From the NCBI RefSeq assembly GCF_007744515.1, contig NZ_CP036268.1, positions 2,891,712 through 2,955,711 on the forward strand: DNA of 64,000 nt, in the 5' to 3' direction. A model generated the notes under the pieces. The model worked only from the letters and a program-made list of their open reading frames with translations. It searched no databases and was not told the origin of the DNA. This DNA is from Stratiformator vulcanicus (lineage in GTDB: Bacteria; Planctomycetota; Planctomycetia; Planctomycetales; Planctomycetaceae). Numbering within the stretch: position 1 is the stretch's first letter; every line of letters begins with the position of its first letter. The position numbers and the translations under genes were made by a program. Shown in pieces: positions 1 to 64,000 of this stretch.

Positions 1-8
1 GAGCGTGG

Positions 9-200
9 TTATTGCAGAACCTTCGACTCGGGGTGCCGGCGACGGCGGAAGACCTGCTTAAGATGTTGGAGCAGCCCGGCCACCTGTATCATCCCGGTAA
101 AAATGCCGGCGTACTCCCACTCAATCTTAATTTCGGGAAGGACAATCTGGTGCATAAGGGCCAGTTTCTCTGCCTCGGCCGCACTGTCGAAGAGTGTCAT
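9..200 (-). CDS. Small hypothetical protein, 63 aa
   Basis: Not recognised. The reading frame begins with ATG six bases after a good Shine-Dalgarno stretch (AGGGAGAG on the minus strand), which is the main reason to prefer it over the plus-strand frame covering the same bases. The product is mixed hydrophobic and charged, with a basic C-terminus (QVFRRRRHPES), and has no signal peptide or clear membrane segment. It would be transcribed divergently from the M20 peptidase to its right. The gene sits at the window edge, so its downstream context is not visible. It could be spurious. Confidence 0.35.
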   Translation of the reverse strand: MTLFDSAAEAEKLALMHQIVLPEIKIEWEYAGIFTGMIQVAGLLQHLKQVFRRRRHPESKVLQ

Positions 201-315
201 CAATTTCTCTCCCTGGCAGAACAGGACATGCCGGTCACGTGGAACCGTGATCGTGATTAATCACGAACTCTTCTCGTGAGCAGCCTTGGTTAAGGACAGC
301 TTGAATAAGGACAAT

Positions 316-1464
316 ATGAGCAGCAGCGACAACGAACTTCGATCCCGATTAACCGCGCTGACACGGGACCTCGTCTTAATTCCCAGTACTGACAGTCGAC
401 CGCGAGAGCGGAAGCGATGTTTCGAGTTCCTGCAAAATCACTTGGAGCAAGGCGAGGGAATCCGCACCGACTACTTCGAAAGTCGCGGATACCACTCCAT
501 GGTCGTTAGGCCCGACGGTGTCGATGAACCCGACGTGCTCCTTTGCGGACATATCGACGTTATCGAGCACTCCGATCCCGACTGTTATCACTCGAAACTT
601 AACGAGGGGAGAATTTACGGGCCCGGCACGGGAGATATGAAGGGCCAGATCGCGATTCTGGTCGAATTGCACCGCGCCCTGCACACGGCGCACCCGGGGT
701 TATCGTTAGGATTGGCATTAACATCTGATGAGGAGCGGGGAGGCTTCGACGGTATCCGCTACCTCATCGATGAAGTCGGACTGCGGTGCGGCGTCGCCAT
801 CATCCCCGATGGCGGATCGCTGAATGATGTGACAACTGAGGAAAAAGGTGTTCTCCATGCCCAAGTGATGCGAAGCGGGCATGAAGCCCATGCGGCGCGC
901 CCTTGGCTGGGTGACAATGCGCTGGAATCGCTGATTCAAAGTCTTTCTCGATTAAGAGACCATTTCGATCAGTATTGGCCTTCGGAATCGATCGAGGAAC
1001 AGGTCAATCACTGGTTCCCGACCTGTTCGATCACCATCTGCTCGACCGAAAACACAACGCCGAATCGCATCCCGGAAAAAGCGACTGCCGTGCTCGATAT
1101 TCGCTTCCCACCGCCATATTCGGTAGAGAGCGTCATTTCGCAGGTGAGAGACGTGCTCGGTCCGGAATGTCTGTTGCAGCCGCTCATGACTGCGGAGCCG
1201 ACACACCTCGACCCCGACCCATTGTTTTGCAAAGCGACGGAAGAAATGACCGGCAATTCTGTGCGGCTCGTCCGCGCTTCGGGAGGAAGTGACGGCCGGT
1301 TCTTTCGACAGCAGGGCATTCCCGTCAATCTTTCGCGACCACTGGTTGGCAACCTGCACGCCGTCGATGAATGGATCGAGATCGACTCAATGGTCCGCTA
1401 CTACCGCGTCTGCGAATCTTATATTCGGCAAAGGCTTGCCATTTCAATTAATGGGATGGGCTGA
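316..1464 (+). CDS. M20 family metallopeptidase (ArgE/DapE type)
   Basis: This is a zinc-dependent amidohydrolase or peptidase of the acetylornithine deacetylase / succinyl-diaminopimelate desuccinylase / carboxypeptidase G2 family. The dinuclear-metal ligands are visible in order: LLCGHIDV (His, Asp), GPGTGDMKG (bridging Asp), TSDEERGG (Glu-Glu, the second a ligand and the first the general base), PDGG (Asp), and GNLHAVDEW (C-terminal His). The length of 382 aa is normal. I start it at ATG 316 because AAGGAC lies five bases upstream; an in-frame TTG at 286 is the alternative. The substrate cannot be told from sequence, and no arginine or lysine pathway gene is adjacent. Confidence 0.88.
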
Positions 1465-1693
1465 CGGGAAGCATGCTTAGTGCGGGTGACCATCGATTTT
1501 TGGCACCGTTGCCTGCAACTGGAAATCTGCAAGTGGCTGTCATTGCAACGGGTTAGGGTACGAGCCAAAACAAAGAGGAGAAGTTGGCCGGTCGATTGAT
1601 TGCCGGCTATCGTACTTGGCTGGGATTGTTTATTCGAGTAATTCGCGGTAAAGCCCAAATCTGTGCCATCAGACTACGAAAAGAGTGACGAAA

Positions 1694-2449
1694 ATGAAAA
1701 TGCCAGAGAGTACAATTACAACAATTCCACAATTCCTTTCTGGAATAGCTGACTATCCAAATCTTGCTTGGATTTACCGAGGGCAGGGAGATGCGTCGTG
1801 GCCGCTGATTCCGAAAGCGGGACGACCGAAGTATTATTTAAGAGAAACCGGAAAACCTGCGCTCGCTGGGTTACCTCCTCGGGATTTCGGCAGATTCAAT
1901 CACTGGCGGAACTTGGCAGTTGCTTACACGAAATCAATGCCGGAAAACGATTACGAGTGCTTGGCGTTTGCGCAACACTATGGGCTTGCAACCCGATTAT
2001 TGGACTGGTCTACCAATCCGCTTGTGGCATTATACTTTGCCGTCGACTCACAGACCGACGCAGACGCGGCCATTTTTTGCTATACGCCGCAATGGCACAT
2101 TGATACAGCGACGGCTAGCCTTGGAGAACGATTAGATGTTGGACAGATTACGCCACCGCCGATCGACTCTCGCATTCTGGTGCAATCAGGAGTTTTTACA
2201 TACCATCCGGCGCCGAATGAACCATTGTTACCCGGCGAAATAATTCATGATCTTGGGCTGCTAAGACCAACCCATGGGATCGACCTTGTTCGATTTCTTG
2301 TCCCTTCAAAAATAAAGCCAATACTCAAACGTCAATTGTCTGAAATTGGGGTAAATCGCAAAGCAGTTTTCCCAGACCTTGAAGGGCTTTCAGAATTCGT
2401 AAACTGGGAAACTTCTAGAGCTGCAAGCACGAAGTCGGAGCCAGATTGA
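1694..2449 (+). CDS. FRG domain-containing protein
   Basis: The protein of about 251 aa is built almost wholly from an FRG domain. The defining N-terminal block WIYRGQGDASWPL (near residue 25) is followed by the second family block FAQHYGLATRLLDW and NPLVALYFAV (near residues 95-120). The molecular function of FRG domains is not established. They recur near mobile elements and in proposed anti-phage loci. The start is uncertain: GTG 1685, ATG 1694 and ATG 1700 are all in frame. The gene is clearly AT-richer than its neighbours (lines near 2281-2400 are about 40% GC, against above 60% in glgC), which suggests acquisition by transfer. It lies 408 bp beyond the 3' end of a tRNA gene. Confidence 0.85.
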   Translation: MKMPESTITTIPQFLSGIADYPNLAWIYRGQGDASWPLIPKAGRPKYYLRETGKPALAGLPPRDFGRFNHWRNLAVAYTKSMPENDYECLAFAQHYGLATRLLDWSTNPLVALYFAVDSQTDADAAIFCYTPQWHIDTATASLGERLDVGQITPPPIDSRILVQSGVFTYHPAPNEPLLPGEIIHDLGLLRPTHGIDLVRFLVPSKIKPILKRQLSEIGVNRKAVFPDLEGLSEFVNWETSRAASTKSEPD

Positions 2450-2856
2450 AACTTAAGAGGGTTTCATGCCTGATGACTTCTTCCGCGAGCCTGCGTCGCG
2501 CTTTCACCCGTCGATTTCGCTCAGACCCCTCTTGTCGAGCCTGCGCCGAGTTCCGGGAGATTCTTTTCGCGTTCGGTGGATCGGAGGTTGATCTGATCCC
2601 GCGTGGGTCAGACCATTCCGCAGAACCGAGGCGACAGCCCGAGCGCGGAGTGAGACCGGCCAGTAGGACAACGCTACCAAGCTACAGCAAGGTCGACAGC
2701 CGAAGGGCAAAAATGCGTCCGGCGGGCCCGCGCGTTTCCTAGCGTCGAGGCATCGGTGCGGCTCCGTCGGGGAAGGTTTCTGCGTAAGCTACGGAGAAAC
2801 GCGATCACTTTGGCTGCCCTGCCGACAGATCCCAAATCAAAGGAGCGCAAAGAAAA
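2450..2856. other. Non-coding spacer between FRG gene and tRNA
   Basis: No convincing gene is seen. The spacer holds an imperfect hairpin at 2776-2800 (11-bp arms with one mismatch, loop AGC), 57 nt past the tRNA 3' end in the tRNA's direction, without a following U-tract. A short stretch near 2607-2624 (GTCAGACCATTCCGCAGA) resembles one near 14105-14121. I found no integrase and no second copy of the tRNA 3' end. Confidence 0.5.
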
Positions 2857-2930
<74 letters not shown>

Positions 2931-3160
2931 AGCAACGTATGTCGAACAATAAGTCTTGAGCCGATTCTGTCAAGCGTGGGCAGGGGCGACCGAAAGTTTT
3001 GCCGATCTGCGGACGGACACCGAGAACGTCGGCGAAGTTCGATCAAACCGCCCGCCGGGGTAGGAATCGGCGAGAATTCGTTGGATACTAGGGTTCGAAA
3101 GACACGAGAGTTCGACGGACACGAGTCGGTCGCAAACGCAAATCGACGGAGACCGCAGGG

Positions 3161-4390
3161 ATGGCGCGGATTGTTACGCTGGTGCTGGCAGGGGGCAAGG
3201 GAACCAGGCTGGAGCCGCTGACCCGGGATCGGGCGAAGCCGGCAGTGCCGTTCGGAGGGGCCTATCGGATTATCGATTTCGCCCTCTCCAACTGCATCAA
3301 CAGTGGGCTGCGGCGCATCCTGGTGATGACGCAATACAAAGCCGCCAGTCTTGACCGGCACCTCAACCTCGGTTGGCGATTTTTGTGCCGGGAACTCGAC
3401 GAGTACATCGACGTTCTGCCGCCGCAGCAGCGGATCGACGAAAAATGGTACCAGGGTACCGCCGACGCCGTTTATCAGAACATTTACACCATCGAAAGCT
3501 GCCGTCCAGATGTCATTCTGATTCTGTCGGGTGATCACATCTACAAGATGGATTACTCGGAAATGATCGAGCAGCACATCGAATCGGGGGCCGAGGCAAC
3601 GGTCGCGTGCATTCCGGTGCCGCTCGACGAGGGACGCGAATTTGGGGTGATGCAGATCGACGATAGCCGAAGGATCGTCGAATTTGCCGAAAAGCCGGCC
3701 GATCCGAGACCGATGCCGGGAGACGATGAGCGGTGTCTCGCCTCGATGGGGATTTACGTTTTCAACGCGCGGACACTCTTCGAAGAGCTGGTTCGCGATG
3801 CGACGGAGCCCGGCACTTCGCATGACTTCGGCAAAAACATCATTCCGCGGACGATCGAGACCGGGAGCGTGCGGGCGTTTCCTTTCCAAGACCGCAACAC
3901 CGGCACGCGGGGTTACTGGCGTGACGTCGGAACACTCGACGCGTTCTATGACGCCCATATGGACTTGGTGAGTGTGTCGCCGGAACTGAATCTCTATGAC
4001 CAGGAGTGGGAGATCCGAACGTTCCATCCCAATTTTCCGCCGCCGAAATTCGTCTTTGCGCAAACGGCCGGAGAAGAACCGCGTGTCGGCGAGGCCCACG
4101 ACAGTCTCGTTGCCAGCGGGACGATCATCTCCGGCGGACAGGTTTCGAAATCGGTCATTTCTCAGGACGTCCACATCCATAGCTGGGCAACGGTGGAAGA
4201 ATCGATCTTGTTTGAAGGTGTCGAGATCGGCCGACATGCCAAGGTCCGGCGAGCCATCATCGACAAGCGTGTAAAGATTCCCGAAGGAGCCGAGATCGGC
4301 TTCGATCATGACGAGGACCGTCGCCGCGGCTTTGCGGTTTCTGAAAACGGCGTCACGGTGATCGGCAAGATGGACGGGTTTGAGCTTTAA
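3161..4390 (+). CDS. glgC: Glucose-1-phosphate adenylyltransferase
   Basis: It makes ADP-glucose from ATP and glucose-1-phosphate, the committed step of bacterial glycogen synthesis. The 409-aa length is typical. The N-terminal nucleotidyltransferase domain starts VLAGGKGTRLEPLTRDRAKP, with the pyrophosphorylase signature and the conserved Arg/Lys that bind effectors, followed by GGAYRIIDFALSN, GTADAVYQN and GIYVFN. The C-terminal third, from about residue 300, has the hexapeptide-like periodicity of a left-handed beta-helix (SKSVISQDVHIHSWATVEE). No other glg gene is adjacent, so it is probably a single-gene unit. Confidence 0.97.
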   Translation: MARIVTLVLAGGKGTRLEPLTRDRAKPAVPFGGAYRIIDFALSNCINSGLRRILVMTQYKAASLDRHLNLGWRFLCRELDEYIDVLPPQQRIDEKWYQGTADAVYQNIYTIESCRPDVILILSGDHIYKMDYSEMIEQHIESGAEATVACIPVPLDEGREFGVMQIDDSRRIVEFAEKPADPRPMPGDDERCLASMGIYVFNARTLFEELVRDATEPGTSHDFGKNIIPRTIETGSVRAFPFQDRNTGTRGYWRDVGTLDAFYDAHMDLVSVSPELNLYDQEWEIRTFHPNFPPPKFVFAQTAGEEPRVGEAHDSLVASGTIISGGQVSKSVISQDVHIHSWATVEESILFEGVEIGRHAKVRRAIIDKRVKIPEGAEIGFDHDEDRRRGFAVSENGVTVIGKMDGFEL

Positions 4391-4528
4391 ATAGCTTTTA
4401 TTGAAGCGTCCGCAACGTGCGATCGAGGCAGTTGTTTTCTGCGCAACGCAGCCGGTCGGTTATGTCCCTTGCTTGCGCTGCGGGCTTGTTTGATTGTTTT
4501 TGTTTTTCATTGACACGTTCGTAGGCGC

Positions 4529-4564
4529 AAAAAAAAGGCCCCGCGGATATACCGCGGGGCCTTT
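4529..4564 (-). terminator. Intrinsic terminator after pilin gene 1
   Basis: A perfect 10-bp GC stem (GGCCCCGCGG at 4537-4546 with CCGCGGGGCC at 4552-4561, loop ATATA) is flanked by A8 at 4529-4536 and TTT at 4562-4564. On the minus strand the hairpin is followed by U8, so it ends the pilin-like transcript. It may also stop glgC transcription from the other side. Confidence 0.92.
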
Positions 4565-4728
4565 AGACGTGGTCTGCAAGTCACCCGTTGCGACCGGCGG
4601 GCCACGCCGTCGCGAGGCTACCGTCGCCGTGGGGGCGTTTAACTGCACCTTGTCCTCCTGACACGACCATCAGCGACGGTACAGGGCAGCCCCTCAAAAC
4701 TCCTCTAAATCGCAGGAGATGACTTGAA

Positions 4729-5109
4729 TTATTTGCCTCGGCGACCACCTTCAGGTCCGCCCGAGCCCGGTCCGTTGACCCGGTCAACCTTGATGCCGCC
4801 ACCGTTGGTGAAGATTACGGCACAGTCACATTCGTCCGACCGGTCCTGGAAGCCGAAACCATCGGTGCAGGCGTTGCCGTGCTCGTTGTGGAAGCCTTCA
4901 ACATGGAAGGACTGACTGACGGCACCGATCGCACTGGCAACATCGGCCAGTTCAAACACGACGGCTTTGGCGACAGCGTTCAGACCGACGACGACAGACA
5001 GCACAGCGATGGTCAGTACAAGAACGATTTCGGCACTGAGGATCACACCGGCCTCATCGTTCCACAGGTTGGTCAACAGCGAGTTCGTCAGGTTGAGTTC
5101 AGTCTTCAT
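4729..5109 (-). CDS. Flp/type IVb pilin-like protein, copy 1
   Basis: A 126-aa member of a four-gene tandem family. After a short leader (about residues 1-16) comes LWNDEAGVILSAEIVLVLTI, a Gly followed by a hydrophobic helix holding a Glu, as in prepilin peptidase substrates. Here the Glu is at +6 relative to the Gly, one position off the usual +5. The helix continues VVVGLNAVAKAV and then DVASAIGAV. A conserved globular end carries DECDC and the C-terminal GPGSGGPE. It is probably an inner-membrane-anchored, surface-exposed or pseudopilin-like subunit; no secretion ATPase or prepilin peptidase is in the window. This copy has a longer leader (MKTELNLTNSLLTN) than its paralogues. Confidence 0.75.
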   Translation of the reverse strand: MKTELNLTNSLLTNLWNDEAGVILSAEIVLVLTIAVLSVVVGLNAVAKAVVFELADVASAIGAVSQSFHVEGFHNEHGNACTDGFGFQDRSDECDCAVIFTNGGGIKVDRVNGPGSGGPEGGRRGK

Positions 5110-5471
5110 TGTCTTTTGCCCTTACGCCGCATTAAGAAATTGTTCTTGTCCGGTCGGGCCGATCCACTCGACTCCGACAGGACCGCCTCGCGGCTGGCGG
5201 TCGAGAGAGGGTAAAAGCAAGGGCGGTGCCAAAGTGTAAAGCGGAACGTTAAAAAAATTGATCGACGTTCACCTCGCCTTACAAAACACTGAAAAACTTA
5301 AGTTCGAATAGTTTTCGAAGTGTTAAACTCAACGCTCCAGACCGAGGGTTTGATGTTCCCTTAAGGCATCATGTGGTGTTGCCACGTGGGAAAAAAACAA
5401 CACCTCGCAGCGGTTTCCCACTGCGAGGTGTCGAGGGTAGTCGTTGTTGCAGGGACAACCCTGCCGTCAGC
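5110..5471. other. Spacer between pilin copies 1 and 2
   Basis: This holds the upstream region of copy 1 (SD AAGGG about 11 nt before its ATG) and the terminator of copy 2. The stretch 5240-5340 is markedly AT-rich compared with the surroundings and may contain the copy 1 promoter, but I cannot assign -35/-10 boxes. No gene is seen. Confidence 0.5.
5391..5431 (-). terminator. Intrinsic terminator after pilin gene 2
   Basis: An 11-bp perfect stem (ACACCTCGCAG at 5400-5410 with CTGCGAGGTGT at 5421-5431, 10-nt loop) is followed on the minus strand by TGTTTTTTT (A7 at 5391-5397 on the plus strand). It lies about 40 nt past the stop of pilin copy 2. Confidence 0.92.
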
Positions 5472-5825
5472 TTACGGGGTGCCGGTGCCTGCTTCAGGAC
5501 CACCAGCTCCGGGGCCTTCGCCCGGATCCTGAACCTTCACGCGGGGACCCGGCGTGACGAGGATCGCACAGTCACATTCGTCAGCCTGATCCGAGAAACC
5601 GAATCCGACGGTGGCGGCGTTGCCGTGCTCGTTACGGAAGCCCGTAACGAAGTAAGTTTGATCGACGGCACCGATGGCCGAAGCGACATCGAGCAGTTCG
5701 TTGTTGACCGACTTGGCGACGGCGTTCAGGCCGACAACCACACCGATGACGGCAATGGTCAGAACGAGGACGAGTTCAGCGCTGATGATAAGACCAGCTT
5801 CATCATTCCAGAGAGTACGAAACAT
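5472..5825 (-). CDS. Flp/type IVb pilin-like protein, copy 2
   Basis: This 117-aa paralogue begins MFRTLWNDEAGLIISAELV and keeps all family landmarks: VVVGLNAVAKSV, DVASAIGAVDQTYF, the HGNAATVGFGF stretch, ADECDC and a Gly/Pro-rich end (GEGPGAGGPEAG). The start is supported by GAGGA about 10 nt upstream. The leader shares repeated GGTCTCTC motifs with copy 3, so this pair probably arose by duplication that included the promoter region. The role is inferred as a membrane-anchored pilin-like subunit; it could instead be a non-pilus surface protein that uses the same N-terminal signal. Confidence 0.75.
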   Translation of the reverse strand: MFRTLWNDEAGLIISAELVLVLTIAVIGVVVGLNAVAKSVNNELLDVASAIGAVDQTYFVTGFRNEHGNAATVGFGFSDQADECDCAILVTPGPRVKVQDPGEGPGAGGPEAGTGTP

Positions 5826-5845
5826 TGTCAGAATTCCTCAGTTGT

Positions 5846-5867
5846 GAGAGAGACCGTGTGAGAGACC
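5846..5867 (-). promoter_or_regulatory. Repeated GGTCTCTC leader element of pilin copy 2
   Basis: Two GAGAGACC units on the plus strand (GGTCTCTC in the direction of transcription) lie about 20-40 nt upstream of the copy 2 start. A similar pair precedes copy 3 (6771-6796), with a short GTCCG[CA] stretch further out in both. It could be a protein or sRNA binding site in the 5' leader, or just a duplicated untranslated region. Confidence 0.3.
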
Positions 5868-6286
5868 AGGATTGCGGACTCTGTTTAATCCAACGCGTCG
5901 TCCGCGGACGCATCGGCGAATCGAAATTAACGCGGACGACAAATCGCCCGTGGCGAGACGCCGGCCAAAGCGTCTCTAAACCCTTGCAAGGTCTAGCCGT
6001 GTCCGGCGAACCGTGACATGACTTTGTGCTGCGTAAGCAACATGTTTCCGAAAAGCATCAGGCGTGCCGAACCGTTGCCGTACTGCCACATCGACTCGCA
6101 TTCGGTCGAGGCCGTGGGCGCTTAAAGCAATCTCTTGAATAGGCTTACGGCTTTGTGCTGTGGCTGTTTCCGTTTCGCCACCCGGCGGCGCTGCGACGTT
6201 CGTTCGTCAATGCGAGCTAACGGACTGTCAATGCCGGCGTTCATGATCTGAACGGCAGGGCGGAATGAAACGAGAAATGAAGCAAG
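5868..6286. other. Spacer upstream of pilin copy 2
   Basis: No gene is supported. The minus-strand frame at 6122-6364 is interrupted in meaning by the copy 3 terminator it overlaps, and its composition is not protein-like. The region should contain the copy 2 promoter. A small palindrome (GTCCGCGGAC near 5897-5906) is the only obvious structure. Confidence 0.45.
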
Positions 6287-6325
6287 AAAGCATCGCACGA
6301 CCTTGATAGGCCGTGCGATGCTTTT
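6287..6325 (-). terminator. Intrinsic terminator after pilin gene 3
   Basis: A 13-bp perfect stem (AAAGCATCGCACG at 6287-6299 with CGTGCGATGCTTT at 6312-6324) has a 12-nt loop. Read on the minus strand it is followed by a broken U-tract (CTTTCTTG). It lies about 75 nt past the stop of copy 3. Confidence 0.85.
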
Positions 6326-6397
6326 CCGATCCTGGTCCGATCGGTCTACGTTCTCAGCTCTCACACTGATGACGTATGCAGTTCAATGGCAGTTGAA

Positions 6398-6754
6398 TTA
6401 ACGGCCACCGCGAATCGCCCCGGCTTCAGGCCCACCGGAACCTGGGCCGAAGACGCGATCGACTTTCACGGCCGGGAAAGGCGTAATCAGGACGGCACAG
6501 TCACATTCGTCAGCCCGATCGGCGAAACCGAAACCCGCCTTGCCGGCGTTCAGGTGCTGATTGAAGAAGCCCGAAACAAAATAGCTTTGATCGACGGCTC
6601 CAATTGCTGAGGCGACATCCATCAGCTCGTGGTTGACCGACTTAGCGACGGCGTTCAGGCCGACAACGACGCCGATCACTCCGATCGTTAAGACGAGGAC
6701 GAGCTCCGCGCTAATGATCAGACCAAGTTCATCGTTCCAGAGATTACGCAACAT
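6398..6754 (-). CDS. Flp/type IVb pilin-like protein, copy 3
   Basis: A 118-aa paralogue starting MLRNLWNDELGLIISAELV, with LNAVAKSVNHELMDVASAIG, GKAGFGFADRADECDC and the tail FGPGSGGPEAG. AGGTG sits seven bases before the ATG. It is closest to copies 2 and 4 by eye: VNHELMDVASAI is shared exactly with copy 4. The Glu in the hydrophobic helix is again at +6 from the conserved Gly, so the offset is a family trait and not a sequencing error. Confidence 0.75.
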   Translation of the reverse strand: MLRNLWNDELGLIISAELVLVLTIGVIGVVVGLNAVAKSVNHELMDVASAIGAVDQSYFVSGFFNQHLNAGKAGFGFADRADECDCAVLITPFPAVKVDRVFGPGSGGPEAGAIRGGR

Positions 6755-6770
6755 GACAGTTCACCTTTTC

Positions 6771-6796
6771 GAGAGACAACCGGGTTGAGAGAGACC
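6771..6796 (-). promoter_or_regulatory. Repeated GGTCTCTC leader element of pilin copy 3
   Basis: GAGAGAC at 6771-6777 and GAGAGAGACC at 6787-6796 (plus strand) mirror the paired motif upstream of copy 2 at similar distance from the start codon. The function is unknown. Confidence 0.3.
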
Positions 6797-7129
6797 GCAA
6801 TCGGACCTTGCTTCTGCTCCGCCGGCGGCCCGAACCGGCAGGAAGCGTTCATTGCCGCGTTACTTGGGCGGGCTGACGACAAGGCCGGTCACTTTCTGTC
6901 GGCTTTGTCGACTGAACGATTTTGGGATATTGCAGTGATCGTGCCGGTATCGCCGGATATCTGCTCTGAAGTGGTTGCGCCCGGCGACGTATTCTTCCTA
7001 TGTCTCTTTAGCGACTCGACTTACATCGGTTTGCGGACCTCGTAATCCGTCAATGCCTCACAGTCAGACTGACAGTCAGTGTCGAGATTACGAAACGAAT
7101 CGTTATATCCGGTATTAACGTTTCGAAAC
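6797..7129. other. Spacer upstream of pilin copy 3
   Basis: No coding region is supported. The stretch must hold the copy 3 promoter. The part near 7040-7130 is AT-rich and leads into the copy 4 terminator. Confidence 0.45.
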
Positions 7130-7162
7130 AAAAAAGCGGCTGCCGGTGGCCGGCAGCCGCTT
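7130..7162 (-). terminator. Intrinsic terminator after pilin gene 4
   Basis: A 13-bp perfect stem (AAGCGGCTGCCGG at 7134-7146 with CCGGCAGCCGCTT at 7150-7162, loop TGG) is followed on the minus strand by U6. It lies about 40 nt past the stop of copy 4. Confidence 0.93.
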
Positions 7163-7203
7163 CGCATTGCAATCGCCTTAAGATCAGCCGAACGAGCCAG
7201 CCT

Positions 7204-7686
7204 TCAATGCTTGACCGGTTCGTCAGCCGGGACCGGCTCAATGTCGCAGCCGTGGCAGGGACCGATTACTTCCTCACAGTCCAGGCAGGGCGCGACGTCG
7301 TCATGCAGCATCGGCACGGGGCTCTGAATGGCATCGTTCGGCGCGATCGGGTGCTGGATCGCTTCGCCGCGACGGAAAGCTCCATCGACGACATTGCAGC
7401 TTCCTGAAACCACAGCGGCGCAATCACATTCGTCCGCTCGGTCGACGAATCCGAAGCCCGCTTTACCGGCGTTGCCGTGCGAGTTGTAGAAGCCGCTCAC
7501 GTAATAACTTTGGTCGACCGCGGAGATCGCCGAGGCGACGTCCATCAACTCGTGGTTGACGGCTTTCGCGATGGCGTTAATACCGACAACGCACGCGAGC
7601 ACGCCGAGAGTAAGAATCAGAACGAGTTCGGCCGACAAAATGATTCCGGACTCATCGGCCATCAGGTTTCTAAAGAGTTTCGACAT
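7204..7686 (-). CDS. Flp/type IVb pilin-like protein, copy 4, Cys-rich tail
   Basis: The longest paralogue, about 160 aa. The N-terminal half matches the family (MSKLFRNLMADESGIILSAE, VVGINAIAKAV, DVASAISAVDQSYYVSGF, DRADECDC). The C-terminal 60 residues replace the Gly/Pro end with a different tail carrying CxxC pairs (PCLDCEE, PCHGCDIEP) that could bind metal or form disulfides. I start it at ATG 7686, where GAGGA lies eight bases upstream; the frame stays open further but that part looks non-coding. It is the first gene of the cluster in transcriptional order and has its own terminator. Confidence 0.75.
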   Translation of the reverse strand: MSKLFRNLMADESGIILSAELVLILTLGVLACVVGINAIAKAVNHELMDVASAISAVDQSYYVSGFYNSHGNAGKAGFGFVDRADECDCAAVVSGSCNVVDGAFRRGEAIQHPIAPNDAIQSPVPMLHDDVAPCLDCEEVIGPCHGCDIEPVPADEPVKH

Positions 7687-8424
7687 GAGTTGTTCCTCAG
7701 CGGTTAGGTAAATCCAGTTCGAACCACAGGGACACCCCGCGGTCGGTTCTCTCTCAGCGATCAGGTCTGCGTCCGCCCAAGCCGAAGCAGTGGCGCTTTC
7801 GCACACCCGACCGACGGGCGACCCGCCGACAAAAGCGGTGGGCCGCGACCGACGGTCGGCACTTCCACGAGTGGTCTCTCAGGTCACCCATGGACCTCTG
7901 GCGGTCTCTCAGGCAGCCACGTGCACTCGCATCCGCACATGAACCAAACCCGAGCGGGGACGCTCTCACACGGCCCCGGTCTCACGACACCGTTACAATT
8001 GGCACAACCCGTACCAACCGCAGAATCCGTGTAATCGTTGCACACGGAATAACCGGAACTCGGGCCATATATCCAATCAGATAAACCACTTACAAAGCCG
8101 ATGTGGAAAAGCAGTGCGATCTCACTCGCTTGCAGCGGCAAGAAAACGTCAACGTGGCTTTACAAATCGAGCGACGCTTCGTTTCGCAATTTGAACGAAG
8201 CTCAGATCAGCGATCGGATCGCGTCTTCGCGAGAGCGTGTCGGCAACGAACACAGCCGGTGCGGCACACCGTTCAGCCTGTCGCCTGTCGGGGGAAAAGT
8301 TGTTCGGCTACACTCTTGTGGGGTCGTTCCACGCGGCTATTACCTCCGCCGATTGGCGAACTACCTCGTCAGTCTTTCATTCCGTCCCGACTTTTTTTCC
8401 GTTCCGAACTGCAACTGGAATACG
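7687..8424. other. Long spacer between pilin cluster and epimerase
   Basis: About 740 bp separate the divergent pilin copy 4 and epimerase genes. GGTCTCTC-type motifs recur at 7870-7911 and GGTTCTCTCTC at 7744-7754. The only candidate gene is a weak minus-strand Cys-rich frame (listed separately). Promoters for both flanking genes should be here. Confidence 0.45.
7884..8141 (-). CDS. Possible small Cys-rich protein
   Basis: Doubtful. A minus-strand frame beginning with TTG encodes up to 85 aa, with a cluster of cysteines: [22 protein letters not shown] and FMCGCECTW. It is upstream of and co-directional with pilin copy 4, whose own tail is Cys-rich. There is no clear ribosome binding site and the start could be internal. 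Part of the frame is made of the repeated GAGAGACC motif, so it may be chance. Confidence 0.2.
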
Positions 8425-9393
8425 ATGTCTCGCTGCCTGGTTACCGGCGGAGCCGGCTTCATCGGCTCACATTTGGTCGAACGATTACTTGATCAAGGTC
8501 ATTCGGTCGACGTGCTCGATAACGTTTCGACCGGCGATCTGGTCAATCTGCGAGGAGTCGTTGATCACCCGGAGTTTCGATTCTTCCAAGGGTCGATTAC
8601 CGATCCGATCGCGGTCACTGAAGCCGTCCGCGGCGCCGACGTGATCTACCATCTCGCGGCGGCGGTTGGGGTGAAATTGGTCGCCGACGATCCCGTCCGT
8701 ACGATCGAGACCAATATCGATCCGACCGACGCGATGCTGCGACTCGCGGTGCAGGGGGGCCAGAAGTTTTTCCTGGCCTCAACGAGCGAGGTTTACGGAA
8801 AAAATCCCCGCGAAGTTTGGTCTGAGGTCGACGACCTTGTGTTCGGCCCAACGACAAAACCGCGCTGGGCCTATGGTTGCTCGAAGGCGATTGATGAATT
8901 CTTGGCCTTGGCTTACCACCAGAAATTCGGGCTCGATGTCGTCATCGGACGGTTCTTCAACGTCGTCGGACCGCGACAGGTCGGCGACTACGGGATGGTC
9001 GTGCCACGTTTCCTGGAGAAAGCGAAGCGAGGCGAAGAACTGACCATTTACGATGACGGGTCGCAGGTCCGCTGCTTCGCTCATGTGCGGGAAGTGGTCG
9101 ATGCTGTGACCACGTTAATGGAGACTCCCGCCGCCGTGGGTGAAGTAGTCAACATCGGCAGCGACCGGGCGGTGAGCATCAAGGAATTGGCCGACGCCGC
9201 GATCCGCGTAGCGGGATCCGACTCGAAGGTTTGCTACAAAACTTATGAATCGGCTTACGGTTCCAATTTCGAGGACATCCGCCGTCGCGTGCCCGACGTC
9301 TCTAAATTGGAAAGACTGACGGGGCAAAAGCCATCGATGCCGCTCGACGAAATCCTAAGTGACATTCTCAATACGCCCGTTAATGGAAAATGA
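8425..9393 (+). CDS. NAD-dependent nucleotide-sugar epimerase/dehydratase
   Basis: An extended short-chain dehydrogenase of 322 aa. The N-terminal NAD-binding motif is [24 protein letters not shown] supplies the acidic residue that favours NAD. The catalytic Ser/Thr precedes EVYG, and the YxxxK pair is in [21 protein letters not shown] and a C-terminal sugar-binding half follow. The family includes UDP-glucose 4-epimerase, UDP-glucuronate decarboxylase and GDP-mannose dehydratases; the exact substrate cannot be read. The frame is open upstream to 8101, but only ATG 8425 starts directly at the Rossmann fold. The membrane glycosyltransferase-like gene follows 126 bp later, consistent with envelope sugar metabolism. 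Confidence 0.9.
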
Positions 9394-9519
9394 CTCGGTG
9401 TCGCCGGGCTTGTCGGTTTAATGTCGCATTGCGATGCCGGATGGAGTCGCGATGGCGTCGAAATGGGTCATTGACGATGAAGTGATTTTCCACAGCACCG
9501 AATTCGCGAAAGGCATTCG

Positions 9520-11544
9520 ATGCCGACAATGACGAAATCGGGCGAATTGATCTCCGATGCCCGCCTGATCGCGCTGGCCAGACAGCGCGATGTCGAATTA
9601 TTTCGTCCGCTCAACGTGCGCAGGCGACTTGATCCGCTGATCGTCTTGTTGTGTACGCTGCCCGCGCTGGTCGCCTTAACGGGTCGGTCGATCGACTTGA
9701 GCGAAGCAAGACATTTGCTTCCTTACGCAGTCGCCCTTGCCGCAGATGGCGACTCAAAATCATCAATAGACGCCCCATTTCTTTCTCCCTCACACGGCAG
9801 CGTGGCCGCCTGGATCGAGGCGTCCGCGATGCGGATCACGGGAGTGGTTGTCAGTCCGTTGGCGTTTCTCCCGTCTCTGATCGGTGTTATTGCGTCGCTC
9901 GTCATTATCGGTCGACTCGGGCGAATATTGTTCCGCACGCGCGGTGGCTTCTTTACCGCACTGCTCGGGGCCAGTTCGCTCCCACTGCTCGCTCAGGCCC
10001 AACGACCGATCCCAAACTCGTTGGCAATCGCCTTCGCCTTGGCATCAATGATATGTGCGGTTTCATTCTGCTCCGATAAGCCGCGAATTCGACGCGCTCT
10101 TGCCGCAGTCGCATCAGGATTGTTCATCGGCCTCAGCACGCTGTTCAGCATGTGGGCCGGGCTATTCGCTGCGTTAGCGACCACGGTCCCGATCCTATCG
10201 ATTCTCATCTGGCGTTTCGGCACGACCCCTAACGCCGAATTGACTAATCCACAAAGCAAATCGAAACCGCTTAGTAAGAGCGGCCGTATCACTGGCGAAC
10301 AGTTGCCGGAAGCGTCTAGTTTTGCGTTTGGGCTGATTACGATTGCCGCCGTTGCCGTTGGTGTCTCCGCTGTCGGCTTCGCCTTAATTCCCGCGCCCTC
10401 GCAGGGGAATAAACCCACACTTCGTTCACCGGTCGAACTCTCCTCACCCTCAGTTTCCCTTGTCAAACCTGCCGAAGAATTTGACCTTTCTGAACGACTT
10501 CGAGGTCAACTGGATCGATCGCCTGCCATTCGCCAAATCATATGGCTGCTCGGATTCATGCTGATCGGGGCCATCGGCATCAGCCGCCGCACAACCAGCG
10601 GGGTCGGGACGAGGGCAGACACTGTTGTCACGTCGATTCTTCTCGCAGCAATCCTGATCGGCGTTATCGAACTGGCCGTTGGCTCGGTCAGCCGATCGAC
10701 GTGGCCGATCATCGGCATCGCCGTCGCGTTGCTGGGCGCGTCCGGTATCGAAGACATCGCCAATCGTCGCGTGCGAGCGGAACTCGCGGTTCTCGTCGTG
10801 ATTTCGCCCGGATTAACTTTTGAATTCTTTCAAGGGATCGTCGGTGCATTTCCCTTTCCGGACGCAACGCCGGTCATCATCGGGTCGTTCCTCCTGTCCG
10901 TGTTATTTATTCTGATTGGAACCCGACTCCTGTTCGGGAACGCATCGACGACCGATCCCTTCCGCCGAAGCGTTACATCGGTGACCGTATTCGCCACGGT
11001 CATCGTCTCGATCGCCACGACGTACCCCTCACTCCTTTCCTCAAACCCACAGACCGTGCAACTCAGATCAGTTTCTGAGGCGCTCAAAGAAGCCGGTCGC
11101 GACCTTGATTGCTGGGTCATTGGCGGCCCGACACTGCCGCCCGACTTCCTGCTCGCCGCGTGGTCTACTCGTACGACCGGAGAGGTCCGAGTAATTTCGT
11201 CAGCCGCAGAAATCACGTCCGACATCGACAGTACATTTGCGATCGCTCGCTACGGCATTCGCACGCGGCGTCCGCTTTTAATCGGCGGCAAGATGGTTCG
11301 AATCGATCTGGTGGGACGGCCGCTCTTTTTAAGAGGCGCAGAGATTCATATCGACGTCCGTCGGGAGCAATCTTCCGAGTCAGACGCCGTCGTTAACATT
11401 GATCGTCGAGCTGACGTTCGTCGAAGGATCATTCCGGAGCGGGAGTCAGAGAGCGTCCAAAAAATCCTTCTCGAAAATGTGGCCAATGTAGCCGACGAAA
11501 TCGGTAAAAACGTCGATTCAGCCGTTGTGGCTTCGGGCGAATAA
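9520..11544 (+). CDS. Polytopic membrane protein, ArnT/PMT-like (GT39-like)
   Basis: A 674-aa membrane protein with roughly ten or more hydrophobic segments (for example residues 42-58, 112-135, 160-180, 205-230, 270-290). The first predicted extracytoplasmic loop reads DLSEARHLLPYAVALA, resembling the DEARYA-type motif of the ArnT/PMT lipid-linked sugar transferases, and the two-helix pattern after it also fits. The soluble C-terminal about 170 residues are not recognised. AAAGG lies seven bases before the ATG. The acidic pair typical of active PMTs is only partly kept (Asp-Leu-Ser-Glu), so activity is uncertain. Context with the epimerase suggests envelope or protein glycosylation. Confidence 0.6.
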   Translation: MPTMTKSGELISDARLIALARQRDVELFRPLNVRRRLDPLIVLLCTLPALVALTGRSIDLSEARHLLPYAVALAADGDSKSSIDAPFLSPSHGSVAAWIEASAMRITGVVVSPLAFLPSLIGVIASLVIIGRLGRILFRTRGGFFTALLGASSLPLLAQAQRPIPNSLAIAFALASMICAVSFCSDKPRIRRALAAVASGLFIGLSTLFSMWAGLFAALATTVPILSILIWRFGTTPNAELTNPQSKSKPLSKSGRITGEQLPEASSFAFGLITIAAVAVGVSAVGFALIPAPSQGNKPTLRSPVELSSPSVSLVKPAEEFDLSERLRGQLDRSPAIRQIIWLLGFMLIGAIGISRRTTSGVGTRADTVVTSILLAAILIGVIELAVGSVSRSTWPIIGIAVALLGASGIEDIANRRVRAELAVLVVISPGLTFEFFQGIVGAFPFPDATPVIIGSFLLSVLFILIGTRLLFGNASTTDPFRRSVTSVTVFATVIVSIATTYPSLLSSNPQTVQLRSVSEALKEAGRDLDCWVIGGPTLPPDFLLAAWSTRTTGEVRVISSAAEITSDIDSTFAIARYGIRTRRPLLIGGKMVRIDLVGRPLFLRGAEIHIDVRREQSSESDAVVNIDRRADVRRRIIPERESESVQKILLENVANVADEIGKNVDSAVVASGE

Positions 11545-11674
11545 CAATATTGAAAACGCCCGAAATGGAACAGCCGGGCGAACACTTCTCGCGGCTAAGA
11601 ATCTGGCATCCCCCTATCGAGCAATCGCATCGGCGGAGAAATCTCGGCTGCAAGAGCCGGTCTGTTGCGTGAAC

Positions 11675-12277
11675 TTAATCGGCCAATACATCTCCATAGA
11701 TTTTTTTCAGTGACAATTCAACTTCGATCGAATCGAGTGAGATGACGGATTGGGGGCCGCTCGTTTTATTGAACAGCCATTCGCCTTCGCTGCGTCGGCT
11801 GTATTGTTCGATCGCCATCTCCGTCTGGGAGACGAACACCAAGTCGGTGAGCGACGGGACTGAGAGATAACCGTCTCGTTGCACAGTGCGGTCGAATTGC
11901 TTTGTCGAACGAGAGAGGACCTCAAAAACAACAACCGGATTTGCAACGGACCAGTCATTCGCCTCGTCGAGCTCGACCGGTTTTCGAGCAACAGTCACGT
12001 CTGGGAGAAAGTAGCTACTTTCGGGAATCGAAACGCTGTTCTGTCCACCCAGGACAAGAAACTCATTCGAATCAAGCCTCGTGTGCAGCGCAGTGATGAT
12101 TAACGTTGCGATGACCCCGTGAGGAATTGATGCACCGCTCACTTCGATCATCCTCCCGTCGATGTACTCGTAGCGCCGATCATCTTCACCGCTCCTTACG
12201 CGGCGGACAAACTCCTCGCGTGATACTTCAATCCCACCGGGCGGGATATCGATGGCTGACGTACCGGCGGAAGCCAT
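11675..12277 (-). CDS. Uma2 family (DUF820) nuclease-fold protein
   Basis: A 200-aa protein with the Uma2 pattern: RRYEYIDGRMIEVSGAS and PHGVIATLI near the start, GGQNSVSIPESSYFLPDVTV (the catalytic Asp of the PD-(D/E)xK-like site lies in LPDV), then VVFEVLSRSTKQFDR with the Glu, and a strand near TDLVFVSQTEMAIEQY. Family members are widespread in cyanobacteria and planctomycetes and their function is unproven. I choose ATG 12277 because GGAG sits seven bases upstream; the open frame continues to TTG 12331. It is downstream of ilvC on the same strand but 70 bp from it. Confidence 0.85.
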   Translation of the reverse strand: MASAGTSAIDIPPGGIEVSREEFVRRVRSGEDDRRYEYIDGRMIEVSGASIPHGVIATLIITALHTRLDSNEFLVLGGQNSVSIPESSYFLPDVTVARKPVELDEANDWSVANPVVVFEVLSRSTKQFDRTVQRDGYLSVPSLTDLVFVSQTEMAIEQYSRRSEGEWLFNKTSGPQSVISLDSIEVELSLKKIYGDVLAD

Positions 12278-12346
12278 AGCAGTCTCCGTAAACAAAAAAG
12301 GGACGGCTGTTGCCATCCCTATCTTAGTCAATTACCCGATGCGTCG

Positions 12347-13351
12347 TCACACTTCTTTCGAATCGATCCACTTCATCATCCGGCGCAGTTCCTTGCCGAC
12401 CTGCTCGATCGGGTGGTTCCGTTCCGCCCGGCGCGTCGCCTTGAACATCGGGGCGTTGACCTTGTTTTCCATCAGCCAATTCTTGGCGAACTCGCCCGAT
12501 TGAATTTCCGAGAGAATCTTTTTCATCTCGGCTTTGGTCTCATCAGTGATGACCCGCGGGCCGCTGCTGTAATCGCCATACTCCGCCGTATTAGAGACGC
12601 TGTAACGCATATAGTTGAGGCCGCCCTGATAGAGCAGGTCGACGATCAGCTTTAATTCGTGCATGCACTCGAAGTACGCCATCTCCGGCTGATAGCCCGC
12701 ATCGACGAGCGTTTCGTAGCCCGCCTTAACGAGCTCGCTGACGCCACCACACAGCACAGCCTGTTCGCCGAACAGATCCGTTTCGGTCTCTTCGGCGATC
12801 GTGGTCTCAATGACGCCGCCGCGGGTGCCGCCAATACCTTTGGCGTAAGCGAGGGCAAGCTTTCGGCTTTCCTCCGAGGCCCCTTCCGATAGCGCGATCA
12901 GCGAAGGAACGCCTCCGCCTTTTTCGTATTCGCTACGCACAAGGTGGCCGGGGCCCTTCGGGGCGACCAGAGCGGCATCAACGCCTTCCGGCGGAACGAC
13001 CTGGCCGAAGTGAATGTTGAAGCCGTGCGAGCACATCAGCAGGTTGCCGGAACGGAGCTGCGGCTTGATGGAGTCGCGATAGACATCCCCTTGGACTTCA
13101 TCGGGCAGCAGGATATTGACCAGATCGCCAGCCTCGGCTGCTTCGCCGGCAGAGACCGGCTTAAAACCGTGCTCGACGGCGAGATCGTGGTTCGGCGAGC
13201 CGCTGCGCTGCCCGACGATGACCTCGCAGCCGCTGTCACGCAGGTTCTGAGCCTGCGCGTGCCCCTGTGAGCCGTATCCGATGATCGCGATCGTCTTGCC
13301 TTTGAGCAGATCGAGATTCGCGTCGTCGTCGTAGTAAACTTTAGCCGCCAT
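12347..13351 (-). CDS. ilvC: Ketol-acid reductoisomerase
   Basis: It converts 2-acetolactate or 2-aceto-2-hydroxybutyrate to the dihydroxy acids of valine and isoleucine synthesis, using NAD(P)H and Mg2+. The 334-aa class I enzyme has the dinucleotide motif [19 protein letters not shown] and QRSGSPN in the N-terminal domain, [10 protein letters not shown], and the metal-binding helices of the knotted C-terminal domain ([21 protein letters not shown]). The start is ATG 13351, with AAGG seven bases upstream; the frame is open further but runs into ilvN. It lies 121 bp downstream of ilvN on the same strand, so the two are probably co-transcribed. Confidence 0.97.
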
Positions 13352-13383
13352 AATCAAACCTTCCGAAACAATTTGAAATTTGA

Positions 13384-13458
13384 ACAAGCCGCGCACGGAG
13401 TCAGCGGATTTTTCAGCACCCCGCACACGCATATCCGCTGACTTCGTGCGCGGCTTGT
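13384..13458. repeat. 26-bp inverted repeat between ilvN and ilvC
   Basis: Arms 13384-13409 and 13433-13458 pair over 26 positions with a single G-T wobble, separated by a 23-nt loop. No proper U-tract follows on the minus strand. It fills most of the ilvN-ilvC gap and could reduce readthrough, protect the upstream mRNA, or be a dispersed palindromic repeat. Confidence 0.85.
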
Positions 13459-13472
13459 CGCCGTTCTTCGAA

Positions 13473-14012
13473 TCAGGCTTCGACAGCCGCGTCGACCGGA
13501 GTGTCCGAATCGTCTCGCTTGAGGGTGACGCTCTTGCGCCGCTGCAGCGCGACGCGACCGGTTCGGACAAGTTCGAGAATTCCGAATTGTCGCATTTGGT
13601 CGACGAATGCCTCCAGCTTCGATTCCGGACCGCTGATCTCGATCATCACGTGACCGGGGCTGACATCGACGATCTTGCCGCGAAAAATTTCAACCAGCAG
13701 TTTGACTTCGGCGACCTTGCCGCCTTCAGTGCTGACCTTCACGAGCATCAGATCGCGTTCGACGTAGTCTTCATTCGAAAAGTCGACGACCCTCACGACG
13801 GTGACGATCTTTTCAAGCTGCTTGCGGACCTGATCAAGGACCCGGTCGTCGCCGTTTACCACAAACGTCATCCGGCTGAATTCAGGCTGGTCGGTCTCGC
13901 CGACCGTCAAGCTGTCGATGTTGAAGGCCCGCGTGGCGAGCATTCCGGAGACCTGCGCAAGAACGCCAGGCTGATTCATTACGAGCGCAGAAAGAATGTG
14001 CCGATGCCGCAT
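13473..14012 (-). CDS. ilvN: Acetolactate synthase small (regulatory) subunit
   Basis: The regulatory partner of acetohydroxyacid synthase; it binds valine and activates the catalytic subunit. The N-terminal ACT domain is canonical ([20 protein letters not shown], then [11 protein letters not shown]), followed by the second, ferredoxin-like domain typical of the family ([12 protein letters not shown] near the end). At 179 aa it is slightly longer than usual owing to a basic then acidic tail. No large subunit ilvB is in the window; 430 bp of repeat-containing DNA lie upstream, so ilvB must be encoded elsewhere. Confidence 0.95.
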
Positions 14013-14443
14013 AGGACTGCCAGTTCAGTAATCATTTGAAAGAGCGGAAAGCCGGTTCCCGTCCGACCGGTTCGCCGAACGCACCCCGACCGCACTGGTC
14101 GAGTCAGACCGTTCCGCAAACCGGACCGAGAGTGTACGCCGCAGGTTCGGGGGTCACAAGCGGCGAGCAGCCTATGGGACGCACGAGCAATGGGCCGTGA
14201 GGGCGCTGGCGCAGAAAAATTCGAACAACCGGCACAAGCCCGAACCGCAGGCACGTCAAATCTCGCGAAGTCGTGTGTGGCCCGGACACCGTCCGGGCGG
14301 CGAAGCCGCATGAGAAGTCAGTCGCCGGTCCCAACCCATAATCGATGCCTGTACAGCCAGGCGACCTCGCACTGAATGCTCTTGTCGCTACGCGACACGG
14401 ACGTTGTCCGTGCCACTCCTGCGTAGTACGACGATTGATGACG
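14013..14443. other. Repeat-bearing spacer upstream of ilvN
   Basis: No gene is supported here. The right part holds a REPIN-like doublet (14275-14425). The left part should contain the ilvN promoter. A stretch at 14105-14121 resembles one at 2607-2624. Confidence 0.5.
14275..14425. repeat. REPIN-like doublet A (two inverted REP copies)
   Basis: Two copies of one palindromic element in opposite orientation. The left copy (14275-14318, minus) has a hairpin with GCCCGGAC (14280-14287) and GTCCGGGC (14291-14298). The right copy (14380-14425, plus) reads CTCTTGTCGCTACGCGACAC and continues into the hairpin CACGGAC-GTT-GTCCGTG (14396-14412). Both match the consensus of the copies at 16702-16856 and 17041-17089. 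This head-to-head arrangement is that of REPINs, non-autonomous repeats mobilised by RAYT (Y1) transposases; no RAYT gene is present here. Confidence 0.7.
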
Positions 14444-15631
14444 CTAACGCGGTTCCCCCTTGAACACCGCGTCTGACTTCCGATCGGCCTTCTTCAATTG
14501 CACGATCCCAAAGATCGCCAACAGCGTCGCCGCGGCTCCCCCAACCACAACGGCGATCATCCAGCGCGGAATCCCCTTGGGAGCATACCGCTCGCTGAGC
14601 CGCTCCATGCGGACCTTGCCGACGCGGACATCCTGCAGGCCGTATTTGTCCCAGAATCTTTGGTCAGGATCGTCGGCTGCTTCAACCCAGAGGGCCTCAT
14701 CCTTCTTGATCCGCCCGAACCATTGCTCCGCTTCGGTGACCTCGCGGGCGAGTTGAGCTTCGATCTCTGACACCGTGAACGGTCTGTTTGAACCGTCACC
14801 GATGACTTGCAGCTCTAAGGCGGACTCTGCATCCTTGCGAAGTGCCTCAGCTTTATCAGGATCAGAGGTAAGTTCTGCTGCACGTAGGAAAGCACGTGCC
14901 GCAAGAAGCTTCGCGTCCTCCTCGGCGCGCAAATGTGGGAAATGCCAAATGATATCCCCCAATGCCTCCAGCAAGACTGGCGACTTGTAGTCGCCAAACT
15001 TCATCATGCCGAGTAGCCCATCGACGGCGTCTTTCAAGTCGGCGGATTCGTGCTCCTCCAAGAAGTATGCGAACGAGTAAACCGCCTTGAAGTCAGCAGG
15101 ACTCACATCGTCGCGGCGCTCAATTTCGCGACGAAATAAAACGTACGCTGCCAACAGCTTCTGATATTTCTCCCGACCGAAGTGCGCCTCCGGATTGATC
15201 TCCAGTGCCTGATCGATCTCCGCAATTCCCTCCTCGAGTTGGCCGGAGTGAATCAGAAACGTGCCTCGGTTCGCGTGCGTTTCGTACCGGCCGGTCTCCG
15301 GGAATCGCTCCGCCTTGCGATCGATGACTTCGATCGCGTCTTCGTCACGCCCCAGCTTCGAGAGGGCAACGGCCCAGTCATCATACAGCCCGGCGACCTC
15401 GGCGTCCGACAGTTCCAATTCCCCCGCATCCACGGCGGCAATTTTCTCTTGCCGATCCTCAATTCGCCACTCGTAGAACACGTCGGAGTGTCGCAGGAAC
15501 TTCCCCACGATCAGTTCCAGCGCACCTGGGAACCGGCTTCGCTCCATCTCGAGCGTGTCAAGATCCCACAGGCATGCGTTCGCATTCGATGCGACAACGC
15601 AAAGCAAAACGGCGGAAGCAAATCGCAACAC
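14444..15631 (-). CDS. Secreted/membrane-anchored TPR protein
   Basis: Hypothetical, 395 aa. A signal peptide (MLRFASAVLLCVVASNANA) is followed by ACLWDLDTLEMER. Tetratricopeptide-like helices include LYDDWAVALSKLGRDEDAIE and HANRGTFLIHSGQLEEGIAE (about residues 85-145). A single C-terminal transmembrane segment lies near residues 357-378 (WMIAVVVGGAAATLLAIFGI), with a short basic end. It would be displayed in the periplasm and anchored at its C-terminus. The start is GTG 15631, six bases after GGAGG. The role is unknown; TPRs imply protein contacts. Confidence 0.75.
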   Translation of the reverse strand: MLRFASAVLLCVVASNANACLWDLDTLEMERSRFPGALELIVGKFLRHSDVFYEWRIEDRQEKIAAVDAGELELSDAEVAGLYDDWAVALSKLGRDEDAIEVIDRKAERFPETGRYETHANRGTFLIHSGQLEEGIAEIDQALEINPEAHFGREKYQKLLAAYVLFRREIERRDDVSPADFKAVYSFAYFLEEHESADLKDAVDGLLGMMKFGDYKSPVLLEALGDIIWHFPHLRAEEDAKLLAARAFLRAAELTSDPDKAEALRKDAESALELQVIGDGSNRPFTVSEIEAQLAREVTEAEQWFGRIKKDEALWVEAADDPDQRFWDKYGLQDVRVGKVRMERLSERYAPKGIPRWMIAVVVGGAAATLLAIFGIVQLKKADRKSDAVFKGEPR

Positions 15632-15685
15632 AATATCCCTCCGGTAATCGGTCGCCCCATTATAGCGCGCGTTTAGCCGCGACCG

Positions 15686-16180
15686 TCAGGGAGCGCTCGA
15701 ATTGCCACTAAGCTCTTCGCTCGAAGATTCGTCCCCTGGGTCCGCCGTGCCGCCAAACATACTCTTGGTCACCAACCGAGACCCCAGCAATGCGCCCCCG
15801 ATACCGACCAGAACCCAAGTCGCCAGCATAGTGATCAATCCGCCGGAGATATTGCCGTAGGGATGGTTCGCGCTGCTATACCCCAAATTCATGCCTGCAA
15901 GGCAAGTGCAAAATCCCGCCCCGCCGGCTGCGCACGCGATCAGAACACCGATTCCAATCATCAGGCCGAACATCTTCAGCATTTGAATTGGAGCCGGCCA
16001 CCACGACCCCTTTGGCATCTCATCGCGAGACTGCGTATACCACCGCGCCAGAAAGGGCGTCGCGATGAGCATCCAAACGATCCCAACCCCGTAGAACCCA
16101 GCCGCAAGCGTTCCGAAAAACGTCACGAGGGCGAACGTCCAGAAAAAGCGGGTCGCGAGGCTCTGCGTCGTTTCAGTCAT
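15686..16180 (-). CDS. Four-helix membrane protein, paralogue 1
   Basis: Hypothetical, 164 aa. The N-terminus LATRFFWTFALVTFFGTLAA and GVGIVWMLIATPFLARW are nearly identical to paralogue 2, followed by two further hydrophobic segments (about residues 73-100 and 112-135) and an acidic, Ser-rich tail. The start codon overlaps the stop of paralogue 2 (ATGA), so translation is probably coupled. The family is not recognised. Confidence 0.7.
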   Translation of the reverse strand: MTETTQSLATRFFWTFALVTFFGTLAAGFYGVGIVWMLIATPFLARWYTQSRDEMPKGSWWPAPIQMLKMFGLMIGIGVLIACAAGGAGFCTCLAGMNLGYSSANHPYGNISGGLITMLATWVLVGIGGALLGSRLVTKSMFGGTADPGDESSSEELSGNSSAP

Positions 16181-16686
16181 GTGTCGTCGGTCCGGCCGGT
16201 TGCGTCTTCAGGTTCTGCGACCTTACCGGAGAAAACGCCTGCGCCGAAACACTTTTCCGTCATGCGACAGGTCAACTGCCAGACGACCGTCCCACCAACA
16301 ACCAACGTCATGACAGCACTCAACAGCACGGCAAGCGTTACCTCCGGATAGGTGGGGTAACTTCCGTGCTGGCCCCAAAACAACTCGGCAACCGCGAAAC
16401 CTGCCCCACAACCAACGGCACCGGCGATTCCCCCCGCGATCAGGCAACAGAATCCGACTCCGACCTGAGCGAAGAATAGCTGCACCATTTGCACCGGTGG
16501 AGTGTCAGCCGTCTCGACCCGTCGTTCGGATTGCGACTGCGTCCACCAGCGAGCCAGGATCGGCGTCGCGATCAGCATCCAAACGATCCCGACCCCGAAG
16601 AAGCCCACAGTGATCGTCCCGAAGAACGTCACGAGGGCGAACGTCCAGAAGAAACGTTTAGCGAGCGTGTGATTGTCAATATTCAT
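16177..16686 (-). CDS. Four-helix membrane protein, paralogue 2
   Basis: Hypothetical, 169 aa. It shares KRFFWTFALVTFFGTITV and VGIVWMLIATPILARWWTQS with paralogue 1, then two longer hydrophobic stretches (about residues 72-102 and 115-137) and a charged C-terminal tail. Several cysteines occur in the third and fourth helices. It is the upstream gene of a coupled pair. A REPIN-like doublet begins 16 bp upstream of its start codon. Confidence 0.7.
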   Translation of the reverse strand: MNIDNHTLAKRFFWTFALVTFFGTITVGFFGVGIVWMLIATPILARWWTQSQSERRVETADTPPVQMVQLFFAQVGVGFCCLIAGGIAGAVGCGAGFAVAELFWGQHGSYPTYPEVTLAVLLSAVMTLVVGGTVVWQLTCRMTEKCFGAGVFSGKVAEPEDATGRTDDT

Positions 16687-16701
16687 CGCAGACCAAATTC
16701 T

Positions 16702-16856
16702 CGGGTGGCCCGGTTCCTATAGAACCGAGCGGCGCAGCCGCAGGAGGTCTCGGCGGGACTTCTCGAGCGAATCTCATCGATGACCTTACTCGAACCGCCC
16801 CTCCGAGACCTCTTGTCGCTGCGCGACCCGGACGTATAGCGTCCGGGTCACCCGCG
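16702..16856. repeat. REPIN-like doublet B (two inverted REP copies)
   Basis: Left copy 16702-16753 (minus) and right copy 16803-16856 (plus) are mutually inverted. Outer arms GCGCAGCCGCAGGAGGTCTC (from 16732) and 16803-16824 pair in 19 of 22 positions. The right copy holds a perfect 10-bp hairpin (GACCCGGACG 16825-16834, CGTCCGGGTC 16840-16849). The left has CGGTTC-CTATA-GAACCG. A TATAG loop is common to both. The two copies enclose a 49-bp spacer. Confidence 0.75.
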
Positions 16857-17040
16857 TATGATTGTCGATCTTCATCGCAAACCTAATTTACGGGGCAGCC
16901 GCGACTGGTAAGGAGCGGATCATCTGGCGGCCGCTCTCTCCATTGCCCCGATGGCGGCTCCTTCCTTGATCCGCTTCCTGCCGGGCGCGGCTTTAAGATC
17001 TGTCGAGGAGCGGGTTGATTGGAGAGGTGCCCCAGAAAGA
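16857..17040. other. Spacer with degenerate palindrome
   Basis: No gene is seen. Segments AAGGAGCGGATCA (near 16911) and TTGATCCGCTTCCT (near 16967) are partly inverted to each other, and 16988-17010 looks like a decayed inverted REP copy facing the one at 17041. Confidence 0.4.
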
Positions 17041-17089
17041 TCTCTCGCGGCTACGCGACCTGGACGTATAGGGGCCGGGCTACCCGTGG
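17041..17089 (+). repeat. REP-like element, degenerate copy
   Basis: It reads GCGGCTACGCGACCTGGACG then TATAGG..GCCGGGCTACCCG, matching the right copy of doublet B with several changes that weaken the hairpin. It ends 13 bp before the stop codon of paralogue 3. Confidence 0.65.
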
Positions 17090-17101
17090 ATTTTGGGGAA
17101 T

Positions 17102-17551
17102 TTATGTTTTTCGGGGCGTTGCGAACATCCGACCGGTGATCCGCTCAGCGAATCCGCGGATTCCGATGAAATACAGCACCAGCCACAGTATCGGGGTCAG
17201 AAATCCGAAATTATAGACGATTTCAGAGAAACCGATCTCGGTGATGAGTTCGAGCACTGTCGCAATAACTGTTGCGAGAATGTATCCCGCTATACTCGCA
17301 CCAATTCCGATGCCGAGGCCAAGGCCGACAATCAAACGAATCGTTTGCAAAACATATTTCGTCGGCGGCATATATTGCCCCGGCGACTGTTCGCCGTGAG
17401 CCAGGGCGAGCCACCGTGCCATCGGAAACGATGCCCCGATGATCCAAACCAGACCCGCACCGAAAACGAAGATCGCCGGAATGCCGACGAACGTGATGAA
17501 CGTCAGCGACCAGTAATATCGTCTGGCGAGCGTTTGATGGTCGGCACTCAT
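17102..17551 (-). CDS. Four-helix membrane protein, paralogue 3
   Basis: Hypothetical, 149 aa and more diverged. It starts MSADHQTLARRYYWSLTFIT, aligning with the LAKRFFWTFALVT block of paralogues 1 and 2, then FGAGLVWIIGASFPMARW. Two C-terminal hydrophobic stretches follow (about residues 70-95 and 112-130). The three copies probably arose by local duplication, with REP elements now between copies 2 and 3. The function is unknown. Confidence 0.65.
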   Translation of the reverse strand: MSADHQTLARRYYWSLTFITFVGIPAIFVFGAGLVWIIGASFPMARWLALAHGEQSPGQYMPPTKYVLQTIRLIVGLGLGIGIGASIAGYILATVIATVLELITEIGFSEIVYNFGFLTPILWLVLYFIGIRGFAERITGRMFATPRKT

Positions 17552-17642
17552 TGAACTTCAGCCCCGACCGGCAGGAAGGGGATTGGCTAGCGGTTCCCTC
17601 AACCTGCGATGCTACCACGATTGTGGCGGCAATTCAGGGAGG

Positions 17643-17699
17643 GCGGGTTGTGCCCGACGAAACGCGGCAACGCTAGCGAACGCGGCGGGCACAGCCCGC
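17643..17699. repeat. Inverted repeat after the secreted-protein gene
   Basis: GCGGGTTGTGCCCG (17643-17656) and CGGGCACAGCCCGC (17686-17699) pair over 14 bp with one wobble. It lies 40 bp past the stop of the 17741-19267 gene. No U-tract follows, so it is a dispersed palindrome or a weak stop signal. Confidence 0.7.
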
Positions 17700-17740
17700 A
17701 CTACGTTGCTCGACGAAATTAATGCGAAGGGACTTCTCGA

Positions 17741-19267
17741 TCAGCGAACCGGGGCGACTTTGAGGATCGTCGCCTTGGGTCGCGAGAGGTCAATCGTCAG
17801 CGGCTCAGGCGTCACGACGCGGGTGACATTTCCCGCGCGGTCGCGAGCGTTGAGGCGAACGAAGACCCGCTCGGGCAGACCGGTGCCGAGTTCCCAGAGG
17901 TACCCGCCGCGGTCTTCCATCCAAGGCGTGATCGGCTCCCACGGTCCCTCCGGCGAAGCCGAGTATGCCAGCGAGACACACTTCTGAGTGGGGTTGGGAT
18001 CATCGACGGTCCATCGCAACAGAACGCGACCGAAGTTCTTACCGCGACCCTGCTCTGGCGCGAACAGGTCAGCCTTCGGCCCGGTCAGGTCGACGACAAT
18101 TGCGATGTCGGGGTCCTCGCCCGGTTGCGGCGGGCTGTCAACCAGTCCGACACCGCTGCGGACGCGGATGCTGAAACCGTAAGCGCCCTCGGAAGGCACT
18201 TCGACTTCGAACGGACTTTCGCGATCTTCATCGACGCCGTAGCGAAACCAAGTCCGGCCTTCATCTTGCGTGACGAAAAATTCGACCGCTCCAATCCCCG
18301 AAGGCCCGACGTCATCGATCTGGTAATCGATCGTAAATTGCTTGGTGCCGACCGTGCGGACGCCCCCGGCGTCGATCGGGTCGGGTTGGCTATCCGGAAC
18401 AAGTCCGTCCGATGAGTTGCCGAAGCTCTGAGAGCGTTCTGCTTTCTGTGAACCGTTCGACGTGAATTGCGGTGATGGCAACTGTCGACCCGGCATCGTC
18501 AACGGAGTCAACTGCGGCAGCGACCCGCCATCCTGCGAGATGTATCGGTCGCGACGGCTGGCGATCGGACCGTCCAATTCGTCCGGCGGGAGCAGCGGCA
18601 CGGTTCCGGTATCGAAGAAAGGAGAGTCGTTTTCCGCTTGCGACGAAACAATGGCGTCGCTGCTTTCAACGGTGTTTCCGGCGAGATCCGCGATCGTGCC
18701 GCGAACGGCCACTTCTGTCCCGGCCGGGACATTCCAAGCGGTTTGACCGGCGGCTTGCGGGACGACTCGCACCGGCAGCCAACGCTGCTGCTGCCCCTGT
18801 TGGAACTCCAGGCGAATCGACTGCACGTCGAGGTAGGCATCACGACCCTGCCATGACAGGCGGACCTGATCAGGCCGGACTCGCCGAATTTTCACATCCA
18901 ATTGCGGCTGAACGGTATCGACAACGACCTTTAATCCGGCGGTCAGTTGACGGGTCGCCGGGTGCATCCCTCCGGCGCGATCGATCGTCCGTACGGAAAA
19001 CCAGTACTCCCCGTCGCCGTCAGCTTCATAGAGGAAGCGTGCCGTCGCCGGAGCGACTGATTGAGCCATCTTCCATTTCAGACCGCGGTCGGTCGAAACA
19101 TATAGTCGGACTTCCCGCGCACCCAAGCGCTCCATCTCTGCTTCATTGAAGCGGTATGGAATGCGGAATTTGGATTTGTTGGTATGCACCGCATCGTCGG
19201 CGGTCGCGGTCGCTCCGATCAGAGCAAAACCGGCGGTCAGAACGATGATCCGGAGAACGTTGGTCAT
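17741..19267 (-). CDS. Large secreted protein with beta-sandwich-like segments
   Basis: Hypothetical, 508 aa. An N-terminal signal peptide (about residues 1-23, ending TATA-DDAV). The body alternates beta-rich segments with recurring phrases: LYVSTDRGLKWKM and FFVTQDEGRTWFRYG, RTIDRAGGM, TIADLAGNT and NARDRAGNV. These resemble Ig/Fn3-like repeats that keep a D-x-A-G-N turn. A low-complexity Pro/Ser/Gln linker separates the halves (about residues 230-310). It is likely periplasmic or cell-surface. No catalytic motif is seen. Confidence 0.7.
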   Translation of the reverse strand: MTNVLRIIVLTAGFALIGATATADDAVHTNKSKFRIPYRFNEAEMERLGAREVRLYVSTDRGLKWKMAQSVAPATARFLYEADGDGEYWFSVRTIDRAGGMHPATRQLTAGLKVVVDTVQPQLDVKIRRVRPDQVRLSWQGRDAYLDVQSIRLEFQQGQQQRWLPVRVVPQAAGQTAWNVPAGTEVAVRGTIADLAGNTVESSDAIVSSQAENDSPFFDTGTVPLLPPDELDGPIASRRDRYISQDGGSLPQLTPLTMPGRQLPSPQFTSNGSQKAERSQSFGNSSDGLVPDSQPDPIDAGGVRTVGTKQFTIDYQIDDVGPSGIGAVEFFVTQDEGRTWFRYGVDEDRESPFEVEVPSEGAYGFSIRVRSGVGLVDSPPQPGEDPDIAIVVDLTGPKADLFAPEQGRGKNFGRVLLRWTVDDPNPTQKCVSLAYSASPEGPWEPITPWMEDRGGYLWELGTGLPERVFVRLNARDRAGNVTRVVTPEPLTIDLSRPKATILKVAPVR

Positions 19268-19766
19268 GGCAGTGTCCCGGTGAAACCGGTTTCATTCGAC
19301 GGCCCGTCACGGCAAGGTTGCGCAACATCTACCCGCTGCCGGTCGGCGGCCTTACCGGTTGTATCGACCTTTCCAATCGGATCGCTTGAGCCGATCGTGT
19401 CAGTCAGAGGACGAAGTTCGAGACGATCCACGTCAAACCGATGCAGTTCCCTTGTCGCCTGTCGGGAGCTGCCGTTCCAAAATTCTCTGAACTTCAATCT
19501 TCGCGCGCATCGCGATTGCAAGTATTACACGCTCGGTCGATGGATGATCGCATCTCACCTCGGAGGAGACTGCTATCGAATTAGACCCTCTTCGCCAGCA
19601 AATTGGCTCGAAATAGAGTCGATGCCGGTCGAGAGTTTCTGTTCACATCGATCACTCAATCCGAATTGGAAGACTTCCGGCACGGGAATCGCGATCGTTG
19701 TTGACCGTTCCACGATGAATCTCAGGACACCGGGTTGTCGAGGCGAATCGATCGCTCGATAATCAA
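19268..19766. other. Spacer between divergent genes
   Basis: About 500 bp without a supported gene. It should hold divergent promoters for the secreted-protein gene (minus) and the SHOCT protein (plus). The short frames on either strand lack ribosome sites and protein-like composition. Confidence 0.45.
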
Positions 19767-20156
19767 GTGGACCGGGTTTTGGAGTGGGTGAGGACTGTGC
19801 CAACGCTGCAAGATTATGCCGACGCGATGGTGAAAGGTTCACCGTCGGAATGGGCAGCCACGATTGCGGGGATGACTTTTGTCGGCTTTGCCGTCTGGGT
19901 CATGATGCAATGCCGTCAGTGGTGGCGCGATGATGACGATCCTGCAGCGACCGACGCACAGATGCTGATTCATCTTCGAGAATTGAAAGAGCGAGGTGAG
20001 ATCACAGAGGAGGAATACCGATCTGTTCGAAGTCGGGTTTCCATCGACGCGTCGTCCATCGGGCCGGCCTCAGTAAATACTGAGTCGAGCCGGACGTCGA
20101 GATCGCCAACGGATTCAGGGGAACCCACACCAAACGAAGTCGGCCGGTCGGATTGA
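19767..20156 (+). CDS. Small membrane protein with SHOCT-like domain
   Basis: About 129 aa. One transmembrane segment (about residues 30-48, IAGMTFVGFAVWVMM) is followed by an acidic DDDD stretch and a SHOCT-type short helical hairpin (LRELKERGEITEEEYRSVRS, about residues 69-90), then a Ser/Thr/Pro-rich tail. SHOCT domains are thought to mediate oligomerisation. The start is uncertain: GTG 19767 has no good ribosome site, and later TTG/GTG codons are possible. Confidence 0.6.
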   Translation: MDRVLEWVRTVPTLQDYADAMVKGSPSEWAATIAGMTFVGFAVWVMMQCRQWWRDDDDPAATDAQMLIHLRELKERGEITEEEYRSVRSRVSIDASSIGPASVNTESSRTSRSPTDSGEPTPNEVGRSD

Positions 20157-20302
20157 ATGATTGATCCGACCGCAACCGCGAACATAGATTAGCAATTGAT
20201 TCACCGGACGGCTGGCAACGGCGATTCAGCGGGCATGGAAGCGCGCAGGGAGGTCAAAGGGACCGTCGAAGCTCCGCACGCACCAACACCGAAGGATACC
20301 TG

Positions 20303-21586
<1,284 letters not shown>

Positions 21587-21615
21587 GCAGGTCGGATGAT
21601 CACTCGAATACGGAC

Positions 21616-21644
21616 AAGCCTCGCCTTCGGGCGAGGCTTTTTTT
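21616..21644 (+). terminator. Intrinsic terminator after clpX
   Basis: A 10-bp stem (AAGCCTCGCC 21616-21625 with GGCGAGGCTT 21630-21639) closed by a TTCG tetraloop and followed by a T-run to 21644. Confidence 0.93.
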
Positions 21645-21756
21645 CGCTCAGAAATTTACCCAATTTAAGCCGTTATCCAGAACGGATTTGCGAATTCCAT
21701 GAGTTTGGAGTTAAACTAAACGTATGCGATTATCTTGATTAAGGGTGCGAGTACCG

Positions 21757-22620
21757 ATGCGTATCGAACTGGAACTCGCCCGCGCGGCGAAAGCAAGTGT
21801 GAAGCGGGTCGTCCTGCGGGCTACCACTTTGGTTGGTCGAAGCAAAGAGTGCGATCTGCGGATCGCCTCTTCACGGATTAGCCGCAAGCACTGCCGGATC
21901 CATATCGAAGACGGAGCTGTCCGCGTCACGGACCTCGGCAGCTCCAACGGTACTTATGTCGATTCCGACAAAGTTCTCAGCGGTGAAACGGTCACATTGC
22001 TGCCCGGCGCCAAAATCTCACTGGGCGGAATCAAATTTGTCGTCAATTATGATCCGGACGCGGTTGAAGAGACGGTTTCCGAAGCGAAGCCGGATGAATC
22101 GGCACACTCGACCGTCCAGTTCGACCACGACGAAATCGCAACGGCCGTCGCGACAACGCCCGATGCTGAAGACGAGTTACCGTACACGGCGGCAGTCTCT
22201 GACGAAGCCAGTGTTGAGGCCAGCGTCGAAGCCAATGTCGCAGCCCCTTCAGACAGCGATGTCGCCGGCGCGGAAACGACTCGCTTCAAGTTGGACGACA
22301 TTGATATCGGCGATTTCGATGAGTCCGCATCCGGCGACGCGGACGGGGAAGAGCGATTCGATTCCGAAGAGATCGAAATCGACGCCGACGACCTTCTGGT
22401 CGAGGAGGATGAGAGTGAAGAGGTCGCCGCCTCCAGTAAAGAAGTTACCGTCGCTGCTGACGATTCTGATGGTGATCAGCAGGCGTATTTCGGCGGTGAT
22501 GACGACGAAGATGCGGTGGCTGACTTCCTCCTGAATGACGATGATGGCGAGGGCGAGGAACAGTCGGCCGGGATGTCGGATGAGTTGGGTGACTTCCTCA
22601 AGCAACTCGAAAATAAATAG
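21757..22620 (+). CDS. FHA domain protein with acidic tail
   Basis: A 287-aa protein. Residues 1-95 form a phosphothreonine-binding FHA domain: LVGRSKECDLRI, SSRISRKHCRI, LGSSNGTYV and LLPGAKISLGGIKFVV hold the conserved Gly-Arg, Ser, His and Asn residues. The remaining about 190 residues are very acidic, Ala/Ser-containing and probably disordered, with several Thr sites that could be phosphorylated. It ends DELGDFLKQLENK. It is presumably an adaptor in Ser/Thr kinase signalling, which is expanded in planctomycetes. ATG 21757 is preferred; GTG 21745 is in frame. Confidence 0.88.
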   Translation: MRIELELARAAKASVKRVVLRATTLVGRSKECDLRIASSRISRKHCRIHIEDGAVRVTDLGSSNGTYVDSDKVLSGETVTLLPGAKISLGGIKFVVNYDPDAVEETVSEAKPDESAHSTVQFDHDEIATAVATTPDAEDELPYTAAVSDEASVEASVEANVAAPSDSDVAGAETTRFKLDDIDIGDFDESASGDADGEERFDSEEIEIDADDLLVEEDESEEVAASSKEVTVAADDSDGDQQAYFGGDDDEDAVADFLLNDDDGEGEEQSAGMSDELGDFLKQLENK

Positions 22621-22700
22621 GGACGACCGCACGGTCACTATTCGACCGGGGCAAGTCTGTTCCCGATTGCGACCGAAAGTCAGCACCGCGTCGAATCACG

Positions 22701-23084
22701 ATGAGTGAACCTTCTGTCGATCACGCTCCTCGTGGATTCATCGCAGTCAGCCTGAGTGATGATCTCTTTCTGGGGCCTGTCATCCGCTCCGCCTGTGATT
22801 CGGCCGGCGGTGAACTTCGCTCAATGGCCACGAGAGCGTTCCCGGAAACGCAGTTCGATTTCGATGTGCTTATCGCCGACTTGCAATCCGTGTCGGCGCA
22901 TCTGAACGACGTTCTGGAACGGGCACATCAGGCAAATGCCCTGACCATTGGGTATGCCCCGCACGTCCGCGGTGATCTGTTTCAAGCCGCGCGCGGGGCC
23001 GGGTTCGACCACGTTCTGCCGAAGTCGAAACTGCAATCGGAATTGCCCAAATTACTGCGACTGGTCGAGCCACCGTCGAAATAG
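22701..23084 (+). CDS. Receiver-like hypothetical protein
   Basis: A 127-aa protein resembling a degenerate response-regulator fold: a first strand GFIAVSLSDDLFLGPVIRSA, a central strand FDVLIADLQSV with an Asp at the phospho-acceptor position, ALTIGYAPHV, and the terminal GFDHVLPKSKLQSELPKLL with a Lys where receivers have theirs. The paired N-terminal acidic residues are only partly kept. There is no output domain. It is downstream of the FHA gene (80 bp) and may be co-transcribed. Confidence 0.6.
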   Translation: MSEPSVDHAPRGFIAVSLSDDLFLGPVIRSACDSAGGELRSMATRAFPETQFDFDVLIADLQSVSAHLNDVLERAHQANALTIGYAPHVRGDLFQAARGAGFDHVLPKSKLQSELPKLLRLVEPPSK

Positions 23085-23100
23085 GCTGGCCGATTGCTCT

Positions 23101-24894
23101 CTATCGTGCCTTCAAGCCGAACGCGGCGGCCACTTTTTCGACGGCGGGCTTGCCGGCATCTCCGGCCACAACCGCGCTGAACCGGACTTCACTCGTGTTG
23201 ATGAGCGATATGTTCGCCCCTTGCTCGGCGAGCGCGCGAAACATCACACGGCCGACACTGGTGTGCGTTCGCAGTCCGATCCCCGTCACGGAAATTTTGG
23301 CGATTTCTTTTTCGAAAGAGAGTTCGCAATTCGGCCACGTTTCACTGACCTCGCGGCCGAGCAACAGACACCGATCCAAGTCACTGCGAAGGACGGTAAA
23401 CGAGACGTTCGCGCGCCCCTGCTGACTGACGTTTTGCACGATCATGTCGACGACAACGGCGCCCTCGGCGACCGCTTCGAACAAATCGGCCAGTACCCCG
23501 GGCCGGTCCGGAACGTTCGAAAACGTGACCCGGCTTTGCAAATCGTCGAGTCGCACTTCGCTCACAACGATGTCTTCCATCCCGGCTAAGCCGCGAACCG
23601 TCGCATCTTCGGTTTCCGCATCGGCCGCGATTGAAGCGGAACCGACTTCACGGCGAACGCCGACAGCCGGTTCGGCGGTAATCTCCTCGTGAAGCGCAAA
23701 TGCTTTATGGATGGCTCGGACCGCATCGACGCTGCGATCACGATCGACGAGGACTGAGATTTTAATTTCACTGGTCGTCACGATTCCGATGTTGATGCCC
23801 GCATCGGCGAGGGTGCGGAACATCAGGGCCGCGACTCCGGTATGTCGCGACATGCCGATTCCGACTACCGACACCTTCGACAGGTTCGTCCCGCTGACGA
23901 CTCGCCCTTGGCCGAGCACTTCCACGGCTCGTTCCGCGGCTGTGAGCGTTTCGGCCAATTCTGCTTCGGGGACCGAGAACGAGACCTCCGCCACTCCGCC
24001 GGAGCCGACATCCTGCACGACCATGTCGATCGGAATCTTTCGCTCTTCCATCTGCGTGAAGATCTGATCCATTACGCCGGGGCGGTCGGGGAGATCGAGT
24101 AGCGTGACGCGAGATTCACTTTTGACCAACGCCACGCCGGTGACGACCGGTGCGGTTTGGTCGTCGAGCGCGGTGATCAACGTCCCTTCGCCCTCGCCGA
24201 GCGCCGGGCGAACTCGAATGGGAACGTGGTATTTCTTCGCGAATTCGATGGATCGCGAGTGCATCACCCCCGCACCGAGACTCGCGAGTTCGAGCATTTC
24301 TTCGTAGGCAATTTTTTCGATCTTCCGAGCTTCGGCCACAACCCGCGGGTCGGTTGTGTAGACACCTTCGACATCGGTGAATATTTCACAGACATCGGCC
24401 CGCAAAACGGCGGCAAGGGCCGTAGCTGTCAGATCGCTCCCACCTCGCCCGAGCGTCGTGATGTTGCCGTGTTCGTCGTAACCTTGGAATCCGGCTGCGA
24501 CGACGATCTGCCCGGCCTCCAAAGCAGCCTGGATCCGACCGGTATCGATCGATCGGATACGCGCTTTCGAGTGCGACCCGTCCGTCGTGATCCCGAGTTG
24601 CCCGCCGGTAAAACTCATGGCCGAAACGCCGAGAGATTGAATCGCCATCGACGCCAAGGCGATCGTTTCCTGCTCCCCGGTTGAGAGCAGCACGTCCATC
24701 TCTCGGGCCGGCGGCGTGTCCGTAATTTCAGCCGCCAGGCCGACCAGTTCGTCGGTCTTTTTTCCTCGAGCACTCACGACCAGGACAACCTGATGGCCCT
24801 CGCGATGGACGGCGACTGCCCGCGCAGCCGCGTTTCGAATCTTCGTCGCGTCGGCCACACTCGTGCCGCCGAATTTCTGCACCACAATCGACAA
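23101..24894 (-). CDS. lysC: Aspartate kinase with four ACT domains
   Basis: It phosphorylates aspartate, the entry to Lys, Thr, Met and diaminopimelate synthesis. The 597-aa protein has an N-terminal kinase domain (IVVQKFGGTSVADATKIRNA, SFTGGQLGI, GRGGSDLTATALAAVL, FTDVEGVYTTDPR), then two tandem ACT pairs: SRVTLLDLPDRPGV / KVSVVGIGMSRHTGVAA and SRVTFSNVPDRPGV / KISVTGIGLRTHTSVGR. Most bacterial enzymes are about 400-450 aa with one pair; the four-ACT form is known from cyanobacteria. I start it at TTG 24894, directly before the conserved SIVVQKFGG, with GGGAG about 10 nt upstream. TTG 24930 is the alternative. Confidence 0.95.
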   Translation of the reverse strand: MSIVVQKFGGTSVADATKIRNAAARAVAVHREGHQVVLVVSARGKKTDELVGLAAEITDTPPAREMDVLLSTGEQETIALASMAIQSLGVSAMSFTGGQLGITTDGSHSKARIRSIDTGRIQAALEAGQIVVAAGFQGYDEHGNITTLGRGGSDLTATALAAVLRADVCEIFTDVEGVYTTDPRVVAEARKIEKIAYEEMLELASLGAGVMHSRSIEFAKKYHVPIRVRPALGEGEGTLITALDDQTAPVVTGVALVKSESRVTLLDLPDRPGVMDQIFTQMEERKIPIDMVVQDVGSGGVAEVSFSVPEAELAETLTAAERAVEVLGQGRVVSGTNLSKVSVVGIGMSRHTGVAALMFRTLADAGINIGIVTTSEIKISVLVDRDRSVDAVRAIHKAFALHEEITAEPAVGVRREVGSASIAADAETEDATVRGLAGMEDIVVSEVRLDDLQSRVTFSNVPDRPGVLADLFEAVAEGAVVVDMIVQNVSQQGRANVSFTVLRSDLDRCLLLGREVSETWPNCELSFEKEIAKISVTGIGLRTHTSVGRVMFRALAEQGANISLINTSEVRFSAVVAGDAGKPAVEKVAAAFGLKAR

Positions 24895-25003
24895 GGCGTA
24901 CTCACTCCCGAACAGCCGCTCAAAGGACAATCCCGCGCCAAGATATCACGGAGGAGAGTCAGTGAGAATTCAGCGGGCCGTCACTGGAGCAACGTGCGAT
25001 GCG

Positions 25004-25038
25004 AAAAAACCGCCGTGGAGTCGATGCTCCACGGCGGT
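25004..25038 (-). terminator. Intrinsic terminator before lysC
   Basis: A 12-bp stem (ACCGCCGTGGAG 25009-25020 with CTCCACGGCGGT 25027-25038) followed on the minus strand by U6. It ends the transcript of the amidotransferase-like gene, so lysC (minus, starting at 24894) needs its own promoter in the remaining about 110 bp. Confidence 0.92.
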
Positions 25039-25108
25039 CTTAAATTCGGCTACTTGTCGGCGCAAAGCCCGCCAACCTGCTGCCGCAGGCACAACCACAC
25101 GAAGTGTG

Positions 25109-25879
25109 TTAGGCGGCGCGGCGGCGGGTCATTGGCAGAACGGCCGGAGTGCTGGCCTTGGTTGCTTCGAGGAGGTGCTCAAAGACCTGCATGTCGAGAG
25201 CGGAAGCGGTGCTGCTTTCGGGATGCCACTGCACACCGACACAGAACCAATCTTCATCGGTCGACTCAATACCTTCGACTACGCCGTCCGGTGACGAAGC
25301 CGAGACGGTGAATTCCGGTGCGACATGATCAACGGCCATGTGGTGCTGACTATTGACTCTGATTTCGCCCGGTCCGTAGATGCGATCCATGCGAGTCCCC
25401 GGCACGATTTCGATCAGATGCCGCAGCTCACCCTCGACCGAATCTCGGTGGTGCAGGGCCTTGGGGATGTCTTCGGTCACGTGCTGATACAGCGATCCGC
25501 CGCACATCACATTCAGCAGTTGCATACCACCGCCGATCGCGAGAATCGGAAGCCGCATTTCGACGGCGATCCGGCAAAGCCGACGATCGAAGTCCTCGCG
25601 ACGCAACGGCATGTTTCGTGTCGCGGGATGACGCTCCATGCCCAGCCGAACGGGGTCAAGATCGAAGTTACAACCGCTGAGGATGACGCCGTCAGAGTCA
25701 CCGAGCAGTTGCTTGAGGTCGTCATCATCGGCGACCGGGGGCACGAGCACGGGAATCCCGCCGGCAGCCAGCACCGAATCATAATAGCCTGAGTTGTACC
25801 AGCTCAGCGCTGAAAGCTGCTTGGCGCTCCGGGCATCGCGGAAATCACCATTGATGAGAATTTGCGGTTTGCGTGACAT
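25109..25879 (-). CDS. Class I glutamine amidotransferase-like (peptidase C26) protein lacking the nucleophile
   Basis: A 256-aa protein of the gamma-glutamyl-GABA hydrolase (PuuD) fold. Family blocks include GVILSGCNFDLDP, PILAIGGGMQLLN, GGSLYQHV, VNSQHHMAVD and the His-Glu pair in VGVQWHPE. The nucleophile elbow, normally G-I-C-R-G, reads A-I-G-G-G: Gly116 replaces the catalytic Cys, so classical hydrolysis should be impossible. Cys126 lies ten residues on but not at the elbow. It may be a binding or regulatory pseudo-enzyme. Cys-less relatives occur in other bacteria as far as I recall. SD GGAAGGA is about 11 nt upstream. Confidence 0.85.
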   Translation of the reverse strand: MSRKPQILINGDFRDARSAKQLSALSWYNSGYYDSVLAAGGIPVLVPPVADDDDLKQLLGDSDGVILSGCNFDLDPVRLGMERHPATRNMPLRREDFDRRLCRIAVEMRLPILAIGGGMQLLNVMCGGSLYQHVTEDIPKALHHRDSVEGELRHLIEIVPGTRMDRIYGPGEIRVNSQHHMAVDHVAPEFTVSASSPDGVVEGIESTDEDWFCVGVQWHPESSTASALDMQVFEHLLEATKASTPAVLPMTRRRAA

Positions 25880-26456
25880 AGTAGCGGGTCCTTCCGAAGG
25901 TCAATGCACGTCTTGTGCACGGGAAATTGCGCAGGAAACATTCCGGCGCAGTCCTGTCAGCGGGTCAGCAGAATTGGGGATGTCGATTCGAGAAGAATCG
26001 AAGTCAAAGCTATGGCGCGGGGGAAGCAAAGCGACCGAGCGATGGTCAGAGACAGATGGCCTCCTCGTTGCCGGACCGATCGAAGTCGGTTCATTGTGCG
26101 GGATTCCTTTCCCATTTTGGGTCCGATCCTTCAGACCTTGTGGGCGACCAATTCCATCGGTCGCGGCGACAGTTCGCACTGCCTGAGTTGGCAGGGATAG
26201 TAAGTCTTGAAACCGCGTTGTCCACAATTTTCACGATCTTGTTGTGAAAAACTTATCGACATACAACAGATTGTGGTTTCAAAGGTTCATTCGAGACTGT
26301 GCGAACAGAGGGTCTCATCATGAATCTCTCAGCTCGACGCCATCCCAGAGCATGTCGAATCTGCCGATCGCAGTTCTGTCTTCAAAAGACAAATGGTGTC
26401 ACAATACGATCGCTGATCCGCATGAAGCGTCGGCGGGCGTTGCGAGGGTAAAAACA
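25880..26456. other. Divergent spacer with DnaA-box-like sites
   Basis: No gene is supported. Promoters for the amidotransferase-like gene (minus) and tsaE (plus) should lie here. An AT-rich patch at 26218-26280 contains TTGTCCACA (26218-26226) and TTATCGACA (26253-26261), each one base from the DnaA box TTATCCACA. Confidence 0.45.
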
Positions 26457-26933
26457 ATGAAAACATGGGATTTTGAAGCGACGAGCGTCGATGAGACCGC
26501 TCGATTTGGAACTGCGATTGCTGACTCCATCCGCGGCGGCGACGTCATCGGTTTGCGTGGAGATTTGGGAGCTGGCAAGACGACTCTGGTCAGTTCCGTA
26601 GCAGTCGCATTGGGCGTCCAAAGACACGAGATTTCCAGTCCGACGTTCGTGCTGTTGAAAGAGTATGCGGGGCGCATTCCGATCTATCACTTTGATGCGT
26701 ACCGGCTGGGTGATCCGGATGAGTTCACCGCTCTGGGTGCCGATGAACTGCTTGCTGACGAGGGGTTATGTCTGATCGAGTGGGTCGATCGGGTCGCCTC
26801 GTTGCTTCCGGCGGACCGATTGACGATCGATGCGATCACAACGGGCGTCGATTCGCGTCGTTTTCGACTGCAGTCGGGCGGGACACGTTCGACCGAGTTG
26901 CTCACATCCATTGCCATACATTGCAAAGATTGA
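26457..26933 (+). CDS. tsaE: tRNA N6-threonylcarbamoyladenosine synthesis ATPase
   Basis: The ATPase of the TsaBDE complex that makes t6A at position 37 of ANN-decoding tRNAs. The 158-aa protein has Walker A GDLGAGKTTL (about residue 37), SSPTFVLLKEY and the signature IYHFDAYRL, then a Walker B-like LCLIEWVDR. ATG 26457 follows GAGGG by nine bases; the longer frame from 26244 includes AT-rich non-coding DNA. scpA begins three bases after its stop, so the two are probably co-transcribed. Confidence 0.95.
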   Translation: MKTWDFEATSVDETARFGTAIADSIRGGDVIGLRGDLGAGKTTLVSSVAVALGVQRHEISSPTFVLLKEYAGRIPIYHFDAYRLGDPDEFTALGADELLADEGLCLIEWVDRVASLLPADRLTIDAITTGVDSRRFRLQSGGTRSTELLTSIAIHCKD

Positions 26934-26936
26934 ATT

Positions 26937-27818
26937 TTGATTCGCGGCTCGACCGCCTATGCTGACAAAGTTGCGTCTGTTCATCCAAGACTGCCGCCCT
27001 CGGAATTTCCCTTGTCCGACCCTGACCTGCAATCTCCGTTTTCGATTGACCTGCGCGAATATTGCGGGCCGCTCGACCTGCTGCTGCATTTGGTTCGGCG
27101 AAGCGAAGTCGATTTGCGGGAGATGCGACTGGCCGAACTCATGGGGCAATACGTCGCCTATGTCGATCTCGTCCGCACGATCGATGTCGATCTTGCCGGC
27201 GACTTCGTTCAGGCGGCCGGTACGCTGCTCGAAGTCAAAAGCCGAGTCGTTCTGCCCGGCGATGAGGTAGAGCAAGATGAAGAAACGCTGCTCGATCCTG
27301 CGGGAAGCGAAATCGTCGAGAGGTTGCTTGAATATGCCCGCTTTCGCGAAGCGGGGCAAAAACTGGCTTCGCAAGCTCAAACGTGGCGAGAGCGTTATCC
27401 GCGTCTCGATTCCGGGCGACCCGGCGTCGGGAAAGACCCAACGGCCGACCGGATCAAAGAGGTCGAATTGTGGGACCTCGTCAGCGCTTACTCACGGATG
27501 ACTCGTCCCGCCGAAGCGGAATCGGGATCGACGGCGATGGCCAAAGACGACACGCCGGTTTCCGTGCTTGTCGAACAACTCGCCGAACAGGCCCGACGGG
27601 ATGGCTCCGTTCGGTTCAGCGAATGTATTCGTGACCGCCAAGATCGCGGACGCGTCGTGGGGGTATTTCTGGCAATTCTCGAGTTATTGCGGCATCACCA
27701 GTTCCGGGCCGTTCAAACCGGGGATCACGGTGATATCGAAGTCACCCCGCCTGACACGCCGACCGACACGCCGACCCCGACGCTTTCGATCGCAGACGTC
27801 GGCAACGATGACGCGTAA
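26937..27818 (+). CDS. scpA: Segregation and condensation protein A
   Basis: The kleisin subunit bridging the SMC heads in bacterial condensin. The 293-aa product has the N-terminal signature YCGPLDLLLHLVRRSEVDLR, then VDLAGDFVQAAGTLLEVKSR, and a C-terminal winged-helix segment (VVGVFLAILELLRHHQFRAV). The start is uncertain: TTG 26937, directly after the tsaE stop, or TTG 27012 just before the conserved part. A Thr/Pro-rich tail (TDTPTDTPTPT-like) ends the protein. scpB, often next to it, is absent here. Confidence 0.93.
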   Translation: MIRGSTAYADKVASVHPRLPPSEFPLSDPDLQSPFSIDLREYCGPLDLLLHLVRRSEVDLREMRLAELMGQYVAYVDLVRTIDVDLAGDFVQAAGTLLEVKSRVVLPGDEVEQDEETLLDPAGSEIVERLLEYARFREAGQKLASQAQTWRERYPRLDSGRPGVGKDPTADRIKEVELWDLVSAYSRMTRPAEAESGSTAMAKDDTPVSVLVEQLAEQARRDGSVRFSECIRDRQDRGRVVGVFLAILELLRHHQFRAVQTGDHGDIEVTPPDTPTDTPTPTLSIADVGNDDA

Positions 27819-27911
27819 GATAAATTGACACTTAAAAAGTCTGCGGACGCTCATCTTTAACTTTGAGACTTAACTCTCACCACTCTACCAACGCCTTGCT
27901 TCAATCGACCA

Positions 27912-30002
27912 ATGCCCAAATTTGAGCTCGTTAGCGATTTTGCACCCGGCGGCGATCAGCCTAAGGCAATTGATTCGCTCATCCGCGGTCTCAAAGACGA
28001 CAAGCGCGAGCAGGTGCTACTCGGGGTCACCGGATCGGGTAAGACGTTCTCGATCGCGAATGTCATTCAAAGCGTGCAACGGCCGACGTTAGTTCTTTCA
28101 CACAACAAAACTCTTGCCGCGCAGCTCTACGGGGAGCTTAAAGAGTTTTTCCCGAATAATGCGGTCAGCTATTTCGTCAGCTATTATGACTACTATCAGC
28201 CGGAGGCCTATATCCCGCAGCGGGATATCTATATCGAAAAAGACTCTTCGATTAATGAAGAAATTGATCGGCTCCGGCTCCGGGCGACAAGTTCGCTAGT
28301 CAGTCGCCGTGACGTGATCGTCGTCGCGAGCGTCAGTTGCATCTACGGCCTCGGTTCGCCGAAAGATTATCTCGACATGATGGTCCCGCTCATCGTCGGC
28401 GAGGAGATCGAGCGAGACGACTTTCTGCGCAAATTAATCGACATTCAATATGAGCGCAAAGACTATGAACTCTCGCGGGCGACATTCCGAGTCCGCGGAG
28501 ACGTTATCGAACTGTGGCCCGCGTACGAAGAATACGCCTATCGAATTGAATTGTGGGGCGACGAGGTCGAATCGTTGGCGGTGATTCATCCCACCTCTGG
28601 CGAGTCGCTAAAATCGCTTCAAGAAATTTATGTCTATCCGGCCAAGCATTATGTGTTGCCGCAAAGCAGCATTGATCGGGCGATGGGGGAAATCGAAGGC
28701 GAGTTGAATGATTCACTCGAGGCGTTCCAGAGAGAGGGCAAGCTCCTTGAAGCCCAGCGACTGGCGGCCCGCACGAGGTACGACGTCGAATTACTAAAAG
28801 AAGTCGGCTTTTGCCCGGGCATTGAAAATTACAGCCGCGCACTGTCCGGCCGAAAGCCGGGAGAGCCGCCCTATACACTACTCGACTTTTTCCCGGACGA
28901 TTTCATCACGGTGGTCGATGAGTCGCATGTGACGATGCCTCAAATCCGCGCCATGTTTAACGGCGATCAAGCGCGAAAAAAAGTTTTGGTCGAGCACGGG
29001 TTTCGGCTCCCGATGGCCATGGACAACAGGCCGTTGCAGTTTGACGAATGGCTCGGTCGCACCAAACAGACGATCTATGTCTCGGCAACTCCCGGGGAAT
29101 GGGAACTTGAACGAACTGAAGGCGAAATCATCGAGCAGGTGATTCGTCCGACGGGACTGATCGACCCCTTAATTCACGTCATTGCAGCCCGCGGACAGGT
29201 ACCGCATTTACTGGAAGAGATTAAAAGGCGGACCGAGCGAAATGAACGTGTCCTGGTCACCTGTTTGACGAAACGGCTTTCCGAGGACCTGACCAACTAT
29301 ATGCAGGAAGAAGGGATTAAATGTCAGTGGCTGCATTCAGAAATGGACGCGATTGAACGGGTGCAGGTACTGCGGGAACTTCGCGAAGGAAAGTTCGACG
29401 CCGTGGTCGGCGTCAACCTGCTGCGAGAAGGCCTCGACCTGCCGGAAGTCTCGCTTGTCGCAATTCTTGACGCCGATAAAGAAGGGTTCTTGAGAAGCGA
29501 GACCAGTCTGGTACAGACCATCGGCCGCTCGGCTCGCAACGTCAATGCCGAGGTCATTCTCTACGCCGACAAGGTGACCGAGAGTATGCGGCTGGCGATT
29601 GAAGAGACAAACCGTCGGCGTGAAAAGCAGTTGGCCTATAACAAAACGCACGGCATCACACCCGCCACCATCAAGAAAGCAATTCGTCGCGGCATTGAGG
29701 ACGAAATTGAGGCGCGGCAGATCGTCCAGAAGGCAGCTGGAACCACAGACGAAACTCAATACGTCACCCAGGAATATATCAGCGAGCTCGAGGCCGAGAT
29801 GCTCGCGGCGGCTCAGAATTTGGAATTCGAGCGGGCGGCACAGTTGCGAGATCGCATCGAGCAACTTAAACAGCAGATCGGGCAACCGCTGGAGGCCGAA
29901 TCGTCGCGTTCGAACGATCGCTCAGGGGGGCGCGGTCGAAAGGGCAGGCGACGCGGAGGGGGCAGCCGTCGATCGGTTCCGAAACCTTCGCGGGGCGAAT
30001 GA
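27912..30002 (+). CDS. uvrB: Excinuclease ABC subunit B
   Basis: The damage-verifying helicase-like subunit of nucleotide excision repair. At 696 aa it is normal length. It shows GVTGSGKTFSIANVI (Walker A), the damage-probing beta-hairpin region YYDYYQPEAYIPQRD, VVDESHVTMPQ (Walker B), the motif V/VI blocks GVNLLREGLDLPEVSLVAIL and QTIGRSARN, and a C-terminal UVR domain (LEAEMLAAAQNLEFERAAQL) for UvrC contact. The last 40 residues are Arg/Gly/Ser-rich and variable. No Shine-Dalgarno is visible before the ATG. Confidence 0.98.
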   Translation: MPKFELVSDFAPGGDQPKAIDSLIRGLKDDKREQVLLGVTGSGKTFSIANVIQSVQRPTLVLSHNKTLAAQLYGELKEFFPNNAVSYFVSYYDYYQPEAYIPQRDIYIEKDSSINEEIDRLRLRATSSLVSRRDVIVVASVSCIYGLGSPKDYLDMMVPLIVGEEIERDDFLRKLIDIQYERKDYELSRATFRVRGDVIELWPAYEEYAYRIELWGDEVESLAVIHPTSGESLKSLQEIYVYPAKHYVLPQSSIDRAMGEIEGELNDSLEAFQREGKLLEAQRLAARTRYDVELLKEVGFCPGIENYSRALSGRKPGEPPYTLLDFFPDDFITVVDESHVTMPQIRAMFNGDQARKKVLVEHGFRLPMAMDNRPLQFDEWLGRTKQTIYVSATPGEWELERTEGEIIEQVIRPTGLIDPLIHVIAARGQVPHLLEEIKRRTERNERVLVTCLTKRLSEDLTNYMQEEGIKCQWLHSEMDAIERVQVLRELREGKFDAVVGVNLLREGLDLPEVSLVAILDADKEGFLRSETSLVQTIGRSARNVNAEVILYADKVTESMRLAIEETNRRREKQLAYNKTHGITPATIKKAIRRGIEDEIEARQIVQKAAGTTDETQYVTQEYISELEAEMLAAAQNLEFERAAQLRDRIEQLKQQIGQPLEAESSRSNDRSGGRGRKGRRRGGGSRRSVPKPSRGE

Positions 30003-30041
30003 CGACGTGAGACATCCCCGATCATCGACCGCCGAGATTAT

Positions 30042-30308
30042 TCAGAGCACCCAAAGCCCGACATACCAATCGACGAATCGTCCGAAGGGTTCGAACTCAC
30101 ACGCCAAAGCGAGCGGATAAAAGTATGCGGCCGCCAAACGACTGCCGTCGACGTAATAGGCGTCGTAAACTGTCCAATAGAGCGGCCCGGCGAGTATGAG
30201 GATCGTCACGAAGTACAGAACGAGCGAAATCAAAAGATACGCCGGCAGCCACATCAGAAAATGTCTGACGGAGAATCTGCGCTGTTCGTTGTTGGTGACC
30301 TCTGACAT
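30042..30308 (-). CDS. Small membrane protein
   Basis: Hypothetical, 88 aa. A charged N-terminus (MSEVTNNEQRRFSVRH) is followed by a long hydrophobic segment (about residues 18-48, LMWLPAYLLISLVLYFVTIL) and an aromatic-rich second half (YWTVYDAYYVDG, FVDWYVGLWVL) that may form a second membrane pass. It is convergent with uvrB (40 bp) and 63 bp downstream of murG on the same strand, so it may belong to that transcript. The family is not recognised. Confidence 0.6.
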   Translation of the reverse strand: MSEVTNNEQRRFSVRHFLMWLPAYLLISLVLYFVTILILAGPLYWTVYDAYYVDGSRLAAAYFYPLALACEFEPFGRFVDWYVGLWVL

Positions 30309-30371
30309 GGCCTTACAATAACAGGTGTTGTCTCAGCCGAAAGCGTTGCCGCGCGGTTTGCTTCCCATTCT

Positions 30372-31511
30372 TCATGCCGCGTGCCGGGCAGCCGCGGTAT
30401 CGAGTATCGCCTCACAGACTCGCTGACTGGCATTCGGTCGTGCGAGTTTCGCCATGGCAGCCGCCATTTTGCGACGCTTCGCCGCATCGCTGAGCAGCCG
30501 CTCCATCGCGGCAGTGATCGCGCCGGTTGCAGTCTCCGACCGCTCCGAGATGACGTCAGCCGCGCCGTATTTCGCCAGATGCAATGCGTTTTTCGTTTGA
30601 TGGTCGCGAATCGCACCGGGGTACGGGATACAAATCGCAGGCACTGCCGCGCAGGCCAGTTCGGCCAGACTGGTCGCCCCGGCCCGCGTTACGGCAAATC
30701 CGGCGGACCGATAATGTTCGGGCAAGTCATTAAAGAATGCTCGCACTTCGGCGTCGATGCCCAATGTCTGATAACGATCGCGGACCATCTCCACATCAGC
30801 CGACCCGGTCTGATGAATGATTCTCCAACCGGCGAGCCGATCTCTGAGCCGTTCGGCGGCCACGAGCGCCAACTGGTTGACCCCACGAGCCCCCTGACTT
30901 CCTCCCAGTACCAATATCGACGTGCGAGATCGACCAAACGACTGAGCGTGCAGCGCGGCGACAGTTTGATCAACAGGATTTCCTGTGCATTGCGTGGCGA
31001 CCGACCGCGGCAGTAGTTCGGCGGTCTCCTCAAACGACGTGCAAACGAGGCTGGCTGTCCGGCTGAGCCAACTTGTCGCGCGGCCGGGCACGATGTTTTG
31101 CTCCATGAGTATCCGCCGGACTCCCGTCATAGAAGCCGCGGCAACGAGCGGGACCGAAGCGTAACCGCCGAGCCCGATCACCGCCGCCGGCGATTTCTCG
31201 CGTAGCAACCGAACGGCCGCCTGTAACGCTTTTCCATTCTTGTAGGCGAAGCGAACCGGATTTCCGCGTAGCGAGGTCGACGGTTCGAGCGGAAGCGAAA
31301 GATGTTCGAACCCGGAATGTGCCAAAACGGTCGATTCGATCGCGCGACCGGAGCCGACGAAGATGATTCGGGAGTGCGGCAGCGATGCTCGAATTTGATG
31401 CGCCACCGCGAGCCCCGGCATCAAATGGCCCCCGCTGCCGCCGCCAGCGAATAGGAACGTCGGACCCAGTTCAACTCGGATCGGAGTCGCCGGCAGAGAG
31501 ATCAACGTCAT
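30372..31511 (-). CDS. murG: UDP-GlcNAc:lipid I N-acetylglucosaminyltransferase
   Basis: The GT28 enzyme that converts lipid I to lipid II at the inner face of the cytoplasmic membrane. The 379-aa protein has the N-terminal glycine loop FAGGGSGGHLMPGLAVA, GLGGYASVPLV, EQNIVPGRATSWLS, the second glycine loop VLGGSQGARGVNQ, and the UDP-GlcNAc site ITRAGATSLAEL-like stretch (VTRAGATSLAELACAAVPAI) then PYPGAIRDHQTKNA. Its ATG overlaps the stop of ftsW by four bases (ATGA), so translation is coupled. The pair shows that this organism keeps the late peptidoglycan pathway. Confidence 0.97.
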   Translation of the reverse strand: MTLISLPATPIRVELGPTFLFAGGGSGGHLMPGLAVAHQIRASLPHSRIIFVGSGRAIESTVLAHSGFEHLSLPLEPSTSLRGNPVRFAYKNGKALQAAVRLLREKSPAAVIGLGGYASVPLVAAASMTGVRRILMEQNIVPGRATSWLSRTASLVCTSFEETAELLPRSVATQCTGNPVDQTVAALHAQSFGRSRTSILVLGGSQGARGVNQLALVAAERLRDRLAGWRIIHQTGSADVEMVRDRYQTLGIDAEVRAFFNDLPEHYRSAGFAVTRAGATSLAELACAAVPAICIPYPGAIRDHQTKNALHLAKYGAADVISERSETATGAITAAMERLLSDAAKRRKMAAAMAKLARPNASQRVCEAILDTAAARHAA

Positions 31512-32704
31512 CGGCCAACTCCCGAGTGAGCGGGAATGGCGACACGTTGCCAGTGCGGTCCGGTCAGCATTTCAGGCTCGGCGGACAGTTCGGCATCTTC
31601 GCTGCGTGTCGTCTTGACCCGTTCGAGCCCCGCCATCGAGACGATCATCCCCAAGGCGGTCAAACTGACGACGAGGTTGCTGCCCCCGTAACTCAGAAAC
31701 GGATGCGGAATGCCTTTCGAGGGAAGCAGCGCTGTTGCAACCCCGGCGTTAATCGTGGCCTGCAATGCGAGTTGGCACAGCAATGTGACGCCGACCAATC
31801 GGCGAAACCGACCGATCCCCGGTCGGGAGAGCAATTTCAGCCCCGACACGAACAGCACCATCCAAGTCGCGATGAGACCGAGCGTCCCGACGAGGCCGAG
31901 TTCTTCACCAAGGACGGCAAACACGAAATCGGTATTCGGCTCCGGCAGGAAACTGAGCTTTTGCCAACCACGGCCTAAGCCGGTGCCGGTCCATCCCCCC
32001 GATCCCAAGGTGATCAGCGACTGCCGAAGTTGATAGGGGGCTGATTGCGGATCAGCCCAGGCTTTCAAGAAGCCTGTGATTCGTTCCCACTGATAGGGCC
32101 GAAGCATAGCCAGCGCGATGGCCGCCGGGATGACTGCCGAGCCGAACAGGGCGAACCGCCACAAGGGGGCTCCGGCTGCGAAAATAAGCACCGCCAAGCC
32201 GATCGCCAAGAACAACGATGTCCCGAGATCAGGCTCCAAGAATACGAGCGGTATCAACACCCCGGCCGGCACCATGAGTAGCGGGCCGCGAAGCAATTGA
32301 GGAACTTTCATTCGCGATCGCTGCGCGATGAGAAACGCCGTCATCAATGGAAGCACTAATTTCGCCAGCTCGGATGGCTGAAGCGAGACGCCAGCGAATC
32401 GGAACCAACGGCGGGCCGCATTGACCTCGGTTCCGATCCCGGGCACCAGAACCAGCAGCAGGAGCACTGCGACCGCGGCAAAGGCGAATGGACTGAGACG
32501 AAACCACCACTTCGGCGGCAGCAGGGCGGCGGCGACTCCTCCGACCAAACCGATGCAAAACTGAGCCGCGTGTCGCCAGAGATAGGCCTCTTCGCGGTCC
32601 GTCGGACGCGACGTGATACTCGCACTCTGCACGAATAGCATTCCGCCGGCGACAAGAATCGCCGCGGCGCAGATCATGACACGAGCTTCGGGACGGAGAG
32701 CCAT
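31508..32704 (-). CDS. ftsW: SEDS-family peptidoglycan polymerase FtsW/RodA
   Basis: A 398-aa polytopic protein of the SEDS family of lipid II glycosyltransferases. Diagnostic blocks are ARRWFRFAGVSLQPSELAKL, FLEPDLGTSLF (the catalytic Asp region), RPYQWERITGFL, LGSGGWTGTGLGRGWQKLSF, LPEPNTDFVFAVLGEELGLV and PSKGIPHPFLSYGGSNLV. I favour ftsW over rodA because it is coupled to murG as in dcw clusters; no penicillin-binding protein or ftsZ is nearby. The ribosome site is weak. A short C-terminal extension of about 40 residues is cytosolic. Confidence 0.93.
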   Translation of the reverse strand: MALRPEARVMICAAAILVAGGMLFVQSASITSRPTDREEAYLWRHAAQFCIGLVGGVAAALLPPKWWFRLSPFAFAAVAVLLLLVLVPGIGTEVNAARRWFRFAGVSLQPSELAKLVLPLMTAFLIAQRSRMKVPQLLRGPLLMVPAGVLIPLVFLEPDLGTSLFLAIGLAVLIFAAGAPLWRFALFGSAVIPAAIALAMLRPYQWERITGFLKAWADPQSAPYQLRQSLITLGSGGWTGTGLGRGWQKLSFLPEPNTDFVFAVLGEELGLVGTLGLIATWMVLFVSGLKLLSRPGIGRFRRLVGVTLLCQLALQATINAGVATALLPSKGIPHPFLSYGGSNLVVSLTALGMIVSMAGLERVKTTRSEDAELSAEPEMLTGPHWQRVAIPAHSGVGR

Positions 32705-32755
32705 GCCCGAGTGATCGCGAAATCAGGCCGTTTCGGCAATCCCGATCTGTCACCC

Positions 32756-32876
32756 AGAAGCGATTTCAATACCAGCCAGAGGCGCAAGCCGATGGTCGAT
32801 CAACCAGCGATTTTCCCGACGTCTTGCGCCTCGGGCTTGTATACGAGGCGATTTGATACCGCTTCTAGCCGGATGG
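32756..32876. repeat. Imperfect about 120-bp palindrome upstream of ftsW
   Basis: Ends AGAAGCG (32756-32762) and CGCTTCT (32870-32876) are inverted, as are GAGGCGCAAG (32779-32788) and CTTGCGCCTC (32823-32832). The intervening arms match only partly. It fills the gap between the DUF502 gene and ftsW and may be another dispersed repeat or MITE-like remnant. Confidence 0.6.
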
Positions 32877-32886
32877 TACGGAACGT

Positions 32887-33630
32887 CTACGTACTGCCAT
32901 CGTCCTGGTGATCGACGGCAGGTCTGCCACTGGTTTCGTAGGTTTTTGACGTCCCGTCTTCGGGTTGATATGGGATCGTCGGGGGAAGGGTGAGGCCGCC
33001 TGACATCAGTAATTTCCAGACGTCTTTTGTCGGCCAGTCGGTATACACAATTTTCTCTTCTGGAAGGATCAACGTGTAACCGGATGGCGGAAACAAGACC
33101 AGTGGTACGTAGACGGCGACGAGCGAACTGCCGTCGGGTTGCTTCGACTTCGTCATCAGATAGCCGGCCATCCGCGTCTCCGGTTGAGGAAACGGGACCA
33201 GCACGACGGTATCGACATCAGCCAGGCCAGGTCTCCCCGTCATGGCATGGACGGTGTCCCGAATGGCTGTGTACAGCGTCGAAATGCCCGGAATCTTTTC
33301 GAAGAACCAGTTCATCAGCTTTTGCAGCCGCAGCCGCGCGAGCAGTCCCATCAGAAATAGAAACGCGACCGCTGCCACGATCGACAGCAACGGCGCCCAA
33401 TAGGCCAACGCCGTGTCTTCCGCGCTCTTGGGCAGCACCAGCTTGAGCAGCGGATCGATGAAGTACGAATTGATCAGAAAATAGATGTATTGGAAAATTG
33501 CCAGCAGAACGACGATCGGCAGGATAAATGCCGCCCCACCCATCAACGTTCTCACGAGCCAACCGACGCCACTGCTTCCGATGGATTTCGAAGTCTGCTG
33601 TTCGGGTTGTTCGTCATTGCTGTTTGCCAT
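32887..33630 (-). CDS. DUF502 family membrane protein
   Basis: A 247-aa protein with two N-terminal membrane segments (about residues 28-55, GGAAFILPIVVLLAIFQYIY, and 78-100, LLSIVAAVAFLFLMGLLARL), then the family's soluble part: FFEKIPGISTLYTAIRDTVH, VVLVPFPQPETRMAGYL, and VYVPLVLFPPSGYTLILPEE. The function is not established. ATG 33630 follows GAGGA by six bases; an in-frame ATG at 33669 is less likely. It lies upstream of ftsW-murG on the same strand. Confidence 0.9.
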   Translation of the reverse strand: MANSNDEQPEQQTSKSIGSSGVGWLVRTLMGGAAFILPIVVLLAIFQYIYFLINSYFIDPLLKLVLPKSAEDTALAYWAPLLSIVAAVAFLFLMGLLARLRLQKLMNWFFEKIPGISTLYTAIRDTVHAMTGRPGLADVDTVVLVPFPQPETRMAGYLMTKSKQPDGSSLVAVYVPLVLFPPSGYTLILPEEKIVYTDWPTKDVWKLLMSGGLTLPPTIPYQPEDGTSKTYETSGRPAVDHQDDGST

Positions 33631-33797
33631 GGTGATCCTCTGAGAACTTTGCGCGGGCTGCTGACTCATCCTGCTCGGACGGGGGCGCGGTCACAACCGG
33701 GGCATTACTGATCTGCGTTGAATCGCTTCCCGACGGCCTCCATCTCGGTTCTTGAATCACGGTTCAGCCCGCCGAGGTCTCCCGGTATCCTGCGTGC

Positions 33798-35630
33798 ATG
33801 ATGAGCTCATCGGAGTCGACGCAGCCCCCCGAAGGGCTCCCGATCGCCAATATTGCCGCCTACAAATTCGTGTCGATCACCGGATTGGCCGAACGACGGT
33901 CGATGTTGCGCGAGCGATGCAAGGACCTCGGCCTTAAGGGGACGATTCTGCTCAGTCCGGAGGGCATTAATCTGTTCCTCGCCGGGCGTCGTTCGCCTGT
34001 CAGTGAGTTCGTCAACGAAATTCAGATAGATGCCGAGATCGGTGAACTCGACGTGAAGTGGAGTTACAGCGAGAGCCAGCCATTCAGCCGGACGCTTGTG
34101 AAGGTCAAGCAAGAGATTATCGCCTTCGGCGTCGACGGAATCGCCCCCGGCCGCAGCACCTCGCCCAAGCTCCCGGCGAAAGAACTTAAGCAGTGGCTCG
34201 ACGAAGGTCGACCGATCACCCTGCTCGACACGCGGAACGACTACGAGGTCCGGCTCGGCACTTTCGAAGGGGCCGTCCCGATCGGCGTTGACCACTTCCG
34301 CGACTTCCCCGCAGCCGTCGAGGAGCTGCCGGAGGAAATGAAGGATCAGCCGGTCGTCATGTTCTGCACCGGCGGCATCCGGTGCGAAAAAGCGGGGCCG
34401 ATGATGGAGCAGGCCGGCTTCCGCAGCATCTTCCAACTCGAGGGAGGCATCCTCAAATACTTCGAGGAATGCGGCGATGCGCATTACGACGGCGACTGCT
34501 TTGTGTTCGACCAGCGCGTCGCCGTTGACCCGGATTTGCGTGAAACCGACACGAAACAATGTTTTTCGTGTCAGGCGCCGCTGACTTTGGAGGAGCAGCA
34601 GTCGGAGCTTTATGAGCCGCCGGTGTCGTGTCCGCACTGTCATGAGTCGTCGCAGGAGAAGATGCAGCGATTACTTCGCTACCGCGAAGAACAGATGAAA
34701 GTCATCGCCTCGCCCCTGCCGGGAAGCAAGCCGTACGAGCTGCGCCGCCCGATGCAAATCGCCGCGAAACATGCCGGGCGGGCCTTGCGAGACGTTCTGA
34801 TCGAGATGTTCCCGGGCGTTTCGACCAAAGAGTGGGACGATCGATTTCGCTTGGGTCGCATTGTGTTTGGCAATGAAACAGTCCTCCCCGACCGCATTGT
34901 CACGGCGGGCGAGCGGTACGAAAACGTGAAGCCGGAGGCGGTCGAGCCGAACGTGAATGCCGACATTCGCTTTCTCTACGAAGACGACGCGATCGTCGTG
35001 GTCGACAAGCCCGCCCCGCTGCCCATGCACCCGTGCGGGCGATTCCAGCGCAACTCGCTCACCTATCTGCTCAATGAGCTTTACGCCCCCCAGGTGGTCC
35101 GCATCGTTCACCGGCTCGATGCCAATACCACCGGCGTCGTCGTGCTCGCCCGCACAAGAGATGTGGCCCGCAAGCTGCAACCGCAGTTCGCGCGAGGCGA
35201 AGTCGAAAAGACGTACATCGCTCATGTACATGGTCACCCGCCAAGTGACGAATTTACCTGCGATGCCCCCATCGGCAGCGGCTCCGTTGAAGCGGGGGCC
35301 CGTGAAATCGATGAATCCGGCCTCGCCTCTCTGACCCGTTTCCAAGTCCGCGACCGCTTCTCCGACGGTACGGCTCTTGTCGAAGCGATGCCCGAAACGG
35401 GCCGCACCAATCAGATCCGGCTCCACCTGTGGCACTTGGGCCACCCGATCATCGGCGACCCAACTTATCAACAGGATGGCGTCCGAGAGAACCGGCAGAC
35501 GCTATCGGTTGATGAACCACCGATGCGGCTGCACGCGGTCGAACTGCGCCTCCGGCATCCGACTACTGGCACGCCGATCCGATTTGAATCCGCGTTGTCG
35601 AAGTCCATGGGCAGCAATACGAGTCTCTGA
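33798..35630 (+). CDS. TrhO rhodanese-type tRNA hydroxylase fused to RluA pseudouridine synthase
   Basis: A 610-aa two-enzyme fusion. Residues 1-290 are the TrhO/YceA family that makes 5-hydroxyuridine at tRNA U34: [17 protein letters not shown], the rhodanese loop [11 protein letters not shown] (Cys190), [11 protein letters not shown], and a Cys4 zinc-like module ([15 protein letters not shown]). Residues 310-605 are an RluA-type pseudouridine synthase: an S4-like start ([16 protein letters not shown]), [17 protein letters not shown], the catalytic [15 protein letters not shown] (Asp441), and [20 protein letters not shown]. Each half has normal length, so this is a true fusion without frameshift. 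It predicts coupled modification of one RNA, perhaps the tRNA anticodon arm. The RluA target is unknown. Confidence 0.9.
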
Positions 35631-35824
35631 CCGAGTCACCTCATCTCCGGCACGACGCATCCACAGCGAACCTCCCCAGCCGCTGGCTCGTGCTGAAGCA
35701 AGAAGACGGCGCGATCGACGAACTCTACGACCACGAGAATCTCGGCAACACGGCCGAAAAGGCAGAGCCGCGGTGCTCGATTACAAAGGATGTGCTGGGG
35801 TGGGAGCTACCTGCGGTGAACTGA
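35588..35824 (+). pseudogene. Possible orphan gene fragment
   Basis: A protein-like open frame without a plausible start overlaps the end of the TrhO-RluA gene in a different frame. Its distal part reads SRWLVLKQEDGAIDELYDHE, then NTAEKAEPRCSITKDVLGWELPAVN split across the end, and then stops. Composition and codon use look coding after 35680. It may be the C-terminal remnant of a degraded gene. The only internal starts are GTG 35690 and weak codons. Not recognised. Confidence 0.25.
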
Positions 35825-35875
35825 TCAGTGACTGGCTGCCTCGGATTTGAAACGACGGATAGAGAGGGCTCGAAG

Positions 35876-36181
35876 TCAGACAACTTGCTCGTACTCCATC
35901 GTGATCCCCGGTGCTTTCGCGTCCGCATCGAACCAGTGTTTGTTGACGGCACTGACTCTCACACCGAGATCAACCACTGTTACGCCGTCGCGGCTGAACC
36001 GCCGTTTCGACAACTCAACGACATTGAGTTCCGTTACGAGGCGAGATAGCCGCAATAGGAAGTCGACAGTACCGTCGTCGATGGCAAAGACGCGGAATTC
36101 GCTCTCAAACTCAACGGGCGGCATTGGCGACTCCTCATTCGGTAGAGGAATGCGAAGGTAACGATTTCTGAAGAGCATCAT
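35876..36181 (-). CDS. Hypothetical protein, 101 aa
   Basis: Not recognised. The frame has balanced, protein-like composition: LFRNRYLRIPLPNEESPMPP, FRVFAIDDGTVDFLLRLSRL, GVTVVDLGVRVSAVNKHWFD. ATG 36181 follows AGAGAG at about six bases; an in-frame GTG at 36217 lies upstream. No signal peptide or membrane segment. It is divergent from dnaE, with 87 bp between start codons. Confidence 0.55.
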   Translation of the reverse strand: MMLFRNRYLRIPLPNEESPMPPVEFESEFRVFAIDDGTVDFLLRLSRLVTELNVVELSKRRFSRDGVTVVDLGVRVSAVNKHWFDADAKAPGITMEYEQVV

Positions 36182-36268
36182 ACGGTTCTCTCTAACCGTT
36201 TCGATCCTCCTGTCCACCGGCTAAGATCACGCCGTCCCGCCCATCCGCGTTGACGGAGCAACTGCCTG

Positions 36269-39200
36269 ATGCCTGAGTCTCGGCCCTTTGCCCACCTGCA
36301 CTGCCATACGCACTACAGCCTGCTCGACGGGATGACGCAGATCCCCGATCTGGTGCGGTCGACTAAAGAGATGGGCATGAATGCCGTGGCGATCACTGAC
36401 CACGGCAATATGTATGGGGCTCGAGAGTTTTACTCGGAGTGCCGGGCGAACGACATCAACCCGATCGTCGGCATGGAAGCGTATATCGCACCACGTTCAC
36501 GCAAAGAGAGGGGGGGCGCCAGCCGGGTCAAAGAAGCGAGCTTTCACCTCACACTGTTGGCGATGAATCGGCAGGGCTTCCAGAATTTGGTGAAGCTCTC
36601 GTCGCTCGCCTATCTGGAAGGCTTCTATTATAAGCCGCGGATCGACAAAGAGATTCTCGAAGAGATGGGCGAGGGGTTGATCTGCCTGTCGGGCTGTGCG
36701 GCGGGCGAGCTGTCGCATTACATCCTCGGCGAGCGGCAGGACGAAGCGACGGAGCTCGTCCGCTGGTATGAGCGGGTCTTCGGCGACCGCTTCTACATGG
36801 AAATTCAAGACAGCGGCACCGAGATTCAACGCATGTGTAAGGAGGGGACGGTCGACCTCGCCCAAAAGCTCGGCTTCCCGCTCGTCGCCACGAATGATGC
36901 CCACTACCTCTGTGAGCACGATGCCAACGCGCATGACGTCTTACTATGCGTGAACACGCACGCGCAACGCGGCGATACGAATCGCATGAAAATGGAGACG
37001 GAACAATTCTTCGTCCGCTCTCCCGAAGACATGTACGCCGCCTTTCCGGGCTTCGAGGACGCCGTCGCCCGAAGTCAGGAAATCGCCGATCGCTGTGACA
37101 TTCAGCTTGAAGAGAACCCGAAGTATTACCCGGTCTTCACGCCGCCGGATCAGAAGACAGACACCGAATACCTCCGCGAAGTCTGCGAAGAAGCGCTCGT
37201 ATGGCGATACGGCGAGGGCTACGACCAGAAGTATCAGGACCGGCTCGATCTTGAACTCGGCGTGATCGAGCATATGGGCTATTCGAGCTACTTCTTAATT
37301 GTGTGGGACTTCGTTCAATTCGCGAAGAAGAACGATATTCCCTGCACGGCTCGCGGATCGGCTTCCGGGGCGATCGTTACCTATCTCTTAGGCTTAAGTG
37401 ACCACTGTCCGATTGAATTCGGACTGCTGTTTGAACGATTCTTGGATAAGAGCCGCAAAGAGCCGCCCGATATCGATATCGATTTCTGTCGAGACCGTCG
37501 GCAGCTCGTCATCGATTACACGAAAGAGAAATACGGCGAGCAGTGCGTTGCGCAAATCGGCACCTTCGGCACATTAAAAGCAAAGGCAGTCGTCCGCGAT
37601 GTCGGCCGTGCCCTCGGTGTGCCGCTGCCGCGCGTCAATGAAATTGCGAAAATGGTCCCGGATACACTGGGGATTAAATTAAAAGATGCGGTCAACGAGA
37701 CGGCCGAACTGAAGCAGGCTTATGACAGTGATCCGCAAATTAAAGAGCTGATCGAGATCGCATATCGGCTCGAAGGCCTTGCCCGCAGCGCCGGAACACA
37801 CGCGGCGGGCGTGGTGGTCGCCGACCAGCCATTAATGGAGTTGCTGCCGCTGCAGGTGATCACGGGCAAGGCAGACATCATCACGCAATGGGATGGCCCC
37901 ACCGTCGAAGACGCCGGCCTTCTTAAGATGGACTTTCTCGGCCTGCGGAACCTGACGATTCTCGACAAAGCCGTGAAAAATGTGAAGCAGCACCGCGGTG
38001 TTGAAATCGTGCCGCACCTGCTTCCGCTTGAAGATGAACAGACTTACCAACTTCTCCAACGGGGCGAGACGAAAGGCATCTTCCAGTTAGAGTCGGGAGG
38101 AATGCGCGACCTACTGACAAAAATGAAGCCCGACTCGTTTAACGATATCATCGCCACCAGCGCGCTGTACCGTCCCGGCCCGCTTGAGGGCGGGATGGTG
38201 ATGGATTACGTCAACGTGAAGAACGGCCGACAGGAACCGGCCAAGGTCCATCCTCTTGTCGACGAGGTCCTGGAAGAGACCTACGGCGTGATGGTGTACC
38301 AGGAACAGGTGATGCAGATTCTGAACCGCGTCGGCGGTCTGGAACTGGCCAGTGCGTATCGCTGCATTAAGGCGATCTCAAAGAAAAAATTAAAAATTAT
38401 CGCCGACTTCCGAGAGGAATATGTCAGCGGAGCAAAAAAGCAGGGGATTGACGAAAGAGTCGCGGTCGACCTGTTTGAATTGATTGAGAAGTTCGCGGGC
38501 TACGGTTTTAACAAATCACACAGCACGGCTTATGCGGCGATTGCGTATCAGACGGCTTACCTGAAGGCTCATTATCCCGAAGAGTTTATGGCCGCACTGC
38601 TCTCCTGCGGGATGGAGAGTAGCGATCGAATTAATGAGCACGTCGACGATGCGCGACGGATGAAGATCGAAGTGCTGCCGCCCGATGTGAATACGTCTGA
38701 CGTCGAGTTCAGCGTAGTCGTCGTCGACAAAGGGGCGGAAGGCGAACGCCGGGTGATCACATTCGGCATGGGGGCCATCAAGGGCATCGGCGAAAACGTG
38801 GTGCAAGCGATCGTCGACGAACGGACGGCAAACGGCCCATTCACAGACATTTTTGATTTGACGGAGCGAGTCGACCCGAAGGTGCTAACGAAAGGCATGT
38901 TGGAGATTCTTGTGAAAGCCGGCGCTCTCGATTCACTTGGAGGAACGCGGGCTCAATATTTTCTGGTCGTCGAACGAGCCGTCCAGGCGTCGATTCAGCG
39001 AGCCAAGGACAAAGCCGCCGGTCAGAAGAACCTGTTTGGTGGCGACGACGAGCCGGACGGGGAAGAAGAAACGGCGTCCATGTCCCTGCCCGAAACGCCC
39101 GACTGGGGCCGGGCGCAGAAGCTCGCGGCCGAGAAAGAAGTCCTCGGGTTCTACCTCACATCCCACCCACTCGCTGAAGCGGGGGATCGAGTCAAGAAAT

Positions 39201-39841
39201 ACTCCACGCACGACATTAAGCACCTGGCGGACCTTGATGACGGAGCCGAAGTGCTGATCGGCGGCATGGTCGGCGCAATCAAGTATGCCCAAACCAAAAA
39301 ACCCAGTCGCAACGGACATTCCAAGTACGTCAACTTCGACTTCGAAGACGAGTCAATGACCGTCCGCTGCATCATGTGGCCGGAAGAATTCCACCGATAC
39401 GGCGAACAGGTGAAGGCCGAGGAAATCTTCTACCTGCGTGGTCGGGTGGACCGACGGGGTCGAGAGCCGAACATTATCGTCAACAAATTGCTGACGCTTG
39501 ATGATGCCGAGCGGGAATTCACGGCGCAGGTCGTCGTGCGTTTCCGCAAAGGGCTACATGAGCAGCGGCAATTGACCGCCGCTCGCGACGCCTTGCAACG
39601 ATTTCCCGGTGAGACCGACATTGTGATCCTTGTCGAATCGGCCGACCCGGCCGACCCTGATGCGGTCGTTCGATATCGATTGATGACCCCCGGCTATCTG
39701 CGGGTCACCGCGAATGCGATGCTGCGAAGGGAACTGACGGACATCCTCGGCGAGGAATTTGTGCGATTTCATTCGCCATCGAAACGTCGCGTGAGCGACT
39801 CGGGTAGCAATGGGCAGGGACGCACGGGCGATGCAGCCTGA
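36269..39841 (+). CDS. dnaE: DNA polymerase III subunit alpha
   Basis: The replicative C-family polymerase. The 1190-aa DnaE1-type protein opens with the PHP domain (FAHLHCHTHYSLLDGMTQIP, AVAITDHGNMYG). The palm holds the catalytic aspartates in PPDIDIDFCRDRR, with ARGSASGAIVTYLLGL before it. GTFGTLKAKAVVRDVGRALG, SAGTHAAGVVVADQPL, the finger block SALYRPGPLEGGM and AGYGFNKSHSTAYA follow. C-terminally there are a tandem HhH, an OB domain (about residue 1000-1080, EVLIGGMVGAIKYAQTKK) and a tau-binding-like end. GGAG is about 10 nt before the ATG. It appears monocistronic. Confidence 0.98.
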   Translation: MPESRPFAHLHCHTHYSLLDGMTQIPDLVRSTKEMGMNAVAITDHGNMYGAREFYSECRANDINPIVGMEAYIAPRSRKERGGASRVKEASFHLTLLAMNRQGFQNLVKLSSLAYLEGFYYKPRIDKEILEEMGEGLICLSGCAAGELSHYILGERQDEATELVRWYERVFGDRFYMEIQDSGTEIQRMCKEGTVDLAQKLGFPLVATNDAHYLCEHDANAHDVLLCVNTHAQRGDTNRMKMETEQFFVRSPEDMYAAFPGFEDAVARSQEIADRCDIQLEENPKYYPVFTPPDQKTDTEYLREVCEEALVWRYGEGYDQKYQDRLDLELGVIEHMGYSSYFLIVWDFVQFAKKNDIPCTARGSASGAIVTYLLGLSDHCPIEFGLLFERFLDKSRKEPPDIDIDFCRDRRQLVIDYTKEKYGEQCVAQIGTFGTLKAKAVVRDVGRALGVPLPRVNEIAKMVPDTLGIKLKDAVNETAELKQAYDSDPQIKELIEIAYRLEGLARSAGTHAAGVVVADQPLMELLPLQVITGKADIITQWDGPTVEDAGLLKMDFLGLRNLTILDKAVKNVKQHRGVEIVPHLLPLEDEQTYQLLQRGETKGIFQLESGGMRDLLTKMKPDSFNDIIATSALYRPGPLEGGMVMDYVNVKNGRQEPAKVHPLVDEVLEETYGVMVYQEQVMQILNRVGGLELASAYRCIKAISKKKLKIIADFREEYVSGAKKQGIDERVAVDLFELIEKFAGYGFNKSHSTAYAAIAYQTAYLKAHYPEEFMAALLSCGMESSDRINEHVDDARRMKIEVLPPDVNTSDVEFSVVVVDKGAEGERRVITFGMGAIKGIGENVVQAIVDERTANGPFTDIFDLTERVDPKVLTKGMLEILVKAGALDSLGGTRAQYFLVVERAVQASIQRAKDKAAGQKNLFGGDDEPDGEEETASMSLPETPDWGRAQKLAAEKEVLGFYLTSHPLAEAGDRVKKYSTHDIKHLADLDDGAEVLIGGMVGAIKYAQTKKPSRNGHSKYVNFDFEDESMTVRCIMWPEEFHRYGEQVKAEEIFYLRGRVDRRGREPNIIVNKLLTLDDAEREFTAQVVVRFRKGLHEQRQLTAARDALQRFPGETDIVILVESADPADPDAVVRYRLMTPGYLRVTANAMLRRELTDILGEEFVRFHSPSKRRVSDSGSNGQGRTGDAA

Positions 39842-39916
39842 CGCGATCTTCACACGAAATCGCCCCGGACCTACCATACCCGCAGTCAATCGAAATCGCC
39901 GTTCGGACTGGGCCAT

Positions 39917-40669
39917 ATGTCAGAGACGCAGACACCACCACGCACGCGGGACGAGGAACCAGTTTCTGCAGGCCTCGGCCGTTCGATAACGGGTGTCATA
40001 ACGCGTTCGGCGTTGGTGGCCGGGCTGCTCATCGGAATCGTCGGGCTGGTCGCCAATGCGTGGATGACCGACCGGTCGACACCCGAAGTCGCAGATGTCG
40101 GCCGCGACTTGATCGTTGCCCCCGAAATCGTGCCCTCCAATACCGGCGCGGCCTCGACTCGCGCAGAAACTGATGACGAAAATCCGCTCGCACGATTGGA
40201 TGCGAGTGACAACGAACTTCCTGAAGTCCCGTCTCAGCCGCGGAATATTGATCCTGACGCTGCGTTGATTGAAGCCGCGATCGGAGTCTGGACGCAGGAG
40301 AATACGGGCACGCGGACGTTGACCGTCGCGCCGGACGGGACGGCAACGATGCATGTGAATTTCGATTGGTTGACCGCTTTGGCGATGGGCTCGGAGGTCA
40401 CGATCGACATTCGCTGGTCAATCGATGACCGAGTATTGACCTTCGAATCGGTCTCGGGTCGGCCGGAAGCCACGTTCAAGACCATCACCAACAATTATGG
40501 CAGCCGGATGGTCCGCGAGATCACGAAACTTGATGAGAGCCTGTTCGTACTCAAGAGCCTGACCAGCGGCAAAGAATCTGTCTGGTATCGCGTTTCTTCG
40601 CCGTCGGCGTCGACAGGCTCCGACCCTGTTCCGCTTCCGCCGGCGTCGGTAAACTCCGGGCGGGAATAA
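39917..40669 (+). CDS. Hypothetical single-pass membrane protein
   Basis: A 250-aa protein with a cytosolic start, one transmembrane helix (about residues 31-50, SALVAGLLIGIVGLVANAW), a disordered acidic linker (about 60-120), and a beta-rich domain beginning IGVWTQENTGTRTLTVAPDG and continuing FDWLTALAMGSEVTIDIRWS. The domain resembles lipocalin-like or other small beta-barrel folds in planctomycete hypotheticals, but I cannot name a family. It ends Pro/Ser-rich. bioB begins 27 bp after its stop, so the two may share a transcript. Confidence 0.7.
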   Translation: MSETQTPPRTRDEEPVSAGLGRSITGVITRSALVAGLLIGIVGLVANAWMTDRSTPEVADVGRDLIVAPEIVPSNTGAASTRAETDDENPLARLDASDNELPEVPSQPRNIDPDAALIEAAIGVWTQENTGTRTLTVAPDGTATMHVNFDWLTALAMGSEVTIDIRWSIDDRVLTFESVSGRPEATFKTITNNYGSRMVREITKLDESLFVLKSLTSGKESVWYRVSSPSASTGSDPVPLPPASVNSGRE

Positions 40670-40696
40670 TGGTTTTTCGGCGAAGGCGGAACTGGC

Positions 40697-41752
40697 ATGA
40701 CGGCACAACTGACGGAAACTTGGGGCGATATCGCTGCGCGTGCTCTAGAGGGCCGAAAGCCTTCTCGCGATGAAGCGTTACAGATATTGCGAGCTGACGA
40801 TGACGCGGTCCCGGCTCTGGTCGCCGCGTGTTACGAAGTACGTCGCGAGTACTTCGGCCGGCAGGTGCAGTTGTATTACCTCAAAAATGCCAAGAGCGGA
40901 TTGTGTCCGGAGGACTGCGGCTACTGCTCTCAGGCGATCGATTCCTCGGCCGACATCAGCAAGTACACGATGCTGAACGAGGCGAAGCTGATGGAAGGGG
41001 CTCGCGCGGCGGCCGCTTCGAATGCGCGGACATACTGCATCGTGGCGTCGGGGCGCGGGCCGTCGAATCGCGAAGTCGACCACGTCGCCAATACTGTCAC
41101 TAAGATCAAAGACGAGCTCGGGCTGCATGTGTGCTGCTGCCTCGGCATCCTCAAGCCCGAGCAAGCCCTGAAATTGAAGGCCGCGGGCGTCGATCGCATC
41201 AATCACAATCTCAATACCAGCCGACGTTTCACCCCTGAAATCGTGACCACCCACAGCTATGACGACCGCCTCGACACGCTGCGGATCGCGCGGGAAGCCG
41301 GCATGGAGCTGTGTTCCGGCATGATTGTTGGAATGGGAGAATCGGACGAAGACCTCGTCGACGTGGCGTTCGAATTACGAGAACTCGACGTCACCTCGAT
41401 TCCGATCAACTTCCTGATTCCGATCGACGGGGCGACGATCGAATCGTCGACCGAGCTGACGCCACGCGACTGCCTGCGGGCACTCTGTCTGTTTCGCCTC
41501 ACCAATCCCCGTTCGGAACTCCGCATCGCCGGTGGTCGCGAGGTGCACTTGAGGTCCCTGCAGGCGATGTCGCTCTACGTCGCAAATTCGATGTTCGTCA
41601 GTGATTACCTGACGACGCCGGGGCAGGCGGCGCAGGAAGACTTCAAGATCATCGATGACCTCGGCTTCGAACTGGTTTACCCGGAAGGGAAACCGGGAGA
41701 CGCATCGGAAGCTACCGGCAGGCAAGCGTGCGAAACTTCCTGCCGAGCGTGA
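40697..41752 (+). CDS. bioB: Biotin synthase
   Basis: A radical SAM enzyme that inserts sulfur into dethiobiotin. The 351-aa protein has the [4Fe-4S] motif in SGLCPEDCGYCSQ, then YCIVASGRGPS, HVCCCLGIL (a Cys of the sacrificial [2Fe-2S] site), HNLNTS and YDDRLDTL, GMIVGMGESDED, PINFLIPIDGT-like block and RIAGGREVHL. GGAAC lies about seven bases before the ATG. The other biotin genes are not adjacent; a bioF-like gene is 12 kb away. Confidence 0.97.
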   Translation: MTAQLTETWGDIAARALEGRKPSRDEALQILRADDDAVPALVAACYEVRREYFGRQVQLYYLKNAKSGLCPEDCGYCSQAIDSSADISKYTMLNEAKLMEGARAAAASNARTYCIVASGRGPSNREVDHVANTVTKIKDELGLHVCCCLGILKPEQALKLKAAGVDRINHNLNTSRRFTPEIVTTHSYDDRLDTLRIAREAGMELCSGMIVGMGESDEDLVDVAFELRELDVTSIPINFLIPIDGATIESSTELTPRDCLRALCLFRLTNPRSELRIAGGREVHLRSLQAMSLYVANSMFVSDYLTTPGQAAQEDFKIIDDLGFELVYPEGKPGDASEATGRQACETSCRA

Positions 41753-41829
41753 GCGCGTTCACGGTCCGTGTGTCGTGAGCTGATAATTTGGTCCCTTGAT
41801 TCACCTGAAACAGGCATGGAACCGACGTC

Positions 41830-42570
41830 ATGAACGACAAGCAACGAGCACTGTGCAAAGCGCACGATTACGACTTCTCCGATCTCTCGGCGGTCTTGAT
41901 CAATTGCACGCTCAAGCCGAGCGGGCAGTTGTCTCACACTGAGGCGTTGCTCGACGTCCCGAAGTCGATCATGGAGGCCAATCAGGTCAATGTGACGGTC
42001 GTCCGAGCCGTCGATTTCGATCTGCCCCCTGGCGTTTATCCCGACATGACGGAGCATGGCTTCGGCAAAGACGATTGGCCTGAACTTCGTAAGCGAGTGA
42101 TGGCCGCCGAGGTTCTCGTCCTCGGCACGCCGATCTGGCTCGGCGAAGAAAGTTCGGTCTGTCGCCGCTTGATCGAGCGGCTCTATGGTGAATCGGGCGA
42201 TCTGAATGCGCAGGGACAATACATCTACTACGGCAAGGTGGCGGGCACGATCATCACCGGCAACGAGGACGGAGTGAAGCACTGCGCGATGTCGATTTTG
42301 TACGCACTACAGCACCTCGGCTACACGATTCCGCCACAGGCTGATGCGGGGTGGATCGGTGAAGCCGGGCCGGGTGCTTCCTATGCGGACGATGGTTCCG
42401 GTGGTCCCGAAAACGACTTCACGCAGCGGAACGCGACCTTCATGACGTGGAATCTGATGCACATGGCCCGACTCCTCAAAGATGCCGGAGGAATCCCCGC
42501 ACATGGAAATCAGCGGAGCGAGTGGGATGCGGGATGCCGGTTCGATCATCCCAATCCCGACTATCGCTGA
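41830..42570 (+). CDS. Flavodoxin-fold NAD(P)H-dependent oxidoreductase
   Basis: A 246-aa protein of the NADPH-dependent FMN reductase / flavodoxin-like family: a first strand AVLINCTLKPSGQLSHT (phosphate loop), VLVLGTPIWLGEESSVCRRL (second FMN loop), and GTIITGNEDGVKHCAMSILY with LGYTIPPQADAGWIGEAGPG. An extended N-terminus and C-terminal part bring it above the usual 180-200 aa. The substrate is unknown. It lies 77 bp downstream of bioB on the same strand; biosynthetic coupling with biotin synthase (electron supply) is possible but unproven. Confidence 0.85.
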   Translation: MNDKQRALCKAHDYDFSDLSAVLINCTLKPSGQLSHTEALLDVPKSIMEANQVNVTVVRAVDFDLPPGVYPDMTEHGFGKDDWPELRKRVMAAEVLVLGTPIWLGEESSVCRRLIERLYGESGDLNAQGQYIYYGKVAGTIITGNEDGVKHCAMSILYALQHLGYTIPPQADAGWIGEAGPGASYADDGSGGPENDFTQRNATFMTWNLMHMARLLKDAGGIPAHGNQRSEWDAGCRFDHPNPDYR

Positions 42571-42721
42571 ATGAGGTCGGGTAAGCGAGGGAGTCTGCGA
42601 CGAGCACATGACAGTTCGCATAAGCCGTTGGCAGGCTTCGCCTTGAAGGCCAGCATCGCACAGAATACGATCCGCGCTGCGAAATACGCATTCCTGCGCA
42701 TGAGCCATGGAAGGGCTGAGA

Positions 42722-44848
42722 ATGGATTTCTCGCACCGACGGATCGACCGATTGACGTTGCCGGACGCTGACTCGGCGACGATGTCGGTCGCGACCGACC
42801 AATCGGACCGGCTAACCACTGGCATCGAGAAAGCCAGTGAATGGCTGCTCGCTCAACAAAACGGTGACGGGCACTGGTGCGCGGAACTCGAAGGGGACTC
42901 GATCCTCGAATCCGAGTTCTTTCTACTGCTGACCTATTTGGGTCAGCAGCAGACTGATCTGGGGCGGCGTCTCGCAAACGAGTTACGGTTTCGGCAGGCA
43001 GACCACGGCGGCTGGGCCATTTACCCGAACGGACCTGTCGACGTCAGTGCGTCGGTCAAAGCGTACTTCGCGCTCAAGATCGCCGGCGACTCGCCCGATG
43101 CCCCGCATATGCGTCGCGCGGTCACCGCGATCCGCGATGCCGGGGGCGCAGAGCGGGTCAATAGTTTTACGAGGTACTACCTCGCGTTACTCGGCGCGAT
43201 CGCCTATCAGCAATGCCCGGCCGTTCCGCCGGAACTCGTGCTGGTGCCCAGTTGGTGCCCGTTCAACCTCTACGAAATGTCGGCGTGGTCGCGGACCATC
43301 GTTGTTCCGCTGAGCCTGTTGTGGGCTTTCCAACCGGTCCGCGAACTGGCTCCAGAATTTCATATCCGCGAGCTATTTCTTCGATCGCCCGAGGAGCTAC
43401 CGACCTGCATGCCGCCCGATTTGGTCGACGAGCGCGGTGGGCGGGACTTTTGGAAATCGTTTTTTGGGAGGGTCGATTCGACCTACAAGTTCTGTGATCG
43501 GCTTCGATTCCGCCCGCTCAGAGCATGGGCGGTCCGGCGCGCGGAGCGCTGGCTGCTTGAGCGATTCGAGGACAGCGACGGTCTCGGGGCAATTTTCCCA
43601 CCGATCATCTGGAGCATCGTCGGCCTGAAATGCCTCGGATACAAAGACGATTCTCCTGAGGTCTCGTCCCAATTTCACGAATTGGAACGACTTTGCATCA
43701 CCGAGGATGATCGAACCCGGCTCGAACCGTGTCGTTCTCCGGTGTGGGATACGGCGATCGCTTCGCTCGGTTTGCGAGAGGCAGGGATCGAGCCGACAGC
43801 AGAGCCACTACGAACCGCTTCGAAATGGTTGCTCGACCGCGAGGTTCGCCGGTTCGGCGACTGGGCCATGCGTTCGGAAGCCGTGGAGCCGGGTGGTTGG
43901 TGTTTCGAATACCGCAATGCCTTCTATCCCGATGTCGACGACACGGCGATGGTACTGATGGCGCTGCTTCGTTCGCTCCCAATCGATAGCGATGCAGAAT
44001 GGACGGCGGAATTGCTGCTCGACACGACGCAGCCTGATGAAATTGCGGATCGATTGATCGTCTCCGCTCAGGATGTCCAGCCGCAGGAAGCGGCGCGAAA
44101 CATTGATGCTGTCGTTCCGCGGCTCGCCGCGATGAAGCGGGGACTGCGCTGGCTATTGGCGATGCAGTCGAAAGATGGGGGTTGGGGTGCGTTCGACAGA
44201 GACAACGTTCGTCATTTATTCACAAAAGTTCCGTTCGCCGATCACAACGCGATGATCGACCCGAGTACTGCGGACCTGACTGGGCGACTTCTCGAAATGT
44301 TCGGAATGTTCGGCGTGCCGAAAGAGCATCCGGCGGTGCGACGTGCAATTCGTTTCGTACTCGATCAGCAGGAGCCGGACGGCTCATGGTTCGGTCGCTG
44401 GGGCGTCAACTACATTTATGGCACTTGGCAGGCGCTGGTGGGACTGCACGCGATCGGCTTCCAACCGGATCACCCGGCGATGCGCCGCGGCGCTCAGTGG
44501 TTGATCGACTACCAGCAGGCCGACGGCGGCTGGGGCGAAAGCGTGGCCAGCTACTCTGATAAAGAGTGGCGCGGTCGCGGAGTCACGACCGCTTCTCAAA
44601 CGGCATGGGCCTTGATGGGTCTGATGGCCGCCGGGCAAAGTGATTCGATCGCTGTTCGTGACGGCATCAATTATTTAGTGGAGACGCAGAATGCCGAGGG
44701 CGTTTGGGATGAAGCGGAGTTCACCGGGACTGGATTTCCAAAAGTCTTCTATCTGAAATATCATTACTACCGAGCTTATTTCCCGTTGATGGCGCTCGGT
44801 CGATATCGGCGCCTGACCCGGCAGGAAGAGTTTAAGCCGACGTGTTGA
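42722..44848 (+). CDS. shc: Squalene-hopene cyclase
   Basis: It cyclises squalene to hopene/hopanol, the hopanoid skeleton of the membrane. The 708-aa class II triterpene cyclase has repeated QW motifs (QQNGDGHWCAELEG, QADHGGWAIYP, QSKDGGWGAFD, QQEPDGSWFGRWGVNYIYGT, QADGGWGES, QNAEGVWDE) and the protonating DxDD motif in YPDVDDTAMVLMAL. The start is ATG 42722, seven bases after GGAAGGG; ATG 42707 and 42782 are also in frame. No other hopanoid (hpn) gene is next to it in the window. Confidence 0.96.
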   Translation: MDFSHRRIDRLTLPDADSATMSVATDQSDRLTTGIEKASEWLLAQQNGDGHWCAELEGDSILESEFFLLLTYLGQQQTDLGRRLANELRFRQADHGGWAIYPNGPVDVSASVKAYFALKIAGDSPDAPHMRRAVTAIRDAGGAERVNSFTRYYLALLGAIAYQQCPAVPPELVLVPSWCPFNLYEMSAWSRTIVVPLSLLWAFQPVRELAPEFHIRELFLRSPEELPTCMPPDLVDERGGRDFWKSFFGRVDSTYKFCDRLRFRPLRAWAVRRAERWLLERFEDSDGLGAIFPPIIWSIVGLKCLGYKDDSPEVSSQFHELERLCITEDDRTRLEPCRSPVWDTAIASLGLREAGIEPTAEPLRTASKWLLDREVRRFGDWAMRSEAVEPGGWCFEYRNAFYPDVDDTAMVLMALLRSLPIDSDAEWTAELLLDTTQPDEIADRLIVSAQDVQPQEAARNIDAVVPRLAAMKRGLRWLLAMQSKDGGWGAFDRDNVRHLFTKVPFADHNAMIDPSTADLTGRLLEMFGMFGVPKEHPAVRRAIRFVLDQQEPDGSWFGRWGVNYIYGTWQALVGLHAIGFQPDHPAMRRGAQWLIDYQQADGGWGESVASYSDKEWRGRGVTTASQTAWALMGLMAAGQSDSIAVRDGINYLVETQNAEGVWDEAEFTGTGFPKVFYLKYHYYRAYFPLMALGRYRRLTRQEEFKPTC

Positions 44849-44951
44849 CGCGGCGTGTCAGTATTTTGATTGTCAATCCGTTCGCCGGCGCGGCCCGGTT
44901 TCACGATTTGGCTTACATATTCTTCGAAAACAAACCGCAGCAGTACGACCG

Positions 44952-45449
44952 ATGAGTAAGCTTCCCGGACGACTCGGACGACTTGCAGCCCGCGATGTCA
45001 TGACGACAGAAGTCATCGCGCTCCGAGAAGACTCCACGATCGCCGATGCGATCGCCATTCTGAAGCAACACCACATTACGGGTGCGCCGGTCGTCTCACC
45101 GGATGAGCACAAGTTGGTCGGCATATTCTCGACGAGCGACGTCGTCGAGCCGTCGAGTACCGTAATGGTCGACCCGCGGCACACCGGCCGCACGACATGG
45201 GCGCTGCTTGAGAAAGCAGGCATCAGCACTTTCACTGACGATGACCATGAGTTGCTCGTCCGCGACCGCATGACCCGCACGGTTGCCTCAGTTCAAGAAC
45301 GGGCTCCGATCGTCGATTGTGCCCGCATGATGTGTCAGGGACATTGGCATCGTCTGCCGGTCCTCGATGTGAACGGCCGATTGATCGGCATCGTCTCTAC
45401 CATGGACCTCCTCGCCGCAATGGTTCATGCCGCGGACGAAGACGCTTAG
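44952..45449 (+). CDS. CBS domain pair protein
   Basis: A 165-aa stand-alone Bateman module: CBS1 ARDVMTTEVIALREDSTIAD with ITGAPVVSPDEHKLVGIFST, and CBS2 VRDRMTRTVASVQERAPIVD with HRLPVLDVNGRLIGIVSTMD. These pairs bind adenosine nucleotides or S-adenosyl compounds and act as energy sensors on partner proteins. There is no fused effector domain. It lies between shc and comB on the same strand; the partner is not evident. Confidence 0.93.
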   Translation: MSKLPGRLGRLAARDVMTTEVIALREDSTIADAIAILKQHHITGAPVVSPDEHKLVGIFSTSDVVEPSSTVMVDPRHTGRTTWALLEKAGISTFTDDDHELLVRDRMTRTVASVQERAPIVDCARMMCQGHWHRLPVLDVNGRLIGIVSTMDLLAAMVHAADEDA

Positions 45450-45508
45450 GGCGTATGAACCCTCCACCGCGCTTGTGAGGTCGCCCCGCGACACCTATCA
45501 TCCGCCGC

Positions 45509-46255
45509 ATGTCCGAGCCGCTCGAAGTCTCCGTTCATTTGTTGCCCAAGCTCGTCGAGCCGAAGGACCTCCGCGGACGGACGGTGATCATGATCGACGT
45601 CCTCCGCGCTTCGACAACGATCTGCACCGCATTGAGAAACGGTGCCGAACGAGTAATTGCCTGCGGCTCCATCGAAGAAGCCCAACAGCGAGCGGCCTCG
45701 CTCTCACCGCGACCGCTTCTGGGCGGTGAGCGTGGCGGAGTGAAGATCGACGGCTTCGATCTCGGGAACTCGCCGCTGGAATACGTCCGCGAGGCCGTCG
45801 AAGGTCGCACGATTTTATTCACAACGACTAACGGCACGGCCGCGCTTCTGCATGCGAAAGAAGCGAGCGCGATTCTGATCGGCGGGTGTGTCAACGCGAA
45901 AGCAGTCGCCGTCGCGGCAAAATCGCTCGGAAAACCGATCGCCATTTTGTGTGCCGGCACAAACGGCCACGTCACGATGGAAGACACGCTGGCCGCGGGG
46001 CTGCTGGTCGCCGAACTCGCGCAGACACCGGAGGAAGAACTCGCCAATGACGAGGCGATGATGGTCCTCGGGCTCTATGTCTGGGTCGGGAAGGTCAACA
46101 AGGAGTTCGCCGGTTCGATCGAAATGAGCTATGGCGGCCGGAACCTGCACGCGATCGGCCGCGAGGAGGACATTCCGATCGCCGCGGAAATTGACAGCGT
46201 CCCGGTCGTCCCGCGGTTCGACCCGAACACGAGTGAAATTCGCGTTGTCGAGTAA
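45509..46255 (+). CDS. comB: 2-phosphosulfolactate phosphatase
   Basis: A 248-aa member of the ComB family (Mg2+-dependent hydrolysis of 2-phosphosulfolactate, known from coenzyme M synthesis in methanogens, with homologues in many bacteria). Family blocks are VIMIDVLRASTTICTAL, GGERGGVKIDGFDLGNSPLE, ILFTTTNGTAALLHA, ILCAGTNGHVTMEDTLAAGL, and the C-terminal DIPIAAEIDSVPVVP. In bacteria it probably serves sulfolactate or related phosphatase reactions; no ComA or ComC homologue is seen here. The hairpin terminator follows within 12 bp. Confidence 0.95.
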   Translation: MSEPLEVSVHLLPKLVEPKDLRGRTVIMIDVLRASTTICTALRNGAERVIACGSIEEAQQRAASLSPRPLLGGERGGVKIDGFDLGNSPLEYVREAVEGRTILFTTTNGTAALLHAKEASAILIGGCVNAKAVAVAAKSLGKPIAILCAGTNGHVTMEDTLAAGLLVAELAQTPEEELANDEAMMVLGLYVWVGKVNKEFAGSIEMSYGGRNLHAIGREEDIPIAAEIDSVPVVPRFDPNTSEIRVVE

Positions 46256-46265
46256 TTGAAAAGAC

Positions 46266-46302
46266 ACAAGCCCGACGCGCAAGCGATGCGCGTCGGGCTT
46301 GT
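46266..46302 (+). terminator. Hairpin terminator between comB and glyS
   Basis: A 15-bp perfect stem (ACAAGCCCGACGCGC 46266-46280 with GCGCGTCGGGCTTGT 46288-46302, loop AAGCGAT) begins 11 bp after the comB stop. The T-run after it is short (TTGTTT), so termination may be partial, allowing some glyS expression from upstream. Confidence 0.75.
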
Positions 46303-46322
46303 TTGAGGAAAAGGAACATTCA

Positions 46323-47984
46323 ATGTCTAAGCCCTCGATGGAAAAGATCGTCGCCCTCTGCAAACGGCGGGGCCTGATCTTTCAAGACTCGGAAATCTAC
46401 GGCGGCCAGAACGGCTTTTGGGATTACGGCCCGCTCGGCGTGCTGCTGAAGCGAAATGTTCGCGAGGCGTGGTGGCACGACATGGTCGGCAGCCACGACG
46501 AGTTGGAAGCACCCGCCGGTGCGCCGTCGCCCTTCGACATGGTGGGTGTCGAAACCTCGATCATCATGCACCCGCAGGTCTGGAAGTGCAGCGGCCACTA
46601 CGACCTGTTTCACGACTTTATGGTCGATTGTCGAGAGACCAAGAGCCGCTATCGCTTCGACCATGTCGTCGGTCAATTTGCGACTGCGAAGCACGCGAAA
46701 GAAGACGATGCCGAGCCGGTGACACTCTTCATAACAGTGGCGGGCGACTCGGATGACACCGGCGACGCTCTGATTACGCGGGCCTGTGAGGTCTTCGGTC
46801 TGAAGAAAAAGAAGGCCGATCGCATCGAGTGGAGCGGTTCGATCACACCGCTGAGTAATGCCGTCGAGCTTCCGGAGTTCTCTTGGGACACGACGGTCGG
46901 TCCCGAAGCATCCAAGCCGGGCACGTTGACGGAACCCCGCGAGTTCAACTTGATGTTCAAGACGACGCTCGGCGCCTTGGGTGGCGACGCCGACGCGGCA
47001 TTCCTTCGTCCGGAAACGGCGCAGGGCATCTTCGTCAACTTTAAGAACGTGCTCGACAGCAGCCGGGTGAAAATCCCCTTTGGCGTCGCGCAAGTCGGCA
47101 AGAGCTTCCGCAACGAGATCACGCCGCGGAACTTCACGTTCCGCTCCCGCGAATTCGAACAGATGGAAATCGAGTTCTTCTGCCATCCCAACCAGTCGTC
47201 TGACTGGTACCAGTACTGGCGCGAACGCCGATTCGCCTGGTACAAGGGCCTCGGCATCTCGGAGGAGAACCTGATTCTGCGGGAGCACCACAAAGAGGAA
47301 CTGGCGCACTACTCAGTCGGCACGGCTGATATCGAGTACGCATTTCCGTTTCTTGATGACGGCGAGTACGGCGAATTGGAAGGCGTGGCTCACCGCGGCG
47401 ACTTTGATCTGCGTTCTCATACGGAAGGCAAGCTCGTCAACAAGGGCGGCGAACTCGTCGTTGAAGAGGGTGAGGATGGCAAGCCGAAGTATCGCGGCAG
47501 CGGCAAGGACCTTTCATATTTCGATGATCAGTCACGCGAGAGGTTCATCCCGCATGTGATTGAACCCTCCGCCGGTGCGGACCGGGCGACATTGGCGTTC
47601 ATTTGCGAGGCCTACTACGAGGACGAGCAGCCGGACGACAAAGGTAACATGCAGTCGCGGACGGTGATGCGATTTCACCCGCGGATTGCCCCGATCAAAG
47701 TCGCGGTCCTGCCTCTGATCAAGAAAGAAGGCATGCCGGAGAAAGCTGCGGAGATCTATCGTGGTTTCAAAAAGGCCGGCATTGAGGCCTTTTATGATCA
47801 GCAGGGCGCGATCGGCCGCCGCTACCGTCGGCAGGACGAAGCCGGAACGCCCTTCTGCGTGACGATCGACGGCGAGACCGCCTCGGATGGCAAAGTCACG
47901 CTCCGCGATCGCGATTCCTTGGAGCAAAGCCGCATAGCCGTCGACGAGATTGTCGCTGCGATTTCGGAGAAAGTTCGCGGATGA
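46323..47984 (+). CDS. glyS: Glycyl-tRNA synthetase (dimeric, alpha2 type)
   Basis: It charges tRNA-Gly. The 553-aa single-chain class II enzyme is of the eukaryote/archaeal-like type and not the alpha2beta2 GlyQ/GlyS type. Motif 1-region GLIFQDSEIYGGQNGFWDYG, FLRPETAQGIFVNFKN (motif 2 region), FRNEITPRNFTFRSREFEQM, and the C-terminal anticodon-binding domain from about residue 450 (VAVLPLIKKEGMPEKAAEIY, YDQQGAIGRRYRRQDEAGTP). The segment after DHVVG (residues about 115-180) is Lys/Glu-rich and lacks the CxxC pairs seen in some relatives. AAGGA is seven bases before ATG 46323. Confidence 0.95.
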   Translation: MSKPSMEKIVALCKRRGLIFQDSEIYGGQNGFWDYGPLGVLLKRNVREAWWHDMVGSHDELEAPAGAPSPFDMVGVETSIIMHPQVWKCSGHYDLFHDFMVDCRETKSRYRFDHVVGQFATAKHAKEDDAEPVTLFITVAGDSDDTGDALITRACEVFGLKKKKADRIEWSGSITPLSNAVELPEFSWDTTVGPEASKPGTLTEPREFNLMFKTTLGALGGDADAAFLRPETAQGIFVNFKNVLDSSRVKIPFGVAQVGKSFRNEITPRNFTFRSREFEQMEIEFFCHPNQSSDWYQYWRERRFAWYKGLGISEENLILREHHKEELAHYSVGTADIEYAFPFLDDGEYGELEGVAHRGDFDLRSHTEGKLVNKGGELVVEEGEDGKPKYRGSGKDLSYFDDQSRERFIPHVIEPSAGADRATLAFICEAYYEDEQPDDKGNMQSRTVMRFHPRIAPIKVAVLPLIKKEGMPEKAAEIYRGFKKAGIEAFYDQQGAIGRRYRRQDEAGTPFCVTIDGETASDGKVTLRDRDSLEQSRIAVDEIVAAISEKVRG

Positions 47985-48083
47985 ACCTTGGATTCGCCGT
48001 GAATGATTCGACGTAGTGCGTTGACCCTCCCTCCAGCCCCCCGATAATGCGGTTGAGGGGCCCGTTACGCAGGGAGTCGAACA

Positions 48084-49379
48084 ATGTCATTTCGCGGTTT
48101 GTCGTCCATCGTTGTTTTGGCAACGCTTGTCGCTGCATCGACCGCGGTCGCGCAGACGCTGAATTCAGGCGGGGACCGCGGACGTACACAAGTCCGCTCA
48201 CCCACCCAACAGATCAGCCCGGGCAACTACCAGCAGCCACCGCAACAGTTCGCCCCCAGTCAACCGGCTCCGAATCAGACTCGCGGCTACCAATACGATG
48301 GCCGTAACCAATCCCGTGGTGGCTACGACTATCGCCAGAGCGGTGGATACGGTTATGGCCGAGGCAGGTCTTACGGGAATTACGGCTTCGGTGGCGGGTA
48401 CGGACTTCAGGGCGGATATGGCTACCGTTCGTACGTCGGTGGATTTGGCGGCATCGGCGGATTCGGTGGCATCGGCTATTACGGACCGTCGTCCGTATCC
48501 ATCAACGTCGGGCCATTCAGCTATTATCGCGGTCCCGTCGGCGGAATCGGATTCGGAGGGATCGGATACCAGCCTTACATACCGCAAACGATCAATTCGC
48601 AGCTCGGCTACGGATATCAAGGCGTCAATCCGCTTGGCAATCCGGCGTTGCAGGAAGCCTGGGCCGAAAACGATCAGCGGTGGAATCAGCCGATCAACCC
48701 CGGCGATCCTGCTCAACTGCTCGATGGAATCCCGGATCCTCCTTCGACCGAAGCGATGAAACGCTCGTTCCGCCTTGAGGCACAAGGGGACGAATATTTC
48801 CGGCGGCAGGACTACAGCGAAGCCTACAAAAAATATCGAGATGCGGCCGCAGCAGCACCGGGACTGGGCAGTCCGCACTTTCGGCTCGGATTTGTGCTGA
48901 TGCAGTTGAGTCGATTCGATCGGGCCGGACGGGAGTTTGCCCTCGGCACGAAGGTTGATCCCACGCAAGTGACGATCGGCACCTCACTGGATGAGTTGTA
49001 CGGCGATAACGAAATTGCAAAGTCGGTGATGAAGGATCGGCTCACCACATGGGTGACGGAAGACATTCGCGATCCGGACCGCCTGTTCGTGTTGGGTGTG
49101 ATGATGCACTTCGATGGTGATGATCGTGCCCGCGAACCTTTCGAAGCAGCTTGGCGGCTTAGCGGTGGCAGTAAAAAACTGTCGGCGTACTTGAACCCCG
49201 TGAAAATCGAAAAGGCCGACGCCAACGATGGTCTGCCTCGAGCAGCTGATCCGAACGCTGGCGAACTCGGACCACAGTTACCGCAGGAGCAAGGCGCACC
49301 GTTACCGGAAGACGGTGGTCTCCCACCGCTGCCGGCACCGGTTGAACCGGTCGAAGAGATCAGTACTCCGACGATTTGA
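48084..49379 (+). CDS. Secreted Gly/Tyr-rich protein with TPR-like part
   Basis: Hypothetical, 431 aa. A signal peptide (about residues 1-23, ending TAVAQ). Residues 25-75 are Gln/Pro/Arg-rich, and about 75-165 form a Gly-Tyr-Arg low-complexity tract (repeats of GGYGYG, GGFGGIGG type). A helical part follows with two TPR-like repeats (LEAQGDEYFRRQDYSEAYKK and SPHFRLGFVLMQLSRFDRAG), and a Pro/Glu-rich tail. It is probably a cell-envelope or matrix-associated scaffold. GGGAG is eight bases before the ATG. Confidence 0.7.
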   Translation: MSFRGLSSIVVLATLVAASTAVAQTLNSGGDRGRTQVRSPTQQISPGNYQQPPQQFAPSQPAPNQTRGYQYDGRNQSRGGYDYRQSGGYGYGRGRSYGNYGFGGGYGLQGGYGYRSYVGGFGGIGGFGGIGYYGPSSVSINVGPFSYYRGPVGGIGFGGIGYQPYIPQTINSQLGYGYQGVNPLGNPALQEAWAENDQRWNQPINPGDPAQLLDGIPDPPSTEAMKRSFRLEAQGDEYFRRQDYSEAYKKYRDAAAAAPGLGSPHFRLGFVLMQLSRFDRAGREFALGTKVDPTQVTIGTSLDELYGDNEIAKSVMKDRLTTWVTEDIRDPDRLFVLGVMMHFDGDDRAREPFEAAWRLSGGSKKLSAYLNPVKIEKADANDGLPRAADPNAGELGPQLPQEQGAPLPEDGGLPPLPAPVEPVEEISTPTI

Positions 49380-49493
49380 GAGAATTCGTCGGAGAGACGC
49401 CAGAGCGGGCAAGGGGTCCGTCTGACAGATCGCTCCTGACTCGTTAGACTCGCTTGGACTGTCATCCGGCGACGTTGCCGGAATTGCCATTCC

Positions 49494-50342
49494 ATGAAGG
49501 TCGGTCGATTGGACGAGTCACAACGTACAGAGAGTGACGCAGCCGCGACCACGCCAAATTCGCGACGTCTCCTCGTCACAGTCTGCACGTACAACGAGCG
49601 AGAGAACTTAGCGAAATTGATCGAAGGGGTCAGTAAAGCCGCACCCGATGCGGATATCCTGGTGCTCGACGATCTTTCTCCCGACGGTACCGGCGAACTG
49701 GCCGACGAACTTAAAAATAGTTATCCGCGACTTAATGTGATTCACCGTGGCGGCACGCGGGGACTCGGTCGCGCGATGGTCGAGGGATTTCAATTCGGCA
49801 TCAAACAGGGTTACGACTTGCTCGTGAATCTTGATGCCGACCTCAGTCACGACCCGGCAGCGATCCCGAGCCTTGTCGCCGCAATCGACGAAGCAGATGT
49901 CGTGATCGGCTCGCGTTACGTGCCGGGCGGCGAGATTCGGGGGTGGGGACCGCGTCGACATTTCATGAGCCGCGGAATTAATTTCTATTCCCGCGTCGCC
50001 CTCGGCTTGTCGTCACGCGATATCAGCGGTTCATTTCGGTGCTATCGCGTCAGCACGCTCGCGAAAATCGACTTCGACCAAATCATCTCGCACGGCTACG
50101 CCTTCATGGAAGAGATCATTTTCCGCTGTCGGCAGACCGGAGCGAGGATCGTTGAACGACCGATCATTTTTCTCGATCGCGAAGAAGGTGAGTCGAAGAT
50201 CAATTTGGCCGAGTGCTGCCGCGCCGTGGTAAACATCGCGACGCTTTGCTTGGAACGCCGCAAGACGCAGCGCAAGTCGACCGCCAAAGATTCGCCGGCC
50301 GAGGTGCCTTCGGATCCCTCGGTCACGACCGTGAAGTCTTGA
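49494..50342 (+). CDS. DPM-like polyprenol-phosphate sugar transferase (GT2)
   Basis: A 282-aa family 2 glycosyltransferase like dolichol-phosphate mannose synthase. VTVCTYNERENLAKLIEGV and ILVLDDLSPDGTGELADEL bind the nucleotide. VNLDADLSHDPAAIPSL carries the metal-binding DAD. GSRYVPGGEIRGWG and GSFRCYR follow, then an amphipathic end (VERPIIFLDREEGESKINL) without a transmembrane extension. It would transfer a sugar from NDP-sugar to polyprenyl phosphate at the membrane, feeding GT39/ArnT-like transferases such as the one at 9520. A second, related enzyme is at 59714. Confidence 0.88.
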   Translation: MKVGRLDESQRTESDAAATTPNSRRLLVTVCTYNERENLAKLIEGVSKAAPDADILVLDDLSPDGTGELADELKNSYPRLNVIHRGGTRGLGRAMVEGFQFGIKQGYDLLVNLDADLSHDPAAIPSLVAAIDEADVVIGSRYVPGGEIRGWGPRRHFMSRGINFYSRVALGLSSRDISGSFRCYRVSTLAKIDFDQIISHGYAFMEEIIFRCRQTGARIVERPIIFLDREEGESKINLAECCRAVVNIATLCLERRKTQRKSTAKDSPAEVPSDPSVTTVKS

Positions 50343-50408
50343 GTTACGGTCAGAACGCCATCAAAAGTTTGTCGCACCACACCGTTTGATCGCGTTACTT
50401 GAACCACG

Positions 50409-51248
50409 CTAATCGTGGGAATGCTCGTCGGTCGGAAAATTACCGCTTTGGACATCGGCAACGTATCGGCCGGCCGCGTCTTCGACGATCGTCGCGAGAT
50501 CGACATACTGCTTTAGGAATTTCGGGCGAAAACCGGTGAGCCCCAACATGTCGGGGCCGACAAGTACCTGGCCATCGCACTCTGGACCGGCGCCGATTCC
50601 GATCGTCGGGATTTCGAGAGATGCGGTGATTTCGGCGGCGAGGTCTTGCGGGATCAATTCGAGGACCACGGCGAACGCGCCCGCCTCTTGTGCTGCGAGC
50701 GCATCGCGTTTCAGGCCGGTCGATTCGCGTTGGATACGGCTCATTCCGCCGAGTGCGTGCACCGCTTGAGGCCTTAACCCGACGTGCCCCATGACAGGAA
50801 TGCCTGCATCGGCAATCGCGCGGATCGTTGCCGACTGCTCGCGTCCGCCCTCCAATTTGACCGCGGCAGCGCCGGATTCCTTGAGGATACGTCCTGCGCT
50901 TCTCAGAGCGTCTTTCGGGCCGACCTGATAACTCATGAATGGGAGGTCGGCCACAACCAAGGCCCGACGCGTCGCCCGAGCCACGATCTCTGCGTGGTAA
51001 ATGATCTCATCCAATGTAACCGGCAGTGTCGTCGACTTGCCCTGCACGACCATCCCGAGCGTGTCGCCGACGAGAATCGCGTCGACGCCGCCGGAATCGA
51101 ACAAACGGGCCAGTGGTTCATCGTAGGCCGTCAGCATGGCGAGTTTTCGCCGACCTTTGGCTTCTCGGAATTTTGGAACCGTCATTCGCGACCGCCGCGA
51201 TGGGGCTTCGCTACTCTTAGATGACGAACTGTCGGGCTTCTCGGGCAT
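50409..51248 (-). CDS. panB: 3-methyl-2-oxobutanoate hydroxymethyltransferase
   Basis: The first committed enzyme of pantothenate synthesis, making ketopantoate from ketoisovalerate. A (beta/alpha)8 barrel of 279 aa: KLAMLTAYDEPLARLFDSGG, AILVGDTLGMVVQGKSTTLP, VVADLPFMSYQVGPKDALRS, AAAVKLEGGREQ, VMGHVGLRPQAVHALGG, and ASLEIPTIGIGAGPECDGQV with the C-terminal VGPDMLGLTG. An extra N-terminal about 20 residues are Ser-rich. It appears monocistronic and is convergent with the upstream glycosyltransferase. Its substrate comes from the valine branch served by ilvC. Confidence 0.97.
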   Translation of the reverse strand: MPEKPDSSSSKSSEAPSRRSRMTVPKFREAKGRRKLAMLTAYDEPLARLFDSGGVDAILVGDTLGMVVQGKSTTLPVTLDEIIYHAEIVARATRRALVVADLPFMSYQVGPKDALRSAGRILKESGAAAVKLEGGREQSATIRAIADAGIPVMGHVGLRPQAVHALGGMSRIQRESTGLKRDALAAQEAGAFAVVLELIPQDLAAEITASLEIPTIGIGAGPECDGQVLVGPDMLGLTGFRPKFLKQYVDLATIVEDAAGRYVADVQSGNFPTDEHSHD

Positions 51249-51479
51249 TGCGGGTTCTCAATTCAGGATCGCGGAGCGCGTTCGCCAGAAGGGACGGCTT
51301 GCCGCTAAGACATGTTCGCGACCTGTCCGCACTCGTCAACTAAGCCGCGGTATCGTGCAATATTGCCGTTTGAGCAAAATTGCCTGATCAAAAACGCCAC
51401 ACTTACGGCAGGGTCACCCAATGTCGTCAGAGATCACTCGGACGCCGATCGGCGCAAACACCTGTCGCACTGTATGTTA
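51249..51479. other. Spacer upstream of panB
   Basis: No gene. The panB promoter should be in the left part. TATGTT at 51475-51480 could be a -10 box for plus-strand transcription into the candidate RNA, but the -35 region is not clear. Confidence 0.4.
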
Positions 51480-51618
51480 GGTAGAAGCACAAATTTGAAA
51501 ACGGATTAGGCATTGCTTGTGCATGGTAGTTAAGCACCGTTCGGCGGAGTTTGGCCCGCATTCGTCCGAGCGGGATGGGAATGGCGTCTCGAGGATGTTC
51601 CTCGAGACGCCTTTTTTT
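51480..51618 (+). ncRNA. Candidate small RNA or trxB leader
   Basis: No protein gene lies on the plus strand upstream of the strong terminator at 51583-51618, yet its orientation shows it ends plus-strand transcription. The preceding bases can fold: CCCGC-loop-GCGGG near 51555-51574 and CCG-TT-CGG near 51538-51545. The most economical reading is a small untranslated RNA of about 90-140 nt. Alternatively it is a premature-termination leader controlling trxB, whose start codon is 146 nt past the terminator. The 5' end is a guess. Confidence 0.4.
51583..51618 (+). terminator. Orphan intrinsic terminator
   Basis: A 13-bp perfect stem (GGCGTCTCGAGGA 51583-51595 with TCCTCGAGACGCC 51599-51611, loop TGT) is followed by T7 (51612-51618). 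The U-tract exists only in the plus direction. It is one of the strongest terminators in the window and has no plus-strand CDS before it within 1.2 kb. Confidence 0.92.
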
Positions 51619-51763
51619 GCGCCATGCCGGAAAACGTCTGACTCTCGCCGACGCAGAGAAGCGCCTGCGGCCGGGCGGTCAGTTGCCGGACTTTCAAGCC
51701 CCCGCTATCGTGCCTCAGAGACTTTGGAATGAGCTGACAACGGCGCAAAATACGGAGCGGCAC

Positions 51764-52819
51764 GTGGCAGAACGGGTAGTCATCATCGGATCGGGTCCGG
51801 CCGGTTGGGCCGCGGCGATTTATACGTCCCGCGCGCAGTTGAAACCGCTGTGCATCGAAGGGGCTCAGACCCAAGAAAACTACGTGCAAGGCACGTTGCC
51901 CTTGGGACAGCTCGCTTTGACGACCGAAGTCGAGAACTATCCCGGTTTTCCCGCGGGCGAGTTGAGCGGTTACCTCTCGAGCTCACTCGACAAGGCCGAG
52001 CTGGATCAGGTGCCGGTCCTCGATCATCAAGAGACGGTTACCGGTCCGCAGTTGATGAATCTCATGCGGAAGCAGGCGAAGAATTTCGGCACGAAGGTCA
52101 TGACCGACGATGTCGTTGACGTCGATTTCTCGGAACGCCCCTTCAAGCTCAAAACGCTCAGCGGAGAAACGGTCGAAGCCGAATCGGTCATCATCGCGAC
52201 TGGGGCACGGGCCAACTGGCTCGGTTTGGAGTCTGAAAACAAGTTCAAGAACAACGGCGTCTCAGCCTGTGCCGTCTGCGATGGGGCATTACCACGCTTT
52301 CGTGAGAATCCACTGGTGGTCGTCGGTGGCGGCGACAGCGCGATGGAAGAAGCGACCTTTCTCACGAAGTACGCGTCGAAGGTCTATATCATCCACCGAC
52401 GCGAAGAGTTTCGCGCCAGCAAAATCATGGCCGAGCGAGCCCTCAACAATCCGAAGATCGAGGTGAAGTGGAACTCGGAAGTCGAGGAAGTCCTCGGCAG
52501 TGATGACAAAGGCGTCACGGGAGTTCGATTGGCAAGCACGGTCGAGGAGGGCAAGACGGAAGAACTCGACGCGACCGGCATGTTCACAGCGATCGGGCAC
52601 ACTCCCAATACCGAGTTCTTAAAAGGTCACGTCGATCTGTCTGAGAGTGGCTACGTCGTGTGGACCAAACCGTTCCGCACGAACACCAACGTTGAAGGTG
52701 TTTTCGCCGCCGGGGATGTCGCCGACGACCAATATCGCCAAGCGGTGACCGCGGCCGGCACAGGATGCATGGCGGCCCTTGATGCGGAACGCTGGCTGGC
52801 CGCCGAAGGAATTCATTAG
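51764..52819 (+). CDS. trxB: Thioredoxin-disulfide reductase
   Basis: An NADPH-dependent flavoenzyme that reduces thioredoxin. The 351-aa protein has the FAD site [20 protein letters not shown], the redox-active pair in [14 protein letters not shown] (CxxC), the NADPH site [30 protein letters not shown], and the final FAD block [21 protein letters not shown] start it at GTG 51764, six bases after GGAG; the open frame extends upstream through the orphan terminator, which is not coding. At about 30 residues above the E. coli enzyme, the extra length is spread in loops. Confidence 0.96.
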
Positions 52820-52902
52820 CCTCGGCAACGGCATCAAGTCGTTGAATTTGCGATGAGCGTGCGGCTGATTCTTGTAATGAACACTGCCTCAGCGGGTTGA
52901 TT

Positions 52903-54039
52903 ATGCTGACAAAAGATGGCTGCCTCGAACGTCGAAAACGATTCTGGGACGAAGTCCCCGACGAAGCCGAGTGGGCTCTGATCGCCGACCCGCGGCATTT
53001 GAATTACTTGGCAAATTTCTGGGTGCAGCCGCTCAGCTTTTCATTCGGAGAGCGCGGGATTTTGCTCTTGGAACGGGAAGGGCGAGCGACGCTTCTTGCC
53101 GATAACTTCGCTTTCCGTTCGGCATCCGCGGAACCGTACGTCGATCGCGAGCAACTGACCTATTGGTACGACCACAAGCATTCGGTCATCAATCGCGATT
53201 ACGCTTTGTTTGAGGCCGTCAAATCGATCGCGCCGGAGTTGACAGCTCGATCGGGCGTCATTGAATCGACTTGGTTACCCGCCGGCATTGTGCCCTTACT
53301 TGAGAGCGCGAACGTTCTGGAGGGTGTCGAAGTCGGGCCGATCTTGCGGACGCTGCGGCGATCAAAGCACGACGATGAAATCGTACTCTTGCGAAAATGC
53401 ATGGCGGCGGGCGATGCCGGACACGCCAGAGCACGCGAGGTGATTCGACCGGGCGTCTCCGAGCTCGACGTGTACCGCGAGATTCAATCGGCCGCGATCG
53501 CCGAGGCGGGGCGAGCCGCTATCGTCTACGGTGACTTTCGCGCGACAAACGCTGCTGAGCCGAAAGCGGGTGGACTGCCGACCGAGTATGTCATCAAAGA
53601 AGGCGACCTGTTCATTGTCGACTATTCGGTGATGCTCGACGGTTACCGCAGCGACTTCACGAATACGTACGCCGTGGGTGAGCCAACCCAGCGCCAACAG
53701 GAGCTCTTCGATGCCTGTGTCGCCGGTCTGGAGGCGGGTGAGAAAGCGATCGCTGTCGGAGCCAAGTGCGCCGACATTTACCAGACCGTCTCGAAACCGC
53801 TTGAAGAAGCGGGCGTTGGTCCGCTGGCCCATCATGCCGGACATGGCCTCGGCATGGGTCACCCCGAACCCCCGATCCTCGTGCCCGAAAGTGTCGACGA
53901 ACTACTCGAAGGTGACGTCGTCACTTTGGAGCCGGGAGTCTACGTCGAAGGTGTCGGGGGGATGCGCATCGAGCACAATATCCTCGTGACTTCTGACGGC
54001 GCAGAGCGGCTCAACGGTCAAACCATCTCGCTGACGTGA
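52903..54039 (+). CDS. M24 family aminopeptidase (Xaa-Pro type)
   Basis: A 378-aa pita-bread-fold metallopeptidase. A creatinase-type N-terminal domain (about residues 1-145) precedes the catalytic domain with the metal ligands in order: FIVDYSVMLDGYRSDFTNTY (two Asp), HHAGHGLGMGHPEPP (His), VTLEPGVYV (Glu) and GGMRIEHNILV (Glu). It probably removes N-terminal residues before proline, though the family includes creatinase and DMSP lyase-like enzymes. The stop overlaps the GTG of the bioF-like gene by four bases (GTGA), making a coupled trio with it and the next hydrolase. Confidence 0.92.
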   Translation: MLTKDGCLERRKRFWDEVPDEAEWALIADPRHLNYLANFWVQPLSFSFGERGILLLEREGRATLLADNFAFRSASAEPYVDREQLTYWYDHKHSVINRDYALFEAVKSIAPELTARSGVIESTWLPAGIVPLLESANVLEGVEVGPILRTLRRSKHDDEIVLLRKCMAAGDAGHARAREVIRPGVSELDVYREIQSAAIAEAGRAAIVYGDFRATNAAEPKAGGLPTEYVIKEGDLFIVDYSVMLDGYRSDFTNTYAVGEPTQRQQELFDACVAGLEAGEKAIAVGAKCADIYQTVSKPLEEAGVGPLAHHAGHGLGMGHPEPPILVPESVDELLEGDVVTLEPGVYVEGVGGMRIEHNILVTSDGAERLNGQTISLT

Positions 54040-55232
54040 CGATGCATGTGGCTGAAGCGACTCCTCTCGGGCGAACACCGACGGAACGGCTTGAATCGCT
54101 AGCGGCGGCCAATCTGCGTCGTGAGCGCCGCACTGTTCGTCCGATCGATGTTTGCTCCATCGAAATCGACGGGCGAACGCTGCTGAATTTCGGCTCGAAC
54201 GACTATCTCGGCCTGTCGAAACATCCGGACGTGCTCGAGGCCACAATCGAAGCTGTTCGGACCCACGGTGTCGGTTCGACCGCCAGTGCGTTGATCTGCG
54301 GCAGAACCGAATGGCACGAGCGGCTCGAACGCCGGTTGGCCGAGTTCGAAGGCGCCCAATCGGCCGTGCTTTTTCCGACTGGATACGCCGCGAATTTGGG
54401 AACGATCGCGGTTCTAGCGGGGGCCGCGGACACCGTTTTTTGCGAGCGCACCAATCACGCCTGCATCATCGACGGTTGCCGGCTTTCGGGAGCTCGACTT
54501 CGAGTGTTCCGTCGGGATCGTCTTGATCGGTTAGCCACGGAGTTGGATCGGTCGAAAAGTGGTCGGCTCATCGCGGTCGACGGAATTTTCAGCATGGAAG
54601 GTGATGTCGCACCGCTTCGTGAGTTACATGAACTCGCCGTGCGATATGACGCAACGCTTCTGATCGACGAAGCGCACGCGACGGGGATTCTGGGTGAGAC
54701 GGGTCGCGGCTCATGGGAGTCATGCGGGATTGATGACGATTCGGTCATCCGCATCGGAACCATGAGTAAAGCGCTCGGCGCGTGCGGTGGTTTCGTCGTG
54801 GGGCAGACCGACCTGACCGACCTGATCTGGAATACGGCCCGAACACAGATGTTTTCCACAGCATTGCCGCCGGCAGTTTGCGCTGCGGTCGTCACAGCGA
54901 TCGACGTGATCGCCGCGGAACCGAACCGCAGGTTGCATGTCAGAACATTGAGCAGGCGACTGCGGTCCTGCTTGGCCGACGTGGGGATCGAGACACTCGG
55001 CGATCCCGAGATTCCGATCGTTCCGGTGGTCGTCGGCGACCCGAAACGGGTGGTCGAAGCGTCGTCTCAACTTGCAGATCGCGGGTTCTTCGTCCCCGCC
55101 ATCCGACAACCCACCGTCCCGAGATCAAGCGATCGATTGCGGATGTCCCTCACAGCCGACCACAGCTTTGAAGAGGTCGAGCGGCTCGCAGCGGCGGTTG
55201 CTGACGTGGTTTCGAATGGGGGTGCGACGTGA
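54036..55232 (+). CDS. bioF: 8-amino-7-oxononanoate synthase / alpha-oxoamine synthase
   Basis: A PLP-dependent class II enzyme of 398 aa. [58 protein letters not shown] (Asp/His contacting PLP) and [16 protein letters not shown] (Lys Schiff base) are all present. As BioF it joins pimeloyl thioester and alanine in biotin synthesis, which bioB in this window would complete; but 2-amino-3-ketobutyrate ligase and other oxoamine synthases share these motifs. The start is GTG 54036 (overlapping the M24 stop) or ATG 54042. Its stop overlaps the next start by four bases. Confidence 0.88.
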
Positions 55233-56101
55233 AGCCGACTCGCGACAAACTCGCCGACGAATACCCGTTCGAATCGAATTTTCTCGACATCGACGGGCAT
55301 CGATTGCACTACGTCGATGAGGGGGAGGGCGAGCCGATCCTCTGCGTACACGGCAACCCGACGTGGAGCTTCGCCTGGCGCCGCATCGTAAAGCGCTTCA
55401 GCGATAAGCACCGAGTGATCGCGATCGACCACATCGGCTGCGGATTATCGGACAAACCGCAGGACGCCCCATATACGCTCAGATTTCACATCGACAATCT
55501 GAAGCGATTGATCGAGCACCTCGACCTCCGCGGCGCGACGTTGGTCGCTCACGATTGGGGGGGGGCGATTGGCTGCGGAGCAGCGGGAGAACTGCCCGAT
55601 CGATTTGAGCGCCTGGTATTAATGAATACGGCGGCGTTTCGTTCGCAGCGGATTCCCTTTCGAATCGCGGTTTGCCGGTGGCCCGTCGTCGGCCCGCTTG
55701 GAGTCCGCGGCTTGAACTTATTCGCTCGAGCTGCGTTGACGATGGCGGTCGAACGAAAGTCTGACTTCAGTTCCTCGGCCAAAGCGGGGTATCTTGCCCC
55801 GTACGATTCGTGGTCGAACCGAGTGGCGATTCAACAGTTCGTCGAAGATATCCCGCTGAAGCCGAACCATCCCAGCTACGGGACGCTGGTCGGCGTCGAG
55901 CAGGGGTTGGAGCGGCTCAAGTCGAAGCCGACACTCTTGGTCTGGGGCATGAAAGACTGGTGCTTCTCGCCCTATTTTCTAGACGAATTCGAACGTCGGT
56001 TTCCCGACGCCAAAGTCGTTCTGCTCGACGATGTCGGGCACTACGTCTTTGAGGATGCCCCGGAAGAATTGGCGGGAGCAATCGAGGACTTCCTCAATTG
56101 A
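55229..56101 (+). CDS. Alpha/beta hydrolase, haloalkane-dehalogenase/OleB-like
   Basis: A 290-aa alpha/beta hydrolase. [11 protein letters not shown] forms the oxyanion/halide region, and the nucleophile elbow [10 protein letters not shown] has Asp instead of Ser, as in haloalkane dehalogenases and the beta-lactone decarboxylase Ole[18 protein letters not shown] and [14 protein letters not shown] supply the acid and His. The Asp nucleophile and the GMKDWCF phrase favour the HLD/OleB branch over an esterase. OleA, OleC and OleD are not here. GTG 55229 overlaps the bioF-like stop, so it is translationally coupled. Confidence 0.85.
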
Positions 56102-56144
56102 CCCTCGCATCGTGGGGCTCATCTCGTCAGTGATGCTGCGCGAT

Positions 56145-57407
56145 TTAAGCGTGCGAATACACTGAGGACTTTGATGACTTCACGCCGGAATACTCGGTCG
56201 ACTGCTTGTCGTCGACGTGCCCGGCCTTCTTCTGAGCCCGGACCGGTTCGAAGCCGCGTACTTCGTACTGTTCGAGCAGTTTGTTGACCCGCATTTCAAT
56301 GTTGGTGAGCTGGTCACCCTGATCTCGGCAAACGAAGGTAATTGCGCGCCCCTTCGATGCGGAGGAAAGTCGCCCCGTCCGCCCGATGCGATGCACGTAG
56401 TCATCGCAAAATTCCGGGATATCGTAGTTGATGATGTGCGAGACTCCGCTGATGTCGATCCCGCGTCCGACAACGTCGGTCGCAATCAACATCCGCACGC
56501 TGCCGGCTCGAAACTCTCGCAGCACGCGGTCTCGCTTCGACTGGGCCAGGTCGCCATGGATCAGTTCAACGCCTTTGAGCTTCCGCATAAATTTCGCACC
56601 GAGCGTGTCCGCGCCCCGTTTCGTTCGGGTGAAGACGATGACCTGCTTCGGACGCTCCTGAAGCAACACGCGGGTGAGCGTGTCGAATTTCCGATCGTGA
56701 TCGACGGTGATGATGAATTGCTCGATCATCTCGGTCGAGACGAGCGCATCTTCAGACATGTCGATCCGCTCGGGGTTCTTCATGAACTTCGCTGCCAGTC
56801 CTTCCACTTCATTCGGCATCGTCGCCGAGAGTAGAAGCGTCTGCCGATCGCTGGGGCATTTGCGAAGAATTTTTTCGATGTCGGGGCGGAACCCGATATC
56901 GAGCATTCGATCCGCTTCGTCGAGCACGGCGACTTCGACTTTCGACAGGTCGAGTTGTCCGCGGCCAATTAAATCAATAACGCGGCCTGGTGTCCCGATC
57001 ACAACCTGCGCCCCGGCCTTGAGTGCTTTCACTTGTCGGTCCATTGATCGGCCGCCGACAATGCACGCCGCTTTACAGCGATCGTCGGACAGGCGTTCGA
57101 ATTCGTTTGCGATCTGCTCGCTGAGTTCGCGTGTCGGCGAGAGCACGATGCCGTGGACGCCTTTTTTCGAAAGGTCCAGTCGTTCGAGCATCGGTAATGC
57201 GAACGCAGCAGTTTTTCCGGTGCCTGTGCGTGCTTGGCCGCTGCAGTCGCGTCCGGTCAGGGCGATCGGAATAAACGCCGCCTGAATTTTGCTGGGGGTT
57301 TCAAAACCGATTTTTTCCAGCGTTTTCAGAGAGTCAGGGCCGAGCCCGAGTTCTTCAAAGGTAATAGGGGCGTCCGCAGACACGGGCGTCTTGGGGTGAT
57401 CAGACAT
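56145..57407 (-). CDS. DEAD-box ATP-dependent RNA helicase
   Basis: A 420-aa RhlE/CshA-like helicase: Q motif ITFEELGLGPDSLKTLEKIG with PSKIQAAFIP, motif I ARTGTGKTAAF, Ia PTRELSEQI, motif II VLDEADRMLDIGF, motif III LLLSATMP, motif V ATDVVGRGIDI and motif VI HRIGRTGR. The C-terminal extension is short (about 45 residues, ending SSKSSVYSHA), so no extra RNA-binding domain. It would unwind structured RNA in ribosome assembly or mRNA decay. It is convergent with the hydrolase operon. Confidence 0.95.
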   Translation of the reverse strand: MSDHPKTPVSADAPITFEELGLGPDSLKTLEKIGFETPSKIQAAFIPIALTGRDCSGQARTGTGKTAAFALPMLERLDLSKKGVHGIVLSPTRELSEQIANEFERLSDDRCKAACIVGGRSMDRQVKALKAGAQVVIGTPGRVIDLIGRGQLDLSKVEVAVLDEADRMLDIGFRPDIEKILRKCPSDRQTLLLSATMPNEVEGLAAKFMKNPERIDMSEDALVSTEMIEQFIITVDHDRKFDTLTRVLLQERPKQVIVFTRTKRGADTLGAKFMRKLKGVELIHGDLAQSKRDRVLREFRAGSVRMLIATDVVGRGIDISGVSHIINYDIPEFCDDYVHRIGRTGRLSSASKGRAITFVCRDQGDQLTNIEMRVNKLLEQYEVRGFEPVRAQKKAGHVDDKQSTEYSGVKSSKSSVYSHA

Positions 57408-57585
57408 TCAATCTCAAAAACAAGAGGGGAGCGCTGCTCGAGCGCTGTTTGGGTCCCGGCGTTATGCGGACCACGAACTACTTGGCAGAAGTGTAGGCTA
57501 TGCCTACGTTTAACGTCAATGCGACGTGCTTGTCACGACGGTCCGGCGCGATATCGGGGACCGCGTCCGGGCTGTAAGCATCAAA

Positions 57586-59589
57586 TTATACCTTGCCGTT
57601 CGTCCTCGCGACGTCCCGCTCACCCAGAAGACTGATCATCTCCTGTTTCCCGATGCTTTCGTGTTCCAGCAACGCATCGGCTACGGCATCAAGTTTGGCA
57701 TGGTGTTCGTCGAGCAATTGCGTCGCGCGTTCGGAGGCTTCCATCATAAACCGCTGGATTTCCTGATCGACCTGCCGCGCGGTGTCCTCACTGAAGTCGC
57801 GGGAGTGCTGCATCTCTTTGCCGAGAAATGGGTGCTCCTCCCCCTGCCGAAAACTGACGGGGCCGATCACATCGCTCATCCCCCAGCGTGCGACCATGCG
57901 CCGGGCCAACTGCGTTCCTTTGCGAATGTCATCTTCAGCGCCAGCTGAGGTCTCATCAAAAATCAGCTTCTCAGCTGCACGCCCGCCTAAAATCATGGTC
58001 AATTGATCGTGCAGCTTCCGCTCTCCAATATTGTATTGCTCTTCTTCGGGAATGAATTGCGTGAGCCCGAGTGACCGACCTCGAGGTACAATGGTGACCT
58101 TGTACACGGGATCGAGCGTCGGCAGCAGCCAGGCGAGCAACGCGTGCCCCGCTTCGTGATACGCGGTCATTCGGCGTTCGTGATCGCCGAGGATGTCTTC
58201 ACGCTGAGGCCCCATCAACACCTTGTCACGAGCCTCATCGAAGTCGTCCATCTCGACGACCGACTTCTCTTTTCTGGTGGCCAGCAGAGCCGCTTCGTTC
58301 ACGAGATTGCGGAGTTCGGCGCCTGAAAATCCGATCGTACTCGCCGCGACGGATCCGAGATCGACCGTATCGGCGAGAGGCACTTTGCGGACATGTACTT
58401 TCAAAATGCCTTCACGGCCCTTCTTGTTCGGTTTATCAACGGTGATGTGCCGGTCGAATCGTCCGGGACGGAGCAGGGCGGGATCGAGAATATCAGGGCG
58501 GTTTGTCGCCGCCATAACGATCACCGTTTCGGACGGCGTAAAGCCGTCCATTTCGCTGAGAATCTGGTTGAGCGTTTGCTCGCGTTCGTCATGCCCGCCC
58601 CCCAGACCGGCCCCCCGTTCGCGACCGATCGCATCGACTTCGTCAATAAACAGAATGCAGGGTGCGGCTTCTTTCGCGGTCTTGAACATGTCACGGACCC
58701 GGCTTGCCCCGACGCCAACAAACATCTGTATGAACTCGGACCCGTTGATGCTGAAGAATGGCACGCCCGCCTCCCCGGCGGTCGCCCGCGCCAGCAGCGT
58801 CTTCCCCGTACCGGGAGACCCCATTAGCAGCACGCCCTTGGGAATCGTCGCGCCGAGGCGTTGGAATTTCGCGGGACTTTTTAAGAAGTCGACGACCTCT
58901 TCCAGTTCGGCTTTCGCCTGATCCATTCCGGCAACGTCGTCAAACGACGTTTCGGTCTCGGAGCCTCGAAATCGTTTGGCGGGACTTCGCACGAAATTGC
59001 CGAGCATCCCCCCACCCGACATGGGATCCGATGCCCGACGCATCATGAAGATCAGGAACCCGAAAATCAGAAAGGGCACGAGCAGATAAAGCATCACTTG
59101 CGTGCCGACGCTCAGTTCCGTGTTATGAGCGGTGACGACCGGCGCATCTTTGCCGGAGTCGTTTGTCATTTTATCGAACAGGTCCGTTTGCTCGAACCCG
59201 TTCGGAGCCGTGGCGTAAATCTTCTCCCCTTCGGGTTCTTCGTCGCCAGCGGTCGATGTCTTTTCAGGCTTGAGTTCCGCAGCAACCTGTTTGCCGTAAA
59301 TATCGATCTTGGCGATTTCGCCCGACCGGTAGAGAGCCAGAAACTCGGACCACGATTTTTCCTCGCCGGGAATTCGATCCCAAGGTCCGAACAGGGCCAG
59401 CAGTGCGATCCCCACAAAAGCGGCGACCACAAGGGCGGTACTGACCCCCGAACGCTGGGGCTCGTCGTCCTCCGGTTGCGTGCCGCCTTTCGACTTGCCG
59501 TCCGACTGCTTGCCATTCGACTGCTTGCCGGGGGACGGTTGGTCGGAGTTTGGTGGCGGCTGAGAATTTGGCTTCCGAGGGTCGGCCAT
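57586..59589 (-). CDS. ftsH: ATP-dependent zinc metalloprotease FtsH
   Basis: A 667-aa membrane AAA+ protease. Residues 1-45 are a Pro/Gln/Ser/Lys-rich cytosolic extension, longer than usual. TM1 ([20 protein letters not shown]-like, about 47-66), a periplasmic part, TM2 (about 165-185, [19 protein letters not shown]), Walker [12 protein letters not shown], Walker [10 protein letters not shown], the pore motif [32 protein letters not shown], and the zinc site [11 protein letters not shown]. It ends [17 protein letters not shown]. No Shine-Dalgarno is obvious before ATG 59589. Confidence 0.98.
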
Positions 59590-59713
59590 AATTTGTGAGT
59601 CAATTCAGGAAGAGATTAAGTTCAGGAAGAGATCGACCATGCCGCCGGTCTGCTTCGGTGTCGGCTACGATTCGTCGAGCGGCAGGAGTGTGAGTCGAAT
59701 CGCAGTATTGAAG

Positions 59714-60553
59714 TCAATCAGCTAGACCGTACCGCACAATGCACCACAGAGCCTTGAATCCGTCGCGGATTCCGATCTTCTTGCCGTCCTCATACGTCCG
59801 TCCCGCGTAGCTGACCGAGACTTCGTAGACTCGGAAATTCCTTCTCGCAATCTTTGCGGTGACCTCAGGCTCGAAACCGAACCGGTTCTGCTGCAACGTC
59901 GGATGAATGGCTTCAACGACGTCGCGCCGGAACAACTTGTAGCAGGTCTCCATGTCGGTCAGATTGAGGTTGGTAAAGCAGTTGGAGAGCAGCGTCAAAA
60001 ATTTATTCCCGAGGTAATGCCAAAAGTAGAGCACCCGATGGGCTCGGTCGCCGAGGAACCGGCTTCCATAGACGACATCTGCATCACCGCGAATCATCGG
60101 CTCGAGAAGCCGCGGATACTCATCGGGATTATACTCGAGATCGGCATCTTGGATGATAACTGCGTCGCCGGTCGCCTCCATTAGACCCCGTCGCAGCGCC
60201 GCTCCCTTACCCTGATTTTTCTCTTGAAAGACGGCTCGGATTCGATTCTTGGGGTCGTCAGCCCCCTCCATTTCCAAAGACCGCATGATTTCGCCGCTTT
60301 GGTCTCGGCTGCCATCGTCGACGAGGACGATCTCTTTGGGAATCGGGACACCGCGAACGCGATCGACGATCTCTCGGAGGGTTTCCTGCTCGTTGTAGAC
60401 AGGAATGACGACCGAAAGCACGAAGTCATTCGGAACGGCATAGAAACCAAGCTGAGAGCAAACGTGCCGCCCGAATGCCGCTTCGGCGGAGCGGTACCAA
60501 TCGGCGGTGTAGGGTGTTCCGTCAATGGTGGGCAGCATCACATCCGCGGACAT
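59714..60553 (-). CDS. GT2 glycosyltransferase (DPG/DPM synthase-like)
   Basis: A 279-aa enzyme. An N-terminal about 45 residues ([20 protein letters not shown]) precede [74 protein letters not shown] (metal-binding DAD), YGSRFL and [20 protein letters not shown]. No C-terminal membrane segments. It resembles polyprenyl-phosphate sugar synthases and the general GT2 set found with lipid-linked glycosylation. I place the start at ATG 60553, with GGAG nine bases upstream; the open frame continues to 60820 through unlikely Arg-rich sequence. Confidence 0.9.
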
Positions 60554-60803
60554 TGAGCCGCACTCCTTTACGCTTGAGAGATCTCCCCGCGGACTATAGG
60601 AAAATCGCTGGCAATTTTCCGCGCTGCCCTGAGAATCAGTCGTTTTCGAGGGAACCAGACGCCAACGATCAACCGGACTTTCGATCCGGTCATTGATGGT
60701 CTCGCCGTATTCGAACGGTCTTCGGTCTTGTAATCGTCTTCTCTCGTGATCCTTCAGTCTCGAACGTCGGTCGCCGTAGCACTCATCTCCAGGAGCCCCC
60801 GTC

Positions 60804-61937
60804 GTGTCTCGCAGAGTCATCTCACTGCACGAATTGACCGAGCCGGTTCATTGGGAAGTCGGCAATTCTCTTTCGTCGATCAGCCGAACGACCCTGACAG
60901 GTGGTGTGTCGGAGGGTGTCGAGTTAGTCACGCTGAAGAATCCGTCAATCGAGATATCTGTTATCCCGACGCGCGGAATGGGACTGCTGGGCGGTGCCGC
61001 GCTCGGGTATCCGCTGGGCTGGCAATCGCCGGTCCAACGACCGGTTCACCCTTCGTTTGTTGACCTTTCGGCTTCAAACGGACTGGGTTGGCTCACGGGA
61101 TTTAACGAGTTTCTGTGTCGCTGCGGCATCGGTTGGAACGGCCCGCCGGGAGATGACGATGAAGGGTCCCCGGTGGAGAATCCGCTGACGTTGCACGGTC
61201 GGATCGCCAACATCCCCGCCGACAACGTTTCCTTGTTTATTGATGAATCGGACGGTTCGGTCGGGATCACCGGGCAAGTGCGTGAATGCGGCCTATTTGG
61301 TACGAATCTGACACTCGAGGTGGAATACCGACTCCCAGCCGAGGAGCCGCGGTTTCACGTGCGCGACGTGATTACGAACGATGCCTCGCGCCCTGCCGAA
61401 GTCGAGTTGCTGTATCACATCAATGTCGGGCCGCCGTTCTTGGAAGACGGCTCCGTGATTGCCGTATCGGCCGACGCCGTCGCGCCGCGTGATCCGCGGG
61501 CGGCAGAGGGGATCGAAGATTGGTCGAAGTGCGGGCCGCCGGAGTCGGGCTTCGCGGAGCAGGCGTACTATTTCAACACGTCCCGACTTCCGACCGGCCA
61601 CGCCGCGATGGTGCTCGCCAATCGAAATCGCGACCTTGCGGTTGAGGTCGCGTTCGATCCCGATGTCTTGCCGCACGGGGCGGTTTGGAAGAATACCGCC
61701 GCCGTCGAAGACGGATACGTCATCGGATTGGAACCGGCAACCGATTTCCCCAACCACCGGTCCTTCGAACGGGCGGAAGGTCGGCTCAAGTCGATTGCGC
61801 CGGGCGAACAACTCGTCACGGAACTGTCGGTGTCTGTCCTGGCGAGTACTGACACGATTCAAAACACAATCGCGGCCGCTGAATCGCTTGAACCGGTCAT
61901 TCATCGGTCCGCCGGCAATGGATTCTCCCCTTCGTGA
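60804..61937 (+). CDS. DUF4432 / aldose-1-epimerase-like protein
   Basis: A 377-aa protein of the galactose-mutarotase-like beta-sandwich fold. [20 protein letters not shown] contains the family-specific PTRGMG motif. Further blocks are [31 protein letters not shown] (His), [17 protein letters not shown] and [20 protein letters not shown] (terminal Glu). These fit sugar mutarotases acting on unknown sugars. GTG 60804 follows AGGAG by eight bases. It is divergent from the GT2 gene. Confidence 0.88.
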
Positions 61938-62125
61938 CGCAAAGGCGCAGAGCAAAGGTTTCGACCGCCGTTGCTCATCGCCGGTACGAAATCCTCCCTA
62001 TATTGGCTGCCAGTAAAGGCCCCGGTCGTGATCGATGGCCGACGATTTGTTGGAATTTGTTGAAAAATTGACGTGACAGGTGTTTCGACCCCGCTCCGAG
62101 GTGGAGACATAACCGCACATTTGCC

Positions 62126-62268
62126 TATACTCCGCCCCTCGGCGATGCCCATTGTCGGAGACGGACCGCGCGGTCCGCGGGGCTGGCCTCTTCTCTATTG
62201 GACTTCGAAGTTCGTCAACGCTGACTCGGAAGCGTTATGAGGACGAACTCGGAGCAACGTGCTACGGA
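62126..62268 (+). promoter_or_regulatory. Candidate rpsA promoter and leader
   Basis: TATACT at 62126-62131 is a good -10 match; the -35 at about 62103-62108 (GGAGAC) is poor. The resulting 5' leader of about 130 nt contains a perfect palindrome CGGACCGCGCGGTCCG (62162-62177). S1 mRNAs are often autoregulated through structured leaders, so this hairpin may take part, but that is inference. Upstream from 61938 no gene is seen. Confidence 0.35.
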
Positions 62269-64000
62269 ATGGTAGATCGGAATCTGTTTCGGGAATTTCA
62301 GATCAATGACGACGACCTCGTCGCAGTCCTCGGCGAGGACTTTGAAGTCCCCGATGAGGTCTATGTCAAAGAGACGGTCGACGTTAACGAAATCGTCACC
62401 GGCAAAGTCTTGCGGATCAACGGCGACGAAGTGCTCGTCGACATCGGCTACAAGAGCGAAGGCATCGTTCTACTCGACGAGTGGGACGAAGAGGAAGGGG
62501 AGCCTGAACCGGGCGATACGGTCGACGTCCTGCTTGAAGACGTCGCCGACACCCACGGCCTGATTTTACTTTCGAAGCGGAAAGCCGATCGCATCCGCGA
62601 ATGGGAAGCCGTCACCGCGAAGCACGGCGAAGGCGATGTCGTCGTCGGCGAAGTCCTTCGCAAGATCAAAGGCGGTCTGCTCGTCGATATCGGGGTCAAC
62701 GTCTTTCTTCCGGCGAGTCAGGTCGACATCCGCCGCCCGCCCGATATCGGTCTGTGGGTAGGCAAAGACATTGAATGTCTGATTCTGAAAGTCGACGAGT
62801 CCCGTCGCAACATCGTGGTCAGCCGGCGGAAGCTCATCGAAGAGCGCCGCAAGGAGATGAAGGACAAGCTCCTCACCAAGATCAACGAAGGCGACAAGGT
62901 CAAAGGGGTCGTCAAGAATATCGCCGACTTCGGTGCATTCGTGGACCTCGGCGGAATCGACGGTCTGCTGCACATCACCGACATGAGCTGGGGCCGCATT
63001 GGTCATCCGACCGAGATGGTCTCGATCGACGAAGAGCTCGAAGTCGTGATCCTCAATATCGATCACGAGAACGAGAAGATTGCACTCGGCCTGAAGCAGA
63101 AGTTCCCCAGCCCGTGGGACAACGTCGAGACCAAGTACCCGGTCGAGACCAAGGTCAAAGGCGAAGTCGTCAACGTCATGCCTTACGGTGCCTTCGTGAA
63201 GCTGGAGGACGGCATTGAAGGTCTGGTCCACATCAGCGAGATGTCGTGGACGAAGCGGATCAACCACCCGACCGAACTCGTCAACATCGGCGACGAGGTC
63301 GAGGTCGTCGTTCTGGGAATCAACAACCAGAAGCAGGAAATTTCGCTGGGGATGAAGCAGACCCAGCCGAACCCGTGGGACGAGGTCGCTGCCAACTACC
63401 CGGTCGGCAAAAAGGTGACCGGCGTCGTCCGCAACCTCACCAACTACGGTGCGTTCGTCGAATTGCAGGAAGGCGTCGACGGCCTGCTGCACGTCTCCGA
63501 TATGTCGTGGACGCGAAAGCTCTCGCACGCCAACGAGATGCTTAAGAAGGGCGACGAAGTCGAGTGTGAGATCCTCAGCGTCGACGAAGAACGTCGACGG
63601 ATCGCGCTCGGACTCAAGCAGCTCGAAGGTGATCCCTGGGCGACCGACATCCCGACCCGTTACGCGGCCGGATCAATCGTTAAGGGAACGGTCACGAAGA
63701 TCACCAATTTCGGCGTCTTCGTCGAATTGGAGACCGAACTCGAAGGTCTGCTGCACGTCTCTGAGCTGACCGAAGACAAGGTCGAGAACGCCGAAGAGGT
63801 CGTCGAAGTCGGTCAGGAGATCGAAGTCAAGATTCTCCGCGTGGATACGGAAGAGCGGAAAATCGGATTGAGCCGTCGCCTCGACGCCCCAATCGAAGAA
63901 CTCACTGCGGCCGCCGGCGGCGGTGGTGGTGGCGGAGACGCGAAGACTTCGCAAGAGCTTCGTGGCGGAACCGGTGGAGACAGCGGACCGCTCTTCAGCA
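62269..64000 (+). CDS. rpsA: 30S ribosomal protein S1 (partial at right edge)
   Basis: It binds mRNA at the 30S subunit during initiation. The visible 577 codons start MVDRNLFREFQINDDDLV and run off the edge. Six S1/OB domains are seen: two N-terminal ones (GDEVLVDIGYKSEGIVLLDE and GGLLVDIGVNVFLPASQVD), then four canonical repeats with GAFVDLGGIDGLLHI, GAFVKLEDGIEGLVHI, GAFVELQEGVDGLLHV and GVFVELETELEGLLHV. A Gly-rich linker follows (near 63915-63935). ATG 62269 is the only sensible start; GGAG lies rather far upstream (about 15 nt), in keeping with S1 genes having weak sites. The usual partner cmk is not upstream. Confidence 0.96.
   Translation, partial: MVDRNLFREFQINDDDLVAVLGEDFEVPDEVYVKETVDVNEIVTGKVLRINGDEVLVDIGYKSEGIVLLDEWDEEEGEPEPGDTVDVLLEDVADTHGLILLSKRKADRIREWEAVTAKHGEGDVVVGEVLRKIKGGLLVDIGVNVFLPASQVDIRRPPDIGLWVGKDIECLILKVDESRRNIVVSRRKLIEERRKEMKDKLLTKINEGDKVKGVVKNIADFGAFVDLGGIDGLLHITDMSWGRIGHPTEMVSIDEELEVVILNIDHENEKIALGLKQKFPSPWDNVETKYPVETKVKGEVVNVMPYGAFVKLEDGIEGLVHISEMSWTKRINHPTELVNIGDEVEVVVLGINNQKQEISLGMKQTQPNPWDEVAANYPVGKKVTGVVRNLTNYGAFVELQEGVDGLLHVSDMSWTRKLSHANEMLKKGDEVECEILSVDEERRRIALGLKQLEGDPWATDIPTRYAAGSIVKGTVTKITNFGVFVELETELEGLLHVSELTEDKVENAEEVVEVGQEIEVKILRVDTEERKIGLSRRLDAPIEELTAAAGGGGGGGDAKTSQELRGGTGGDSGPLFS

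Follow-up and report, generated by a model that had tools for sequence, protein, structure and literature searches.

Inverted twin-hairpin doublets in a planctomycete chromosome, probably mobile elements copied by RAYTs of the same genome

In the sources drawn on here, knowledge of REPINs comes mainly from gamma-proteobacteria. Those of Pseudomonas fluorescens SBW25, in the passages cited from Bertels and Rainey (2011, PMC3116915), are inverted REP doublets with their conserved ends outermost, extragenic, amplified as doublets, located near RAYT genes and capable of forming hairpins, all features shared by the doublets reported here. The GI REPINs of SBW25 are described there as symmetrical (palindromic), whereas the planctomycete units consist of two abutting hairpins and the arms of a doublet differ in the second. 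E. coli BIMEs, built of Y and Z REP units, and the REPtron are likewise similar in that TnpAREP recognizes GTAG together with a hairpin (cited parts of PMC6006769 and PMC8266576); E. coli BIME units, however, have one stem-loop each and vary in its loop, while the planctomycete arms differ by compensated change of a separate second stem.

The PVC superphylum, Rhodopirellula baltica included, carries GTAG REPs according to PMC3733652, whose text credits R. baltica with “a plethora” of tyrosine transposase genes. An earlier, sequence-only reading of the locus, which had met with no description of the element for planctomycetes, was therefore not right on this point at the level of kind. As described in that text for R. 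baltica and Opitutus terrae, these REPs share with ours a GTAG/GTGG tag and dimers arranged head-out, with several families in a genome and several tyrosine transposases; some GTAG REP families also prefer heterodimers, and Enterobacteriaceae GTAG-3 forms dimers exclusively of unlike units. The cited sections of PMC3733652 describe no second covarying hairpin, and judged by their wording, REPINs with twin hairpins and marked arms seem to be a new variant. The planctomycete TnpAY1 class 3 genes of PMC6006769 are also flanked by structured repeats; in the passages cited they have a Y----Q motif and CnGA-footed structures, in contrast to the Y[MI]HxNPV motif of the RAYTs reported here and their GTRG-footed units.

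We assign a probability of about 0.93 to the doublets being REPINs, namely non-autonomous inverted REP pairs of ~140-190 bp with GTRG ends facing outward, copied in trans by HuH/Y1 RAYT (TnpA-REP) proteins. The repeats are thus probably a large family of tiny gene-less mobile elements, copied around the chromosome by the planctomycete's own RAYTs. Copy number, orientation bias, set spacers, sharp GTRG ends, flanked RAYTs and co-occurrence across genomes all support the REPIN reading first made from the locus, and together offer a large, well-paired planctomycete REPIN population, its RAYTs included, that can be traced through a whole family.

Units and doublets in the window

The window, the whole 64 kb stretch of DNA analysed, contains the following features around the repeats.

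13473..14012, minus strand: ilvN, acetolactate synthase small subunit (ORF; Pfam ALS_ss_C and ACT), adjoining REPIN 1
14277..14416, plus strand: REPIN 1, subfamily I, 140 bp, running from GTGG to CCAC; a B arm followed by a 48-nt model spacer and an A arm
14273..14322, plus strand: REPIN 1 B-arm unit, second hairpin GCGGC-GAA-GCCGC; R1 56.3 bits, E 4.9e-13
14371..14420, minus strand: REPIN 1 A-arm unit, second hairpin GTCGC-GTA-GCGAC; R1 63.7 bits, E 4.8e-15
14444..15631, minus strand: TPR-like protein gene (ORF; weak TPR matches below cut-off), adjoining REPIN 1
15686-16180, 16177-16686 and 17102-17551, minus strand: three tandem paralogous small membrane-protein-like genes (ORFs, alignment)
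16705..16851, plus strand: REPIN 2, subfamily II, 147 bp; a B arm followed by a 47-nt model spacer and an A arm
16701..16754, plus strand: REPIN 2 B-arm unit, second hairpin GCGGC-GCA-GCCGC; R1 58.9 bits, E 9.6e-14
16802..16855, minus strand: REPIN 2 A-arm unit, GTCGC-GCA-GCGAC, tetranucleotide GTGA; R1 72.2 bits, E 2.6e-17
17034..17087, minus strand: solo degenerate unit, 3 of 11 model pairs non-standard; R1 51.0 bits, E 1.3e-11

With filters off, the R1 covariance model finds exactly five units across the window (E 2.6e-17 to 1.3e-11), scores that are partly by construction because the 28-row training set includes all five. A separate repeat search, independent of R1, paired four of them with one another in direct or inverted orientation and recovered the first as a short match only. 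The claim of five copies within 2.8 kb, arranged as two inverted doublets and one single, is thus borne out by the sequence and by R1, with the correction that they occupy three spacers and not two. The short core TCGCTRCGCGAC alone, allowing up to two mismatches, occurs in the window at chance level (24 found, 27.5 expected) and was rejected as a signal; significance belongs to the full unit.

The second and third tandem paralogues enclose REPIN 2 and the solo unit, and Pfam gave no match for any of the three genes. The sequence-only reading, in which the pairs flank recently duplicated genes, holds for the second doublet and the single and fails for the first, which lies between ilvN and the TPR-like gene. 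Nor does “recently” suit these genes, as their proteins are just 40% and 26% identical to that of the first paralogue and close nucleotide similarity is confined to a 131-nt stretch of two of them (82%).

The population of doublets across the genome

Any notion that the element is limited to a few copies is contradicted by the genome-wide searches. The 18-mer CTCTTGTCGCTNCGCGAC, with at most one mismatch, occurs 71 times in the genome against 0 for the reversed control, the first doublet used as a DNA query returned 101 matches, and an initial count of 151 units gave way, under the covariance model, to 208 distinct units in a genome of 5.23 Mb, close to 80 of its 81 sites (the count spans 80 of 81 clusters, L274 being left out). 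Inverted pairing is equally pronounced: among 110 adjacent unit pairs no more than 150 bp apart, 81 are inverted with GTRG ends outward, the other three arrangements accounting for 12, 9 and 8. These close head-out doublets hold 162 of the 208 units, leaving 46 outside them, and their spacers fall within 43-49, 81-85 and 89-91 nt, with clusters at 43, 46-49, 84 and 89-91. A GTGG or GTAG tetranucleotide is present in 185 of the 208 units, and conservation ends sharply there: in every group, column information is close to zero once past the first 2-5 nt on the outer side of GTRG (2-3 nt for the larger groups).

Within subfamily I, identity reaches 0.84 among A arms taken from different loci, compared with 0.73 between the arms of a single REPIN, and spacer identity is 0.66 against 0.26 when shuffled. 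The other groups follow the same arm and spacer pattern, with spacers at 0.42-0.55 (group III has no computed arm-arm identity). Because arms of the same type are more alike across loci than arms within a REPIN, we conclude that amplification proceeds as whole doublets.

Several observations would also suit fixed structural or regulatory repeats, such as BIME-like terminators, mRNA-end stabilizers or gyrase sites, that were spread by recombination and kept for their function, their link to RAYTs being incidental. The doublets mostly avoid long open frames (by an open-frame proxy used in place of gene calls, frames of 150 codons or more contain 19 of 81 REPINs and 62 of 81 control stretches), the RNA folding of window REPINs 1 and 2 is strong (z -4.4 and -8.3), and a 1.18-kb cluster with several REPINs recurs 2.58 Mb away at 97.8% identity, including its flanking (GACTTCC)n array, a duplication that is a block copied by some other route. 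We nevertheless consider this explanation very improbable, given that the elements end sharply at GTRG, that their spacers are fixed and that units track both the presence of RAYTs among 61 genomes and their position within genomes. Host function and mobility are in any case compatible, neither excluding the other. A search of nested clusters for a clean empty site turned up none.

RAYT genes and their association with units

Three distinct RAYT genes sit among units in the source genome and are flanked by them, contradicting any suggestion that a RAYT gene is lacking. All three match NF047646 (REP_Tyr_transpos) and Pfam Y1_Tnp (PF01797) with E of 0.001 or better, the best E among them being 4e-29 for NF047646 versus 6e-8 for the IS200 model NF033573; the best solved relative is 4er8 (TnpArep, E 1.3e-5), and the HuH, Tyr and WQ motifs align. 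The flanking units are of subfamily I, III and IV types, and for subfamilies II and V, whose cognate enzyme may have been lost, no RAYT flanked by own-type sequence was found in the source genome. Both REPINs of the window are hundreds of kb away from each of the three genes. As proposed for other REPINs, a RAYT encoded elsewhere in the chromosome would bind the single-stranded units at the replication fork and cleave next to the guide tetranucleotide, and the doublet would move through a single-stranded intermediate.

RAYT genes are often bracketed by two GTRG-out units, much as an insertion sequence is by its ends, and the asymmetric arms can be likened to the ends of IS608, which are asymmetric. 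The doublets might accordingly be ordinary MITEs, with A and B arms that descend from the left-end and right-end hairpins of an active IS200/IS605 element. We judge this very improbable, since the three RAYTs (identity to the first is 55% for the second and 49% for the third) are each single copy and form no IS copy family, the first, for which alone bits are given, favors NF047646 (101 bits, cut-off 80) over NF033573 (31 bits, cut-off 55), and A/A and B/B pairs occur alongside A/B pairs among the bracketing units. Among the matches listed for the source genome there is neither a full-length parent IS in several near-identical copies nor a second near-identical copy of any unit-flanked Y1 gene, and the 12 other Y1 matches have no unit within 1.4 kb.

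Because the model was trained on units beside the genome's own RAYTs, its recovery of them is built in, and the loci of other genomes serve as the independent test. Of 26 distinct RAYT-group genes, 25 have a unit no more than 165 bp away on one side or both, and many, though not all, are bracketed; the RAYT L292 has no unit nearby. The 26 genes derive from 29 rows after merging L084/L277, L085/L278 and L089/L290, which have identical sequences; L091 and L092 have frame breaks in their translations and the unit matches at L087 are odd (95 nt). Four further RAYT-like loci (L182, L183, L185 and L186) and L184 stand outside this count; L182 and L183 gave no match to the model, L184 two, and L185 and L186 one each. 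At 71 acidobacterial RAYT loci, which with 9 planctomycete loci make up the best 80 of 163, no unit was found near the gene, the only match being a weak one 2.7 kb away.

Co-occurrence across 61 genomes of the same family points the same way. At least five units occur in 18 of 23 genomes with a strong RAYT and in 6 of 38 without one (Fisher p 1.8e-6), unit counts per genome being lower bounds because stricter Infernal filters were used; the exceptions are the 6 of 38 genomes without a strong RAYT, which carry 5-23 units, and the 5 of 23 with one that carry fewer than five. In a Y1 tree the flanked RAYTs cluster, requiring 3 changes against 15.8 when shuffled. This tree, with many weak forks and an unsettled bootstrap, serves for clustering and not for branching order, and its rows L188, L192, L193, L091 and L092 have poor or possibly out-of-frame translations.

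The second hairpin and the two arms

Every unit bears a second covarying hairpin. Unguided RNAalifold of 33 units from RAYT loci gave two adjacent hairpins with compensatory changes in 11 of 12 pairs, and paired cells in this unit alignment reach 97.4% versus 68.6% when shuffled, a level attained by 0 of 500 shuffles. Two covarying stems would also suit copies of a riboswitch or of a gene for a structured non-coding RNA, an interpretation to which we give next to no weight: an Rfam search of the window left the element without a match and returned only a tRNA, and inverted pairing with fixed spacers, even use of both orientations (40 AB, 39 BA) and association with RAYT genes are all atypical of such RNAs.

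The second hairpin reads GTCGC..GCGAC in A arms and GCGGC..GCCGC or GTGCC..GGCAC in B arms. Scored by script, 79 of 81 doublets in the source genome are heterodimers, and of the remaining two, inspected by eye, 102404 has a degenerate A arm and 4956230 a third kind of stem. In nine other genomes a by-eye reading found unlike arms in 18 of 18 doublets, with a GTCGC-type arm in 17, the one at L073 being without it. GTCGC-GNA-GCGAC is retained by one arm in nearly every subfamily and genus seen, while the partner arm is different and self-complementary.

The expectation that local hairpins would beat arm-arm pairing outright was rejected, as they do so in just 7 of 81 predicted folds; arm-arm pairing exceeds or ties local pairing in the other 74. 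Relative to A/A' and B/B' chimeras that join naturally diverged arms, arm asymmetry does halve the computed energy gap by which the long hairpin is favored over separate ones. These chimeras replaced a perfect-homodimer reference, against which the observed doublets are trivially weaker (81 of 81). Since local hairpins win outright so seldom, the claim about the long hairpin was reduced to this halving of the gap.

According to PMC3733652, in the passage cited, the preference for heterodimers “has no obvious explanation”, escape from hairpin clearance being one suggestion, and the Figure S11 legend of PMC3116915 suggests a less stable clover form as what RAYT recognizes; arm asymmetry fits both. 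The second-hairpin sequence may mark an arm as A or B, and the asymmetry could prevent a doublet from becoming trapped as a single long hairpin or a cruciform. We tentatively propose, at less than even odds, that the second hairpin is an arm-identity mark which gives the element left and right ends and holds it nearer to a “clover” fold readable by a RAYT dimer than to the long hairpin. Different small hairpins at the two ends may then explain how the elements stay mobile, and, if true, the arm-identity mark would provide a mechanism for the unexplained heterodimer preference of REPs. The near-absolute heterodimer rule, combined with compensated second-stem changes, makes this open question testable.

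A CA just after the second stem is near-invariant in the 33-row alignment and present, by a crude count, in 99 of 208 units. By analogy with the Marinomonas TnpA, as described in the cited part of PMC8266576, GTRG might guide cleavage at this CA, which we mention as a lead.

Anatomy of the unit and its doublets

The window contains five copies of one 50-54-nt unit, arranged as two inverted doublets, each measured from its GTRG tetranucleotide to the complement of that tetranucleotide, and one worn single:

14277-14416, inverted doublet 1
16705-16851, inverted doublet 2 (REPIN 2)
17034-17087, worn single unit

From its GTRG end, the unit comprises GTRGC, a first hairpin (e.g. CCGGAC..GTCCGG), an abutting second hairpin (GTCGC-GNA-GCGAC or a variant) and CAAGAG. 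The sequence-only reading had reported at least five copies, including two inverted pairs and a degenerate single, all of which are present, and its core, CTCTTGTCGCTGCGCGACCC-GGACG-TATAG-CGTCC, is the same unit read from the opposite end. Adjoining the outer edge of REPIN 2 is a 41-nt stretch (16854-16894) that is 83% identical to the beginning of the gene at 16177-16686 (start codon plus the codons that follow it); it may be what is left of another tandem paralogue, one that now harbours REPIN 2.

A first look with R1, a covariance model built from 28 units, mainly A arms (arms are told apart by the second hairpin), gave 151 units in the 5.23-Mb genome, and a scan of loci around 80 of 81 clusters gave 208 distinct units. 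Neighbours no more than 150 bp apart (n = 110) are arranged GTRG-out in 81 cases, GTRG-in in 12 and in tandem in 17, so that the genome-wide search proposed from sequence alone returns both abundant units and an inverted pairing bias. GTRG-out doublets account for 162 of the 208 units, with spacers of 43, 46-49, 84 or 89-91 nt between model ends, and avoid long open frames (19/81 versus 62/81 control stretches). In every group, conservation by column vanishes a few nucleotides beyond GTRG, and the element therefore ends there.

A second hairpin that differs between arms

Unguided RNAalifold of 33 units from RAYT (REP-associated tyrosine transposase) loci yielded exactly these two hairpins, and 11 of their 12 pairs carry compensatory changes; shuffled and slid-partner controls failed to give the same pairing signal. 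By script, 79 of 81 own-genome doublets combine an A arm (GTCGC..GCGAC; left in 40, right in 39) with a B arm (GCGGC..GCCGC or GTGCC..GGCAC), and in nine other genomes the second hairpins were unlike in all 18 doublets inspected by reading, 17 having a GTCGC-type arm, although these counts are not independent events, as subfamily copies share descent. This heterodimer rule holds in five own subfamilies and the nine further genomes. Because R1 is built mainly from A arms, A/A doublets would be easier, not harder, to detect. Units bracketing RAYT genes depart from the rule, with A/A, B/B and A/B all occurring.

With DNA parameters, a long arm-arm hairpin is favoured over separate local hairpins by a mean of 14 kcal/mol in observed doublets, 31 kcal/mol in 250 A/A' or B/B' chimeras, each joining arms of two natural REPINs that belong to a single group, and 54 kcal/mol in perfect homodimers. 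The difference between 14 and 31 kcal/mol indicates that asymmetry roughly halves the pull toward the long hairpin, beyond ordinary divergence. As far as the accessible parts of these sources go, heterodimers have been suggested to escape hairpin clearance (PMC3733652) and a clover form to be the RAYT substrate (PMC3116915); the computed halving is compatible with both and decides for neither.

The sequence-only reading knew of no description of this element for planctomycetes, but the accessible part of PMC3733652 reports REPs and RAYTs for the PVC superphylum and Rhodopirellula baltica. The accessible text of the papers found on REPINs and RAYTs in Planctomycetes contains no second covarying hairpin with arm-specific sequence. 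The kind of element is thus known, while the twin-hairpin, arm-specific variant is probably new.

Linkage to RAYT genes and distribution

Among 15 Y1-transposase-like matches in the genome, units adjoin three RAYT genes, the enzyme flanked by the same element that had been sought (approximate genome positions):

5186638-5187144, RAYT gene 1, doublet beside it, model spacer 47 nt
2522091-2522618, RAYT gene 2, doublet beside it, model spacer 81-84 nt
3779595-3780113, RAYT gene 3, a unit on either side, the two separated by 622 nt

The three show 49-55% identity; all are hits to the NCBIfam model for REP-associated tyrosine transposases, and their best solved relative is TnpArep 4er8. The remaining 12 Y1 matches have no unit within 1.4 kb. 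Five of these unit-free loci are L034, L035, L036, L037 and L039; the two with readable frames, L035 and L036, show another form (FLTWTTYG-W-PGD) that recalls, as a lead only, class 3 in the accessible part of PMC6006769.

Among 26 distinct members of the RAYT group, the own three and genes of other planctomycetes taken together, 25 lie no more than 165 bp from a unit; no unit lies near the gene in 71 acidobacterial RAYT loci scanned. Across 61 genomes of the same family, units and strong RAYTs co-occur. Six same-family genomes (G002, G001, G035, G006, G042 and G059) carry 5-23 units each and no strong RAYT of this group; in these the enzyme may have been lost or have diverged, or the draft assemblies may have gaps. 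Outside the family, R1 matches are rare: a phylum draw of 149 genomes, scanned with stricter filters, gave matches at 1e-5 in seven, five of them outside the family.

Modes of spread

Same-type arms are more alike across loci than are both arms within one element, and spacers are conserved, indicating that the whole doublet, not the single unit, was copied. Alongside the observed anatomy, ends, pairing and enzyme linkage of the doublets, the best-supported account of their spread is RAYT-driven copying of whole doublets via single-stranded DNA, which would involve RAYT cleavage, a single-stranded intermediate and target choice.

Larger blocks have also spread by a route other than RAYT copying of doublets. 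A 1.18-kb REPIN-rich cluster occurs twice on one contig of the genome, in opposite orientations, 2.58 Mb apart and at 97.8% identity, and in its region subfamily I and IV elements are nested with a period of 256 nt:

1714895-1716071, first cluster copy, ending in a (GACTTCC)n array
4294855-4296037, second cluster copy, ending in a (GACTTCC)n array

A GC-rich repeat of ~120 nt with a T-run end like an intrinsic terminator (L220:933-1056, contig positions about 1714904-1715027) is found at about two dozen genome places at 75-100% identity, its eight best copies adjoining REPIN clusters. Rfam gives no match for it at E 0.1; it folds with z -2.4 and is perhaps a multi-copy small RNA.
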